From positions 1-44,719 of the forward strand of contig CADCTB010000182.1 in assembly GCA_902805665.1 (NCBI GenBank): 44,719 bases of DNA, in the 5' to 3' direction. Made by a program: the position numbers and the translations under genes. Below, in pieces: positions 1 through 44,719 of this stretch (position 1 is the first letter of the stretch; every line of letters begins with the position of its first letter). Source of the stretch: an uncultured Acidimicrobiales bacterium. GTDB taxonomy: Bacteria > Actinomycetota > Acidimicrobiia > Acidimicrobiales > AC-14. The notes beneath the pieces were generated by a model, which saw only the letters and a list, made by a program, of their open reading frames with translations, was not told the DNA's origin and searched no databases.

Positions 1-340
1 CCGGCCTGCTCCGCTCTCATCGCTTGTCCTGGTCGCTGCGCCGGCCGACCCTCGACGGCATGCCGGCAGTGGCCTTCGCTGCGCTCCGGCGGGGCCGACA
101 TGCCGGGCCGGCCTGCTCCGCTCTCATCGCTTGTCCTGGTCGCTGCGCCGGCCGACCCTCGACGGCATGCCGGCAGTGGCCTTCGCTGCGCTCCGGCGGG
201 GCCGACATGCCGGGCCGGCCTGCTCCGCTCTCATCGCTTGTCCTGGTCGCTGCGCCGGCCGACCCTCGACGGCATGCCGGCAGTGGCCTTCGCTGCGCTC
301 CGGCGGGGCCGACATGCCGGGCCGGCCTGCTCCGCTCTCA
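1..340. repeat. 107-bp tandem repeat array (3 identical units plus a 19-bp fragment)
   Basis: Units lie at 1-107, 108-214 and 215-321, with a partial copy at 322-340. By eye the three full units are identical. Each unit contains short inverted segments around GGCATGCCGGC and GACATGCCGGG, so it could fold in RNA or act as a REP-like element. The last partial copy ends on the stop codon (338-340, complement) of the neighbouring binding-protein gene, so the array lies directly downstream of that gene. The array may continue left of the window. Open frames through it on both strands are products of the repeat and GC content, not genes. No other gene is seen in this stretch. Confidence 0.9.
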
Positions 341-1351
341 TTGCGGGTAGACCGCCCGATCGGGGGGGCCGCCGGCCGCCTGGACCGCCTTCAGGGCCGA
401 CGCGTCGCCTCCCAGGCTCTCGACCATGGTCACGAAGTCGAACTTCATGAGGCCGAGCCAGGAGTGTTCGGGTTCGCCGGGGCGGCCCGGAAGGTCGTCG
501 TCACGCAAGGTGTCTACGTAGCGGACACCCGCCTCGGTGCCGATCTGGGCCAGAACCTTGCTGGGGAAGACCTCGGACCCGAAGATCGCCGGCACGCCGA
601 CCTGGCGGACCTGCTGGATCAGGCCGGCCACCTCGCGAGGGGTGGGCTCCTCGAAGCTCGACACCTGCACCGCGCCGATCACCTTCCAGCCGTACTGGCG
701 GGCGAAGTAGGCGTAGGCGTCGTGGTAGGTCAGCAGCTCCCTGCGGGGGACGGTGGCCGAGGCGGCCTTCATCGCCCCGTCGAGCTCGTCGACCTTGGCG
801 GCGAACCGCTCGTAGTTCGCCGTGTACTCACCGGCGTTGGGGGGATCGCGGCGGACGACGGTGTCGCGCACGATCCGGGCGTAGTCCTTGGCGTAGGGCG
901 GGTTGGTCCACAGGTGGGGGTTGGGCTTGCCGTCCTCCCGGGGGAACGAGAAGTCGTAGATGTACTCGTCGGGCCCGATGGTCCGGTCGCCCAGCTCCAC
1001 CACCTCGGCGCCGGCCTTGAGGTTGCCGGCCGCCAGCTCCCGGGTCGGGTCTTCCAGCTTCAGGCCGTTGACGAAGACCACGTCGGCCCGGGCCAGCGTC
1101 CGGGCCGCGCTGGGCGGGGGCTCGAAGGTGTGCGAGTTCGCCCCCTCAGGGACCAGCCCGCGCACCTCGGCCCGCTCGCCGACGACGCTCGAGACGATGC
1201 TCGTGAGCGGTGAGACGGTGGTGACGATGTTGAGCTTGGTCGGGTCGTCAGGGTCTGCGCCGGCCCCCGAACCGCACGCCGCACCCAGGAGGGCGAGCGG
1301 GAGGGCAGACGCGATGACGGCGCACCGTTGTCCCACTCCCACGTGCAGCAC
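338..1351 (-). CDS. metal ABC transporter substrate-binding lipoprotein (ZnuA/AdcA/PsaA family)
   Basis: This 337-residue protein is a cluster A-I (SBP_bac_9) solute-binding lipoprotein that delivers Zn2+ or Mn2+ to a membrane ABC importer. A lipoprotein signal ends in the lipobox LLGAAC with Cys26. The four expected metal ligands are visible: His74 (SHTFEP), His146 (NPHLW), His210 (YHDAY) and Asp280 (YVDTL). Unlike many ZnuA proteins it has no long His/Asp-rich loop, so zinc versus manganese cannot be decided. It is divergent from a Fur-family gene 47 bases away, which fits metal-dependent repression. The partner permease and ATPase genes are not in the window; the tandem repeat follows its stop codon. 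Confidence 0.92.
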   Translation of the reverse strand: MLHVGVGQRCAVIASALPLALLGAACGSGAGADPDDPTKLNIVTTVSPLTSIVSSVVGERAEVRGLVPEGANSHTFEPPPSAARTLARADVVFVNGLKLEDPTRELAAGNLKAGAEVVELGDRTIGPDEYIYDFSFPREDGKPNPHLWTNPPYAKDYARIVRDTVVRRDPPNAGEYTANYERFAAKVDELDGAMKAASATVPRRELLTYHDAYAYFARQYGWKVIGAVQVSSFEEPTPREVAGLIQQVRQVGVPAIFGSEVFPSKVLAQIGTEAGVRYVDTLRDDDLPGRPGEPEHSWLGLMKFDFVTMVESLGGDASALKAVQAAGGPPDRAVYPQ

Positions 1352-1386
1352 GCTATCGCAAGCAGCTCGCTTTAGGCTTCGGTGAC

Positions 1387-1392
1387 TACACT
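1387..1392 (+). promoter_or_regulatory. candidate -10 hexamer (TACACT) for the Fur-family gene
   Basis: TACACT sits six bases before the ATG at 1399, so transcription would begin at or next to the start codon and give a leaderless mRNA. No convincing -35 or Shine-Dalgarno sequence is visible. The whole 47-bp gap 1352-1398 must hold both divergent promoters and any Fur/Zur operator; no clear palindromic box was recognised. Confidence 0.4.
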
Positions 1393-1398
1393 CCGGCC

Positions 1399-1827
1399 AT
1401 GCTGGTCCGGGAGCAGGCTGAGCCCATCCTGAGCATGCTGCGGGCCCGGGGCGGCAGGGTCACAACGGGCCGGCGGGCCATCCTGGAGACCTTCCTCGGC
1501 ATCGGCGGCCACGTCACGGCCGAGGCGCTCACCGCCCGGGTCCAGGCCACCCAGCCCGACGTCCACGAGTCGACCGTGTACCGCTTCCTCGACGAGCTGG
1601 AGCGGCTGAATGTGGTCGACCACGTTCACCTGGGCCACGGCCCCGCCGTCTACCACCTGGCCAGCGATGCCCACCACCACCTGGTCTGCGACAGCTGCGG
1701 GACGGTGGTGGAGGTCCCCGAGGAGCTGTTCGCCGAGCTACGCGGCAGGCTGCAGACGGACTTCGGGTTCACCCTGCGACCCCGCCACTTCGCGGTGACG
1801 GGCCGGTGCCGCGCCTGCCAGGGCTAG
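1399..1827 (+). CDS. Fur-family transcriptional repressor (Zur-like)
   Basis: This 142-residue protein has the usual Fur-family length. The N-terminal winged helix (about 10-80) contains the recognition segment HESTVYRFLDEL. The dimerisation domain has the HHHLVCDSCG motif at 92-101, and two CxxC pairs (Cys97/Cys100, Cys137/Cys140) form the structural zinc site. It acts as a cytoplasmic metal sensor that represses uptake genes when metal is abundant. Its divergent neighbour is a metal-binding lipoprotein, so a zinc (Zur) or manganese role is more likely than iron, but the sequence does not settle this. The stop codon TAG at 1825-1827 lies in a CTAG palindrome shared with the stop of the convergent cupredoxin gene. 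Confidence 0.9.
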   Translation: MLVREQAEPILSMLRARGGRVTTGRRAILETFLGIGGHVTAEALTARVQATQPDVHESTVYRFLDELERLNVVDHVHLGHGPAVYHLASDAHHHLVCDSCGTVVEVPEELFAELRGRLQTDFGFTLRPRHFAVTGRCRACQG

Positions 1828-2807
1828 CCGACCTTGACCGTGCCCTTCATCTGGGCCGGGTGAATGTCGCACTGGAACTTGTACTCACCGGCCGGCGGCG
1901 CGTGGAACTTGTAGGTGGCCGTCGCCACGCCGCTCACCAGCTGACCGCGGAAGATGGGCTTCGACGGGTCCTGGCCGAGGATGGTGATGTTGTGCTCGGT
2001 GTCGCGGTCGTTGTTGTCGAGCCGGATCTCGACCTCTTCGTCGGCCTTGAGGGTGATCGTGTCCGGCTTGAACGCGATCGCCTCCGCCTTGACCTGGACC
2101 AGCGCCGCCTCACCGCCGTGCTCCTCGGCGTGCACCTCGATGTGGCGTTCGCCGACAGCGGCGGCATACACGCCGCCTCCCACCATCAGGACGGTGCCCA
2201 TGGCCAGGATCGACGCCAGGGCCCGGCCCGAGATGCTCGGCCTCACCGCGGCGACGGACGCGGCGCCCAGCAGGACGACGCCCACGGCCAGGGCGATCAC
2301 CCACGATGCCGTCTCCGACACCGCCAGCAGGATCCGAGACAGGAAGTACATGACGCTGGCGATGGCGGTGAGGCCGAGCACCGGCAGGCCGAGGGGCAGC
2401 AGGCTGATCTCGCGCCCGGTGGTCTCGGAGGCGGCCCGGGCCAACCAGCCGGCACCGGCGGCCATGGCCACGAGCACGCCGGCCCAGGTGAAGAGGGGGT
2501 GCCAGATCAGTCCCAGCATGACCAGCGCCACCGCCAGCCCGGCCACCACGGGCCAGCCGCCACCGCCGGGAAGCGGGGCGACGGCGACCGGGCGCACGCT
2601 GGGCGGCGGCGCGTCGGCTGCCACCACGGGGGCGAGCTCGTTCTCACGCACCGTCGAGAGCATCACCCCGAGGACGAACGCCACCGCCCCGACCATCAGG
2701 AAGAGCACGGAGCCCAGCAGGTCGCCGCTGAGGATCTTGTAGAGCGCGGCCAGGAACAGGGCGACACCGGCCACGGGCAGGAAGAGCTTGGAGGTGGGAG
2801 TGAACAT
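1824..2807 (-). CDS. multi-TM membrane protein with C-terminal type-1 copper cupredoxin domain
   Basis: This 327-residue protein has about six to seven hydrophobic segments between residues 5 and 217, then an extracytoplasmic cupredoxin domain (about 235-327). The copper ligands are His272 (EHNI), Cys313, His316 and Met320 (CDIHPAQM), a mononuclear type-1 site. It is not a CuA subunit II, which has two cysteines. The first two helices resemble small actinobacterial oxidase subunits (CtaF-like), but this is weak. It is the third gene of an operon after the subunit I and III homologues, six bases downstream, so it probably receives or donates electrons for that complex. The fused membrane/cupredoxin layout in an oxidase-like operon without CtaC is unusual. 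Confidence 0.8.
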   Translation of the reverse strand: MFTPTSKLFLPVAGVALFLAALYKILSGDLLGSVLFLMVGAVAFVLGVMLSTVRENELAPVVAADAPPPSVRPVAVAPLPGGGGWPVVAGLAVALVMLGLIWHPLFTWAGVLVAMAAGAGWLARAASETTGREISLLPLGLPVLGLTAIASVMYFLSRILLAVSETASWVIALAVGVVLLGAASVAAVRPSISGRALASILAMGTVLMVGGGVYAAAVGERHIEVHAEEHGGEAALVQVKAEAIAFKPDTITLKADEEVEIRLDNNDRDTEHNITILGQDPSKPIFRGQLVSGVATATYKFHAPPAGEYKFQCDIHPAQMKGTVKVG

Positions 2808-2813
2808 GGCGCC

Positions 2814-3476
2814 CTACCCGTGCCGGCTGAGGATGAACAGGACCGTGACCACGATGAACCACACGACGTTGGTGTACTGCCAGTAGACCGCTCCCGCCCG
2901 CAGGGCGTCGTGGCGGTCGGTGGAGAAGTGGCCGGCCATGGTGCGGAACGCCAGCACCAGCACCACGACGATGGCCGCCAGCAGGTGGAGCAGGTGGTAG
3001 CCGATCAGGATGTCGTAGAGCGTCCCGTAGGTGTGGTCGTTGAAGCCGAACCCGCTCCGGACGAACGACAGCCATTCCAGGTTGGCCATGGACAAGCCGA
3101 GGAACAGCGTGAGGATCAGCGCCATCGCCGCGTTGCGGCCGTCGTTGCGGCGGGCGGCGAAGATGCCCCACTGGACGGAGAAGCCCGACATGAGCGCGGT
3201 GAGGGTGATCATCGTCGGGATGTAGGTGCCGACCTGCACGTCGGAGGGGGGCCAGGTGGTGGACCCCTCCTTGATGGCGAGATAGACGGCGACCACCGCA
3301 CCGAGCACCATGGCGTCGGCCGTCACCAGCAGCAGCGTGCCGATGGTGGAGGTCCCCCGACGTGGGCGGCCCGGGACCGGCCCGGGCAGCGGCGCGCCCG
3401 TCGGCAGGACGACCGGCGCGTCGCCGGATGCGGGAACAGGAAGGTTGTCGGTTGCCGAGACGGCGACGAGTGACAT
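2814..3476 (-). CDS. cytochrome c oxidase subunit III-like protein (CtaE family)
   Basis: This 220-residue membrane protein starts at 3476, where its ATG overlaps the stop codon of the upstream subunit I gene by one base (TGATG). The open frame runs further upstream, but that part is a shadow. A Pro-rich N-terminus (1-45) precedes about five helices. Family hallmarks include NLEW (132-135), the GYHLLH motif (159-164) and a terminal YWQYTNVVW. In typical subunit III this last motif reads WHFVDVVW, so the conserved His and Asp are replaced by Gln200 and Asn203. It has no redox centre of its own and normally stabilises subunit I. Its substitutions parallel the loss of catalytic residues in the adjacent subunit I homologue. 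Confidence 0.85.
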   Translation of the reverse strand: MSLVAVSATDNLPVPASGDAPVVLPTGAPLPGPVPGRPRRGTSTIGTLLLVTADAMVLGAVVAVYLAIKEGSTTWPPSDVQVGTYIPTMITLTALMSGFSVQWGIFAARRNDGRNAAMALILTLFLGLSMANLEWLSFVRSGFGFNDHTYGTLYDILIGYHLLHLLAAIVVVLVLAFRTMAGHFSTDRHDALRAGAVYWQYTNVVWFIVVTVLFILSRHG

Positions 3477-5203
3477 CAGGCGGTCCCTCCGTCGGACGCG
3501 AGGTCCGATTCGGACTGGCGCGAGCGGGACTGTCCGACCTGCAGGTCGAGCAGCGGCGCTCCGGAGCGGATCTCGGGAAGGGCGTCGAAGTTGTGGCGGG
3601 GCGGAGGCGAAGGCGTCGCCCACTCCAGGGTCTGTCCGCCCCACGGGTCGGCCCCGGATGCCTTGCCGCGGCCGGCGACGACGCTGCCGAGAAGATCCAG
3701 CAGGAGCACGATCAGCCCCAGGCCGACGATGGCCGCCCCGGCGGAGACCACGAGGTTCCCGATCTCCCATTCGTCGCCGGAGTCGAAGGTGGAGGTGTGC
3801 ACGAGCATGTCCTGAACGCCGAGGAGCAGCATGCCGAGCACGGTCAGGAGCGTTCCGCCCACCACCGCGAGGATCTCCAGCTTGCCCAGGGCGTCGGACA
3901 GGCGGCGGCCCCACAGCTTGGGGCCCCAGAAGCTCAGGGCGGCGACCGCGCCGATCGTCGCGGCGCCGAAGAACAGGGCGTGCTGCTGGCCCACCTGCCA
4001 GTAGTTCTCGTGGGCATCGCGGCCGGCGTCGAGCGCGGAGACCACCGACGCGGCCAGGCCCAGGGCCAGGACCGGCAACATGCCCAGCGCCCAGAGCATC
4101 GGGGTGGAGCCGAAGCCCCGGCGGAGGGCGTCACGGTCGCCCTCCTTGCCGGCCAGGCGCAGGGTGGCCAGCCAGTTGAGGATCAGCAGGGCAACCGGGG
4201 CCAGCACGGCCAGGGCGCCGAGGATGAAGAGGGGGCGGGGCCGGGACAGGTTGGTCACCTCGCTGCCCCATCCGGCGAAGCTGAGCACCCCGACGCCGAC
4301 CAAGGCGGCGGAAGCCCGGTCCCGGCTGAACAGCGGCCGTCCGGCGAACGTGGCGACGATCTCGCTGACCGCGCCCAGGGCGGGGATGACCAGCGCCCAC
4401 AGCACCGGGTAGGCCCCGAACCAGAACAGGCGGGGCCAGATGAGGGGGTTGCCGCCCCGGCTGCCGGTGAACCCGCTGAAGAGGGAGGCGCCGTAGTGCC
4501 GGTCGACGAAGAGCAGGGCGAAGGCCCCGATGAGCACCGGCAGGGCCAGGAGCAGCACCGCGCCCGAGACCATGATCGACCAGCTGAACACCGGCACCCG
4601 GCGCAGCGTCATGCCCGGCGCCCGGAGCTGCAGGATCGTCACCACGATGTTGATGACCACCAGCACCGCGGCCATACAGACCACCACCAGGCCCAGGAGG
4701 AGGAGGTCCGGCCCCCGGCCGGGGAGCCCGAGCCTCACGGGGATCGGGTCGCTCAGGGCCCAGCCGTGGAAGACGTCGGAGGCGACCGGGGCGGCGGTGA
4801 CCATGGCGGCGCCGGCGAGGAACAGCCAGAAGGACATGGCGTGCAGCCGGGGGAACGCCAGCCGGGCGGCCCCGATCTGCAGCGGCACGATGGCCGACCC
4901 CAGGCCCAGCCAGACCGGGAGCAGGAAGAGGAAGACCGAGAAGACGCCGTGCATGGTGAACAGCTGGCGATAGGTGCGGTCCCCCACGATGTCGGCGTCG
5001 GGGGTCGCCAGCTGGGCCCGCATGACGATCGAAAGGACCACTCCGGCCACCAGGAACAACAGGGCGGCGGCGACGAAGAGCGACCCGATGTACTTGTGAT
5101 CGGTGCCCTTGGGCCAGGCGTCGGGTAGGGCGGCGTCGGACTGCGGGAGGCTCGTGGCCTCGGGCTGTCCGCCCTGCTCGACCTCGGTGTCGGTCATTGC
5201 CAT
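3476..5203 (-). CDS. heme-copper oxidase subunit I homologue lacking the O2-reducing site (pseudo-CtaD)
   Basis: This 575-residue protein aligns along its length with cytochrome c oxidase subunit I. It keeps TMHG with His85 (bovine His61, heme a ligand), the RAPGMT segment, PALGAVSEI, FWGPKLWGR and His408 (bovine His378, the second heme a ligand). All catalytic positions are changed: CuB His240 to Tyr265, His290/291 to Ser314/Glu315, heme a3 His376 to Gln406, cross-linked Tyr244 to Trp269, Glu242 to Val267, K-channel Lys319 to Leu340 and D-channel Asp91 to Arg114. Frame and hydrophobicity are intact, so it is not a decayed gene. It probably binds one low-spin heme and moves electrons without reducing oxygen. 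It heads the operon with a subunit III and a membrane cupredoxin; CtaB and CtaG are adjacent. Confidence 0.85.
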   Translation of the reverse strand: MAMTDTEVEQGGQPEATSLPQSDAALPDAWPKGTDHKYIGSLFVAAALLFLVAGVVLSIVMRAQLATPDADIVGDRTYRQLFTMHGVFSVFLFLLPVWLGLGSAIVPLQIGAARLAFPRLHAMSFWLFLAGAAMVTAAPVASDVFHGWALSDPIPVRLGLPGRGPDLLLLGLVVVCMAAVLVVINIVVTILQLRAPGMTLRRVPVFSWSIMVSGAVLLLALPVLIGAFALLFVDRHYGASLFSGFTGSRGGNPLIWPRLFWFGAYPVLWALVIPALGAVSEIVATFAGRPLFSRDRASAALVGVGVLSFAGWGSEVTNLSRPRPLFILGALAVLAPVALLILNWLATLRLAGKEGDRDALRRGFGSTPMLWALGMLPVLALGLAASVVSALDAGRDAHENYWQVGQQHALFFGAATIGAVAALSFWGPKLWGRRLSDALGKLEILAVVGGTLLTVLGMLLLGVQDMLVHTSTFDSGDEWEIGNLVVSAGAAIVGLGLIVLLLDLLGSVVAGRGKASGADPWGGQTLEWATPSPPPRHNFDALPEIRSGAPLLDLQVGQSRSRQSESDLASDGGTA

Positions 5204-5214
5204 CGTCGCCGGAC

Positions 5215-5220
5215 TTTATA
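5215..5220 (-). promoter_or_regulatory. -10 element (TATAAA, with upstream TG) for the pseudo-oxidase operon
   Basis: On the minus strand TGTATAAAG is an unusually AT-rich -10 sequence for this genome, 11 bases before the ATG at 5203. Transcription would start about four bases before the start codon, giving a near-leaderless mRNA. No convincing -35 hexamer is visible. The region 5204-5268 separates this operon from the divergent ctaG frame. Confidence 0.5.
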
Positions 5221-5352
5221 CAGACCGCCCCCGACCCTTCGAGTCGAGAGTGCCGCAGGCCGGGGTAGCGTGCCTGTGCGCCCTCCCCAGCACGTACGTC
5301 GAGCGATGAGCAGCCGTGGGCTCGCTGGTGCCTGATCGCCGGCCTGGCCACG

Positions 5353-5967
5353 GTGGCCGTCGCCCTGAGCCCGCCGGTCGACACCCGGGCCGATGCCACG
5401 TTGGCCGCCCACATGGTGCAGCACGTGGTGATGACCATGGTGGCCGCGCCGCTCCTGGCCGCCGGCCTCGGCAGCGCGTGGTTCGCCAGGGTGAAGGTGC
5501 CCCGCGTGAACCCCCTGGTGGCGTGGCTGCTGTTCGCCGCCACCGGCTGGCTGGTCCACTTCACCCCCCTGTTCCAGGCCGCCACCGAGAGCCTGCCCGT
5601 CCACATGTTCGAGCACGCCGTGCTGCTGGGCAGCGGCTTCCTGTTCTGGGCCCAGGTGGTGGGGCCGGCCGCCACCATGTCCTACCCGCTGCGGCTGCTC
5701 TACCTGGTGGTGGCCATGCCCCAGAACACCTTCGTGGCCCTTGCCATCTTCTCGACCAGCCGGGTCCTGTACCCGCACTACGGGAGCGGCCCCGACGCGC
5801 TCGCCGACCAGCGCCTGGGCGGCGGGATCATGTGGGTGGCCGGGGACCTGGTCCTGCTCGCCGCCGTCCTCGTCATGGCCGCGGGCTGGGCCCGCCAGGA
5901 GGAGCGCGAGACGCGACTCAGCGAAGAAGCAGCTGATCAGCTGCCATCGCCCCGAACAGGAGGGTGA
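5353..5967 (+). CDS. ctaG: cytochrome c oxidase assembly protein CtaG (caa3_CtaG family), N-terminus uncertain
   Basis: The visible 204 residues match CtaG-type multi-helix assembly proteins, which help insert copper into oxidases: SPPVD near the start, then AHMVQH, WLVHFTPL, HMFEHAVLL, RLLYLVVAMPQNTF, LYPHYG and DQRLGGGIMW. The in-frame GTG at 5353 would cut the first membrane helix in half. The same frame stays open back to 5269 and encodes the missing helix (QPWARWCLIAGLATVAVALS) but offers no ATG, GTG or TTG. An ATG at 5306 lies out of frame by one inserted base, so a frameshift or sequence error near 5306-5312 is likely. The gene is divergent from the pseudo-oxidase operon, and its 3' end overlaps convergent ctaB by 50 bases. 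Confidence 0.75.
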   Translation: MAVALSPPVDTRADATLAAHMVQHVVMTMVAAPLLAAGLGSAWFARVKVPRVNPLVAWLLFAATGWLVHFTPLFQAATESLPVHMFEHAVLLGSGFLFWAQVVGPAATMSYPLRLLYLVVAMPQNTFVALAIFSTSRVLYPHYGSGPDALADQRLGGGIMWVAGDLVLLAAVLVMAAGWARQEERETRLSEEAADQLPSPRTGG

Positions 5968-6838
5968 TGTAGGTGATGGAGAACTTGAACAGGCGCATGG
6001 CCAGCTCCGGCCGGCGGCTGCGGGCCAGCTGGACCGCCTTCCAGGTGAACGTGCCGCCCAGGGCCATGGCCGCGGCCAGGTAGATGGCGCCCATGGAGCC
6101 GAGGGGCCAGAAGGCAAGGCTCACCGCCCACAGCACCACTGTGTAGGCGACGATCCGCTTGGCCGTGTCGTCGAAGCTGGCCACCACGGGCAGCATCGGC
6201 ACGTCGGCCGCCGCGTAGTCGGCCCGGTAGCGGATGGCCAGGGCCCAGAAGTGCGGGGGTGTCCAGACGAAGATGATGGCGAACATCACGAACGGGGCGA
6301 CGGCCAGCTCGTTGGTCACCGCCGCCCATCCGACCAGTGCGGGCACCGCCCCCGCTGCTCCTCCGATGACGATGTTCTGGGTCGACGTCCGCTTCAGCCA
6401 GATCGTGTAGACGAAGACGTAGAACAGCATGGCGGCCAGGGCCAGAGCCGCGCTGAGGGGGTTGACCACCAGGGTCAGCCAGGCGGCGGCGGCCACTTCG
6501 AGGGCGATGGCGAAGATGAGGGCGTTGCGGGGGGTGATCTCGCCCGTCACCAGCGGCCGCTTGCTGGTGCGGCGCATCAGCTTGTCGATGTCGCGGTCGA
6601 TCACCATGTTGGTGGCGTTGGCGCCGGCCGCGGCGAGCGTGCCGCCGACCAGGGTGGCCAGGACCAGCCATGCCGGGGGCATTCCCTGCTGGGCGACGAT
6701 CATGGCCGGGACGGTGGTCACCAGCAGCAGCTCGATGATCCGGGGCTTGGTGAGGGCGACGTAGGCCGCCAGCCGGCCTCGACCCGGCACCGTGACCGCC
6801 GGGACGTCGGAGCCGGTGACTGGAAGTGCCTCGGTCAT
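5918..6838 (-). CDS. ctaB: protoheme IX farnesyltransferase (heme O synthase)
   Basis: This 306-residue UbiA-superfamily membrane enzyme attaches a farnesyl group to heme b to make heme O, the precursor of heme A. The first Asp-rich motif is NATNMVIDRDIDKLMRRTSKRPL and the second is YRADYAAADVPMLP, separated by hydrophobic helices; both are typical of CtaB. Its position next to the subunit I-like gene and ctaG suggests that the complex carries an A- or O-type heme, although the enzyme could equally serve a true oxidase elsewhere. Its 3' end overlaps the end of ctaG in a convergent arrangement. The length is normal for the family. Confidence 0.93.
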   Translation of the reverse strand: MTEALPVTGSDVPAVTVPGRGRLAAYVALTKPRIIELLLVTTVPAMIVAQQGMPPAWLVLATLVGGTLAAAGANATNMVIDRDIDKLMRRTSKRPLVTGEITPRNALIFAIALEVAAAAWLTLVVNPLSAALALAAMLFYVFVYTIWLKRTSTQNIVIGGAAGAVPALVGWAAVTNELAVAPFVMFAIIFVWTPPHFWALAIRYRADYAAADVPMLPVVASFDDTAKRIVAYTVVLWAVSLAFWPLGSMGAIYLAAAMALGGTFTWKAVQLARSRRPELAMRLFKFSITYITLLFGAMAADQLLLR

Positions 6839-6911
6839 CGCGCACCGAGACTACGGCGACGCGCCCCGAAAGGGAAAAAGGGCTCCGTCGGCGGAGAGCC
6901 GCCATGTGAAA

Positions 6912-7964
6912 TCAGCGGCGGCGGGTGGTGGGCGGCCGGCGGGTGGGCGGCGTGGTGGGCCGGCGGGTGGTGGTGGTCGTGGGGGCCACCGTGGTGGTGG
7001 TCGGCGGGAGGACCGACGGGTCACGCTGCCAGTCGGGCACGTAGCTCCCGTACCCCGAGCCGCCCGTGATCTGGGCCAGGCCGGTGCCGTCCAGGTTGAT
7101 GACCAGGATCTTGGCCCCGCCACCACGGTTGCTGTGGAAAGCCAGCTTGGTCCCGTCGGGCGACCAGGAGGGGGCGACGGCCTCCGCCTTGGTCCGGGTG
7201 ACCTGACGCTCGCCGCTGCCGTCGGCGTTCACGACCCAGATGTCGTAGCCGTCGGCGTCGGTCCGGGTCCGCTGGAAGGCGATCTTGGACCCGTCGGGGG
7301 ACCACACGGGGAGCTCGTCGAACGCGGGGTCCTCTGTGAGCCGCACGGGGTTCCCGCCGTCGGCGTTCATGGCCCAGATGTCGCCGTTCTCCCCCCGAAG
7401 GCTCTGGAACACGATCTTGCTGCCGTCGGCCGAGTAGGCCGAGGAGATGTCGGTGGCGCCGTCGCGGGTCAGCCGGGTCTGGTTCTTGCCGTCCGGGTCC
7501 ATGGCGTAGATCTCGAAGTTGCGGTCCCGCGAGCTGCTGAAGGTGATCTTGGACCCGTTCGGGGACCATTTGGCCAGCACGTCGGCGGCTGGGTTGTCGG
7601 TGAGCCGGACCTGGTTGCTGCCGTCGGCGTTCATCACGTAGATCTCCGGGTTGCCGTCACGGTCGGACTCGAAGACGATCTTCGAGCCGTCGGGCGACCA
7701 CGACGGGTAGGAGTCCACCGAGCGGCTGTCCGTGAGCTGCACCCGCCCCGAGCCGTCGGCGTTCATGGCATAGATGTCGAGGTCGTCCTCGCGGTCGCTG
7801 GCAAAGACGATCCGGCCCGGGCCCACCCCGGAAGCAGTGGGGAGCTCGGACTCCCCCGAGCGCTGGAACGCCAGGACCAGTCCGGCGAGCAGGGTCAGGA
7901 GGGTGATTGCGCCGAGAGCACCCACGACCGGTGAAGGCCGATCATCCGAGTAAGCCGTCAGCAT
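6912..7964 (-). CDS. membrane-anchored TolB/WD40-like beta-propeller protein
   Basis: This 350-residue protein starts with one transmembrane segment (about 14-33), then about six PD40-type repeats of roughly 42-46 residues (50-320). These repeats share the pattern 'DIYAMNADGS...LT...WSPDGSKI.F.S.R'. It ends in a low-complexity Thr/Pro/Arg tail (TTTTVAPTTTTTRRPTTPPT...). It is therefore anchored in the membrane with the propeller outside, a fold that usually supports protein-protein contacts. It is not the Tol-Pal TolB, since no Tol genes are present and an actinobacterial envelope is expected. Only five bases separate it from the upstream PLP-enzyme gene, so the two may be co-transcribed, but no functional link is evident. 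Confidence 0.8.
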   Translation of the reverse strand: MLTAYSDDRPSPVVGALGAITLLTLLAGLVLAFQRSGESELPTASGVGPGRIVFASDREDDLDIYAMNADGSGRVQLTDSRSVDSYPSWSPDGSKIVFESDRDGNPEIYVMNADGSNQVRLTDNPAADVLAKWSPNGSKITFSSSRDRNFEIYAMDPDGKNQTRLTRDGATDISSAYSADGSKIVFQSLRGENGDIWAMNADGGNPVRLTEDPAFDELPVWSPDGSKIAFQRTRTDADGYDIWVVNADGSGERQVTRTKAEAVAPSWSPDGTKLAFHSNRGGGAKILVINLDGTGLAQITGGSGYGSYVPDWQRDPSVLPPTTTTVAPTTTTTRRPTTPPTRRPPTTRRR

Positions 7965-7969
7965 CGTCG

Positions 7970-9025
7970 TCAGTCTGACAGGAGCGCGTCGCCACCACCG
8001 TCAGCGTCCCGCCCCCACGCCGCGTAGGCGCCGGCGAACAGGGCCGGCATGCCTCCGGTGTGCAGGAACACGGTCCTGGACGCCGGGCCTATGGAACCGT
8101 CGCGCCGGGCACCGATCAGGCCGGCCATGGCCTTGCCCGTGTACACGGGGTCCAGGATCATGCCCTCCGATCGGGCGGCCAGCAGCACGGCCCGCCGGCA
8201 CTCCTCGGTGGCGGCCCCATACCCGGCCCCGACGCGGTGGTGGTCCACCCGCACGCGACCGACGGGCGCCGGGAGGCCGGCGAGGGCCGCGGCCTGGGCC
8301 GCCTTGGCCGGCACCTGGGTGTCGAGGTCGCCCCGGGCCCCCACGTCGACCCCCAGGACCATGCCCAGGTCCCCGAGCCCGGCGGCCAGTCCCGCGTGGG
8401 TTCCTCCCGAGCCGCCGGCCACCACCACGACGTCGACCCCACCCATGGGGCCCGCGACTTGCTCGCGGAGCTCGGCCGCGGCCCGCACGTAGCCGAGGGC
8501 GCCCACGGCGCTGGCTCCTCCGATCGGCATCCGGTAGGGGCGACGGCCTTCCGCCGCCAGTCGATCGGCGGTCTCGTCGATGGCCGCCTCGATGGCGTAG
8601 TAGTCCATCGGCCCCTCGTTGACGCCAAGCCAGGTGACGGTGGGATCGAACAGCTCGACCAGCAGGACGTTTCCCGTCGACGTGGTGGGCCGGGGGCCGG
8701 CCATGACCACCGCGCATCCGAGGCCGAGCCGGTTGGCGGCCGCGGCCGTCATGCGCACGTGGTTGCTCTGCGGCCCGCCGCCGGTGACCAAGATGTCGGC
8801 GCCCTGCGCCACGGCGTCCGCGCACAGGTACTCGAGCTTGCGGGCCTTGTTGCCGCCACCGCCGAGCCCGGTGAGGTCGTCACGCTTGACCCACAGGGCG
8901 CCGGGCTCCATCCCGAGCGCGGCGCCCAGCCGGTCGACGCGCTCCAGAGGGCTCGGGAGCACCGCCAGTGGGAGGCGGCGGTCCAGGGGTGAAGGCACTG
9001 TCCCGGAAGGTAGCCCCCTCTGCAC
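7970..9025 (-). CDS. PLP-dependent D-cysteine desulfhydrase / ACC deaminase family enzyme
   Basis: This 351-residue protein belongs to the fold-type II PLP family. The Schiff-base lysine is Lys60 in GGGGNKARKLEYL. QSNHVRMTAAAA is the typical substrate/PLP-binding segment, GGSGGTHAGL binds phosphate, and DPVYTGKAM is conserved near the C-terminus. The family degrades D-cysteine to pyruvate, ammonia and sulfide, or deaminates 1-aminocyclopropane-1-carboxylate; which one applies cannot be read here. The start could be GTG 9025 or the internal GTG at 8998 (before PSPLDRR). It is divergent from the BTAD gene, with only 16 bases between starts if GTG 9025 is used. Confidence 0.85.
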   Translation of the reverse strand: MQRGLPSGTVPSPLDRRLPLAVLPSPLERVDRLGAALGMEPGALWVKRDDLTGLGGGGNKARKLEYLCADAVAQGADILVTGGGPQSNHVRMTAAAANRLGLGCAVVMAGPRPTTSTGNVLLVELFDPTVTWLGVNEGPMDYYAIEAAIDETADRLAAEGRRPYRMPIGGASAVGALGYVRAAAELREQVAGPMGGVDVVVVAGGSGGTHAGLAAGLGDLGMVLGVDVGARGDLDTQVPAKAAQAAALAGLPAPVGRVRVDHHRVGAGYGAATEECRRAVLLAARSEGMILDPVYTGKAMAGLIGARRDGSIGPASRTVFLHTGGMPALFAGAYAAWGRDADGGGDALLSD

Positions 9026-9041
9026 CTAGCATGGGCGGCCG

Positions 9042-11852
9042 ATGGGTTGGTGCCACGAGTTCGGCTGCCAGATCACGAGCGGCTGCAACCATCCGATGAA
9101 GGCTGGTGCGTCGGCGTGCACGTGCCTGGTGTGCGACACCGTCTGCACCGGCAAGTTCTCCGGCTGCCCCGAGGTCTTCGCCCGGTCCGTGCCCGTCGCG
9201 GCCCCCGCCCCTGGGCCGAGCCGTCCAGTGGCCGGCACGGCGTGGGGCCAGAATGGTCCGGTGACCAATGCCGGCCCGGGCCCGAGCGGCCCTTCGAGCG
9301 GGAGGCAGGGCCCGAGCGGCCCTTCGAGCGGGGGGCACGGCCCGAGCGGCCCTTCGAGCGGGAAGCAGGGCCCGAGCGGAGGTCAGGCACCGAGCCGGCC
9401 TCCGAGCGACGCTGTTCGGCAAGGACAGTCGGTCGCCGCCCCTGGGCCGGCCGCCGCTCCTGCCGTGGCCGCGTCCGGGGAGGGCGGGGTGCTCTCCAGG
9501 GAGAACGGTGCCCGGGTGCTCCATTGGATGCGGGCCGAGTTCGACGGGGTGAAGTCCCAGCTCCACGCCATGGCCAGCAGCCTGGCCCACCAGCAGGCGC
9601 TGGTCTCCGACATGGCGGCCAATCGGACGGTGGACATGAACAGCGCCCTCGCCGAGCTCGAGGGATCGGCCACCCAGCTTCGCACCGAGGCGTCGCGCAT
9701 GCGGCGGGACGCGGGCGGCCTGCAGGAGGACGGGGCCGAGCTGCGGCGCGAGTCCGCCCGGCTCAGGGAGATCGAGCGCGACGTCAGCGAGCGGCTTCCG
9801 AAGGTCGTCGCCGAGGCGGTGCAGCCCGAGCTGCGGGCCGCGCTCCGCGACGTCGAGGCCATCACCGCCGGCCTGCGCGAGGAGGCGTCGCAGCTGCGCG
9901 CCGTGCGAGACGGCCTGCACGCCGAGCTGCCCCGGCTGGTCGAGGCGGCGGTGCGCGAGGCCATCGCCGGATTCGTGCCGGCCGCCGCACCGGTGCTTCC
10001 CGGCCCGGTGGTCACCCAGACGGCGCCCGAGGCCAACGGCTTCGCGTCCGAGCCGCAGCCGGAGCCGGTCGCCGAGGCGGGCGTCGAAGGCGCTCTGGCC
10101 GACGAGCCCACCGACGAGGTGGCCGCCCCGGCGTTCGGCGCCCCGCCGGCCGCCCGGCCGGCGCCGGTGGCTGCGGCCGACGGCGGCGTGGGCGAGGATC
10201 CACTGGCGTGCACCCTTCCCGGCCTGCTGGTGGGCCCGTCGCTGGCCCTCGGCATCAGCGACGCCCTCACGCGGGCCGGCCTTCGCCGCCGCCGCCGGCG
10301 CCGGGCCAACTCACCCTCGCCGGGGCTGCACCGTCGCGACCCCTTCGCCACCCACGTCACCCGCCGCATCGATCGCTACGCCCGGGCCCGCGCCGACCTG
10401 GCTGCGCTGCGGCCGCCCGGCCCGGCCGCCAACGGCAACGGCAAAGCCACCCCGGGGGCGAGCCCCTCCACGGTGGCCATCGGCTTCCGTGACGCAGAGG
10501 AGATCACCCTCGACCTGGCGGAGACGGGCGTCCTGGCCCTCTCGGGGCCGGCGGCGGCCGACGCGGCCCGCTACCTCGTCACCTCCTTCCTGACCCGGGC
10601 CGGCGGCGAGGGCGAGGCCCTCGTCGTGGGCGACCTGCTCCCACCCGCCCAGGTGGTCCCGGGTCTCAGCCAACCGCGGGACCTCTCCACCGCCCTGCAG
10701 CTGGCCCGGAACCGGGCCGCACGCGCCGCGCAGCCCGGAGGCGGCGCTCCGCTGGTGCTGATCGTCGCCCGGGAAGCCTCCCCCGACGAGCTGGCCGAGC
10801 TGCCACGCGTGGTCGGGGAGAACGGGGACCAGCGGGTGATGGCAGTCCTGGTCGATGCCGCTCCCGAGGGCACCGCCACCATCCGTCTGGAAGCCAACGA
10901 GCGGGTGGCCGAGGTTGCCCCGGAAGAGACCGCCGAAGCCGGTGCCGGCGAGAGCCCCGAGCCGCCCGGCACCCGCCTGGCCGGCGCCCGGCTGTACACA
11001 TTGGGCCGCGAGGCGGCGAGCGAGCTGCTGTCCGTGCTGGCCAGCTCCCGCACCGACGACGACGTGATCACCGCCGTCGTCGAGGAAGCCGAGCCCTTCG
11101 AGGTCACCATGGCCGAGTCGCCATCGGTCTCCGTGCAGCTGCTCGGCACCTACCGGATCGAGGTCGGTGGCACCGAGATCCGCGCCGGCCTGCGGGCCAA
11201 GGCCCGGGAGCTCCTGGCTTTCTACCTGCTCCACCCGGCAGGGACCACCCTCGACGCCGCGGTGGAGGCGCTGTGGCCGGAGGCCGACCCCGGGCGGGGC
11301 TCCGAGTGGTTCTGGACCGCCCTCGGCAACCTCCGCAGCCGCCTGCGGGACGCCACCGGGGAGAAGAAGCTCAAGGTGATCGAGCGCGACGGCGACCGGT
11401 ACCGCGTCGAGCCGCTGTTCGACGTCGACCTGTGGCGGCTGGAGCAGGCCCTGAGCGACGGGGCGGCCGGCCCCGACGACTTCGTGCGCGCTGCCGCGTA
11501 CGACCGGGTGGCCCAGACCTATGCGGGCGACCTGTTGGCCGGCGCGGACTGGGCCTGGGCCGAGACGCCCAGGGAGGACCTGCGCCAGCGGGTGCTCGAC
11601 GTGCAGGTGTGGCTGGGCGACATCCGTTGGGCCTCCGGCGACGCGCGGGGCTCCTGGCAGGCCCTCCAGCGGGCGGTGGAGGTCGATCCCTACGCCGAGC
11701 AGATCTACCGGCGCATCATGCGCCTGCAGTCCAAGCTGGGCCGGCCGGACGACGCAGCCGCCACCTACCGGCGCCTCCAGGCCCGGCTCCTCGAGATCGA
11801 CCTCGAGCCCACGCCCGAGAGCGAGAAGCTCCACGCCGACCTCAGCGGCTAG
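9042..11852 (+). CDS. large BTAD-type (SARP-like) regulator with Cys-rich N-terminus and coiled coil
   Basis: This 936-residue protein has five visible parts. Residues 1-45 hold eight cysteines (4, 9, 15, 26, 28, 31, 35, 42) and two histidines, resembling a metal-binding module. Residues 75-150 are Gly/Pro/Ser-rich with 10-residue repeats. Residues 150-310 are a heptad-like, Ala/Glu/Arg-rich coiled coil. Residues 480-670 are an alpha/beta region found in actinobacterial BTAD proteins ('LALSGPAAADAARYLVTSFL'). Residues 695-795 are an OmpR-like winged helix and 795-936 a TPR-like bacterial transcriptional activator domain. No transmembrane helix is obvious, whereas many relatives have TM and LysM N-termini. 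It is probably a transcriptional regulator; its signal and targets are unknown. A -10-like TAGCAT lies at 9027-9032. Confidence 0.75.
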   Translation: MGWCHEFGCQITSGCNHPMKAGASACTCLVCDTVCTGKFSGCPEVFARSVPVAAPAPGPSRPVAGTAWGQNGPVTNAGPGPSGPSSGRQGPSGPSSGGHGPSGPSSGKQGPSGGQAPSRPPSDAVRQGQSVAAPGPAAAPAVAASGEGGVLSRENGARVLHWMRAEFDGVKSQLHAMASSLAHQQALVSDMAANRTVDMNSALAELEGSATQLRTEASRMRRDAGGLQEDGAELRRESARLREIERDVSERLPKVVAEAVQPELRAALRDVEAITAGLREEASQLRAVRDGLHAELPRLVEAAVREAIAGFVPAAAPVLPGPVVTQTAPEANGFASEPQPEPVAEAGVEGALADEPTDEVAAPAFGAPPAARPAPVAAADGGVGEDPLACTLPGLLVGPSLALGISDALTRAGLRRRRRRRANSPSPGLHRRDPFATHVTRRIDRYARARADLAALRPPGPAANGNGKATPGASPSTVAIGFRDAEEITLDLAETGVLALSGPAAADAARYLVTSFLTRAGGEGEALVVGDLLPPAQVVPGLSQPRDLSTALQLARNRAARAAQPGGGAPLVLIVAREASPDELAELPRVVGENGDQRVMAVLVDAAPEGTATIRLEANERVAEVAPEETAEAGAGESPEPPGTRLAGARLYTLGREAASELLSVLASSRTDDDVITAVVEEAEPFEVTMAESPSVSVQLLGTYRIEVGGTEIRAGLRAKARELLAFYLLHPAGTTLDAAVEALWPEADPGRGSEWFWTALGNLRSRLRDATGEKKLKVIERDGDRYRVEPLFDVDLWRLEQALSDGAAGPDDFVRAAAYDRVAQTYAGDLLAGADWAWAETPREDLRQRVLDVQVWLGDIRWASGDARGSWQALQRAVEVDPYAEQIYRRIMRLQSKLGRPDDAAATYRRLQARLLEIDLEPTPESEKLHADLSG
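9281..9379 (+). repeat. 30-bp in-frame direct repeats encoding GPSGPSSG(R/G/K)(Q/H)
   Basis: Three 30-base units begin at 9281, 9311 and 9341, with a fourth partial copy at 9371-9379; they differ only in the last few bases. Since 30 is a multiple of three, each unit adds ten residues of flexible Gly-Pro-Ser linker to the BTAD protein, between its Cys-rich head and its coiled coil. Such repeats expand and contract by slippage, so linker length may vary between strains. Confidence 0.85.
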
Positions 11853-11877
11853 CGGTAGCCCGCCGGGCGACTAGCCG
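11846..11877. terminator. bidirectional terminator-like hairpin spanning two convergent stop codons
   Basis: CGGCTAG (11846-11852) pairs perfectly with CTAGCCG (11871-11877). The loop holds a second short stem, GCCC with GGGC (58-61 and 65-68 of the 11800 block). The outer arms contain the TAG stops of both convergent genes. There is no T-tract, as is common in very GC-rich actinobacteria, so this is a structural inference only. Confidence 0.45.
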
Positions 11878-12953
11878 GTGAGGTATGTGAGGACGTTGGT
11901 GGCCAGGGTGACCAGGGCGGGGCAGCCGCCGGCGCGCTCCGGCACGGTGGCGGCGAGCAGGATGCGGCGGCCGTCACGGCCCTCGATCAGCGTGACGTCG
12001 AGGCAGTCCCGCCCCGGCACCTGCCCGGGCTTGCCGTAGATCCGGGCCCCCGTCCCCAGCACCCGCGCGACTGCCGGTTCGAACCAGCCCTCGGCCCCGA
12101 GCAGCGCTGCGGTCAGCCCGGTGACGTCGGCCGCCGCCAGCTTGAAACGCTCACGCTCGGGGATCTCGTTGTGGAGCACCACCCGCCGGACCGACTCGCT
12201 CATCTCGAAGAGGTCGGAGCACTGCCCCTGGGCGCAGTCGGTGTCGACCTTGCCACTGCGGGCCGGGATGGTGACGGTGCGGTCGCCCTCGGAAAGGGTG
12301 ATGGCCGGTGTGCTCCGCAGGTTCCCACCCACCGTGTAGGAGCGCTGGATGACCGTCCGGGGAAAGCCGCGGGCCGCGGTGAGGAACTCCTTGTTCAGCC
12401 AGTCGACGCCGGCGATCTCCACCAGGACGTCGTAGTCGGCGTTGTCGCTGATGCGGATGGCGCCGTCGTAGATCGACCGGATGGTGCGGGGAGCGCCGTT
12501 GCCGAACCTGACCGTGGCCGCACCGGTGAAGCCCTGCTGGCCGAGGTATTCCAGGGCGCCCACGGCGGCGAGGACCTTGATCGAGGACGCGGGCCAGAAG
12601 CTCCGGCCCAGGGCGCCGCCCCCACCCTCGAAGTCCTCGTACACCAGGCCACCCCCTTCCTTGGTGATCCGTGCCGCGTAGACGTTGGCCCCGGGCGGGA
12701 ACCGGTACCCCATGGAGGCCATGAGGGCGGCGTCGATCGAGGTCGGGTCGGAGAAGGGCATGGAGCGCGGACCGACCGGCGGGCTGGCCACGGCCGCGGC
12801 GGCCGGTGCGTTGGGCGCCGCGGCCATCCCCCCGCGGCCGCCGACGAAGGCCAGGGTCCCCGGGGCCGCGGAGGTGCGGATGGCGAGGGCGCCTCCGGCC
12901 AGGATCAACAGTGCGGCGACGGCGACGGCCAGCGCCAGCTGGGCCCGCCTCAT
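11871..12953 (-). CDS. secreted/anchored SxxK serine hydrolase (class A beta-lactamase fold)
   Basis: The start was placed at 12953, where ATG overlaps the stop of the upstream phosphoesterase gene (ATGA), giving 360 residues. A basic N-terminus plus one hydrophobic helix (4-25) is a signal peptide or membrane anchor, followed by an Ala/Pro-rich linker. The active-site signature is PASSIKV (Ser123, Lys126), then SDN at 169-171 and a KPG triad near the C-terminus. These are the three class A beta-lactamase/DD-peptidase motifs, with Pro instead of Thr in the KTG box. The substrate could be peptidoglycan or a beta-lactam; a clear class A Glu166 loop was not identified, so antibiotic hydrolysis should not be assumed. 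Confidence 0.75.
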   Translation of the reverse strand: MRRAQLALAVAVAALLILAGGALAIRTSAAPGTLAFVGGRGGMAAAPNAPAAAAVASPPVGPRSMPFSDPTSIDAALMASMGYRFPPGANVYAARITKEGGGLVYEDFEGGGGALGRSFWPASSIKVLAAVGALEYLGQQGFTGAATVRFGNGAPRTIRSIYDGAIRISDNADYDVLVEIAGVDWLNKEFLTAARGFPRTVIQRSYTVGGNLRSTPAITLSEGDRTVTIPARSGKVDTDCAQGQCSDLFEMSESVRRVVLHNEIPERERFKLAAADVTGLTAALLGAEGWFEPAVARVLGTGARIYGKPGQVPGRDCLDVTLIEGRDGRRILLAATVPERAGGCPALVTLATNVLTYLTG

Positions 12954-13441
12954 CCGAGAACGTGGATGCGGGAGACCACCCGGCCGCTGTCGAGGTCGAG
13001 CGTTCCCAACGTGTGGTTCGGCTGCATCCGCCTCTCGGTCGGAGACCCGGGGTTGAAGAGAAGCTGGCCGTCCACGCCCGCATCGTCCCACGGGATGTGG
13101 CTGTGCCCGAAAACGACGACATCCGCATCCGGGAAGCGCCGGCGCATCCGCGCCCCCCTGCCCGTGGCCGGTCCGCTGTCGTGGATCATGGCGACCCGCA
13201 CCCCGTCGAGGGCCAGGAGCTGCGTCTCCGGAAGGACCCCGGCGAGCTCGGCGTCGTTGTTGCCGAGGACGGCATGCACCGGAGCGAAGCCGCCCAGCTC
13301 GTCGAGGACCTCGCCCACCAGGATGTCGCCGGCGTGGAGGATTACATCGGCCCGCTCGAGGTGGGCGTAGGCCGCGTCGGGCAGCTTCCGGGTGCCCGAA
13401 CGCCGGATGTGGGTGTCCGCCAGGACCACGACGTGCGTCAC
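12950..13441 (-). CDS. YfcE/MJ0936-type metallophosphoesterase
   Basis: This 163-residue cytoplasmic protein has the calcineurin-like metal motifs in order: LADTH (Asp9, His11), HAGD, LGNND, IHDSG and FGHSH. This is the compact single-domain YfcE/MJ0936 family, which hydrolyses phosphodiesters with Mn or similar dimetal sites; the natural substrate is usually unknown. GTG at 13441 is chosen because the family begins right before the DTH strand and the upstream frame is GC-shadow. It is translationally coupled by an ATGA overlap to the SxxK hydrolase gene, but the two proteins share no known pathway. Confidence 0.85.
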   Translation of the reverse strand: MTHVVVLADTHIRRSGTRKLPDAAYAHLERADVILHAGDILVGEVLDELGGFAPVHAVLGNNDAELAGVLPETQLLALDGVRVAMIHDSGPATGRGARMRRRFPDADVVVFGHSHIPWDDAGVDGQLLFNPGSPTERRMQPNHTLGTLDLDSGRVVSRIHVLG

Positions 13442-13491
13442 GCGCCTAGATTCCCACGAGCGGGCCCAGGGAATCCTTCGGGGCACTACAT

Positions 13492-13923
13492 CTAGCGCGG
13501 CTTGCGGAACCGCCGGCGGGCCTTGACCTGGCCGGGCCCTTCCGGCTCCTCCGGCGCGGGGGGCGGCGGTTCGTCGCTCCCGGAGTGCGCGCCGGCGAAC
13601 CGCGACAGGAAGCCGGTGAGGTGGCTGATCAACCCGTCGATGTCGTCGGCGCACCCGGCCAGGGCCTGGCGGCCTGCGGGTGTCAGCTCGTACATGTGGC
13701 GGGCCGGCCCGCGGGCCTGCGACGCAGCCCAGAAGGACTGCACCAGGCCGTCGTCCTCCAGCCGGGCCAGCTCGCGGTACACCATCGAGGGAGTGACACC
13801 CTCGAACTGCCAGGTCTTCAGGCTCGCAGCCAGCTCGTAGCCGTGCCTGGGCTGCTCGGCCAGGAGCAGCAGCAGATGGGCCACGATCAATGGCTTCGGT
13901 CTGGCAATGCTTGCGTGTTGCAT
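13492..13923 (-). CDS. PadR-family transcriptional regulator
   Basis: This 143-residue protein has a PadR winged helix at 10-90: HGYELAASL, then TPSMVYRELARLEDDGLV and the MYELTPAGRQAL wing. A C-terminal extension (about 110-143) is Pro/Glu- then Arg/Lys-rich (RRRFRKPR) and probably disordered. PadR proteins repress nearby membrane or stress genes and release DNA on ligand binding. No obvious target lies beside it. The 110-bp gap to the divergent PHP gene contains an AT-richer stretch (13970-14010) that probably carries its promoter and perhaps its own operator. Confidence 0.88.
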   Translation of the reverse strand: MQHASIARPKPLIVAHLLLLLAEQPRHGYELAASLKTWQFEGVTPSMVYRELARLEDDGLVQSFWAASQARGPARHMYELTPAGRQALAGCADDIDGLISHLTGFLSRFAGAHSGSDEPPPPAPEEPEGPGQVKARRRFRKPR

Positions 13924-14033
13924 ATTCGGGCCTCCCCGCCGTCCTGGCGACCCCCCTGTGTGTGCCCAGAGTATAGGCGGACCACATTCAGCAGTGCGAT
14001 CTCATTTTCGGGAGCCAAGTACGCTCGCCTGCT

Positions 14034-15074
14034 CTGGATCCCGTTCAGGCCCTGCAGCGCATCGCCTACCTGCTGGAGCGGTCGGGCGCGCCCACCTACC
14101 GGGTGCGGGCGTTCCGCGGCGCCGCCGCCACCCTGGCCAAGCTCGACCCCGAGGACCTGGCGCAGCGGGCGGCCACGGGCCGGCTGCGGGCGCTACCCGG
14201 CGTGGGGCAGACCACCGAGGCCGTGGCCACCGAGGCGCTGGCCGGCCAGGTCCCGTCGTACCTGGCCAAGCTCGAGGAGGAGGCCGGCCACCTGGCCGCC
14301 GAAGAGGCGGTGGTGCTCACCGGGCGCAGCGCCGAGATCCGCTCCCTCCTCCGCGGCGACTGCCACACCCACTCCGACTGGTCCGACGGCGGGAGCCCGA
14401 TCGACGAGATGGCCCGGGCCGCCCGCGACCTGGGCCACGAGTACGTGGTCCTCACCGACCATTCCCCCCGACTGAAGGTGGCCAACGGCTTGACCGCCGA
14501 GCGGCTGCGCACCCAGCTCGACCTGGTGGCGGCCATCAACGAGGAGCTGGCCCCCTTCCGGATCCTCACCGGCATCGAGGTCGACATCCTCGACGACGGC
14601 TCCCTCGACCAGACCGACGAGCTGCTCGGCCGGCTCGACGTGGTGGTGGCCAGCGTCCACTCGAAGCTGCGCATGGAGTCGGCGGCCATGACCCCCCGGA
14701 TGGTGGCCGCCGTCCAGAACCCCCACGTCGACATCCTCGGCCACTGCACCGGCCGAATGGTCACCGGGAAGGGCCGCCCCCAGTCCACGTTCGACGCCGA
14801 GGCCGTCTTCGCGGCCTGTGCCGCCTCCGACACCGCGGTGGAGATCAACTGCCGGCCTGAGCGCCTCGACCCGCCCCGCCCCCTCTTGCGCCAGGTGGTG
14901 GCCGCCGGGTGCAAGGTGTCGATCGACACCGACGCCCACGCTCCCGGCCAGCTCGAGTGGCAGCCCTACGGCTGCGTGCGCGCGGCCGAGTGCGGCGTCC
15001 GCACCGAGTCGATCGTCAACGCCTGGCCGGCCGAGCGGCTCCTCGAGTGGACCGCCTCCCATGCCGCCGGCTGA
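14034..15074 (+). CDS. PHP-domain phosphoesterase with N-terminal helix-hairpin-helix (PolX tail-like)
   Basis: The N-terminal part (1-90) contains a helix-hairpin-helix (LRALPGVGQTTEAVATEAL), as in the 8-kDa region of family X DNA polymerases. The PHP domain (about 100-340) carries metal ligands in GDCHTHSDWSDG, LTDHSP, GIEVDI, SVHS, LGHCTGR and DTDAHAP. The polymerase palm between them is missing. Family X PHP domains act as 3'-5' exonucleases, so a DNA-repair nuclease role is plausible but not shown. Start choice is difficult: GTG 14103 would delete the first helix (DPVQALQRIAYLLERSG...). The open frame reaches CTG 14034, just before DPVQAL, where relatives begin 'MDP'. I favour CTG 14034 (346 residues). 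Confidence 0.8.
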   Translation: MDPVQALQRIAYLLERSGAPTYRVRAFRGAAATLAKLDPEDLAQRAATGRLRALPGVGQTTEAVATEALAGQVPSYLAKLEEEAGHLAAEEAVVLTGRSAEIRSLLRGDCHTHSDWSDGGSPIDEMARAARDLGHEYVVLTDHSPRLKVANGLTAERLRTQLDLVAAINEELAPFRILTGIEVDILDDGSLDQTDELLGRLDVVVASVHSKLRMESAAMTPRMVAAVQNPHVDILGHCTGRMVTGKGRPQSTFDAEAVFAACAASDTAVEINCRPERLDPPRPLLRQVVAAGCKVSIDTDAHAPGQLEWQPYGCVRAAECGVRTESIVNAWPAERLLEWTASHAAG

Positions 15075-15092
15075 AACGACCTGGTTCTTCCC

Positions 15093-16829
15093 TCAGGGCG
15101 TGCGCACGACGATCACGCTCTCCGGGGGGAGGACGGCCCGCCCGTCGCCCACCACCGGCTCGTCGACGGACGACAGGACCACGTCACCAGGCGGGATGCT
15201 GATCGTCGCCCGCTCCCCGCCCAGGTTGCACGCCACGGTCACCGGCCCCCGGCCGAGCACCACCCACCGCCCTGCCTCGTCGAAGTCGACGTGGACATCG
15301 GCACCCGCCTCACCGACCAACTCCTGAGTCGAGCGGCGGAGGGCGATGAGCCGCTTGTGCCAGTCGAGCAGGTCGGCGTGCCGGGGCTCGGCCGTCTCGT
15401 CCCAGTCGAGCTTCGACCGGCGGAAGGTCTCGGGGTCCTGGGGGTCGGGGACGTCGGCCGGGTCCCAACCGAACGATGCGAACTCCCGCCGCCGGCCCTC
15501 GGTGACGGCCTTGCCGAGCTCGGGGTCGTCGTGGTCGGTGAAGTAGAGAAAGGGTGTCGACGCCCCCCACTCCTCGCCCTGGAACAACATTGGCACCGAC
15601 GGCCCGAGCACGACGATGGCGGCGGCGACCTTGAGCAGGCCGTCGCTGAGAAGCGCCGAGCTGCGCTCGCCGTGGGCCCGGTTGCCGATCTGGTCGTGGT
15701 TCTGGAGATAGCCCAGGAAGCGGGTCGGCGGGATGCCGGCGGGCGTGCGCCCGTGGCGGCGGCGGCGATGCGGCGAGTACGAGCCGTCGTAGACGAAGGC
15801 CTGGCGCAGCGACTTGGCCAGCTGGCCCACGGACCCGAAGTCCGCGTAGTAGCCGGCCCGCTCGCCGGTGAGGTGGGCGTGGAGGGCGTGGTGGAAGTCG
15901 TCGCTCCACTGGGCGTCCATGCCGTAGCCGCCCACCTCCCGGTCGGCGACGATCCGGGGGTCGTTGAGATCGCTCTCGGCGATGAGGAACTTCGGCAGGC
16001 CCAACTCCGCCTCGAGCTCGTCGACCCGGCCGGCCAGCTCCTCCAGGATGTGGGTGGCCGAGGTGTCGACGATGGCATGGACCGCGTCCAGGCGAAGGCC
16101 GTCGGCGTGGTAGTCCCGCAGCCACATGAGGGCGTTGTCGACGACGAACTCCCGCACCGGGTCGCTGTCCGGGCCGTCGAGGTTCACCGCCTCTCCCCAG
16201 GGCGTGCCGTACCGGTCGGTGAAGTAGGGCCCGTACAGCCCCAGGTAGTTCCCGGAGGGGCCGAGGTGGTTGTAGACGACGTCGATGATCACCGACAGTC
16301 CCCGGCCGTGGCAGGCGTCGACCAGGCGCTTGAGCCCTTCGGGGCCGCCGTCGCCCGACTTCGGCGCGTAAAGGTCCACCCCGTCGTAGCCCCATCCCCA
16401 CCGGCCCGGGTACTCGACCACCGGCAGCAGCTCGACGGTTGTCACGCCGAGGTCCACCAGGTGGTCCAGCCGGGAGATGACGCCGTCGTAGGTCGCCTCC
16501 GGCGAGAACGTGTCGACGTGCAGCTCGTAGACCACGGCATCGGCCAGGGCGACGCCACCCCGCCAGGCGCCGTCCGACCACGTGAACGAGGAATGGTCCA
16601 CCAGCCGCGACGGGCCGTGCACCCCGTCGGGCTGCCACGGCGACCGGGGGTCGGGCCGGGGCTCGCCTCCGTCGAGGGAGTAGGCGTAGTCGTCACCGGG
16701 GCCGGCGCCCTCCACGTTGCCGGAGAACCAGCCCATCTCGTCGGGCCCGTCGAGGGCGTGCCGCTCGTCGCGCCGAAGGACAAGGTCGACACGACGGGCG
16801 CGCGGCGCCCACACCCGGAAGAAGGTCAT
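15093..16829 (-). CDS. treZ: malto-oligosyltrehalose trehalohydrolase
   Basis: This 578-residue GH13 enzyme hydrolyses the alpha-1,4 bond next to the terminal trehalosyl unit made by TreY, releasing trehalose. An N-terminal carbohydrate-binding-like domain (1-90, FFRVWAPRARRVDLVL) precedes the TIM barrel. Catalytic residues are Asp248 (GLRLDAVHA), Glu285 (LIAESDLND) and transition-state Asp379 (LQNHDQIGNRA). WGWGYDGVDLYAP is the usual TreZ motif. ATG 16829 starts two bases after the treY stop codon, so the genes form one operon. The longer upstream frame lies within treY and is rejected. The debranching enzyme gene treX, often the third member, is not in the window. Confidence 0.95.
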   Translation of the reverse strand: MTFFRVWAPRARRVDLVLRRDERHALDGPDEMGWFSGNVEGAGPGDDYAYSLDGGEPRPDPRSPWQPDGVHGPSRLVDHSSFTWSDGAWRGGVALADAVVYELHVDTFSPEATYDGVISRLDHLVDLGVTTVELLPVVEYPGRWGWGYDGVDLYAPKSGDGGPEGLKRLVDACHGRGLSVIIDVVYNHLGPSGNYLGLYGPYFTDRYGTPWGEAVNLDGPDSDPVREFVVDNALMWLRDYHADGLRLDAVHAIVDTSATHILEELAGRVDELEAELGLPKFLIAESDLNDPRIVADREVGGYGMDAQWSDDFHHALHAHLTGERAGYYADFGSVGQLAKSLRQAFVYDGSYSPHRRRRHGRTPAGIPPTRFLGYLQNHDQIGNRAHGERSSALLSDGLLKVAAAIVVLGPSVPMLFQGEEWGASTPFLYFTDHDDPELGKAVTEGRRREFASFGWDPADVPDPQDPETFRRSKLDWDETAEPRHADLLDWHKRLIALRRSTQELVGEAGADVHVDFDEAGRWVVLGRGPVTVACNLGGERATISIPPGDVVLSSVDEPVVGDGRAVLPPESVIVVRTP

Positions 16830-16831
16830 CG

Positions 16832-19492
16832 TCAGTTCCTCACCAATAGGGCCACGGGGAAACCGCCGAGCAGCGCGCCGAGCGAGACCGGGCCGCCGTC
16901 GGCCGTCGAACCGCCGAGCTCGTCGACCCACCGGCCGGGGGGCAGATCGACGGTGGTGTCGCCCCAGCCGTCACGGAGCCCCATGACCAGCCGCGGCACG
17001 ACCACCGCCACGGCGCGCGCGGAGCTCGGCTCCGACCGCACGAAGGCCACCGTGTGCGCGGCCCGCCCGCCGCGGGCCGTCAGTGGCTCGTACCGGCCTC
17101 CGACGAAGCAGCCCTCGAGGCGGCGCCGGACGTCGAGGGCCCGATGGGTCAGCCACAGCTTGGACGCGCCCTCGTCGTCCCAGTCCTGGACCTCGACCGC
17201 CGATGCCGTCCTGACCTTCTCGAGGAGCCGGCGGCGGGCGTCGTAGTCGACCGGCCTGCGGTTGTCGGGGTCGACCAGGCTCAGGTCCCACAGCTCGGTG
17301 CCCTGGTAGATGTCGGGGACGCCGGGGGAGGTGAGCTTCAACAGGGTCTGGGCCAGCGACGTGCGGCGACCGGCGGCCACCAGCGGATCGGTGAAGGCGG
17401 CAAGGTCGGAGCCGAACTCGTCGTCGGCCAGGACGTCCCGCACGAACGCGGCGAGGGCCTCGTCGTACTCAGGGTCGGGGTCGACCCACGACGTGTGCTC
17501 CTTGGCCTCGCGCGACGCCTTCTCCATGAAGGCCACCGCCCGGTCGACGCCTAGGGGATAGGCGCCCGCCAGCACCTGGTAGAGCAGGTACTCGGCGTTG
17601 CGGTCCGGCATGCCGTTGCGCCGGTGGCGGCCGTTCATCCCCGTCCAGCGGGCCACGGCTGCGCCCCACTCCTCGGGGATCTCCGACAGGAGGCTGATCC
17701 GGGCCCGGACGTCCTCGCTGCGCTTGGTGTCGTGGGTCGACGTGGCCAGCAGTGTCGCCGGCCACTCGGTGGCCACTCTCGCGTTGTGGGCGTGGAAGGC
17801 ATCGACCGGTGTCCCGAAGCGGCCCGGATCGCCCCCCACCTCGTTGAGGGACACCAGCCGGTTGTACTGGTAGAAGGTCGTGTCCTCCACGCCCTTGGCC
17901 ATCACCGCACCGCTCAGCTGCTGGAACCGGAGCGCGAGATCGTCCTCGTTCTCGCCCGGGACGCGCATGAGGAGTATCCGGCCGAGGAAGGTGAAGAGGT
18001 CCTCGTCCACCTCGGGGCGACTCTCCTTGGCCCGCGCCACCGCGGCCTCCACCCGGGCCACGTCGTCGGTCGACGGCTCGGCCCCGCCGGGACGGACGTA
18101 GGTCCGGTAGACGTCGAGGCCGGCGAGCACCTCTCGAAGGGCGCGGGAGAGGTCCTGGCGGGTGTAGTCGCGGTAGCAACGGTGCCGTTCGCACACGGCC
18201 ACCAGCAGGTTGGTCAGCCGGCTGACGTCAGCGGCGAGGACCTCCCGCATCACCAGGTGCTTGTTGCGGTGCACGAGGGACTCGTACGTCCCGGGCTCCT
18301 CGACCACGCCGGCGTACGCCTCGTCGAGCGGGCCCTCGCCCGCCGGGTCGACGAACAGGCCGTTCACCCCGGCGGCGAAGTCGTAGCCCGAGGTGCCCTC
18401 CACCGCCCAGCCCGACGGAAGGCTCTCGTCTGCCTCCAGGATCTTCTCCACCACGATGTAGGTGCCCGGCGGCGTGGCGTGGCGCAGGAGCTGTAGGTAC
18501 CCGGCCGGGTGACGGAGGCCGTCGACATGGTCGACGCGCAGCCCGTCGACCTTGCCCTCACGCACGAGCTCGATCATCGTTTCGTGGGTGTCGGCGAAGA
18601 CGAACAGGTTCTCGCTGCGCAGGGCGATCAGCGTGGCGATGTCGAAGAAGCGCCGGTAGTCGAGCTCCTGACCGGCCACCTTCCAGTAGGCGAGCCGGTA
18701 GTTCTGGCGTTCGAGGAGGGCGTCCATGGCGTCGCCGTCGGCGTTGAGGGCGGCCACGGCCTCGTCGACGGCGGCGGCCACGTCGGGTTGCTCTTCGAGC
18801 AGCTCGGCCAGGTTCCCCCGCAGCACCTCCTTGTCCCGGTGGCGCTCTTCCACGCTCTCCCGGTCGTTGGCGTCCGAGGGCGGCAGGCGGCCGAGGGCGG
18901 TGGCGATGCTGGCCAGGTGGTCTGACTTGACCCCCGCCGCCACCGCGCCCAGCAGCTCGTCGAGGGTGCGGGGTGAGACCGGGGCGGCGTGGTCGAAGTA
19001 ACGGAACTCGAACGAGCCCCGGTCGCGGACAAGTGTGATCTCGCCCCGGTCGATGCAGCGGCCGACGTGGTCACCGAGCACGGGCATCAGCACCCGGAGC
19101 CGCAGCCGCTCCTCGGGCGGATCCCAGTCGATGTCGAAGTAGGACGCGTAGCGGCTCGACCTGCCGTTCTCGAGGACGTCCCACCACCAGGTGTTCTCCC
19201 GCCCGCTGATGGCCATGTGGTTGGGCACGATGTCGACCAGCTGGCTCATGCCCCGGGCCGCGAGCGCCTGGCACAGCCGCTCGTAGGCCTCGTCGCCACC
19301 GAGCTCGACGTTGAGCCGGTGGTGGTCGACCACGTCGTAGCCGTGGGTGCTGCCGGGCGCGGCCTGGAGGAAGGGCGAGCAGTAGAGGTGGGTGACGCCG
19401 AGGTCGGCGAGGTAGTCGACGACGGCGGCGGCGTCGTCGAAGGTGAACCCGCCGTGAAGCTGGACGCGATAGGTGGCGCGAGGGGTCGACAT
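16832..19492 (-). CDS. treY: malto-oligosyltrehalose synthase
   Basis: This 886-residue GH13 family enzyme isomerises the reducing-end glucose of malto-oligosaccharides into an alpha,alpha-1,1 linkage. It begins with the characteristic TYRVQLHGGFTF and LYCSPFLQAAPGSTHGYDVVD segments. The nucleophile motif is DGLRVDHVDGLRHP near residue 320, followed by VVEKIL (acid/base Glu), and STHDTKRSEDVRARI is the TreY-specific motif toward the C-terminus. It is the first gene of the treY-treZ operon, which converts glycogen or maltodextrin into trehalose as a stress protectant. The length is on the longer side but normal for actinobacterial TreY. Confidence 0.95.
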   Translation of the reverse strand: MSTPRATYRVQLHGGFTFDDAAAVVDYLADLGVTHLYCSPFLQAAPGSTHGYDVVDHHRLNVELGGDEAYERLCQALAARGMSQLVDIVPNHMAISGRENTWWWDVLENGRSSRYASYFDIDWDPPEERLRLRVLMPVLGDHVGRCIDRGEITLVRDRGSFEFRYFDHAAPVSPRTLDELLGAVAAGVKSDHLASIATALGRLPPSDANDRESVEERHRDKEVLRGNLAELLEEQPDVAAAVDEAVAALNADGDAMDALLERQNYRLAYWKVAGQELDYRRFFDIATLIALRSENLFVFADTHETMIELVREGKVDGLRVDHVDGLRHPAGYLQLLRHATPPGTYIVVEKILEADESLPSGWAVEGTSGYDFAAGVNGLFVDPAGEGPLDEAYAGVVEEPGTYESLVHRNKHLVMREVLAADVSRLTNLLVAVCERHRCYRDYTRQDLSRALREVLAGLDVYRTYVRPGGAEPSTDDVARVEAAVARAKESRPEVDEDLFTFLGRILLMRVPGENEDDLALRFQQLSGAVMAKGVEDTTFYQYNRLVSLNEVGGDPGRFGTPVDAFHAHNARVATEWPATLLATSTHDTKRSEDVRARISLLSEIPEEWGAAVARWTGMNGRHRRNGMPDRNAEYLLYQVLAGAYPLGVDRAVAFMEKASREAKEHTSWVDPDPEYDEALAAFVRDVLADDEFGSDLAAFTDPLVAAGRRTSLAQTLLKLTSPGVPDIYQGTELWDLSLVDPDNRRPVDYDARRRLLEKVRTASAVEVQDWDDEGASKLWLTHRALDVRRRLEGCFVGGRYEPLTARGGRAAHTVAFVRSEPSSARAVAVVVPRLVMGLRDGWGDTTVDLPPGRWVDELGGSTADGGPVSLGALLGGFPVALLVRN

Positions 19493-19533
19493 CGGCTCCG
19501 GCGACGCTACCCCTGCACGCGCGCAGCGCGATC

Positions 19534-20619
19534 ATGACTCGCATGCAACTGCCGGTGATGCCCCCCGTGAAGCCCATGCTGGCCAAGCTGGCCCGGGACA
19601 TGCCGGCCCCCGAGGGGATGCTCTACGAGCCCAAGTGGGACGGGTTCCGCTGCATCGTCTTCCGCGACGGCGACGAGGTGGAGCTGGGCAGCCGCAACGA
19701 GAAGCCGCTCACCCGGTACTTCCCCGAGCTGCCCCCGGCGCTCAGAGCGAACCTGCCGGGACGCTGCGTGGTCGACGGGGAGATCGTGATCGCCGGAAAG
19801 AACGGGCTGGACTTCGAGGCGCTGCTGCAGCGCATCCATCCCGCGGCATCCCGCATCAAGATGCTGGCCGAGACCACGCCCGCCGCGTTCGTCGCCTTCG
19901 ACCTCCTGGCCCTCGGCGACGACGACCTGCGGGCCCGCCCGTTCGCCGAGCGGCGAGCCGCCCTCGAGCAGGCCCTGGCGACGGCCCGACCGCCCGTCCA
20001 CCTCACGCCCGCCACCGGCGACGCCGGCGTCGCCACCGAGTGGTTCAACCGCTTCGAAGGCGCCGGGCTCGACGGGGTGGTGGCCAAGCCGCTGTCGCTG
20101 CCGTACCGGGAGGACGAGCGGGTGATGTGGAAGGTGAAGCACGCGCGGACCGCGGACTGTGTGGTCGGCGGGTTCCGCATCCACAAGGACGGCGCAGGGG
20201 TCGGCTCGCTGCTCCTCGGCCTCTACGACGACGAGGGCACGCTGCACCACGTCGGCGTGGCCTCGTCGTTCAGCGTCGTGCGGCGCAAGGAGCTGATGGA
20301 GGAGCTGGCCCCGTACCGGACTGACGCGCTCGACGGCCATCCGTGGGCCGCGTGGGCCGAGGCCGAGGCCCAGGCGGCGGAGAAAGGGGGGCGCATGCCA
20401 GGCGGGCAGAGCCGCTGGAACGCCGGCCGCAACATGGAGTGGCAGCCCCTGCGTCCGGAGCTGGTGGCCGAGGTGGCGTTCGACCACCTGCAGGGCGACC
20501 GCTTCCGGCACGCCACCTCCTTCGTTCGCTGGCGGCCCGAGCGCGAGCCCCGGTCGTGCACCTACGGACAGCTCGAGTCGGCTGTCCCCGAGGAGCTGGC
20601 CGCGGTCTTCGGAGCCTGA
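19534..20619 (+). CDS. ATP-dependent DNA ligase, LigC type
   Basis: This 361-residue protein has the nucleotidyltransferase core of ATP ligases. Motif I is EPKWDGFRC with adenylated Lys34, followed by the RNEKPLTRYFPEL, DGEIVI and FDLLALGDDDL segments, GVVAKP (motif IV) and WKVKHARTADCVV (motif V). A C-terminal OB fold spans about 240-340. The length matches mycobacterial LigC, which seals nicks in repair. No Ku or primase/polymerase gene is next to it, so participation in end joining is not supported by context. ATG 19546 (MQLPVMPP) is an alternative start. The gene is divergent from treY. Confidence 0.9.
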   Translation: MTRMQLPVMPPVKPMLAKLARDMPAPEGMLYEPKWDGFRCIVFRDGDEVELGSRNEKPLTRYFPELPPALRANLPGRCVVDGEIVIAGKNGLDFEALLQRIHPAASRIKMLAETTPAAFVAFDLLALGDDDLRARPFAERRAALEQALATARPPVHLTPATGDAGVATEWFNRFEGAGLDGVVAKPLSLPYREDERVMWKVKHARTADCVVGGFRIHKDGAGVGSLLLGLYDDEGTLHHVGVASSFSVVRRKELMEELAPYRTDALDGHPWAAWAEAEAQAAEKGGRMPGGQSRWNAGRNMEWQPLRPELVAEVAFDHLQGDRFRHATSFVRWRPEREPRSCTYGQLESAVPEELAAVFGA

Positions 20620-20660
20620 GACGTTGGTTCGCGGCCTGTCTTGGGCACAGACAGGGGTAG

Positions 20661-21041
20661 ATGATGGTTTCTGCCCTTACCCGCCCCGTGGAGCTGTCCC
20701 GACAGCCGGCGCTCGCCCGCCGGGAGCTGACGGCCATGCTGACCGACGCCGGGTGGGACGGAGACGTCGACGGGGTGCTCCTCGCCGTGCACGAGGCGAT
20801 GGTGAACGCGCATCGCCACGGGGGCGGCGTGACCCACGCGGGTGCCCGCTTGGACGGGCACAGCCTGGTGGTCGAGATCGCCGATCGGGGCCGGGGCTTC
20901 GACGTCCCCGACTCCCCGGGCATGCCCGACCTCACCGCCGAGCGGGGACGAGGCCTGTTCCTGATCCGCCACCTGGCCTCCGACGCCCACCTCGTGCGCA
21001 ACGGCGCCGACGTGCGCCTTGTCCTCACCTTCGACCGATGA
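20661..21041 (+). CDS. anti-sigma/serine kinase-like HATPase protein (RsbW type)
   Basis: This 126-residue protein is a minimal GHKL ATPase. The N box is AVHEAMVNAHRHG (about 42-54), the G1 box DRGRGFD and the G2 box RGRGLFLIRHL. There is no histidine phosphoacceptor or sensor domain, so it is not a two-component kinase. RsbW/SpoIIAB-like proteins bind a sigma factor or phosphorylate an anti-anti-sigma protein. A sigma-70 family gene starts 79 bases downstream in the same direction, which suggests a regulatory pair, but RsbW proteins usually bind SigB/SigF-type factors and this sigma is of another group. The SD-like AGGGGT precedes ATG 20661. Confidence 0.8.
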   Translation: MMVSALTRPVELSRQPALARRELTAMLTDAGWDGDVDGVLLAVHEAMVNAHRHGGGVTHAGARLDGHSLVVEIADRGRGFDVPDSPGMPDLTAERGRGLFLIRHLASDAHLVRNGADVRLVLTFDR

Positions 21042-21120
21042 CCCTCCCGCGCGACCACGCCGCTGGGACGGATCGGTGGTCCTCTGCTACCTTGACGACT
21101 GCAGCTCCTTGGAGGCGTTC

Positions 21121-22056
21121 TTGGGTAAGACGCGTGGGCAGGGCAGTGAGGAAGAGGACCTCCTCCAGCTCTACCTGAACGACATCGGGAAGTATCCACT
21201 TCTGACCCGGGATGATGAACTGCGCCTCGGCACCCTCACGCGGGCCGGGCAGGCGGCGGCCGCCAAGCTGGCCAGGGGCGACGCGCTCACCGTCGCCGCC
21301 CAGGACGAGCTCGAGGCCGCAGTGGTCGCCGGCGAGGATGCCCACCGGAAGTTCGTCCGGTCCAACCTTCGCCTCGTCGTCTCCATCGCCAAGAAGTACC
21401 AGGCGTCCGGCCTGCCGCTGCTCGACCTCATCCAGGAGGGCAACTTCGGCCTCATTCAGGCCGTCGACCGGTTCGACCCCCGCCGGGGGTTCAAGTTCTC
21501 CACCTACGCGACGTGGTGGATCCGCCAGACCATCGCCCGCGGCATCGCCAACACCAGCCGCAGCATCCGCCTCCCGGTCCACGCCGGCGACCAGCTCCTC
21601 GCCATCCGCATGGCCGCCTCCGCCCTCGAGGTCCGCCACGGGCGCCCGCCCAAGGCGTCGGAGCTGGCGGCCGCCGCCTGCCTCCCGGCCAAGAAGGTGG
21701 AGGAGCTGCTCCCGTACCTGGGCGAGCCGGCGTCGCTCTCCGAGCATCTCATGGACGGTGAGACCGAGATGGGGGAGCTGGTCGAGGACGTCAGCACCCC
21801 GCCGCCCGACCAGGCCGTGTTCGCGGCGATGCTGCCGACCCACGTGGCCCAGCTGCTCTCGGTGCTCGAGCCGCGTGAGCAACAGGTCCTGTGCCTCCGC
21901 TACGGCCTCGACCGGGGCAGCCCCCGCACCCTCGAGGAGGTGGGCGAGCACTTCGGCCTCACCCGCGAGGGCGTGCGCCAGGTCGAGCTGAAGGCCATCT
22001 CCAAGCTGCGCCGCTCCTCGTCGGCCCGCAGCGCCCGCGACCTGCTGACCGCGTAG
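21121..22056 (+). CDS. group 2 RNA polymerase sigma-70 family factor
   Basis: TTG 21121 is chosen as start because GGAGG lies at 21111-21115, five bases upstream; this gives 311 residues. The longer frame to 21019 overlaps the preceding gene. The protein shows region 1.2 (LYLNDIGKYPLLTRDDELRLG), region 2 (FVRSNLRLVVSIAKKYQ...GFKFSTYATWWIRQTIARGIAN), region 3 and region 4 (LEEVGEHFGLTREGVRQVELKAISKLRR). The acidic region 1.1 of the primary sigma is absent, so it is a non-essential primary-like (group 2) factor, directing RNA polymerase under stress or stationary conditions. The adjacent HATPase could control it. Confidence 0.9.
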   Translation: MGKTRGQGSEEEDLLQLYLNDIGKYPLLTRDDELRLGTLTRAGQAAAAKLARGDALTVAAQDELEAAVVAGEDAHRKFVRSNLRLVVSIAKKYQASGLPLLDLIQEGNFGLIQAVDRFDPRRGFKFSTYATWWIRQTIARGIANTSRSIRLPVHAGDQLLAIRMAASALEVRHGRPPKASELAAAACLPAKKVEELLPYLGEPASLSEHLMDGETEMGELVEDVSTPPPDQAVFAAMLPTHVAQLLSVLEPREQQVLCLRYGLDRGSPRTLEEVGEHFGLTREGVRQVELKAISKLRRSSSARSARDLLTA

Positions 22057-22065
22057 AGGCTTCGC

Positions 22066-22581
22066 TCAGAGCCGGCGCCAGTAGACGATGGCGTCCTCGC
22101 CGTCGACCGCTTCGGGAACCCGCCCGACAGCCTGGAACCCGAGGCGCTCGTAGAGCCGGCGGGCGGGATTGGACTCGAAGACCAGGTTGAACTGCAGGGC
22201 GTCGAAGCCGAGCCGGCGAGCCTCGTCGAACGAGTGCCGCACCAGGGCCTCACCGATCCCCCGGCCCCGCAGCTCCGGGACCACGAAGTAGCCGGCGTTG
22301 GCGATGTGCGCGGCCCGGCCGGCGAAATTCGGCTTGAGGTAGTACGAGCCCACCAGGCGCCCGGCCAGGCGGGCGACCGCCACCAGGGACTTGTGGTCGA
22401 GCCAGTAGTCGTCGAAGTCGGCGACGGAGAGCGGCCCGGGGGCCTGGGGGTAGCCCTCGCCGGCGGTGACGATCCCGGCGAAGGCGGAGTACAGCTCGTC
22501 GTGATCGGCGGGCCCCGCTTCGGACACGACGATGTCGAGCCCGGCGTGAGCGCCCTGGGCCAGGGGTAGGTACGGGTTCAT
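22066..22581 (-). CDS. GNAT-family N-acetyltransferase
   Basis: This 171-residue protein carries the GNAT acetyl-CoA loop in YFVVPELRGRGIGEALVRHSFDEARRLG, then FNLVFESNPARRLYERLGFQAVG, the C-terminal part of the fold. The N-terminal half reads IVVSEAGPADHDELYSAF. The acetylated substrate is unknown. ATG 22581 overlaps the ATG of the divergent hsp20 gene in the palindrome CATG (22579-22582). The next in-frame GTG would remove the first beta strand, so the upstream start is preferred. Its 3' end is nine bases from the convergent sigma gene. Confidence 0.85.
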   Translation of the reverse strand: MNPYLPLAQGAHAGLDIVVSEAGPADHDELYSAFAGIVTAGEGYPQAPGPLSVADFDDYWLDHKSLVAVARLAGRLVGSYYLKPNFAGRAAHIANAGYFVVPELRGRGIGEALVRHSFDEARRLGFDALQFNLVFESNPARRLYERLGFQAVGRVPEAVDGEDAIVYWRRL

Positions 22582-23086
22582 GAGCGAATCGACCGTACCC
22601 AAGGCCGTCCGCGCCGACCCGGTGGAGACCGGCGACAGCGTGGAGCCGTCGTCGGAGTCCTCGCAGCAGCCGTCGGGCCCCGGCAACCGCCAGGGCGGCG
22701 GCGAGTGGCCCGACCCTGACACGCCTCCCACCGGCCTCGCCGAGTACGAGCCCCAGCGGGTGCCCGTCAACATGTACGAGACCGAGGGTGCCGTCGTCCT
22801 CCTCATGCCGATGCCCGGCGTGATGGCCGACGACGTGTCGATCGACATCGAGGACGACCGCGTCCATGTCAACGCCACGGAACGGACGCCGGCCGAGAAG
22901 GACTACATCACCCACGAGTGGCACTACGGGCCCTACGAGCGGATGGTCACCGTGCCCAAGGGGTTCGGTGGCCCGGCGTCGGCCACCTTCGGCAACGGCC
23001 AGCTCGCCCTTCGCATCGAGCGGGGTGACAGCCGCAACGGCAAGGTCGTGATCTCCCCCCAGACCGCGGGGCACACCAGCCCGTAG
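22580..23086 (+). CDS. Hsp20/alpha-crystallin small heat shock protein
   Basis: This 168-residue protein has an alpha-crystallin domain at about 62-160: VNMYETEGAVVLLMPMPGVMADDVSIDIEDDRVHVNATE, then EWHYGPYERMVTVPKGF and the strand LALRIERG. It acts as an ATP-independent holdase that keeps unfolding proteins soluble. The N-terminal 60 residues are Pro/Ser/Gly-rich and probably disordered. ATG 22580 shares its first two bases with the complement of the GNAT start codon. Purine-rich AGGGGTAGG about ten bases upstream may serve as SD. The usual IxI tail is replaced by VVI in KVVISPQ. Confidence 0.88.
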   Translation: MSESTVPKAVRADPVETGDSVEPSSESSQQPSGPGNRQGGGEWPDPDTPPTGLAEYEPQRVPVNMYETEGAVVLLMPMPGVMADDVSIDIEDDRVHVNATERTPAEKDYITHEWHYGPYERMVTVPKGFGGPASATFGNGQLALRIERGDSRNGKVVISPQTAGHTSP

Positions 23087-23149
23087 TCCTCAGGCGGCCG
23101 GGCCCTCCGTTGCGCGACGCTGTAGCCGAAGCGGCGAAGGAGGTCGGCG

Positions 23150-23896
23150 ATGGCATCGGACGGCGGATCGTCGGACACATTGGTCAGGTGTCCACGGGAC
23201 AGCGTGGAGACCCGGCTGCAGTGCGCGGAGTGCGGGACACCCATCTGCCCGGCGTGCTTCGTGCGCACCGCCGTCGGGCTCAGGTGCCAGAGCTGCGGTG
23301 AGGCCTCCGGGCCGCCGCGACGGGGGATCGCGTCCAGCCGGCGAGGGCCGGTGCTGGCCCCGCTGGCCCTGGTGGTCGCTCTCATCGTGGCGGGCGGCGC
23401 CTGGGCGGTGACCCGCGGCAATTCCGAGGCCCAGGTCGACGTGGACGAAGGCGGGGAGCGGGTCGTCATTCCTAGTATGGCGATCGGCAACGGCGACCTG
23501 CCCGGTGGACTGTCGTGGACGCTGGAAGCCCGCCGGGACGGGGGGGTCTGCACCATCCTCAACGTCTCCCCCGGAGAGCCGACCCGGGAGCGTTGCCTGC
23601 GCACCCGGAGCTACCGCCCGGTGGGCAACATGTTCACGAGGATCCTCGAGAGCCCGGCCGGCAGGATCTACCTCTCGGTCGGCCAGGTGTCCGATCGGGC
23701 CGAGCGGGTCCGCATCTCCCCCGACGGCGCCGCACCGTTCGAGGTGCCCACCCTTGGTGGGGGAAATGGCTTCGACGTGCGCTTCTTCGTGATGCACACG
23801 ACGGAGAACGTGCACATGTCGCTGAGTGCGCTGGCCGCCGACGGCACACTGCTGGGCCGCGTGGAGCGCCCGAAGATGCCGCAATCGTCCCGCTGA
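23150..23896 (+). CDS. zinc-ribbon (B-box-like) single-pass membrane protein of unknown function
   Basis: This 248-residue protein has an N-terminal zinc-binding module with six cysteines in CAECGTPICPACFVRTAVGLRCQSCG (25-50). A basic linker follows, then one transmembrane helix (about 67-87, VLAPLALVVALIVAGGAWAV) and a 160-residue extracytoplasmic domain with no recognised family. Two cysteines in the outer domain (in VCTIL and ERCLR) could form a disulfide. The cytoplasmic zinc module is common at the N-terminus of actinobacterial membrane proteins. GGAGG six bases before ATG 23150 supports the start. The function is unknown; it is convergent with the ABC transporter operon, three bases apart. 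Confidence 0.75.
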   Translation: MASDGGSSDTLVRCPRDSVETRLQCAECGTPICPACFVRTAVGLRCQSCGEASGPPRRGIASSRRGPVLAPLALVVALIVAGGAWAVTRGNSEAQVDVDEGGERVVIPSMAIGNGDLPGGLSWTLEARRDGGVCTILNVSPGEPTRERCLRTRSYRPVGNMFTRILESPAGRIYLSVGQVSDRAERVRISPDGAAPFEVPTLGGGNGFDVRFFVMHTTENVHMSLSALAADGTLLGRVERPKMPQSSR

Positions 23897-23899
23897 CCG

Positions 23900-24670
23900 T
23901 CAGGCCGCAGCCGGCTCCTCGGCGGTGAGCAGGGCCATCAGCCGCTCCTGCACCATCCGGAAGGCCGGTTGGTCGATCACACTGGTCCGGTCGCGGGGGC
24001 GGGGCAGGTCGACCGGGATGACGTCGAGGATCGAGGGGCTCGGCGGGTTGGCCATCACCACGATCCGGTCGGCCAGCAGGATGGCCTCGTCGATCCCGTG
24101 GGTGACCATGAGCACCGTCTCGGTCTCCGACTCGTGCTGCCACAGCTCGATGAGCTGCTGCTGCAGGCGGGCCCGGGTGAGGGCGTCGAGGGCGCCGAAG
24201 GGCTCGTCGAGCAGGAGGAGCCGGGGGCCGACCGCGAAGGCTCGGGCGACCGCCGTGCGCTGCTGCATCCCGCCCGACACCTGGGCCGGCCGCTTGTCCT
24301 TGTGCTCCCACAACCCCACCGCCCGCAGGTAGCGCTCGACCACCTCGTCGTTCTGGGCGGGCTTGCGCCGGGGACGGGCGGCCCGGGCCGCCTCCCGCAC
24401 GTTGGCCAGCAGGCTGAGCCGGGGCAGGAGCGAGTAGTTCTGGAAGACCATGGCCCGGTCGGGGCCCGGCCCGGTGATCTCCTTGCCGTCCAGGCTGACC
24501 TCGCCGCTGTCGGCGTCGAGCAGGCCGCCGACCACGTTCAGAAGGGTCGACTTGCCGCAGCCCGAGTGGCCGATGAAGGAGACGAACTCTCCCTGGGTCA
24601 CGGTCAGGTCGACGCCCCGCAGGACGTCCTGGCCGTTGAAGGACTTCCACACATTCGCGAGGTCGAGCAT
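23900..24670 (-). CDS. nitrate/sulfonate/taurine-type ABC transporter ATP-binding protein
   Basis: This 256-residue ATPase has Walker A GHSGCGKST (34-42), a Q-loop in MVFQNYSLLPRL, the signature SGGMQQRTAVARA, Walker B LLLLDEPFGALD and a switch His in MVTHGIDEA. The PFGALD/MQQR forms are typical of the NrtD/SsuB/TauB group. It energises the adjacent permease. ATG 24670 overlaps the permease stop codon by one base (TGATG), so the longer open frame is not used. Substrate assignment rests on the binding protein and on the divergent NnaR-like regulator, which point to nitrate or nitrite. Confidence 0.9.
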   Translation of the reverse strand: MLDLANVWKSFNGQDVLRGVDLTVTQGEFVSFIGHSGCGKSTLLNVVGGLLDADSGEVSLDGKEITGPGPDRAMVFQNYSLLPRLSLLANVREAARAARPRRKPAQNDEVVERYLRAVGLWEHKDKRPAQVSGGMQQRTAVARAFAVGPRLLLLDEPFGALDALTRARLQQQLIELWQHESETETVLMVTHGIDEAILLADRIVVMANPPSPSILDVIPVDLPRPRDRTSVIDQPAFRMVQERLMALLTAEEPAAA

Positions 24671-25533
24671 CACGCAGCCGCCTTTCGGGCCAGGTGCATG
24701 AACATGGTGTCCAGGAGCACGCCGACGGCGCCGATCAGCACGATGGCCGATATGACGTTGGCCAGGCTCCCGCCGTTGTAGGAGTTCCACACGAAGTAGC
24801 CGATGCCCGTGTTGCCGGAGAGCATCTCGGCCGCCACGATCACCATCCAGGCGATGCCCATGGACAGCCGCATGCCGGTGATCACCGCCGGCAGGCTGTG
24901 GGGGATCACCACGTGGCGCACGTAGGCCAGCCGGCCGAACTTGAACACCCGGGCCACGTTGCGCTGGTCCATCGGCACCGACGCGGCGCCGGCCGCGGTG
25001 TTGATGACCGTCGGCCACAGCGACGTGATGAAGATGACGAACACGGCCGCGCTGCGGACGTCCTTGAGCACGACCAGGCCGATCGGGAACCACGCCAGCG
25101 GCGACACCGGCCGGAGCACCTGGATGACCGGGTTGGCCGCCGCCCATGCCTTCTTGCTCCCGCCGATCAGGAAGCCGAGCGGCACCCCGATGACCGTCGC
25201 CATGGCGAAGCCGGTGAACACCTTGATCAGCGACACACCGAGCTGGATGCCGATGCCCTTGTCGTTCGGGCCCAAGTCGTAGAAGGGGTACCGCAGCAGC
25301 TTGCGCAGCGCGGTGAAGCCCTCGGACGGGGTGGGCAGGTCGGGCGAGCTGAGAGCCACCAGCCCCCACAGGCCGACCACGACGGCGACGCCGACCGATG
25401 CCCAGGCCCCGCTGCGGACGGCTTTGACCAGGCGGCCGCCTTGCGCCGGCCGCTTCGACGGCGGCGGTGGGATCTTCGGGGCCGCTCCCGGGAGCTTCTC
25501 GGCCTCGGTGGTCGTGGGATGGACAAGGGTCAT
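24670..25533 (-). CDS. nitrate/sulfonate-type ABC transporter permease
   Basis: This 287-residue permease has an N-terminal Pro-rich cytoplasmic segment (1-38), then about six membrane helices. The EAA-like cytoplasmic loop reads MDQRNVARVFKFGRLAYVRHVVIPHSLPAVITGMRLSMGIAW, with further family features in LGFLIGG and SVMPL-like IVLIGAVGVLLD. It belongs with NrtB/SsuC/CmpB. ATG 25533 overlaps the stop codon of the binding-protein gene (ATGA). It is the middle gene of a three-gene operon, and one permease gene implies a homodimeric channel. Confidence 0.9.
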   Translation of the reverse strand: MTLVHPTTTEAEKLPGAAPKIPPPPSKRPAQGGRLVKAVRSGAWASVGVAVVVGLWGLVALSSPDLPTPSEGFTALRKLLRYPFYDLGPNDKGIGIQLGVSLIKVFTGFAMATVIGVPLGFLIGGSKKAWAAANPVIQVLRPVSPLAWFPIGLVVLKDVRSAAVFVIFITSLWPTVINTAAGAASVPMDQRNVARVFKFGRLAYVRHVVIPHSLPAVITGMRLSMGIAWMVIVAAEMLSGNTGIGYFVWNSYNGGSLANVISAIVLIGAVGVLLDTMFMHLARKAAA

Positions 25534-26786
25534 ACGCGGCTGACCTCCTCGAGAGGCTTCCTCGGGTCGAACGTGGTGTTGTCGAGCTTGATGTGGAACG
25601 GCGTCATGTCGTCGTCCGGGACCTCGATGCCCTCCTTGGCCGCCACCTTCTCGTAGAGGTCTCGCAGGATGAGGCCGTCGGCGAGCTCCTGATAGGCCGG
25701 CTCCGTCTTGAGCAGCCCGAACCGGCGGTACTGCGACAGGAACCAGATGGCGTGGCCCCGCCGGGGGGCATTGACCTGGCCGCCCCGGAAGAACGTCATG
25801 TAGTCGTCGGTGTAGGTCTTGTTCCCGATGCCGGGGCCGAGGTTGTACTGGCCCAGCAGCCGGCCCTCGATCTCCGAAGGCGGGGCGTTCACGTAGGAGG
25901 CGGCACCGATCGTCTCCGACGCCTTCTTGCGGTTGGCCAGGTCGTCGAGCCACTTGCCGGCCTTGAGGATCGCCCCCATGACGTCCATCAGCACGTCGGG
26001 CCGCTCGGTGGCGAACTTCTCGGTGACGACCAGGGCCTTCTCGGGGTGATGCTTCCAGATGTCCTGGGTGTTGATGTGGGTGAAGCCGATCCCCTGGTCG
26101 ACGGCCTGGGCGCCCCAGGGCTCGCCGACGCAGTAGCCGTCCATGGCGTCGACCTTCATGTTGGCCACCATCTGGGCCGGAGGGATGGTGATGATCTTGA
26201 GGGAGTTCGAGTCGACCTTGCACGCCTTCAGCCAGTAGCGCACCCATGTGTCGTGGGTGCCACCGGGGAACGTCATCGCCAGCGTCGGCGCCTTGGACTG
26301 CAGGGCGGCCCGGGCCTTGTCCAGGTCGCCGTAGCCGACGGCCGCGTAGTCCTTCGACAACGTGATGGCCTGCCCGTTGTTGTTCAGGTTCATGGCCACC
26401 CGCAACGATCGGGCGCCGCTGCCGCCGATGCCGGTGGCCACCGAGAGGGGCATGCTCGACAGCACGTGGCCGCCGTCGATCTCGTTGTTGAGCAGGTTGT
26501 CGCGGGTGGCGGCCCACGACGCCTGCTTCTCCACCGACACGTCGAGGCCCCGCTCGGCGAAGTAGCCGAGCTCCTTGGCCATGACGATCGACGCGCAGTC
26601 CGTCAGGGCGATGAAGCCCAGCCGCACCTTGCGGTTCGTGCTGCCGCCGGGAACCGTGCTGCCGGTCTGGGCGGCCGGGGTCGACGAACCCTCCGTCGGC
26701 GGGTTGCCGCATGCGGCCAGCAGGGCTCCGACCGGAGGGGTGGCCGCCACCATGCCCGCCAGCCGGAGAAACGCTCTTCGGTCCAT
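25530..26786 (-). CDS. NrtA/CmpA-type ABC transporter substrate-binding lipoprotein
   Basis: This 418-residue protein has a twin-arginine-like signal (MDRRAFLRLAG) ending in the lipobox ALLAAC (Cys26), so it is exported and lipid-anchored. The mature part matches NrtA/CmpA solute-binding proteins: RLGFIALTDCASIVMAKELGYFAERGLDV, DGGHVLSSMPL, MDGYCVGEPWG and AIWFLSQYRRFGLL. NrtA binds nitrate and CmpA bicarbonate; the sequence alone does not decide, but divergence from an NnaR-like regulator favours nitrate or nitrite. No nitrate or nitrite reductase gene lies in the window. It heads the operon before permease and ATPase. Confidence 0.88.
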   Translation of the reverse strand: MDRRAFLRLAGMVAATPPVGALLAACGNPPTEGSSTPAAQTGSTVPGGSTNRKVRLGFIALTDCASIVMAKELGYFAERGLDVSVEKQASWAATRDNLLNNEIDGGHVLSSMPLSVATGIGGSGARSLRVAMNLNNNGQAITLSKDYAAVGYGDLDKARAALQSKAPTLAMTFPGGTHDTWVRYWLKACKVDSNSLKIITIPPAQMVANMKVDAMDGYCVGEPWGAQAVDQGIGFTHINTQDIWKHHPEKALVVTEKFATERPDVLMDVMGAILKAGKWLDDLANRKKASETIGAASYVNAPPSEIEGRLLGQYNLGPGIGNKTYTDDYMTFFRGGQVNAPRRGHAIWFLSQYRRFGLLKTEPAYQELADGLILRDLYEKVAAKEGIEVPDDDMTPFHIKLDNTTFDPRKPLEEVSRV

Positions 26787-26988
26787 GCCGAGGAACGTAG
26801 GACCGGCGGGAGAAGGTGCAGTTTCCCCCCTGTGTCCAGCGGGTGACGTTCCGCACTCCGCCGCCCGAGACCATGAGAGCGGACTGTCACGCGCCGTTCA
26901 CCGTCGCGCAGGATCCGTACAGAGAGGGTTCGCCCGGCGAGCAACCTTCGGAAACAGTGCCGACACACCGACCCGTCATGCTGGCGAC
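26787..26988. promoter_or_regulatory. divergent control region between the nitrate-type transporter and the NnaR-like gene
   Basis: This 202-bp gap is long for this compact genome. At 26951-26966 it holds GAAAC-six bases-GACAC, which resembles half of a GlnR box (gTnAC/GaAAC blocks spaced by six). A second loose block, GTCAC-six bases-TTCAC, starts near 26885. NnaR and GlnR co-bind upstream of nitrate genes in Streptomyces, so an operator here is expected; the exact boxes are inference. Confidence 0.35.
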
Positions 26989-28098
26989 ATGAGCGACGGC
27001 CGCCTCGACGGTTTCGTCGTCGGCGTCACCGCCGACCGGCGGGCGTCGGAGCAGGCCGAGCTGCTACGGCGCCGGGGCGCCGGGGTGATCCTCGGGCCGT
27101 CGATCGAGACCGCCTACCTGGCCTCCGACGACGCGCTGCGCGCCGCCACGCTGGCGCTGGTCGAGCGGCCGCCGCACTACCTGGCCGCCACCACCGGGAT
27201 CGGCATCCGGGCGTGGTTCGAGGCCGCCCAGGTCTGGGGGCTCGGCGACGCGCTCGTCGACGCGTTCCGGGACACGCGGATCGTCGCCCGGGGACCGAAG
27301 GCCGCGGGCGCAGTCCAGGCCGCCGGCCTCGAAGTCTGGCGCAGTGCGGCGAACGAGCAGATGGACCAGCTCCTCGGGCACCTCCTGGCCGAGGAGCTGA
27401 AGGGGGCGTGTGTCGCCGTCCAGCTCTACGGCATGCCGGCGCCCGAGATCACCACGGCGCTCGCCGGAGCCGGGGCCGAGGTGCTGGAGGTCCCCGTCTA
27501 CCAGTGGCGCACGCCGGCCGACCCCGGACCGGCACTGCGACTGGCCCAAGCGGCCATCGACGGCCGGGTGCACGCGGTGACCTTCACCGCCGCGCCGGCG
27601 GTGGCGAACTTCTTCACCCTGGCCACCGAGGCCGGTGTCGACGAGAGCCTCCGGGCCGCCTTCAACCGCCGGGGGGTCGTCGCCGCCTGCGTCGGACCGG
27701 TGTGCGCCCGCGGCGCAGTGGAGGCCGGAATCCTCGCCCCGCTCGTGCCCCATGTCGGCCGCCTGGGGCTCATGGTGCGGGCCCTCTCCGAACGCCTCCT
27801 CTGCGACCGTCGCACCGTGCCCATGGCGGGGGTCGACGTCGTCCTCCAGGGGCTGATGGCGATGATCGGCGAGAACCGGGTGCGGCTCAACTGCCGGGAG
27901 CGGGCGCTGCTCGACGCCCTGGCGGCGCGGCCGGGCACGGTGTTCTCCCGGCCGGCGCTGGTCCGGGAGGTGTGGAGCGCCACCGGCGCCGACCCCCACG
28001 CGGTCGAAGTGGCGATCGCCCGCCTGCGCCCGAGACTGGGTGCGGCCGGCGCCGCATTGGTGGCCGTCCCCGGTCGGGGCTACCGGCTCGAGCCGTAA
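26989..28098 (+). CDS. NnaR-like regulator: HemD (uroporphyrinogen-III synthase) domain fused to OmpR-type winged helix
   Basis: This 369-residue protein starts at ATG 26989; the longer frame upstream crosses the control region and is rejected. Residues 1-250 have the two-lobed HemD fold (GFVVGVTADRRASEQAELLRRRGA, TTGIGIRAWF, VEVPVYQWRTP-like segment, VTFTAAPAVANFF). Residues 275-369 form an OmpR/PhoB winged helix (LNCRERALLDALAARPGTVFSRPALVREVWS...VEVAIARLRPRLG...VPGRGYRL). This architecture is that of actinobacterial NnaR, a co-activator with GlnR of nitrate and nitrite assimilation. Divergence from a nitrate-type transporter supports that role. It probably is not the housekeeping heme enzyme, though enzymatic activity cannot be excluded. 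Confidence 0.85.
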   Translation: MSDGRLDGFVVGVTADRRASEQAELLRRRGAGVILGPSIETAYLASDDALRAATLALVERPPHYLAATTGIGIRAWFEAAQVWGLGDALVDAFRDTRIVARGPKAAGAVQAAGLEVWRSAANEQMDQLLGHLLAEELKGACVAVQLYGMPAPEITTALAGAGAEVLEVPVYQWRTPADPGPALRLAQAAIDGRVHAVTFTAAPAVANFFTLATEAGVDESLRAAFNRRGVVAACVGPVCARGAVEAGILAPLVPHVGRLGLMVRALSERLLCDRRTVPMAGVDVVLQGLMAMIGENRVRLNCRERALLDALAARPGTVFSRPALVREVWSATGADPHAVEVAIARLRPRLGAAGAALVAVPGRGYRLEP

Positions 28099-28128
28099 GG
28101 CGCCCGAGCCGGTGCACCCGCACCCGAG

Positions 28129-29007
28129 TTACCGCTCGATCGGAGCCTTGACCAGGTTGCCCCACTCGGTCCAGGAGCCGTCGTAGTTGCGGACCTTCGG
28201 GTAGCCCAGCAGGTTCTGGAGCACGAACCACGTGTGGCTCGAGCGCTCGCCGATGCGGCAGTAGACCACCACGTCGTCGTCGGGGCTCAGGCCCAGCTCC
28301 TCCGCGTAGATCTTGCGAAGGGCCTCGGCGTCCTTGAAGGTGCCGTCGTCGTTGGCCGCCTGCTTCCACGGCTTGCTGGCCGCCCCGGGGATGTGGCCGC
28401 CGCGCAGCGCACCCTCCTGCGGGTAGTCGGGCATGTGCAGCAGCTCACCGGAGTACTCGCCGGGCGAGCGCACGTCGACCAGCTTGCCGCCCTGGCCGAT
28501 GTGGGCCAGCACGTCGTCGCGGAAGGCCCGGATCGGCGCGTCCTCCCGCTCGACGACCGGGTAGTCGGTGGCCTCGGGCTTGGGGACGTCGGTGGTCAGC
28601 TCCCGGCCCTCCTGGAGCCACTTCATGCGGCCGCCGTTGAGCAGGCGGACGTCGGGGTGGCCGAACAGCTTGAACACCCAGAGGGCATAGGCGGCCCACC
28701 AGTTGAAGTTGTCGCCGTAGAAGACCACGGTGGAGTCGCGGCTGATCCCGTTGCGGGAGCAGAGGTCGGCGAACGCCTGACCGTCGATGTAGTCCCGGTT
28801 GACCTGGTCGTTCAGGTCCAGGTGCCAGTCGACCTTGATGGCCCCGGGGATGTGACCGGTGTCGTAGAGGAGCACGTCCTCGTCGGACTCGACGATGACC
28901 AGGCCGGGGTCGTTCAGGTGCTCGGCCAGCCAGCCCGTGGTGACGAGCAGCTCGGGCTTGGAGTACTGGGTGAGCTCCGGGGAGTTGTCGGGATCAACCG
29001 AGGGCAT
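28129..29007 (-). CDS. sseA: thiosulfate sulfurtransferase (two-domain rhodanese, SseA-like)
   Basis: This 292-residue protein has two rhodanese domains. The inactive N-terminal domain (20-140) ends with [20 protein letters not shown]. The catalytic C-terminal domain (155-285) has the persulfide cysteine Cys250 in [14 protein letters not shown]. It transfers sulfane sulfur from thiosulfate or a similar donor to a thiol acceptor. A strong AGGAGG lies a few bases before ATG 29007, so the longer upstream frame is rejected. The divergent gene encodes SufE, a sulfur acceptor; the same two families are also neighbours in Mycobacterium (sseA and a SufE-like gene), which suggests a shared sulfur-relay role. 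Confidence 0.92.
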
Positions 29008-29101
29008 AGAAGCATCCTCCTTGGATGGCGGGTTGACGTCTCGGCTCCAGCCTAGTGGCAAATCCCGACTCCGACGGTCAAGAATTGCCGCCCGTGGGAT
29101 C

Positions 29102-29578
29102 ATGGCGCTCATGGACGCAGAACAGCCCGGCGGGGCCCCGCCCGCCCTCCAGCGCATCGTCGACCTCTTCGGGGGTGCTCCGAAGGAGCTCCGCCTCCAG
29201 GCCCTGCTCGAATACTCGCGGAAGGTCCCGCCGCTGCCCGAGGAGCTGGCCGGCCACCGGGAGCTCATGGAGCAGGTGCCGGAGTGCGCCACGCCCTTCT
29301 TCCTCGCTACCGAGATCGACGACCAGGACCGGGTGCACCTCCACTTCGACGTCCCCGACCAGGCGCCCACCACCCGCGGCTTCGCCGGCATCCTGCACAC
29401 GGGCCTCGACGGGGCCACCGCGCAGGACGTCCTGGCCACGCCCAACGACTTCTACATGAAGATGGGCCTGGCCGAGGCGATCTCCTCCCAACGGCTGAGG
29501 GGCATGTCCGCCATCCTGGCCCGGCTCAAGCGGCAGGTCGCCGCCCACGTGGCCGCCAAGGGCGCAGCCGCAGGCTGA
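29102..29578 (+). CDS. SufE-family sulfur acceptor protein
   Basis: This 158-residue protein matches Suf[37 protein letters not shown], the acceptor Cys62 in [10 protein letters not shown], and [28 protein letters not shown]. SufE takes persulfide sulfur from a cysteine desulfurase (or here possibly a rhodanese) for Fe-S cluster assembly. ATG 29102 or 29111 could be the start; the open frame further upstream overlaps sseA and is a shadow. No suf operon is present, so it serves a partner encoded elsewhere or the divergent rhodanese. Confidence 0.88.
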
Positions 29579-29586
29579 GCCGGGAG

Positions 29587-29652
29587 CTACCTGCGGCGCA
29601 GGAGCAGCACGATGATGACGATGAGCAGGATCGTGCCCAGACCGATGTACAT
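29587..29652 (-). CDS. 21-residue single-helix membrane peptide
   Basis: On the minus strand ATG at 29652 opens a 22-codon frame (MYIGLGTILLIVIIVLLLRRR, stop TAG). It consists of one perfect hydrophobic helix followed by three arginines, so the C-terminus would face the cytoplasm. GGGAG sits five bases before the ATG, a good ribosome site. Very short hydrophobic proteins of this MYIGxGT... pattern recur in actinobacteria, but I know no function. It is convergent with the sufE-like gene, eight bases away. Confidence 0.6.
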   Translation of the reverse strand: MYIGLGTILLIVIIVLLLRRR

Positions 29653-29805
29653 GCGGACTCCCGGTTCGCCGACCGGCCGGGGGTTCGACCGCGCGTCAGA
29701 CCGAGGACGCTACCGGCTGCCGGTGGATGGCAGGGAGTCCGATGATTTCCGACTCGGCGCACCGTCTTTTCGGGCAGCACCGTTCCCGAGGAGAGAGATG
29801 TTCCC

Positions 29806-30264
29806 ATGACTGCCACTGCGTTTCGAACTGTCGTCCTGCTCGGTGGAAAGACGGCCACCGGGATCCAGGTTCCCCCCGACGTGGTCGCCGGCCTCGGCCC
29901 CGGCAAGCGGCACGCGGTCCGGGTCACGATCGGCGCGCACACGTACCGCAGCACGGTGGCCGTGATGGGCGGGGAGTTCATGATCCCGCTCAGCGCCGAG
30001 AACCGCACCCTTGCCGGCGTCGCCGCCGGCGACGAGGTCGACGTCTCCCTGGAGTTGGACACCGAGCCCCGCGAGGTCACCGTCCCGCCCGACTTTCGCG
30101 AGGCGCTCGACGCAGACCCGGCGGCGGCCCGCTTCTTCGACGGGCTGTCGTACAGCCAGAAGCGGGGTTTCGTGCTCCCCATCGAGGACGCCAAGTCGCC
30201 GGCCACCCGGGAGCGGCGCATCGCCAAGGCCGTGAGCGCACTCCGGGACGGGCGGCCGCGCTGA
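29806..30264 (+). CDS. DUF1905 + YdeI/OmpD-associated domain protein
   Basis: This 152-residue protein has a DUF1905 beta-barrel-like domain (1-85: FRTVVLLGGKTATGIQVPPDVVAGLGPGKRHAVRVTI...GDEVDVSLELDTEPREVTVP). This is followed by the YdeI/OmdA helix pair (90-150: DFREALDADPAAARFFDGLSYSQKRGFVLPIEDAKSPATRERRIAKAVSALRDG). Proteins of this type have been linked to bacteriocin or peptide protection in other bacteria, but the molecular role is unclear. AGGAGAGAG upstream of ATG 29806 is a good SD. It stands alone before the MerR-men operon, 42 bases ahead. Confidence 0.85.
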   Translation: MTATAFRTVVLLGGKTATGIQVPPDVVAGLGPGKRHAVRVTIGAHTYRSTVAVMGGEFMIPLSAENRTLAGVAAGDEVDVSLELDTEPREVTVPPDFREALDADPAAARFFDGLSYSQKRGFVLPIEDAKSPATRERRIAKAVSALRDGRPR

Positions 30265-30270
30265 CCCGGT

Positions 30271-30299
30271 GTGACTCTGGGAGTGATTGCTCCTAGAAT
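30271..30299 (+). promoter_or_regulatory. MerR-menG-menF promoter with dyad operator
   Basis: GTGACT (30271-30276) and TAGAAT (30294-30299) are separated by 17 bases and form the best promoter in the window. Transcription would begin at or beside the ATG at 30307, a leaderless mRNA. A 20-bp dyad, CTGGGAG-six-CTCCTAG (30277-30296), fills the spacer and touches the -10, the usual place for a MerR-family operator. The core GGAGTGATTGCTC (30280-30292) recurs with one change upstream of menB. Confidence 0.65.
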
Positions 30300-30306
30300 G
30301 ATCACT

Positions 30307-31065
30307 ATGAGGATGCGGGTCGAAGAGCTGGCGCTTGCCGCCGAGGTCTCCGTCGACACCATCCGCTACTACCAGAAGCAGCACCTGCTCCCCCCGCCCG
30401 GGCGCGACGGGCGCCTGGCCTTCTACGGCGACGAGCACCTGAGCCGGATCGCCCGGATCAAGGAGCTGCAGCGGCGGGGGTTCACCCTTGCCGTGATCCG
30501 TCGTTTCCTGGCCGGTGAGCTCGATCCGGCCGACGAGCCTCTCGCCGCCGCGGTCGCAGGAGCCGACGACACTGACGGTGGCGGCGAGGAGCTGTTCGGC
30601 ATCGACGAGCTGGCCAACCGGGTGGGCGTGCCCCAACCGATGCTCGACTCCTTGCTGCGCGAGGGCCTGCTCATCCCCCGGGTGGTCGACGGGACGCCGA
30701 AGTTCACGCCCGCCGACGTGGCCATGCTGGCCGGGGGCATGCGCCTGCTCCAGGCCGGACTGCCGCTGCCAGAGCTGTTCACCCTGGCCCGCCATCACCA
30801 TGCCGTCACCCGGGAGGTGGCCGCCGAGGCGGTCGAGCTGTTCGACACCTGGGTCCGCAAGCCGCTCCGGGCGTCGGACCTTCCCGAGGACGAGAAGGCC
30901 GAGCGCCTGGTCGAGGCCTTCCGCACCCTGATGCCCGCGGTGGCCGGCCTGGTCGCCCACCACTTCCAGCGCATCCTCCTGCAGGTCGCCCAGGAGCACC
31001 TCGAGTCGGTGGGCGACAAGAGCGAGCTCGACGCCGCCTCGGCCGACGAGGCATGGTCGGCGTGA
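30307..31065 (+). CDS. MerR-family regulator with a second MerR-like HTH domain; candidate menaquinone regulator
   Basis: This 252-residue protein has an N-terminal MerR winged helix (1-68: VEELALAAEVSVDTIRYYQKQHLLPPPGRDGRLAFYGDEHLSRIARIKELQRRGF). A second, diverged MerR-like helix-turn-helix spans about 98-150 (FGIDELANRVGVPQPMLDSLLREGLLIP...FTPADVAMLAGGMRLL). The C-terminus is all-helical with no Cys cluster, so no thiol-bound metal site is seen. ATG 30307 fits the leaderless promoter. The gene overlaps menG by 13 bases and lies in one operon with menG and menF. Its operator-like dyad is repeated before menB, so control of menaquinone synthesis is a reasonable inference. Confidence 0.85.
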   Translation: MRMRVEELALAAEVSVDTIRYYQKQHLLPPPGRDGRLAFYGDEHLSRIARIKELQRRGFTLAVIRRFLAGELDPADEPLAAAVAGADDTDGGGEELFGIDELANRVGVPQPMLDSLLREGLLIPRVVDGTPKFTPADVAMLAGGMRLLQAGLPLPELFTLARHHHAVTREVAAEAVELFDTWVRKPLRASDLPEDEKAERLVEAFRTLMPAVAGLVAHHFQRILLQVAQEHLESVGDKSELDAASADEAWSA

Positions 31066-31745
31066 GCAACCTGCCGCAGGGCGACGCCAAGGTCAAGGCC
31101 GTCGACGACATGTTCGACGCCATCGCCCCCCGTTACGACCTGCTGAACCGCCTGCTCACCTTCGGCATGGACGTTGGTTGGCGGCGGAAGACGGTGAAGT
31201 CACTGCAGCTCTCGCCCGGGTCGAAGGTCCTCGACCTGGCCTGCGGTACGGGCGACCTGTGCCGGGAGCTGACCACGCGGGGCTACCGGCCGGTGGGCGT
31301 CGACCGGTCGGCGGGCATGCTGGCCGCCCAGCGGACGGCGGCGCCGCTCGTCCGGGGCGATGCTCTCCGCCTGCCGTTCCGATCCAACTCGGTCGACGGC
31401 ATCGTGTGCGGCTTCGCCCTGCGCAACTTCGCCTCCCTCAAGCCGTTCCTGACGGAGTGCGCCCGGGTCCTGCGCCCCGGCGGGCGGGTGGCCCTCCTCG
31501 AGGTCGCCGAGCCCGACAATGCGGTGCTGCGATGGGGGCACGGGCTGTACTTCGGCAAGGTGGTGCCCCTGGTCGGCGGCATGCTCTCCGACCGCGACGC
31601 CTACCAGTACCTCCCGAAGTCGGTGGCCTACCTCCCCCCGCCCAGCCGGATGGTGTCCATGATGAGCGAGACCGGCTTCGGCGCCGCCACCCGCCGGCCG
31701 CTGTCCACCGGAATCGCCCAGCTCCTCACCGGGACCCGTCGATGA
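31053..31745 (+). CDS. menG: demethylmenaquinone methyltransferase
   Basis: This 230-residue UbiE/MenG-family enzyme uses S-adenosylmethionine for the last step of menaquinone synthesis. It starts with VKAVDDMFDAIAPRYDLLNRLLTFGMDVGWRRKTV, the family signature. The SAM motif is VLDLACGTGDLCREL, followed by VDRSAGML and the second signature VCGFALRNFASLKPFLTECARVLRPGGRVALLEVAEP. The 3' part (YQYLPKSVAYLPPPSRMVSMM) is also typical. ATG 31053 overlaps the MerR gene by 13 bases; GTG 31062 is an alternative start. Its stop overlaps the menF start (ATGA), so the three genes are translationally coupled. Confidence 0.93.
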   Translation: MVGVSNLPQGDAKVKAVDDMFDAIAPRYDLLNRLLTFGMDVGWRRKTVKSLQLSPGSKVLDLACGTGDLCRELTTRGYRPVGVDRSAGMLAAQRTAAPLVRGDALRLPFRSNSVDGIVCGFALRNFASLKPFLTECARVLRPGGRVALLEVAEPDNAVLRWGHGLYFGKVVPLVGGMLSDRDAYQYLPKSVAYLPPPSRMVSMMSETGFGAATRRPLSTGIAQLLTGTRR

Positions 31746-32917
31746 CCCGCACCAGCACGAGTCTCTGCAGCCGCACCTGGGTGCTGGACGACCCCGTCGA
31801 CCCCTTGGCCTTCCTCGGGCCCGGCGGGTTCGCGTGGTTCGCCCAGGGCTTCGGTCTGGCCACGGCGGGCGTCGCGGCCCGGGTCTCGAGCGCGGACGCC
31901 GCCGACGTGCTGGCCGACATCGCCGGCGACGACCCGGTCGGCCTGCCGGGCACCGGGCCACTGGCCGTCGGCGCCCTGGGCTTCCACGGCCGCGGTCAGC
32001 TGATCGTGCCGGCGCGAGTCACCGGGCGTACCTCGGACGGGGTGTCGTGGGTGACCGAGATCGGGCCGGCCGACGAGGCCGCCGAGGGCTGGCCGGTCAC
32101 GCCGGTGTCCTCCCCTCGGCCGCCGGACCGGCGCCGCTGGTCTGCGTCGGTGGAAGAAGCGCTCGCCCGCATCGCCGACGGGCGGCTGTCGAAAGTGGTC
32201 CTGGCCCGCGAGGTCGCGGTGGACCTGCGACGGCCGGTCGAGGTGGCGGCCGTCGTGGACCGTTTGCGGCAGGAGCAGCCGTCGTGCTTCACCTACGCCG
32301 CCGGCGCCTACGTGGGCGCCAGCCCCGAGCTGCTGGCCCGCCGCCGGGGCCGCGACGTCGTCTCCCGGCCGATGGCGGGCACCGTCGCCCAGGGCGGCGC
32401 GCCCGGCGACGACCACCGGCTGGTGGCGGCCATGGCCGCGTCGGAGAAGGAGCAGAACGAGCACCGGCTGGTGGTGGGCGACGTGCGGTCTGCGCTCACC
32501 CTGCTCTGCGACGACGTGCGTGGCACCGAGGAGCCCGACGTCGTCCGGCTGTCGACGGTCGCCCACCTGGCCACCACCATCCGCGCCCGCCTCGTCGACC
32601 CCTCAGTGTCCGCACTCGACGTCGCCGCTCACCTGCACCCCACGCCGGCAGTGGCGGGCGTCCCCAGGGAGGCGGCCCTGGCGGCCATCGCCGAGCTCGA
32701 GGATTTCGACCGGAGGCTGTATGCCGGCCCCGTCGGATGGGTGGACTCCCGGGGCGACGGCGACTGGGCGGTCGCCCTTCGCGGCGCCACGCTCGACGGC
32801 ACCCGTGCCCGCCTCGTCGCAGGAGCCGGCATCGTGGCCGGCTCCGACCCTGACGGCGAGTGGGACGAGACGGAGTCGAAGCTGGCAGCCATGCGCTCCG
32901 CCCTCGCCCAGGACTGA
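31742..32917 (+). CDS. menF: isochorismate synthase
   Basis: This 391-residue chorismate-binding enzyme converts chorismate to isochorismate, the first step of the menaquinone pathway. Conserved parts are KVVLAREV, FTYAAGAYVGASPELLARR, SRPMAGTVAQGG, MAASEKEQNEHRLVV, HLHPTPAVAGVPREAA and YAGPVGWVDSRGDGDWAVALRGA. These match the isochorismate/salicylate synthase group. No downstream siderophore genes are present and it shares an operon with menG, so MenF is the better label than EntC. It starts at ATG 31742 inside the menG stop overlap and ends seven bases from convergent corA. Confidence 0.92.
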   Translation: MTRTSTSLCSRTWVLDDPVDPLAFLGPGGFAWFAQGFGLATAGVAARVSSADAADVLADIAGDDPVGLPGTGPLAVGALGFHGRGQLIVPARVTGRTSDGVSWVTEIGPADEAAEGWPVTPVSSPRPPDRRRWSASVEEALARIADGRLSKVVLAREVAVDLRRPVEVAAVVDRLRQEQPSCFTYAAGAYVGASPELLARRRGRDVVSRPMAGTVAQGGAPGDDHRLVAAMAASEKEQNEHRLVVGDVRSALTLLCDDVRGTEEPDVVRLSTVAHLATTIRARLVDPSVSALDVAAHLHPTPAVAGVPREAALAAIAELEDFDRRLYAGPVGWVDSRGDGDWAVALRGATLDGTRARLVAGAGIVAGSDPDGEWDETESKLAAMRSALAQD

Positions 32918-32924
32918 AGCCGAG

Positions 32925-33899
32925 TCAGAGCCAGCCCCGGCGGCGGAACATGAGGAAGAGGCCGACGCAGCACACGACCATGAGGCCGATCGCGAACGGG
33001 TAGCCCAGGAGCCAGCCGAGCTCGGGCATGTGCTCGAAGTTCATCCCGTAGACGCCGGCGATCATCGTCGGCACGGCCACGATGGCCACCCACGCCGAGA
33101 TCTTCCGCATGTCGTCGTTCTGGCGGACACCGACCTGGGCCAGGTTGGCGGTGAGCGCACTGCTCAGGAGGTTGTCGATCACCTCGATCCGCTGGCCCAC
33201 CCGCAGGAGGTGGTCGTGCACGTCCCGGAAGTAGTGGAGCAGGGCGGTGTCGGTCTCGGCGACCTTGCCGTTGGCCAGTTGGTCGAGCGGATCGTCGAGC
33301 CCGACCACCGCCTGGCGGAACTCGACGACCTCCGCCTTCAGCCGGTAGATCCGCTGGGCGTGGTTCTTCCGCTCGTCGGAGAAGACCTGCCGCTCGATCT
33401 CCTCGATGTCGTTGTTGAGGCCCCGCACGACGAGGGCGTAGTCGTCGAGGACCCTGTCGATGACCGCATGGAGGACGCCCAGGGGGCCCGACTTCAAGCG
33501 CCCGGGATCGGCTTCGAGCTGCTGGCGGACCTCGCCCAGGATCGGGCTCTCACCATGGCGGACCGTGACCAGGAAGCCGTCCCCGAGGAACAGCATGAGC
33601 TCGGAGAGGCTCACCATCTCGTCTGAGTCCAGGTACCGGGCCGCCTTCAGCACGATGAAGAGGGTGGAGCCGTAGATGTCGAGCTTCGGGCGCTGATGGG
33701 CGTGCACTGCATCTTCGACAGCCAGGGGATGCAACTGGAACTCGCTGATCACGTCCCCGAACTCCTCCTCCGTCGGCTCCAGCAGACCGATCCAGACGAA
33801 GGTGTCGGGCGACGAATGGGCGGCCTCGAGCGCCTCTTCGAGCTTCAGGTCGCCCTGGCGACGGACCCCGCAGTCGTACACGGAGAAGTCGACGATCAC
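32925..33899 (-). CDS. corA: CorA-family magnesium/cobalt transporter
   Basis: This 324-residue protein has a large cytoplasmic funnel domain (1-265), including VWIGLLEPTEEEF, HPLAVEDAVHAHQRPKLDIYG and the long helix with DVHDHLLRVGQRIEVIDNLL. Two C-terminal membrane helices follow. The ion filter is YGMN (Gly285-Met-Asn), followed by FEHMPE and a basic tail RRRGWL. It forms a pentameric Mg2+ (or Co2+/Ni2+) channel. GTG 33899 was chosen because it overlaps the stop of the upstream metallopeptidase gene (GTGA); the longer frame beyond is shadow. Confidence 0.93.
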   Translation of the reverse strand: MIVDFSVYDCGVRRQGDLKLEEALEAAHSSPDTFVWIGLLEPTEEEFGDVISEFQLHPLAVEDAVHAHQRPKLDIYGSTLFIVLKAARYLDSDEMVSLSELMLFLGDGFLVTVRHGESPILGEVRQQLEADPGRLKSGPLGVLHAVIDRVLDDYALVVRGLNNDIEEIERQVFSDERKNHAQRIYRLKAEVVEFRQAVVGLDDPLDQLANGKVAETDTALLHYFRDVHDHLLRVGQRIEVIDNLLSSALTANLAQVGVRQNDDMRKISAWVAIVAVPTMIAGVYGMNFEHMPELGWLLGYPFAIGLMVVCCVGLFLMFRRRGWL

Positions 33900-34423
33900 G
33901 TCAGGGAGTCTTCCAAGGGCGACGACCGGCCAGCGGCGCTTGCGGCCAGCTTCGGCCCGCCGTGCCTGCCGTCGGGCACCGCCGCCAGCGTCCAACGCAC
34001 CCGCTCCCGCCCGAAGGCGTCTTCCAGGAGCTGCGCAGGGCCCGGGCCCATGCCCCGGCGGACGAGGGCCAGCAGGACCCCGGCGTACTCCGGTCCATGG
34101 CTGGCCACGTCGACCGGGGTCAGGCAGTGGGCCACCTCGTGCAGCAGGACCAGTTCGCTGCGGGCCCACTTCGGCATCTGCAGGATGCCGTTCTGGTCGG
34201 CGGTGGCCCGCCGATGCCCGAACCCGGGCCGGACCTCGAACGCCCGGTCGCCCCAGCGGGCGACGAACCAGTCGGTGGCCGCCAGCCCGTCGACCCACGC
34301 CTGCATGCGGTCGACTGTCGGGAGCCGACGGCCGGCGTCGAGCTCGCCCTCCGCCCGGTAGAGGCGGGCGCGCTGGTTGTCGCGGGGACGGGTGCTGGCT
34401 TCGGTGGGCACGGCGCGGGCCAT
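33896..34423 (-). CDS. TIGR04338-like putative zinc metallohydrolase
   Basis: This 175-residue protein carries HEVAH (His95, Glu96, His99) and a downstream HGPEYAGVLLALV segment whose His109 is a likely third zinc ligand. The pattern DNQRARLYRAEGE...RMQAWVDGL...GILQMPKWARSELVLLHEVAHCL matches the actinobacterial family I know as TIGR04338, whose substrate is not established. There is no signal peptide, so it is cytoplasmic. ATG 34423 gives the family start; the longer frame upstream is rejected. It is coupled to corA by GTGA and divergent from the cupin gene. Confidence 0.82.
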   Translation of the reverse strand: MARAVPTEASTRPRDNQRARLYRAEGELDAGRRLPTVDRMQAWVDGLAATDWFVARWGDRAFEVRPGFGHRRATADQNGILQMPKWARSELVLLHEVAHCLTPVDVASHGPEYAGVLLALVRRGMGPGPAQLLEDAFGRERVRWTLAAVPDGRHGGPKLAASAAGRSSPLEDSLT

Positions 34424-34447
34424 GACCGTGAGCGTACCGACGCGTCC

Positions 34448-34453
34448 TAGTCT
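34448..34453 (+). promoter_or_regulatory. -10-like hexamer (TAGTCT) for the cupin/O-methyltransferase pair
   Basis: TAGTCT ends six bases before ATG 34460, so the transcript would begin at the start codon. No SD is present in the 36-bp gap from the divergent gene. This is one of several leaderless-type starts in the window. Confidence 0.35.
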
Positions 34454-34459
34454 CAATGG

Positions 34460-34759
34460 ATGACCGCCCGGCTGACGAGATGGGACGGCCCGGTGCCCGA
34501 TCGGGAAGCGATCGAGAAACGGTTCCGCGACGAGGGCCTCTCCCCCCATGGCTGGGGCAACGCCCCAGGCGACCGCTACGGCAGCCACAGCCACGGCTAC
34601 GACAAGGTGCTGTACTGCGTCGCGGGCGGGATCGTGTTCCACACCGACGACGGAGATCTCGAGCTGGGGCCCGGTGACCGCCTCGACGTCGATGCCGGCA
34701 CGGACCATGCCGCCACGGTGGGGCCCAGCGGGGTCGAGTGCCTGGAAGCGTCGAGATGA
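34460..34759 (+). CDS. small cupin-domain protein
   Basis: This 99-residue single-domain cupin has metal-binding histidines in YGSHSHGYDKVLYC (His43, His45) and His83 in DAGTDHAATVG, with the beta-barrel signature LELGPGDRLDVDAGT. Such short cupins are metal-dependent enzymes or ligand-binding proteins; no substrate can be read from sequence. Its stop overlaps the start of the following O-methyltransferase (ATGA), which suggests related or at least co-expressed functions. A leaderless start is likely. Confidence 0.85.
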   Translation: MTARLTRWDGPVPDREAIEKRFRDEGLSPHGWGNAPGDRYGSHSHGYDKVLYCVAGGIVFHTDDGDLELGPGDRLDVDAGTDHAATVGPSGVECLEASR

Positions 34760-35415
34760 GCGGCATCGTCACTCCCGAGACCGAGGCCTATGCCGCCGAG
34801 CACACCACCCCCGGCCATCCCCTGCTCGTCCAGGTCGAGGCCGAGACCCGCGCCAGCCAGGAGGCGCACGGGATGATGGTCGGGCTGCTCGAGGGGCGGT
34901 TCCTGGAGACCCTGGTGTGGCTGTCCGGGGCCCGTCGGATATTGGAGATCGGCTGCTTCACCGGGTACTCGGCGTTGTCGATGGCCGCCGCCCTGCCTCC
35001 GGACGGGAGCATCGTGACGTGCGAGCTCGACCCGGACCGGGCGGCCACCGCCAGGCGCCATTTCGACGCCAGCCCGTGGGCCGACCAGATCGAGATCCGC
35101 CTCGGTCCCGCGCTGGACTCCATCGCCGGCCTCGAAGGCCCCTTCGACCTGATCTTCATCGACGCCGACAAGACCAACTACGCCAACTACTACGAGGCGG
35201 TCCTGCCCCTGCTGGCGGATCGGGGCCTTATCGTGGCCGACAACGTGCTGTGGAGCGGTCGGGTGCTCGACGACACTGACCAGAGCGACGACACCGTCGC
35301 CATCCGGGCGTTCAACAACCTGGTCCGCGACGACGACCGGGTCACGTGCGTGATGGCCACCGTGCGCGACGGCGTGCTGCTCATCCGACGGAATACGCGC
35401 GCGGGCGGCGGCTGA
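34756..35415 (+). CDS. class I SAM-dependent O-methyltransferase (caffeoyl-CoA OMT-like)
   Basis: This 219-residue protein matches the cation-dependent O-methyltransferase family: ILEIGCFTGYSALSMAAALP (SAM site, 62-81), VTCELDPDRAATARRHF, FDLIFIDADKTNYANYYE (metal-binding Asp136 and Asp138 region) and LIVADNVLWSGRV. The family methylates catechol-type hydroxyls; the physiological substrate here is unknown. ATG 34756 overlaps the cupin stop by ATGA. The 3' end overlaps the convergent membrane-protein gene by 35 bases. Confidence 0.9.
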   Translation: MSGIVTPETEAYAAEHTTPGHPLLVQVEAETRASQEAHGMMVGLLEGRFLETLVWLSGARRILEIGCFTGYSALSMAAALPPDGSIVTCELDPDRAATARRHFDASPWADQIEIRLGPALDSIAGLEGPFDLIFIDADKTNYANYYEAVLPLLADRGLIVADNVLWSGRVLDDTDQSDDTVAIRAFNNLVRDDDRVTCVMATVRDGVLLIRRNTRAGGG

Positions 35416-35983
35416 CCCACCAGCCGGCCACGGCGGAGCCGAGCAGGTTGGCCACCAGGTCGCGGCCCGTGTTCTCGTAGCCGCCGACGTTGGTGTCCGC
35501 CAGCACGTGGGTGGACCAGAACTCGACGACCTCGTTGAAGGCCCCTACGCCCTGGCCCAGCAGGCAGACGACGACCGCGGTCCCCAGCCGGTGGCCGGGC
35601 TCGGCTGGAAGCCACGACCGGGTGGCCTCCCAGGCCGCGATGCCCGATGTCCCGAACCCGATGGCGTGGACGACATTGTCGAAATGACCCCAACGGAGGA
35701 AGACGGCGTTGTAGAGGATCCGGTCGCCGGGTCCCTCCAAGTGGACGAGGCCGCCGGCCAGGTGCCCGAACCCCCAGATGGCCAGGCCGACGAGGACCAG
35801 CGGGCTGAAGTGGACCCGCGCATCGGCGGCGGCCACCGCCAGGGCGACGGCGGACACGATCACCACGTAGGACGCGGTGTTACGAGAGCCGGTGATCAGG
35901 CCGTAGAGGCTCCAGGCCACGATGTAGGCGGCGACCATCGCCGCCATGACCGGGTGGCGGCGGGCTCCCTCCCGGATGCTCAC
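35381..35983 (-). CDS. DUF2238/YjdF-like integral membrane protein
   Basis: This 200-residue protein has about six transmembrane helices. Loops carry the motifs FLRWGHFDNVVHAIGFG and GAFNEVVEFWSTHVLADTNVGGYENTGRDLVANLLGS, which recur in DUF2238/VanZ-like membrane proteins. The charged, conserved intramembrane residues suggest a catalytic or transport role, but none is known. GTG 35983 is preferred because it overlaps the menD stop (GTGA); the ATG-type start at 36022 would overlap menD by 43 bases. It may be read through from menD. Confidence 0.75.
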   Translation of the reverse strand: MSIREGARRHPVMAAMVAAYIVAWSLYGLITGSRNTASYVVIVSAVALAVAAADARVHFSPLVLVGLAIWGFGHLAGGLVHLEGPGDRILYNAVFLRWGHFDNVVHAIGFGTSGIAAWEATRSWLPAEPGHRLGTAVVVCLLGQGVGAFNEVVEFWSTHVLADTNVGGYENTGRDLVANLLGSAVAGWWVSRRPRAYSVG

Positions 35984-37722
35984 CGGGACGGCGAGCCGCC
36001 CGGGATCGACACCGCCTCCCACGCCTGTCGGTGCCGGGCGACATTGTCCACCCGGTCCGTGGGCACGATCACCAGTCGCACTCCTCCGGCGGCCATGGCC
36101 CGGTCGACCGCAGGGAGCAGCTCGTCGGCCTTGGTGACGTGCTCGGAGGCGACGCCGTGGACGGCCGCGAGCTGCGCCAGATCGACTCCCTGCGGAGTGC
36201 CGAAGAGGATCTCGAAGTGGTCGGCCAGCCCCGCCCCCGCCTGCGGGAGGAAGTTGAAGATGCCGCCGCCGTCGTTGTCGAGCACGACGAACGTGGCGTC
36301 GACGCCGCGGCGGGCCGCACCCAGGAGGCCGCCCGAGTCGTGGAGGAACGTCAGATCGCCGCAGAGGGCGACGACCGGTCCCGAATCGGTGGCCGCCGCC
36401 GCCCCGAGCACGGTGGAGACGAAGCCGTCGATCCCGTTGACGCCCCGGTTGGACAGGAAGCGCACACCGGTCCGGGGCCGGGCGAAGGACTCGACGTCGC
36501 GCACGGGCATGCTGGAACCGACGACCAGCGTGGCGCCCGACGGGAGGCCGGCCACCAGGTCACGGGCCACCCGGCCCTCGAAGGGCTCCGCCCAGGAGTC
36601 GAGCAGACGGTCGAGGCCGCGCCGAGCGGCGTTCTCGGCCTGGAGCCACGACGACAGCCAGAACGACTGCGACCGGGCCGGCCCCCGGGCCGCCACCGCG
36701 TCGAGCAGCGCCGAGGGGTCGGCGACGATGCGCTCGGCCGACGCCCGCTTGGGGTCGAGCCAGGCGCCGTCGGGGTCGACGAGGATCTGGCGCACCGAGG
36801 CGTCGAGCCAGGACGCGCCGGCCTTCCCGGTGAGCGGCGCGCCCAACCGGATCACGACGTCGGGGCGGAGCGCGCCGGCGACCGCCGGCGACCGCAGCAG
36901 GGCGTCGTAGGTGGAGACGGCGTTGGGCCCCTGCCGGGCGCCGGAGAGCGGGTCGGCCAGCACCGGCCACCGGGCCGCCGCCGACAGCCGCTCGACCGCC
37001 TCGGGGTTCACGTCGGCCCCCCAGCCGACCATGATCGCCCCCCGGGTCTCGGCCGCGACCAGAAACGCCAGGTTGTCGACGTCGACCTGGGCCGGCGGGG
37101 GCCGGCGGGCGGCCGAAGCCACCCAGGGCGCGCCGTCCGCCCGCTCGGGGGGTAGCTCCACATCGTCCCCGGTGGGCAGCAGCGGCTCGCGGAACGCCAT
37201 GTTGAGGTGGACGGGGCCGGCGGGCGGTCCCGTTGCGGCGGCCACCGCCCGCGATGCGACCGAGCGCCAGTACGGGCTGGTGGCATCGGCCTCGGACGGC
37301 GCGCCCACCTCGGCGAACCAGCGCACGGCGTCGCCGTAGAGCTTGAGCTGGTCGACGGCCTGGCCTGCGCCGGTGTCGCGCAGCTCGGGAGGCCGGTCGG
37401 CCGTGCACACGATCAGCGGAACCCGGCCGTGGAAGGCCTCGAGCACCGCGGCATGGAACTCGGCCGCTGCGGTGCCCGACGTGCACAGCACGATGGCTGG
37501 CCGCCCCGATGCCTTGGCCGCGCCCAGGGCGAAGAACGACGCCGACCGCTCGTCGAGGAACACCTGCACGGCGATGCGCCCGTCCGCGGCCAGGGCGAGA
37601 GCCAGCGGCGTCGACCGTGACCCGGGGCTGATGGCCGCCACCTTGACCCCACCGCGGGCCCATTCGTCGACCAAGGTGCGGGCCAGGGCGGCGTTGAGGT
37701 CACCGACCGGCACCGTGCTCAT
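35980..37722 (-). CDS. menD: SEPHCHC synthase (2-succinyl-5-enolpyruvyl-6-hydroxy-3-cyclohexene-1-carboxylate synthase)
   Basis: This 580-residue thiamine diphosphate enzyme condenses isochorismate with 2-oxoglutarate. Family features are SPGSRSTPLALAL and VFLDERSASFFALGAAKASGRPAIVLCTSGTAAAEFHAAVLEA near the N-terminus with its catalytic-type Glu, then TADRPPELRDTGAGQAVDQ. The ThDP/Mg site lies around residues 453-482 (CGDLTFLHDSGGLL...LDNDGGGIFNFLP). CGGAGGATTGTCAC precedes the ATG, providing an SD. It is divergent from menH with only 14 bases between start codons, so the two promoters must overlap. The membrane-protein gene follows with a GTGA overlap. Confidence 0.95.
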   Translation of the reverse strand: MSTVPVGDLNAALARTLVDEWARGGVKVAAISPGSRSTPLALALAADGRIAVQVFLDERSASFFALGAAKASGRPAIVLCTSGTAAAEFHAAVLEAFHGRVPLIVCTADRPPELRDTGAGQAVDQLKLYGDAVRWFAEVGAPSEADATSPYWRSVASRAVAAATGPPAGPVHLNMAFREPLLPTGDDVELPPERADGAPWVASAARRPPPAQVDVDNLAFLVAAETRGAIMVGWGADVNPEAVERLSAAARWPVLADPLSGARQGPNAVSTYDALLRSPAVAGALRPDVVIRLGAPLTGKAGASWLDASVRQILVDPDGAWLDPKRASAERIVADPSALLDAVAARGPARSQSFWLSSWLQAENAARRGLDRLLDSWAEPFEGRVARDLVAGLPSGATLVVGSSMPVRDVESFARPRTGVRFLSNRGVNGIDGFVSTVLGAAAATDSGPVVALCGDLTFLHDSGGLLGAARRGVDATFVVLDNDGGGIFNFLPQAGAGLADHFEILFGTPQGVDLAQLAAVHGVASEHVTKADELLPAVDRAMAAGGVRLVIVPTDRVDNVARHRQAWEAVSIPGGSPSR

Positions 37723-37736
37723 GTGACAATCCTCCG
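37723..37736. promoter_or_regulatory. 14-bp menD/menH divergent gap
   Basis: On the plus strand GACAAT (37725-37730) ends six bases before the menH ATG, compatible with a leaderless start. On the minus strand the same bases give GGAGG for menD. Any promoter for either gene must therefore lie inside the other's coding region. Confidence 0.4.
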
Positions 37737-38507
37737 ATGGCCGCCGCGCTGCACCGGGCCACCGACGGCCAGGGCCCGCACCGTCTGGTTCTGGTGCACG
37801 GGTTCACCCAGACGCTGCGCTCGTGGGACCGCCTGGCTGCGCCACTGGCCGCCACCTTCGAGGTGGTGAGAGTGGACCTTCCGGGCCACGGGGGGTCGAC
37901 CGCCGTCGAGCTGAGCTTCGAGGAGACCGCGGCCGCCATCGGCGAGGCCGGCGGTCCGGCCACCTACGTGGGCTACTCGATGGGCGGGCGGCTGTGCCTG
38001 CGCCTGGCCGTCGACCGGCCCGAGCTCGTGCGGTCCCTGGTCCTCGTCGGGGCCTCGCCCGGGCTGGCCGACGACGGCGAGCGGGCGGCCCGGCGGGCGG
38101 CCGACGAGGCGCTGGCCGCCGAGATCGAGCGCACCGGGACCGCGGCGTTCCTCGAGCGGTGGCTGACCCAGGCGCTGTTCGCCACGCTGGATCCGCAACC
38201 CGAGGACCTCGACGCCCGTCTGGCCAACACCTCCGCCGGCCTGGCCACCGCCTTGCGCCGCCTGGGCACCGGTGGGCAGGAGCCACTGTGGGGCCGGCTC
38301 GGCGACCTGCAGATGCCGGTGTTGGCCGTGGCCGGCGAGAACGACGTGCGGTACACCGAGATCGCCGAGCAGATGGTCGCCGGCATCGGTGCCAACGCCG
38401 AGGTGGCGGTCGCGCCGAAGGCCGGCCACGCCGCCCACCTCGAGCGCCCGGAACACTTCCGCCGCCTGGTCACCGGCTTCGTGGCCGCTCACCCGACCGC
38501 CTCGTAG
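37737..38507 (+). CDS. menH: 2-succinyl-6-hydroxy-2,4-cyclohexadiene-1-carboxylate synthase (MenH, alpha/beta hydrolase)
   Basis: This 256-residue alpha/beta hydrolase eliminates pyruvate from the MenD product. The oxyanion segment is LVHGFTQTLRSWD, the nucleophile Ser81 lies in VGYSMGGRL, and the triad is completed by Asp203 (GENDVRY) and His231 (AGHAAHLERPEHF). These match MenH rather than a generic esterase, and the menD neighbour supports the call. The gene is divergent from menD and convergent with menC, overlapping it by 19 bases. Confidence 0.9.
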   Translation: MAAALHRATDGQGPHRLVLVHGFTQTLRSWDRLAAPLAATFEVVRVDLPGHGGSTAVELSFEETAAAIGEAGGPATYVGYSMGGRLCLRLAVDRPELVRSLVLVGASPGLADDGERAARRAADEALAAEIERTGTAAFLERWLTQALFATLDPQPEDLDARLANTSAGLATALRRLGTGGQEPLWGRLGDLQMPVLAVAGENDVRYTEIAEQMVAGIGANAEVAVAPKAGHAAHLERPEHFRRLVTGFVAAHPTAS

Positions 38508-39367
38508 CGGGCCAGCAGGCCGGGCTCGGGCACGGGCCGGCGGACCGTCAGCCATCCGTCGACCGGCAGGAGGGGGTCGGCCACCACGTCGCCTGCGAAC
38601 AGGCCCGCCGTCCCCAGTCCGCACGCGAACGGGAGCTCGTCGAGCGCGGCCGCCAGGGCCAGGCCGAACGCCAGCCCGACCGACGTCTCGTACATCGAGG
38701 AGACGATGACCGGGACGCCGGCTGCCCCGGCCACCTCGAGGGTCATGGCGATGCCTCCCAGGGGCTGCACCTTGACCACGAGCGCGTCGGCCGCGTCGAG
38801 GGCCGCCAGGCGGCGGGCGTCGCCCACGTCGCGCACGCATTCGTCGGCCGCCACGGGCACCGTCACCCGACGCCGCACCGTTGCCAGGTCCTCGAGGGAG
38901 GCGACGGGCTGCTCCACCAGCTCGAGGTCGAACGGGGCCAGACGGTTGATCATCGAGACTGCCTTGTCGACGTCCCAGGCGCCGTTGGCGTCGATCCGGA
39001 GCCGGCCGTGGGGACCGATGGCGTCGCGTACGGCAGCCACCCGGTCGACATCGACAGAGCCGACGTCGACGCCGACCTTGACCTTGACGTCGACCAGCCC
39101 GGACGCAAGGGCGGCGGCCGTGCCCGGCGTGACGGCGGGGATCAGTGCGTTGACCCTCACGCGGGAGCGCACAGCCGCCGGCCAGCGCACGGTGGCGGCC
39201 TCCTCGGCTGCGCGCCGGCACGCCGCGGGGTCCGATGGATATCCCGGAAGCGGCGACGACTCGCCCCATCCCTCCGGTCCATTCAGCAGGACGGCGTTTC
39301 TGTGGGGCAAGCCGCCCAGCGGCAGGCGGAGCGGCAGGCGCACCCGGTGCTGCGTCAACGTCGTCAC
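38489..39367 (-). CDS. menC: o-succinylbenzoate synthase
   Basis: This 292-residue enolase-superfamily enzyme dehydrates SHCHC to o-succinylbenzoate. The catalytic lysines are in DVKVKVG (Lys95/Lys97) and VVKVQPLGG (Lys199). Metal ligands are Asp126 (RIDANGAW), Glu152 (ELVEQPV) and Asp175 (ADECV). The length is short, as in actinobacterial MenC. GTG 39367 overlaps the menA stop (GTGA), so the long upstream frame is a shadow. It is the last gene of the menB-menA-menC operon. Confidence 0.92.
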   Translation of the reverse strand: MTTLTQHRVRLPLRLPLGGLPHRNAVLLNGPEGWGESSPLPGYPSDPAACRRAAEEAATVRWPAAVRSRVRVNALIPAVTPGTAAALASGLVDVKVKVGVDVGSVDVDRVAAVRDAIGPHGRLRIDANGAWDVDKAVSMINRLAPFDLELVEQPVASLEDLATVRRRVTVPVAADECVRDVGDARRLAALDAADALVVKVQPLGGIAMTLEVAGAAGVPVIVSSMYETSVGLAFGLALAAALDELPFACGLGTAGLFAGDVVADPLLPVDGWLTVRRPVPEPGLLARYEAVG

Positions 39368-40230
39368 AGGGCCAGCCCGATGGCGAGCAGGGCGGAGAAG
39401 ACGAGCTGGAGCCGGGCGGTGGCGATCAACGCCTCCACCAGCGACGGCGGGTCCACCTTCGACGCGACGATGCGCAGCGGCGGCACGGCAAGAGGTGCGG
39501 CGACCACAGCCAGCAGGGTGCCGGGCGCGGTGGGAGCCAGGACGAGAACGGTCAGGAGCGAAAGCACGATGCTGGCCCGGTAGAGGACCCGGGTGCGGGC
39601 CTTGCCCACCCGCACGGCGAGCGTGCGCTTGCCCACGTCGCGATCGGAGTCGACGTCGCGCAGGTTGTTGACCAGCAGGATGGCGCAGGCCAGGAGCCCG
39701 ACCGGCACGGCTGCCCCCAGAGCCAGCCACGGCACCCTCTCCAGGTGGACGTAAGTCGAGCCGCACGTCGCGACGAACCCGAAGAACACCAGCACCATCA
39801 CCTCGCCCAGGCCCGACGACGCGTACGGCTTGGGCCCGCCCGAGTACAGGGCGGCAGCCAGGATGGAGGCCGCCCCCACCAGGACCAGCCGCCAGTCGAC
39901 GGCGACCGCCAGCACGATCCCCAGCAATCCGCCCACGGCGAAGGAGAGCATGGCGGCCCGCTTGACCCGGGCCGCAGGAGCGAGACCCGATGCGGTGAGC
40001 CTGACCGGCCCCCGCCGTTGGGTGTCGACCCCGCGGACACCGTCGGAGTAGTCGTTGGCGTAGTTGACGCCCACCTGCAGGGCGACGGCCAGCAGCAGGC
40101 AGAACAGCGCCCGCCACCAGACGACGTCGCCGTAGCGGGAGGCCACCGCGGTGCCCACGAGCACGGGCGAGACTGCGGCGCCCAGTGTGCGGGGCCGGGC
40201 GCCCTGGAACCAGTGGGCCGCTGAGGTCAC
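39364..40230 (-). CDS. menA: 1,4-dihydroxy-2-naphthoate polyprenyltransferase
   Basis: This 288-residue UbiA-superfamily membrane enzyme attaches the isoprenoid tail to 1,4-dihydroxy-2-naphthoate. It starts with the MenA hallmark [22 protein letters not shown]. The two Asp-rich prenyl-diphosphate sites are [14 protein letters not shown] (about 56-69) and [22 protein letters not shown]. About eight to nine helices are seen. ATG 40230 overlaps the menB stop by ATGA. The product is the substrate of MenG, encoded about 9 kb away in the window. Confidence 0.94.
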
Positions 40231-41054
40231 GGTCGTTTCGGAAACTTCGAGAAGTCGGGCTTCCGCTTCTGGACGTAGGCGTCCCTGCCCTCCTGGGCCT
40301 CCTCGGACAGGTAGTAGAGCAGGGTGGCATCACCGGCCAGCTGCTGGACGCCGGCCAGCCCGTCGGTGTCCGCGGCGAACGAGGCCTTGAGCAGCCGCAT
40401 GGCCAGGGGACTGTGCTGGAGCATCTCCCGGCACCACGCCACCGTGGTCGCCTCCAGCTGGTCCAGGGGGACGACCGTGTTCACCAACCCCATGTCGAGC
40501 GCAGCCTGGGCGTCGTACTGGCGGCAGAGGAACCAGATCTCCTTGGCCTTCTTCTGGCCCACGGTGCGGGCCAGCAGGCCGGCCCCGTACCCGCCGTCGA
40601 AGGAGCCGACCCGGGGGCCGGTCTGGCCGAAGCGGGCGTTGTCGGCGGCGATGGTGAGGTCGCACACCAGGTGCAACACGTGGCCGCCGCCGATGGCGTA
40701 GCCGGCCACCATGGCCACCACCGGCTTGGGCAGCCGGCGGATCTGGATCTGGAGATCGAGCACGTTGAGCCGTCCGACGCCGTGGTCGTCCTTGTAGCCG
40801 TCGTCGCCCCGCACCTTTTGATCGCCGCCCGAGCAGAACGCCAGCGGGCCCTCGCCGGTGAGGATGATCGCCCCGACCTCAGGGTCGTCGCGGGCCAGCT
40901 CGAACGCGGCAGACATCTCGAGGACGGTCAGGGGGCGGAAGGCGTTGCGGACCTCGGGCCGGCAGATGGTGACCTTGGCCATGCCCTCGGCCACCTCGTA
41001 GCGGATGTCCTGCCACTCGCCCCGCGGCTCCCAGTTCGGCAACTCGTTGTCCAT
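40227..41054 (-). CDS. menB: 1,4-dihydroxy-2-naphthoyl-CoA synthase
   Basis: This 275-residue crotonase-fold enzyme closes the second ring of the naphthoquinone from o-succinylbenzoyl-CoA. The MenB-type features are [90 protein letters not shown] and the C-terminal [18 protein letters not shown]. These distinguish it from ordinary enoyl-CoA hydratases. ATG 41054 is chosen at the family start; the frame further upstream crosses the operator region. It heads the menB-menA-menC operon. Confidence 0.95.
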
Positions 41055-41063
41055 GGGCGTTTG

Positions 41064-41086
41064 CACTCCTAGAGCGATCACTCCTA
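41064..41086 (-). promoter_or_regulatory. candidate MerR operator upstream of menB
   Basis: On the minus strand GGAGTGATCGCTC (41072-41084) matches 12 of 13 bases of the core in the MerR-gene promoter (30280-30292). It is 17 bases before the menB ATG, versus 14 at the MerR gene. The octamer TAGGAGTG occurs twice here, 15 bases apart (41064-41071 and 41079-41086 on the complement). A -10-like TAGGAG overlaps, but no good -35 is seen. Confidence 0.5.
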
Positions 41087-41215
41087 CGAACCTGCAGGCT
41101 ACCCTGGACACAAGCTTCGAGAGAGGGCGCCATGGAGGCCAACTTCGCTTGAGTGCGGCCCACGCCGCCCTTGCATTCGCGTCTCTGCACACCCTCGATC
41201 CCGAGGAGCTCTCCA

Positions 41216-42235
41216 GTGTCTTCTGATCTGTCCTTCGACGCGCTCGTCCCTCTCGGTTGGGACGACCGCGTCGCCGCTCTCTACGCCTCCGTCGCCGAAC
41301 CGCATCACCAGCCCGCCCGCGTCGGACGGGTCGACCGCGACCGCTGCACCGTGCGCACCGCCACGGGACAGCTGCGGGCGGCCGCCCCCGTCCTCCCCAC
41401 CACGGGCGACTGGGTTGCCCTCCGAACTGACCCCGAGCCTGTCGTCGACGTCGTCCTGCCCCGCTGGTCGGCCCTCGAGCGCGAGGGCCAGCTGCTGGCG
41501 GCCGACATCGACGTGGTCTTCGTCGTCGCCTCCCTCGACCGCCCTCTCAACCTCAACCGCATCGAGCGCGAGCTGGTCCTGGCCTGGGACAGCGGGGCGC
41601 GCCCCGTCGTCATCCTGACCAAGGCCGACGCCACACCCGAGGCCGACGTGCTGGCCAAGACGGTCGACGCCCGCGCCGTCGGGGTCGACGTCGTCACCAC
41701 CAGTGCGGCCACCGGCCAGGGGGTCGACGAGCTGCTCGGCCACCTGCGCCCCAACCGCACCGCCGTCCTTCTCGGCCCGTCGGGCGCGGGCAAGTCGACC
41801 CTGGTCAACCGCCTGCTCCGGTCGGAGTCCGAGGCCACGGGTGAGGTGCGGGAGGGCGACCACAAGGGGCGGCACACGACGTCGTCCCGGCACCTGCTCG
41901 TCATCCCGGGAGGGGGCGTGCTGATCGACACGCCCGGTCTCCGGTCCGTGGGCCTCACGGGGGCCGAGGGCGGCGTGGCCCTGGCCTTCCCCGACGTCGA
42001 GGAGATCGGCCAGGGCTGCCGGTTCCGAGACTGTCGCCATGCGGGGGAGCCGGGGTGCGCAGTCGTCGCCGCGGTCGAGGACGGCAGGCTCGACCCCGAC
42101 CGGGTGGCCAGCTACCTCAAGCTCCAGGGCGAGCTCGAGGACTCGGTCAAGGAGCCGTGGCTCAAGGCCGCCGAGAGCCAGCAGGGCCGCATCGTGCACC
42201 GGGCCATGAAGAAGTTGCCCAAGAAGAAGCGCTGA
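41216..42235 (+). CDS. rsgA: ribosome small-subunit-dependent GTPase A
   Basis: This 339-residue circularly permuted GTPase assists late 30S maturation. An N-terminal OB domain (about 25-85) precedes the permuted order G4 (TKAD, 135-138), G1 (GPSGAGKST, 187-195) and G3 (DTPG, 238-241). The C-terminal zinc site has Cys268, Cys273, His275 and Cys281, and the tail is Lys-rich (KKLPKKKR). GTG 41216 has a GGAG-type SD; the upstream frame is rejected. A tiny frame ATG GAG GCC AAC TTC GCT TGA (41132-41152) precedes it and could be a leader. Confidence 0.93.
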
Positions 42236-42249
42236 GGCGCGGCAAACCG

Positions 42250-42675
42250 GTGGGCGCCGTCGTTCGCATGCTGCTGGTGGGCGTCGGTGTGGTGGTGCTG
42301 ACATGGGCGGCGACGTTGGTGCTGGCCCGCCGCCTGCCACCCGGTGCGGCCATGGACCCGGCGTCGGTCTTGCCCGGCTGCGTGACGACCGCCAGGCGGC
42401 TCAGGGGCGATCCTCGGGTGCCGCGACGGGTCAAGGTCGCAGTCTGCTTGGCGGCGTTGTGGATCCTGTCGCCCGTGGACCTCATCCCCGAGTTCCTGCC
42501 GGTCATCGGCCAGCTGGACGACGTGATCGTCGTGGCCCTCGCCCTTCGGTTTGCGCGGCGCCAGCTGCCGCGCGACGTGCTGCTCGAGGCGTGGCCGGGC
42601 GAGGCGGCGTGTGCTGGCCCGACTCGTGCCGGACCCTTAGGGCGGCTTGATCGGCCCAGGAGCGTGCGGGCTTGA
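42250..42675 (+). CDS. DUF1232 (YkvA-type) small membrane protein
   Basis: This 141-residue protein has an N-terminal helix (about 5-27) and the DUF1232 signature PRRVKVAVCLAALWILSPVDLIPEFLPVIGQLDDVIVVALALRFARR. SPVDLIPEF...DD is the diagnostic pattern. The family is membrane-associated and of unknown function. GTG 42250 or ATG 42268 could be the start. It lies 14 bases after rsgA and is probably co-transcribed. The C-terminal 30 residues, after LPRDVLLEAWPG, have no recognisable domain and end inside the following SOS-box promoter. Confidence 0.8.
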   Translation: MGAVVRMLLVGVGVVVLTWAATLVLARRLPPGAAMDPASVLPGCVTTARRLRGDPRVPRRVKVAVCLAALWILSPVDLIPEFLPVIGQLDDVIVVALALRFARRQLPRDVLLEAWPGEAACAGPTRAGPLGRLDRPRSVRA

Positions 42676-42701
42676 CAATCGAACATGTGTTCGACTACCG
42701 T
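42672..42701 (+). promoter_or_regulatory. SOS promoter with perfect LexA box
   Basis: TTGACA (42672-42677) is a consensus -35, and TACCGT (42696-42701) is the likely -10, 18 bases on. Between them TCGAACATGTGTTCGA (42679-42694) is a perfect 16-bp palindrome of the actinobacterial LexA form TCGAAC-four-GTTCGA. It drives the DUF222/HNH gene downstream, so that gene was under DNA-damage control. Confidence 0.85.
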
Positions 42702-42748
42702 TGCCGGTACTTCCCCCCTGGTCAGGCCCCTCGCTCGAGGAGCCGTTC

Positions 42749-43467
42749 GTGGTTGTCGTTCTCGATGTCGGGACTGAGCTGGTCGGTGTGGTCGACGCGT
42801 TGTGTGCCGCCGATCCGTCCCGGCTGGCCGATGGCGAGAGGCTGGTGGTGCTGCACCGCCAGCTCGAGCGGCTGGGCGCGGTCACCACCCGGGCGGTGGC
42901 CGCCTTCGACGCCGGGCGGGCCTGGGACGCCGAGGGAGCTCGCTCGGCGTCGGCCTGGTTGGCGGTGCGCGGCAACATGATGCGGTGTGCGCCGCAGATG
43001 TGGCCCGTACGGCCAAGCAGCGCCGGGCCGATGCCCTCGTCGAGCTGGCCCGCCGGGCCATGGCCACCCCCGCCGGGTCACGGTTGCCCGAGCCGCTGTT
43101 CAGCGTCCTGGTCGGCTATGAGACCTTCGCCGGGCGCACCTGTGAGCTGGCCGGGGGCACGGTGGTGGCTCCCGGATCCCTGGTCCGGTGGTTGGACGAG
43201 GCCTGGGTGGAGCGGGTGGTCTTCGACGGCCCGGACCGGGTGAAGAACGTAGGGGTGCGCACGCGCATCTTCACCGGGGCCACCCGCAGGGCGGTACAGC
43301 TACGAGACCGGGAGTGCTTCCATCCCTACTGCGACAAGGTGGCCGAGGAGTGTGAGATCGACCACGTCCGGCCGTGGTCGGAGGGCGGGCTCACTGTCGA
43401 GGACAACGGCCGGCCGGCGTGTGGGTTCCACAACCGGGAGCGGCACCGGCCCAGGCCGCCGCCATGA
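42749..43467 (+). pseudogene. DUF222/HNH endonuclease (13E12-type) gene, internally deleted and frameshifted
   Basis: The N-terminal DUF222 part is read from GTG 42749 (SD GAGGAG upstream): DVGTELVGVVDALCAADPSRLADGERLVVLHRQLERLGAVTTRAVAAFDAGRAW...LAVRGN. Near 42975-42985 the frame breaks. The matching C-terminal part continues in another frame (CAADVARTAKQRRADALVELARRAM...). It ends with an intact HNH domain, RECFHPYCDKVAEECEIDHVRPWSEGGLTVEDNGRPACGFHNRERH. The total is about 240 codons against some 400 in intact relatives, so a central piece is missing. The surviving HNH half starts without its own promoter. Such 13E12 genes are known to carry LexA boxes. Confidence 0.8.
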
Positions 43468-43505
43468 GGCGGTCCGTCGGGCGGCGACACCGTACGGTGG
43501 CGGCA

Positions 43506-44609
43506 ATGTCCAGTCGTCGTGGGACGGGCCGTCTGGTCCCGGTCGGCCTCCCCGCGGTCGAGGCGGCGGCTGCCATCCGGGCCGCCTGGGACTCGGGCGA
43601 TGCGGTGCTGGTGCTCGACCCCCGAGCGCCGGCGGCCGAGGTCGACGGGATCGTGGACCGGATGCGGCCTGAGATGGGAGTGGAGCCTGAGGTTGCCGCG
43701 GTGGTGGTGACCTCGGGGACTATCGGCGCGCCCAAGGGCGTGGAGCTGACGTGGGACGGACTCGCCGCCTCCGGGGAAGCGGTGGCGTCAGCGCTCGAGG
43801 TGCGGCCGGGCGACCGGTGGTTGGCGTGCCTGCCGTTGCAGTACGTGGCCGGGCTGGCAGTGCTGGGGCGGGCGTGGACGACGGGCACGCCGGTCACGGT
43901 CCTGGCGAGGTTCGACGTCGCGGCGGTCGCGGGCGCTGATGCCAGCCTCGTCTCGCTGGTGCCGACGATGGTCCGGCGGCTACGGCAGGCAGGCACCGAC
44001 CTGGACAGCTTCCGCCGGATCCTGCTGGGCGGCGGGCCGGTGCGGGAGGAGGGGCCCAACCTCGTCGCCACCTATGGGCTGACCGAGACGTGGGGCGGCG
44101 TGGTTCACGACGGCCATGCGCTCGAGGGCGTCGAGCTGACACTCGGTCCGGCGGACGAGATTCTCGTGCGCGGGCCGATGGTCATGCGCGGGTACCGGCT
44201 GGCCCCCGAGGAGACGGCGGCGGCGTTCACGCCCGAGGGCTGGCTGCGGACCGGTGACGCCGGCACGCTCGATGCTGACGGCCGCCTGCGGGTCATCGAC
44301 CGACTGCGCGACCTGATCATCAGCGGTGAGGTGAAGGTGAGCCCGAGCGAGGTGGAGGCCGTGCTGGCGCAGCACCCGGCGGTCGCGGACGTGTGCGTGG
44401 TCGGCGCGCCGGACCCCGAATGGGGCGAGCGGGTGGTGGCCCACGTCGTGCCTGGACATCCGGATGCGCCGCCCGGGCTGGCCGAGCTCCGGGCCTTCGC
44501 CGCCGACTACCTGTCAGCGGCCAAGCTGCCCCGGGAGGTGGTCATGGCCGACGCTATCCCCCGCACGGCGGGGGGCAAGCCCCTGCGGCGGATGCTCTCC
44601 GGGGGATGA
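43506..44609 (+). CDS. menE: o-succinylbenzoate-CoA ligase-like AMP-forming enzyme
   Basis: This 367-residue ANL-superfamily ligase activates o-succinylbenzoate with ATP and CoA. The P-loop is VVTSGTIGAPKGVELTW (TSGTTG-type with Ile in place of Thr). ATYGLTETWGG, RTGDAGTLDADGRLRVIDRLRDLIISGEVKVSPSEVE and the C-terminal catalytic Lys in AGGKPLRRML follow. The short length (no long N-terminal extension) is typical of MenE. With the other men genes here it completes the route from chorismate apart from the DHNA-CoA thioesterase. TACGGT lies seven bases before ATG 43506, so a leaderless start is possible. It follows the broken HNH gene. Confidence 0.87.
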   Translation: MSSRRGTGRLVPVGLPAVEAAAAIRAAWDSGDAVLVLDPRAPAAEVDGIVDRMRPEMGVEPEVAAVVVTSGTIGAPKGVELTWDGLAASGEAVASALEVRPGDRWLACLPLQYVAGLAVLGRAWTTGTPVTVLARFDVAAVAGADASLVSLVPTMVRRLRQAGTDLDSFRRILLGGGPVREEGPNLVATYGLTETWGGVVHDGHALEGVELTLGPADEILVRGPMVMRGYRLAPEETAAAFTPEGWLRTGDAGTLDADGRLRVIDRLRDLIISGEVKVSPSEVEAVLAQHPAVADVCVVGAPDPEWGERVVAHVVPGHPDAPPGLAELRAFAADYLSAAKLPREVVMADAIPRTAGGKPLRRMLSGG

Positions 44610-44677
44610 TGCGCGCGGCGGATCAGACCTCGGGTGGAGCACACCGGCGCTGCGGCTCCGCCGGGTAGGTTCAGCCC

Positions 44678-44719
44678 GTGACCGACGCCCCCGCCGACCT
44701 CCCGCCAGAAGAGCCCTTC
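44678..44719 (+). CDS. 5' end of a gene cut by the window edge
   Basis: GTG 44678 opens a frame (VTDAPADLPPEEPF...) that runs off the right edge after 14 codons. TAGGTT (44666-44671) ends six bases before it, the leaderless spacing seen at several genes here. The product cannot be recognised from 14 residues. Confidence 0.4.
   Translation, partial: MTDAPADLPPEEPF

Follow-up and report, generated by a model that had tools for sequence, protein, structure and literature searches.

Few proteins are known to be as constrained as subunit I of the heme-copper oxidases. The CuB histidines, the heme a3 ligand, the active-site tyrosine, and the residues of the D and K proton paths are required for oxygen reduction and proton pumping. 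In the bd-type oxidases, the CydA' subunit has lost heme ligands. It is a second-copy subunit paired with CydA in CydAA' oxidases, e.g., those of Nitrospirales (PMC12342949). The eNOR-type NO reductases have a cupredoxin as subunit II (PMC8756737). At least one superfamily classifier explicitly discards sequences that lack the six histidines (PMC3084760); surveys of this kind would therefore miss dead members.

We analyzed a 44,719-nucleotide stretch, termed the window, from an uncultured Acidimicrobiales bacterium. It encodes a paralogue of A-type cytochrome oxidase subunit I without an oxygen-reducing site, termed pseudo-CtaD (CtaD'), beside paralogues of CtaE and CtaF (CtaE' and CtaF') (Table 1). 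The pseudo-CtaD was matched by PF00115 in a Pfam search of the window open reading frames (E 4.6e-78) and aligned end to end with subunit I of solved aa3 and bo3 oxidases. Using phmmer, residues 29 to 554 aligned with subunit I of the aa3-600 quinol oxidase (E 8e-88), as did the protein with the mycobacterial-type CtaD of 6hwh. An AlphaFold model from a seven-sequence input (mean pLDDT 55, pTM 0.63) had the 12-TM COX1 fold and superposed on Rhodobacter subunit I with a Z score of 35 and an rmsd of 3.2 Å over 465 residues. Canonical CtaD has an N-terminal DHK motif and a C-terminal LEW-SPPP tail, and both are retained. The protein scored 385.6 bits against TIGR02891 (CtaD; cut-off, 670.75) and 347.1 bits against NF050116 (aa3 subunit I; cut-off, 880), the latter a threshold that one canonical bcc-aa3-type CtaD of the same genome also missed.

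Table 1. Positions of the genes and other features discussed in the text
Feature	Location	Position	Strand	Description
107-bp tandem repeat	Window	1..341		Contig end
ZnuA-like metal-binding protein	Window	338..1351	minus	PF01297, E 1.4e-62
Fur-family regulator	Window	1399..1827	plus	PF01475, E 7.6e-22; between CtaF' and ZnuA
CtaF', CtaF-like subunit IV paralogue	Window	1824..2807	minus	PF13473, E 5e-11
CtaE', CtaE-like subunit III paralogue	Window	2814..3476	minus	220 aa; PF00510, E 5.1e-19
Pseudo-CtaD (CtaD'), subunit I paralogue	Window	5203..3476	minus	575 aa, frame uninterrupted
Caa3_CtaG-family oxidase assembly factor	Window	5353..5967	plus (divergent)	PF09678, E 2.9e-42, profile 33-237
CtaB, protoheme IX farnesyltransferase	Window	5918..6838	minus	PF01040, E 4.8e-67; upstream, same strand as pseudo-CtaD
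936-aa protein	Window	9042..11852	plus	
Dead CcoN-like family	L153	4093-6219	minus	Other orders of class, no ligand His
Dead CcoN-like family	L204	988-3066	minus	Other orders of class, no ligand His
Dead CcoN-like family	L207-L216			Other orders of class, no ligand His
Dead CcoN-like genes and neighbors	L218	7849-13650		
Dead CcoN-like genes and neighbors	L220	7913-13711		
Dead CcoN-like genes and neighbors	L226	263-6080		
CtaC with extra cupredoxin	L168	1934-4843		Before canonical CtaD
CtaC with extra cupredoxin	L169	1094-4358		Before canonical CtaD
CtaC with extra cupredoxin	L171	5693-8742		Before canonical CtaD

The pair of low-spin heme ligands, H85 and H408, is present. The CuB histidine positions are occupied by Y265, S314, and E315, and the heme a3 ligand position is occupied by Q406. 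W269 stands at the active-site Tyr, leaving no cross-linked Tyr. Both proton paths are gone, with V267 at Glu242 and R114 at Asp91 (D path) and L340 at Lys319 (K path). The heme-propionate Arg pair is also lost (PRR to LVH), while Arg62, the equivalent of the oxidase Arg that binds the heme a formyl, is kept. All nine histidines (positions 36, 85, 121, 146, 236, 398, 408, 469, and 537) lie outside the CuB-ligand segments, which rules out the shifted histidines we had considered and makes an alternative CuB site unlikely. Because the CuB, a3 ligand, Tyr, and D and K residues are missing, oxygen reduction and proton pumping are excluded for this protein. The original prediction, of a full-length subunit I that keeps its fold and low-spin ligands while every one of these catalytic and proton-path residues is replaced, was thus borne out residue by residue.

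That prediction also held that there was no frameshift and that repurposing was more likely than decay, and it proposed checking whether homologues share the substitutions. The minus-strand frame is open throughout, and two further species of the genus, represented by independent MAGs, are identical at these sites (L005 [nzgw82], 85% identical overall; L006/L047 [L006 is nzgw84], 83%). A read error or frameshift is therefore ruled out. Between genomes of the genus, dN/dS (Nei-Gojobori) was 0.21 to 0.22 for pseudo-CtaD; since dS is crude at about 95% GC3, we used the canonical caa3 CtaD of the same genome pair as a matched control, which gave 0.21. These values rule out neutral decay and support repurposing. 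All 88 canonical CtaD controls from the same and neighboring loci kept their six ligand histidines.

The two genes that follow are also oxidase paralogues. CtaE' matched NF050119 below its cut-off (E 4.9e-22), and its ATG overlaps the TGA of pseudo-CtaD by one base (TGATG). CtaF' has approximately three extra TM helices, for about seven predicted in total, and a C-terminal cupredoxin domain with a predicted type-1 copper site (His272, Cys313, His316, and Met320), which agrees with the cupredoxin link suggested earlier for this lineage. It is the N-terminal part of CtaF' that matches CtaF, the CtaF' family HMM scoring 38.7 bits on the genome's own canonical CtaF. PF12270 matched 4 of 26 CtaF' members at E values up to 1 (best, 6.9e-5), the window member not being among them. 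An AlphaFold model of CtaF' showed seven helices and a sheet at low confidence (mean pLDDT 47), and our fold claims are not based on it. Neither these neighbors, nor the order-wide family, nor the tie to caa3 oxidase described below figured in the original prediction.

We found 74 pseudo-CtaD genes in many families of one Acidimicrobiia order. About 75 loci were fetched and read with HMMs, and one (L124, 276 bits) was dropped because it is a canonical gene truncated by the end of its contig. Among 397 genomes from the order, CtaF' profiles gave matches in 256. A class-wide protein search had shown only canonical CtaD beyond the genus, implying a family confined to it; this was rejected once the CtaF' profile found distant members, which the protein search had missed because canonical paralogues outscored them. 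No member keeps the CuB His-His pair or the K-path Lys (0/74 each); the first CuB His alone is kept in six of the 74 and the D-path Asp in four. The heme a3 His survives in 12 of the 72 members in the tree, none of them the window pseudo-CtaD. Replacements vary by lineage: the window's family has Tyr-Ser-Glu-Gln, another group has Arg-Ala-Gly and in many cases retains the a3 His, and Gln is frequent elsewhere.

All pseudo-CtaD proteins formed one clade (FastTree support, 1.0; IQ-TREE SH-aLRT, 95.4). Long branches could favor grouping, but a single origin is supported by the gene order that the members have in common. In both trees the clade was sister to bcc-aa3-type CtaD and not to the adjoining caa3 CtaD, so a heterodimer with the latter would not be a simple homodimer relic. 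The median root-to-tip distance was 0.65 in the canonical sister, compared with 1.6 in pseudo-CtaD with the cupredoxin and 2.6 in pseudo-CtaD without it. Branches some 2.5 to 4 times as long as those of the canonical sister clade, together with metal sites lost many times over, are what slow decay of a redundant oxidase copy might produce. However, a dN/dS equal to that of active CtaD and the order-wide retention of open frames, gene overlap, and operon position make such decay highly improbable.

The cupredoxin is present on CtaF' in 26 of the 74 members and lost in 48. The low-spin His pair is kept in 24/26 cupredoxin-bearing members versus 6/48 without a cupredoxin, a contrast weaker than the raw numbers since much of it comes from one large clade. 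By Dollo counts within the clade, the cupredoxin was lost twice and the a3 His 13 times. The low-spin His pair was lost eight times; seven of these losses fall on branches without the cupredoxin and one on branches with it. Strict coupling of cupredoxin and heme is weakened by the two versus eight losses and by a related pair of members, L095 and L102, that kept the cupredoxin and lost the His pair. Retention of the His pair over long branches in cupredoxin-bearing lineages suggests that one low-spin heme and one type-1 copper are bound there.

These sites could mean that the module is an independent one-heme redox complex outside caa3, with electrons passing between the type-1 cupredoxin and the low-spin heme of CtaD', e.g., as a link that joins a quinol or bc complex to a soluble carrier. 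The low-spin histidines are retained mostly with the cupredoxin, as is the Arg62 equivalent (17 of 30 bis-His members), and the place expected for CuA is taken by a type-1 copper domain. Yet 48 of the 74 members lack the cupredoxin, most of those lack the His pair as well, and their modules still stand beside caa3; moreover, no second redox center for electron exit is visible. We therefore regard this reading as quite unlikely. The one-heme electron carrier proposed originally suits this genus and roughly one-third of the family. The family as a whole cannot be maintained for that function, because in most members the cupredoxin and at least one of the low-spin histidines are gone and the module is still found next to caa3. 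The loss of metal sites in derived lineages indicates that what the entire family keeps is not redox chemistry.

In each of the 74 loci, pseudo-CtaD is followed by CtaE' and then by a CtaF' that has the three additional helices, and the usual order is ctaD'-ctaE'-ctaF'-ctaC-ctaD-ctaE. CtaD' and CtaE' overlap (TGATG, TAATG, ATGA, or GTGA) in 65 of the 74. Where all genes lie on one contig (64 loci), the CtaC stop is within 1.5 kb of the CtaF' stop in 53, leaving room for ctaC alone, and a further ten could fit one small additional gene (TlpA-like in L048). Only the window genus has a larger insert, a metal ABC transporter between CtaF' and ctaC (gene order in L005/L047).

With NF050116 as a probe, bcc-aa3-type CtaD scores about 710 to 846 bits, the caa3 type scores about 540 to 655, and pseudo-CtaD scores below 380. 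A caa3-type CtaD was present in all 54 sampled genomes with the module (in G187, G414, and G429 solely as fragments or with a frameshift), while the bcc-aa3 type was absent from 37 of them. Conversely, of 55 genomes in the order that lacked a full CtaF' match, 54 had the bcc-aa3 type (two fragments in G393) and none had a clear caa3-type CtaD, with one 568-bit hit of uncertain type in G344. This co-occurrence is not independent of linkage, because the genes lie in one operon. Elsewhere in the class, other orders have caa3 operons that lack pseudo-CtaD (L154-L172); thus, caa3 does not generally need the module.

Since the sites are lost and the three-gene module nonetheless stays beside caa3, its common function should be structural or regulatory, with caa3 the natural partner. 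We lean toward the dead CtaD'-CtaE'-CtaF' module being an accessory protomer of the neighboring caa3 oxidase, a physical association that we infer, in which it would have a scaffolding, docking, or regulatory role. In the lineage of the window, the module probably still binds one low-spin heme (His85/His408) and one type-1 copper, and it may feed electrons to caa3; in derived lineages, where the heme and copper sites are both gone or going, it would persist there without them. A bolder version, which we put forward tentatively and think may well not hold, is an order-wide hetero-oligomeric oxidase in which the dead core is the obligate partner of active caa3, beginning as an electron-feeding one-heme, one-copper protomer and later becoming a metal-free scaffold.

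Gene order alone is also compatible with an assembly factor, i.e., a module that holds CtaC, heme, or copper during caa3 biogenesis and is not part of the finished enzyme. CtaB and CtaG are encoded nearby in the window, CtaA and TlpA-like genes occur in other loci, and the Fur-family regulator and metal transporter genes are inserted in the window genus. These biogenesis genes also flank ordinary oxidase operons, however, and a copy of three structural subunits with overlapping genes is more than a chaperone needs. An assembly role thus seems unlikely, and the accessory protomer remains our preferred reading.

The match of the CtaG-family gene to its profile leaves out roughly the 32 N-terminal positions, and the two other species of the genus have a similarly short gene. 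Farther along the window, a 936-aa protein has a Cys-rich N terminus, nearly identical by eye in both other species, and a C terminus that by eye resembles SARP/BTAD-type regulators.

The canonical CtaD and CtaC that the original prediction proposed to look for were present in the window genome (G000), three of each. The three CtaD genes lie on contigs C216, C89, and C49; that on C216 is of the bcc-aa3 type and by eye adjoins a QcrB-like gene. All three CtaC proteins have the CuA motif, and those on C89 and C49 each carry a cytochrome c domain. The tandem repeat at the left end of the window matches, at 98% identity, the right end of C89, the contig with a canonical caa3 ctaC-ctaD-ctaE, so this operon very likely lies on the next contig. 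In a relative (G225), the module and the canonical caa3 operon are on one contig.

In another order of the same class, we observed a dead C-type (CcoN-like) subunit I directly before ctaC-ctaD-ctaE (G012), the slot of the pseudo-CtaD module. All six ligand histidines of this protein are gone, and helices and a type-1 cupredoxin of the same kind are fused to it. A relative occurs in G006, and ten further His-less CcoN-like proteins were read in the class; those whose surroundings were read lie away from caa3. As this family is independent of pseudo-CtaD, dead heme-copper subunits arose at least twice in the class, and twice they came to lie beside caa3. By eye, dead CcoN-like genes in L218, L220, and L226 adjoin Rieske-, ferredoxin-, and cytochrome b-like genes in what looks like an unusual bc-type complex. 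Separately, L168, L169, and L171 have a CtaC with COX2 and an extra cupredoxin before canonical CtaD (Pfam run on L168 and L171), and the L171 CtaD has HPAVY in place of HPEVY.

A dead family under strong selection across an order implies that this fold has a role without oxygen chemistry. The natural series of members that kept or lost the a3 ligand, heme site, and copper domain offers a way to ask what the fold is worth without metals. Pfam does not tell pseudo-CtaD from ordinary CtaD, and in annotation these genes would pass for extra terminal oxidases. The original prediction knew of no described family of this type, and we found none in the open-licence PMC literature searched. As far as we can tell, the fold and the neighboring oxidase are known and the dead three-subunit module is new.

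Like CydAA', the module would place a second-copy subunit in a terminal oxidase, although CydAA' belongs to an unrelated superfamily and the pairing with caa3 is one that we infer. It resembles eNOR in combining a heme-copper subunit I with a cupredoxin, but NO reductases keep the heme-metal active site and pseudo-CtaD does not. With the caa3 oxidase (CtaC with cytochrome c, CtaD, and CtaE) it shares a locus and, in sampled genomes of the order, co-occurrence, whereas the caa3 CtaD is fully canonical and belongs to a separate clade. The aa3 oxidase of the bcc-aa3 supercomplex (CtaD/CtaE/CtaF; NF050116, NF050119, and PF12270) is the sister clade, with the same three subunits, the same fold (pseudo-CtaD model versus 6adq, Z 34.6, rmsd of 3.8 Å over 480 residues), and the low-spin heme ligands that pseudo-CtaD keeps in this lineage. 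Unlike that enzyme, pseudo-CtaD is without CuB, the a3 ligand, the Tyr, and the D and K paths, and the module is without a CtaC of its own and has a CtaF' that carries a type-1 cupredoxin.
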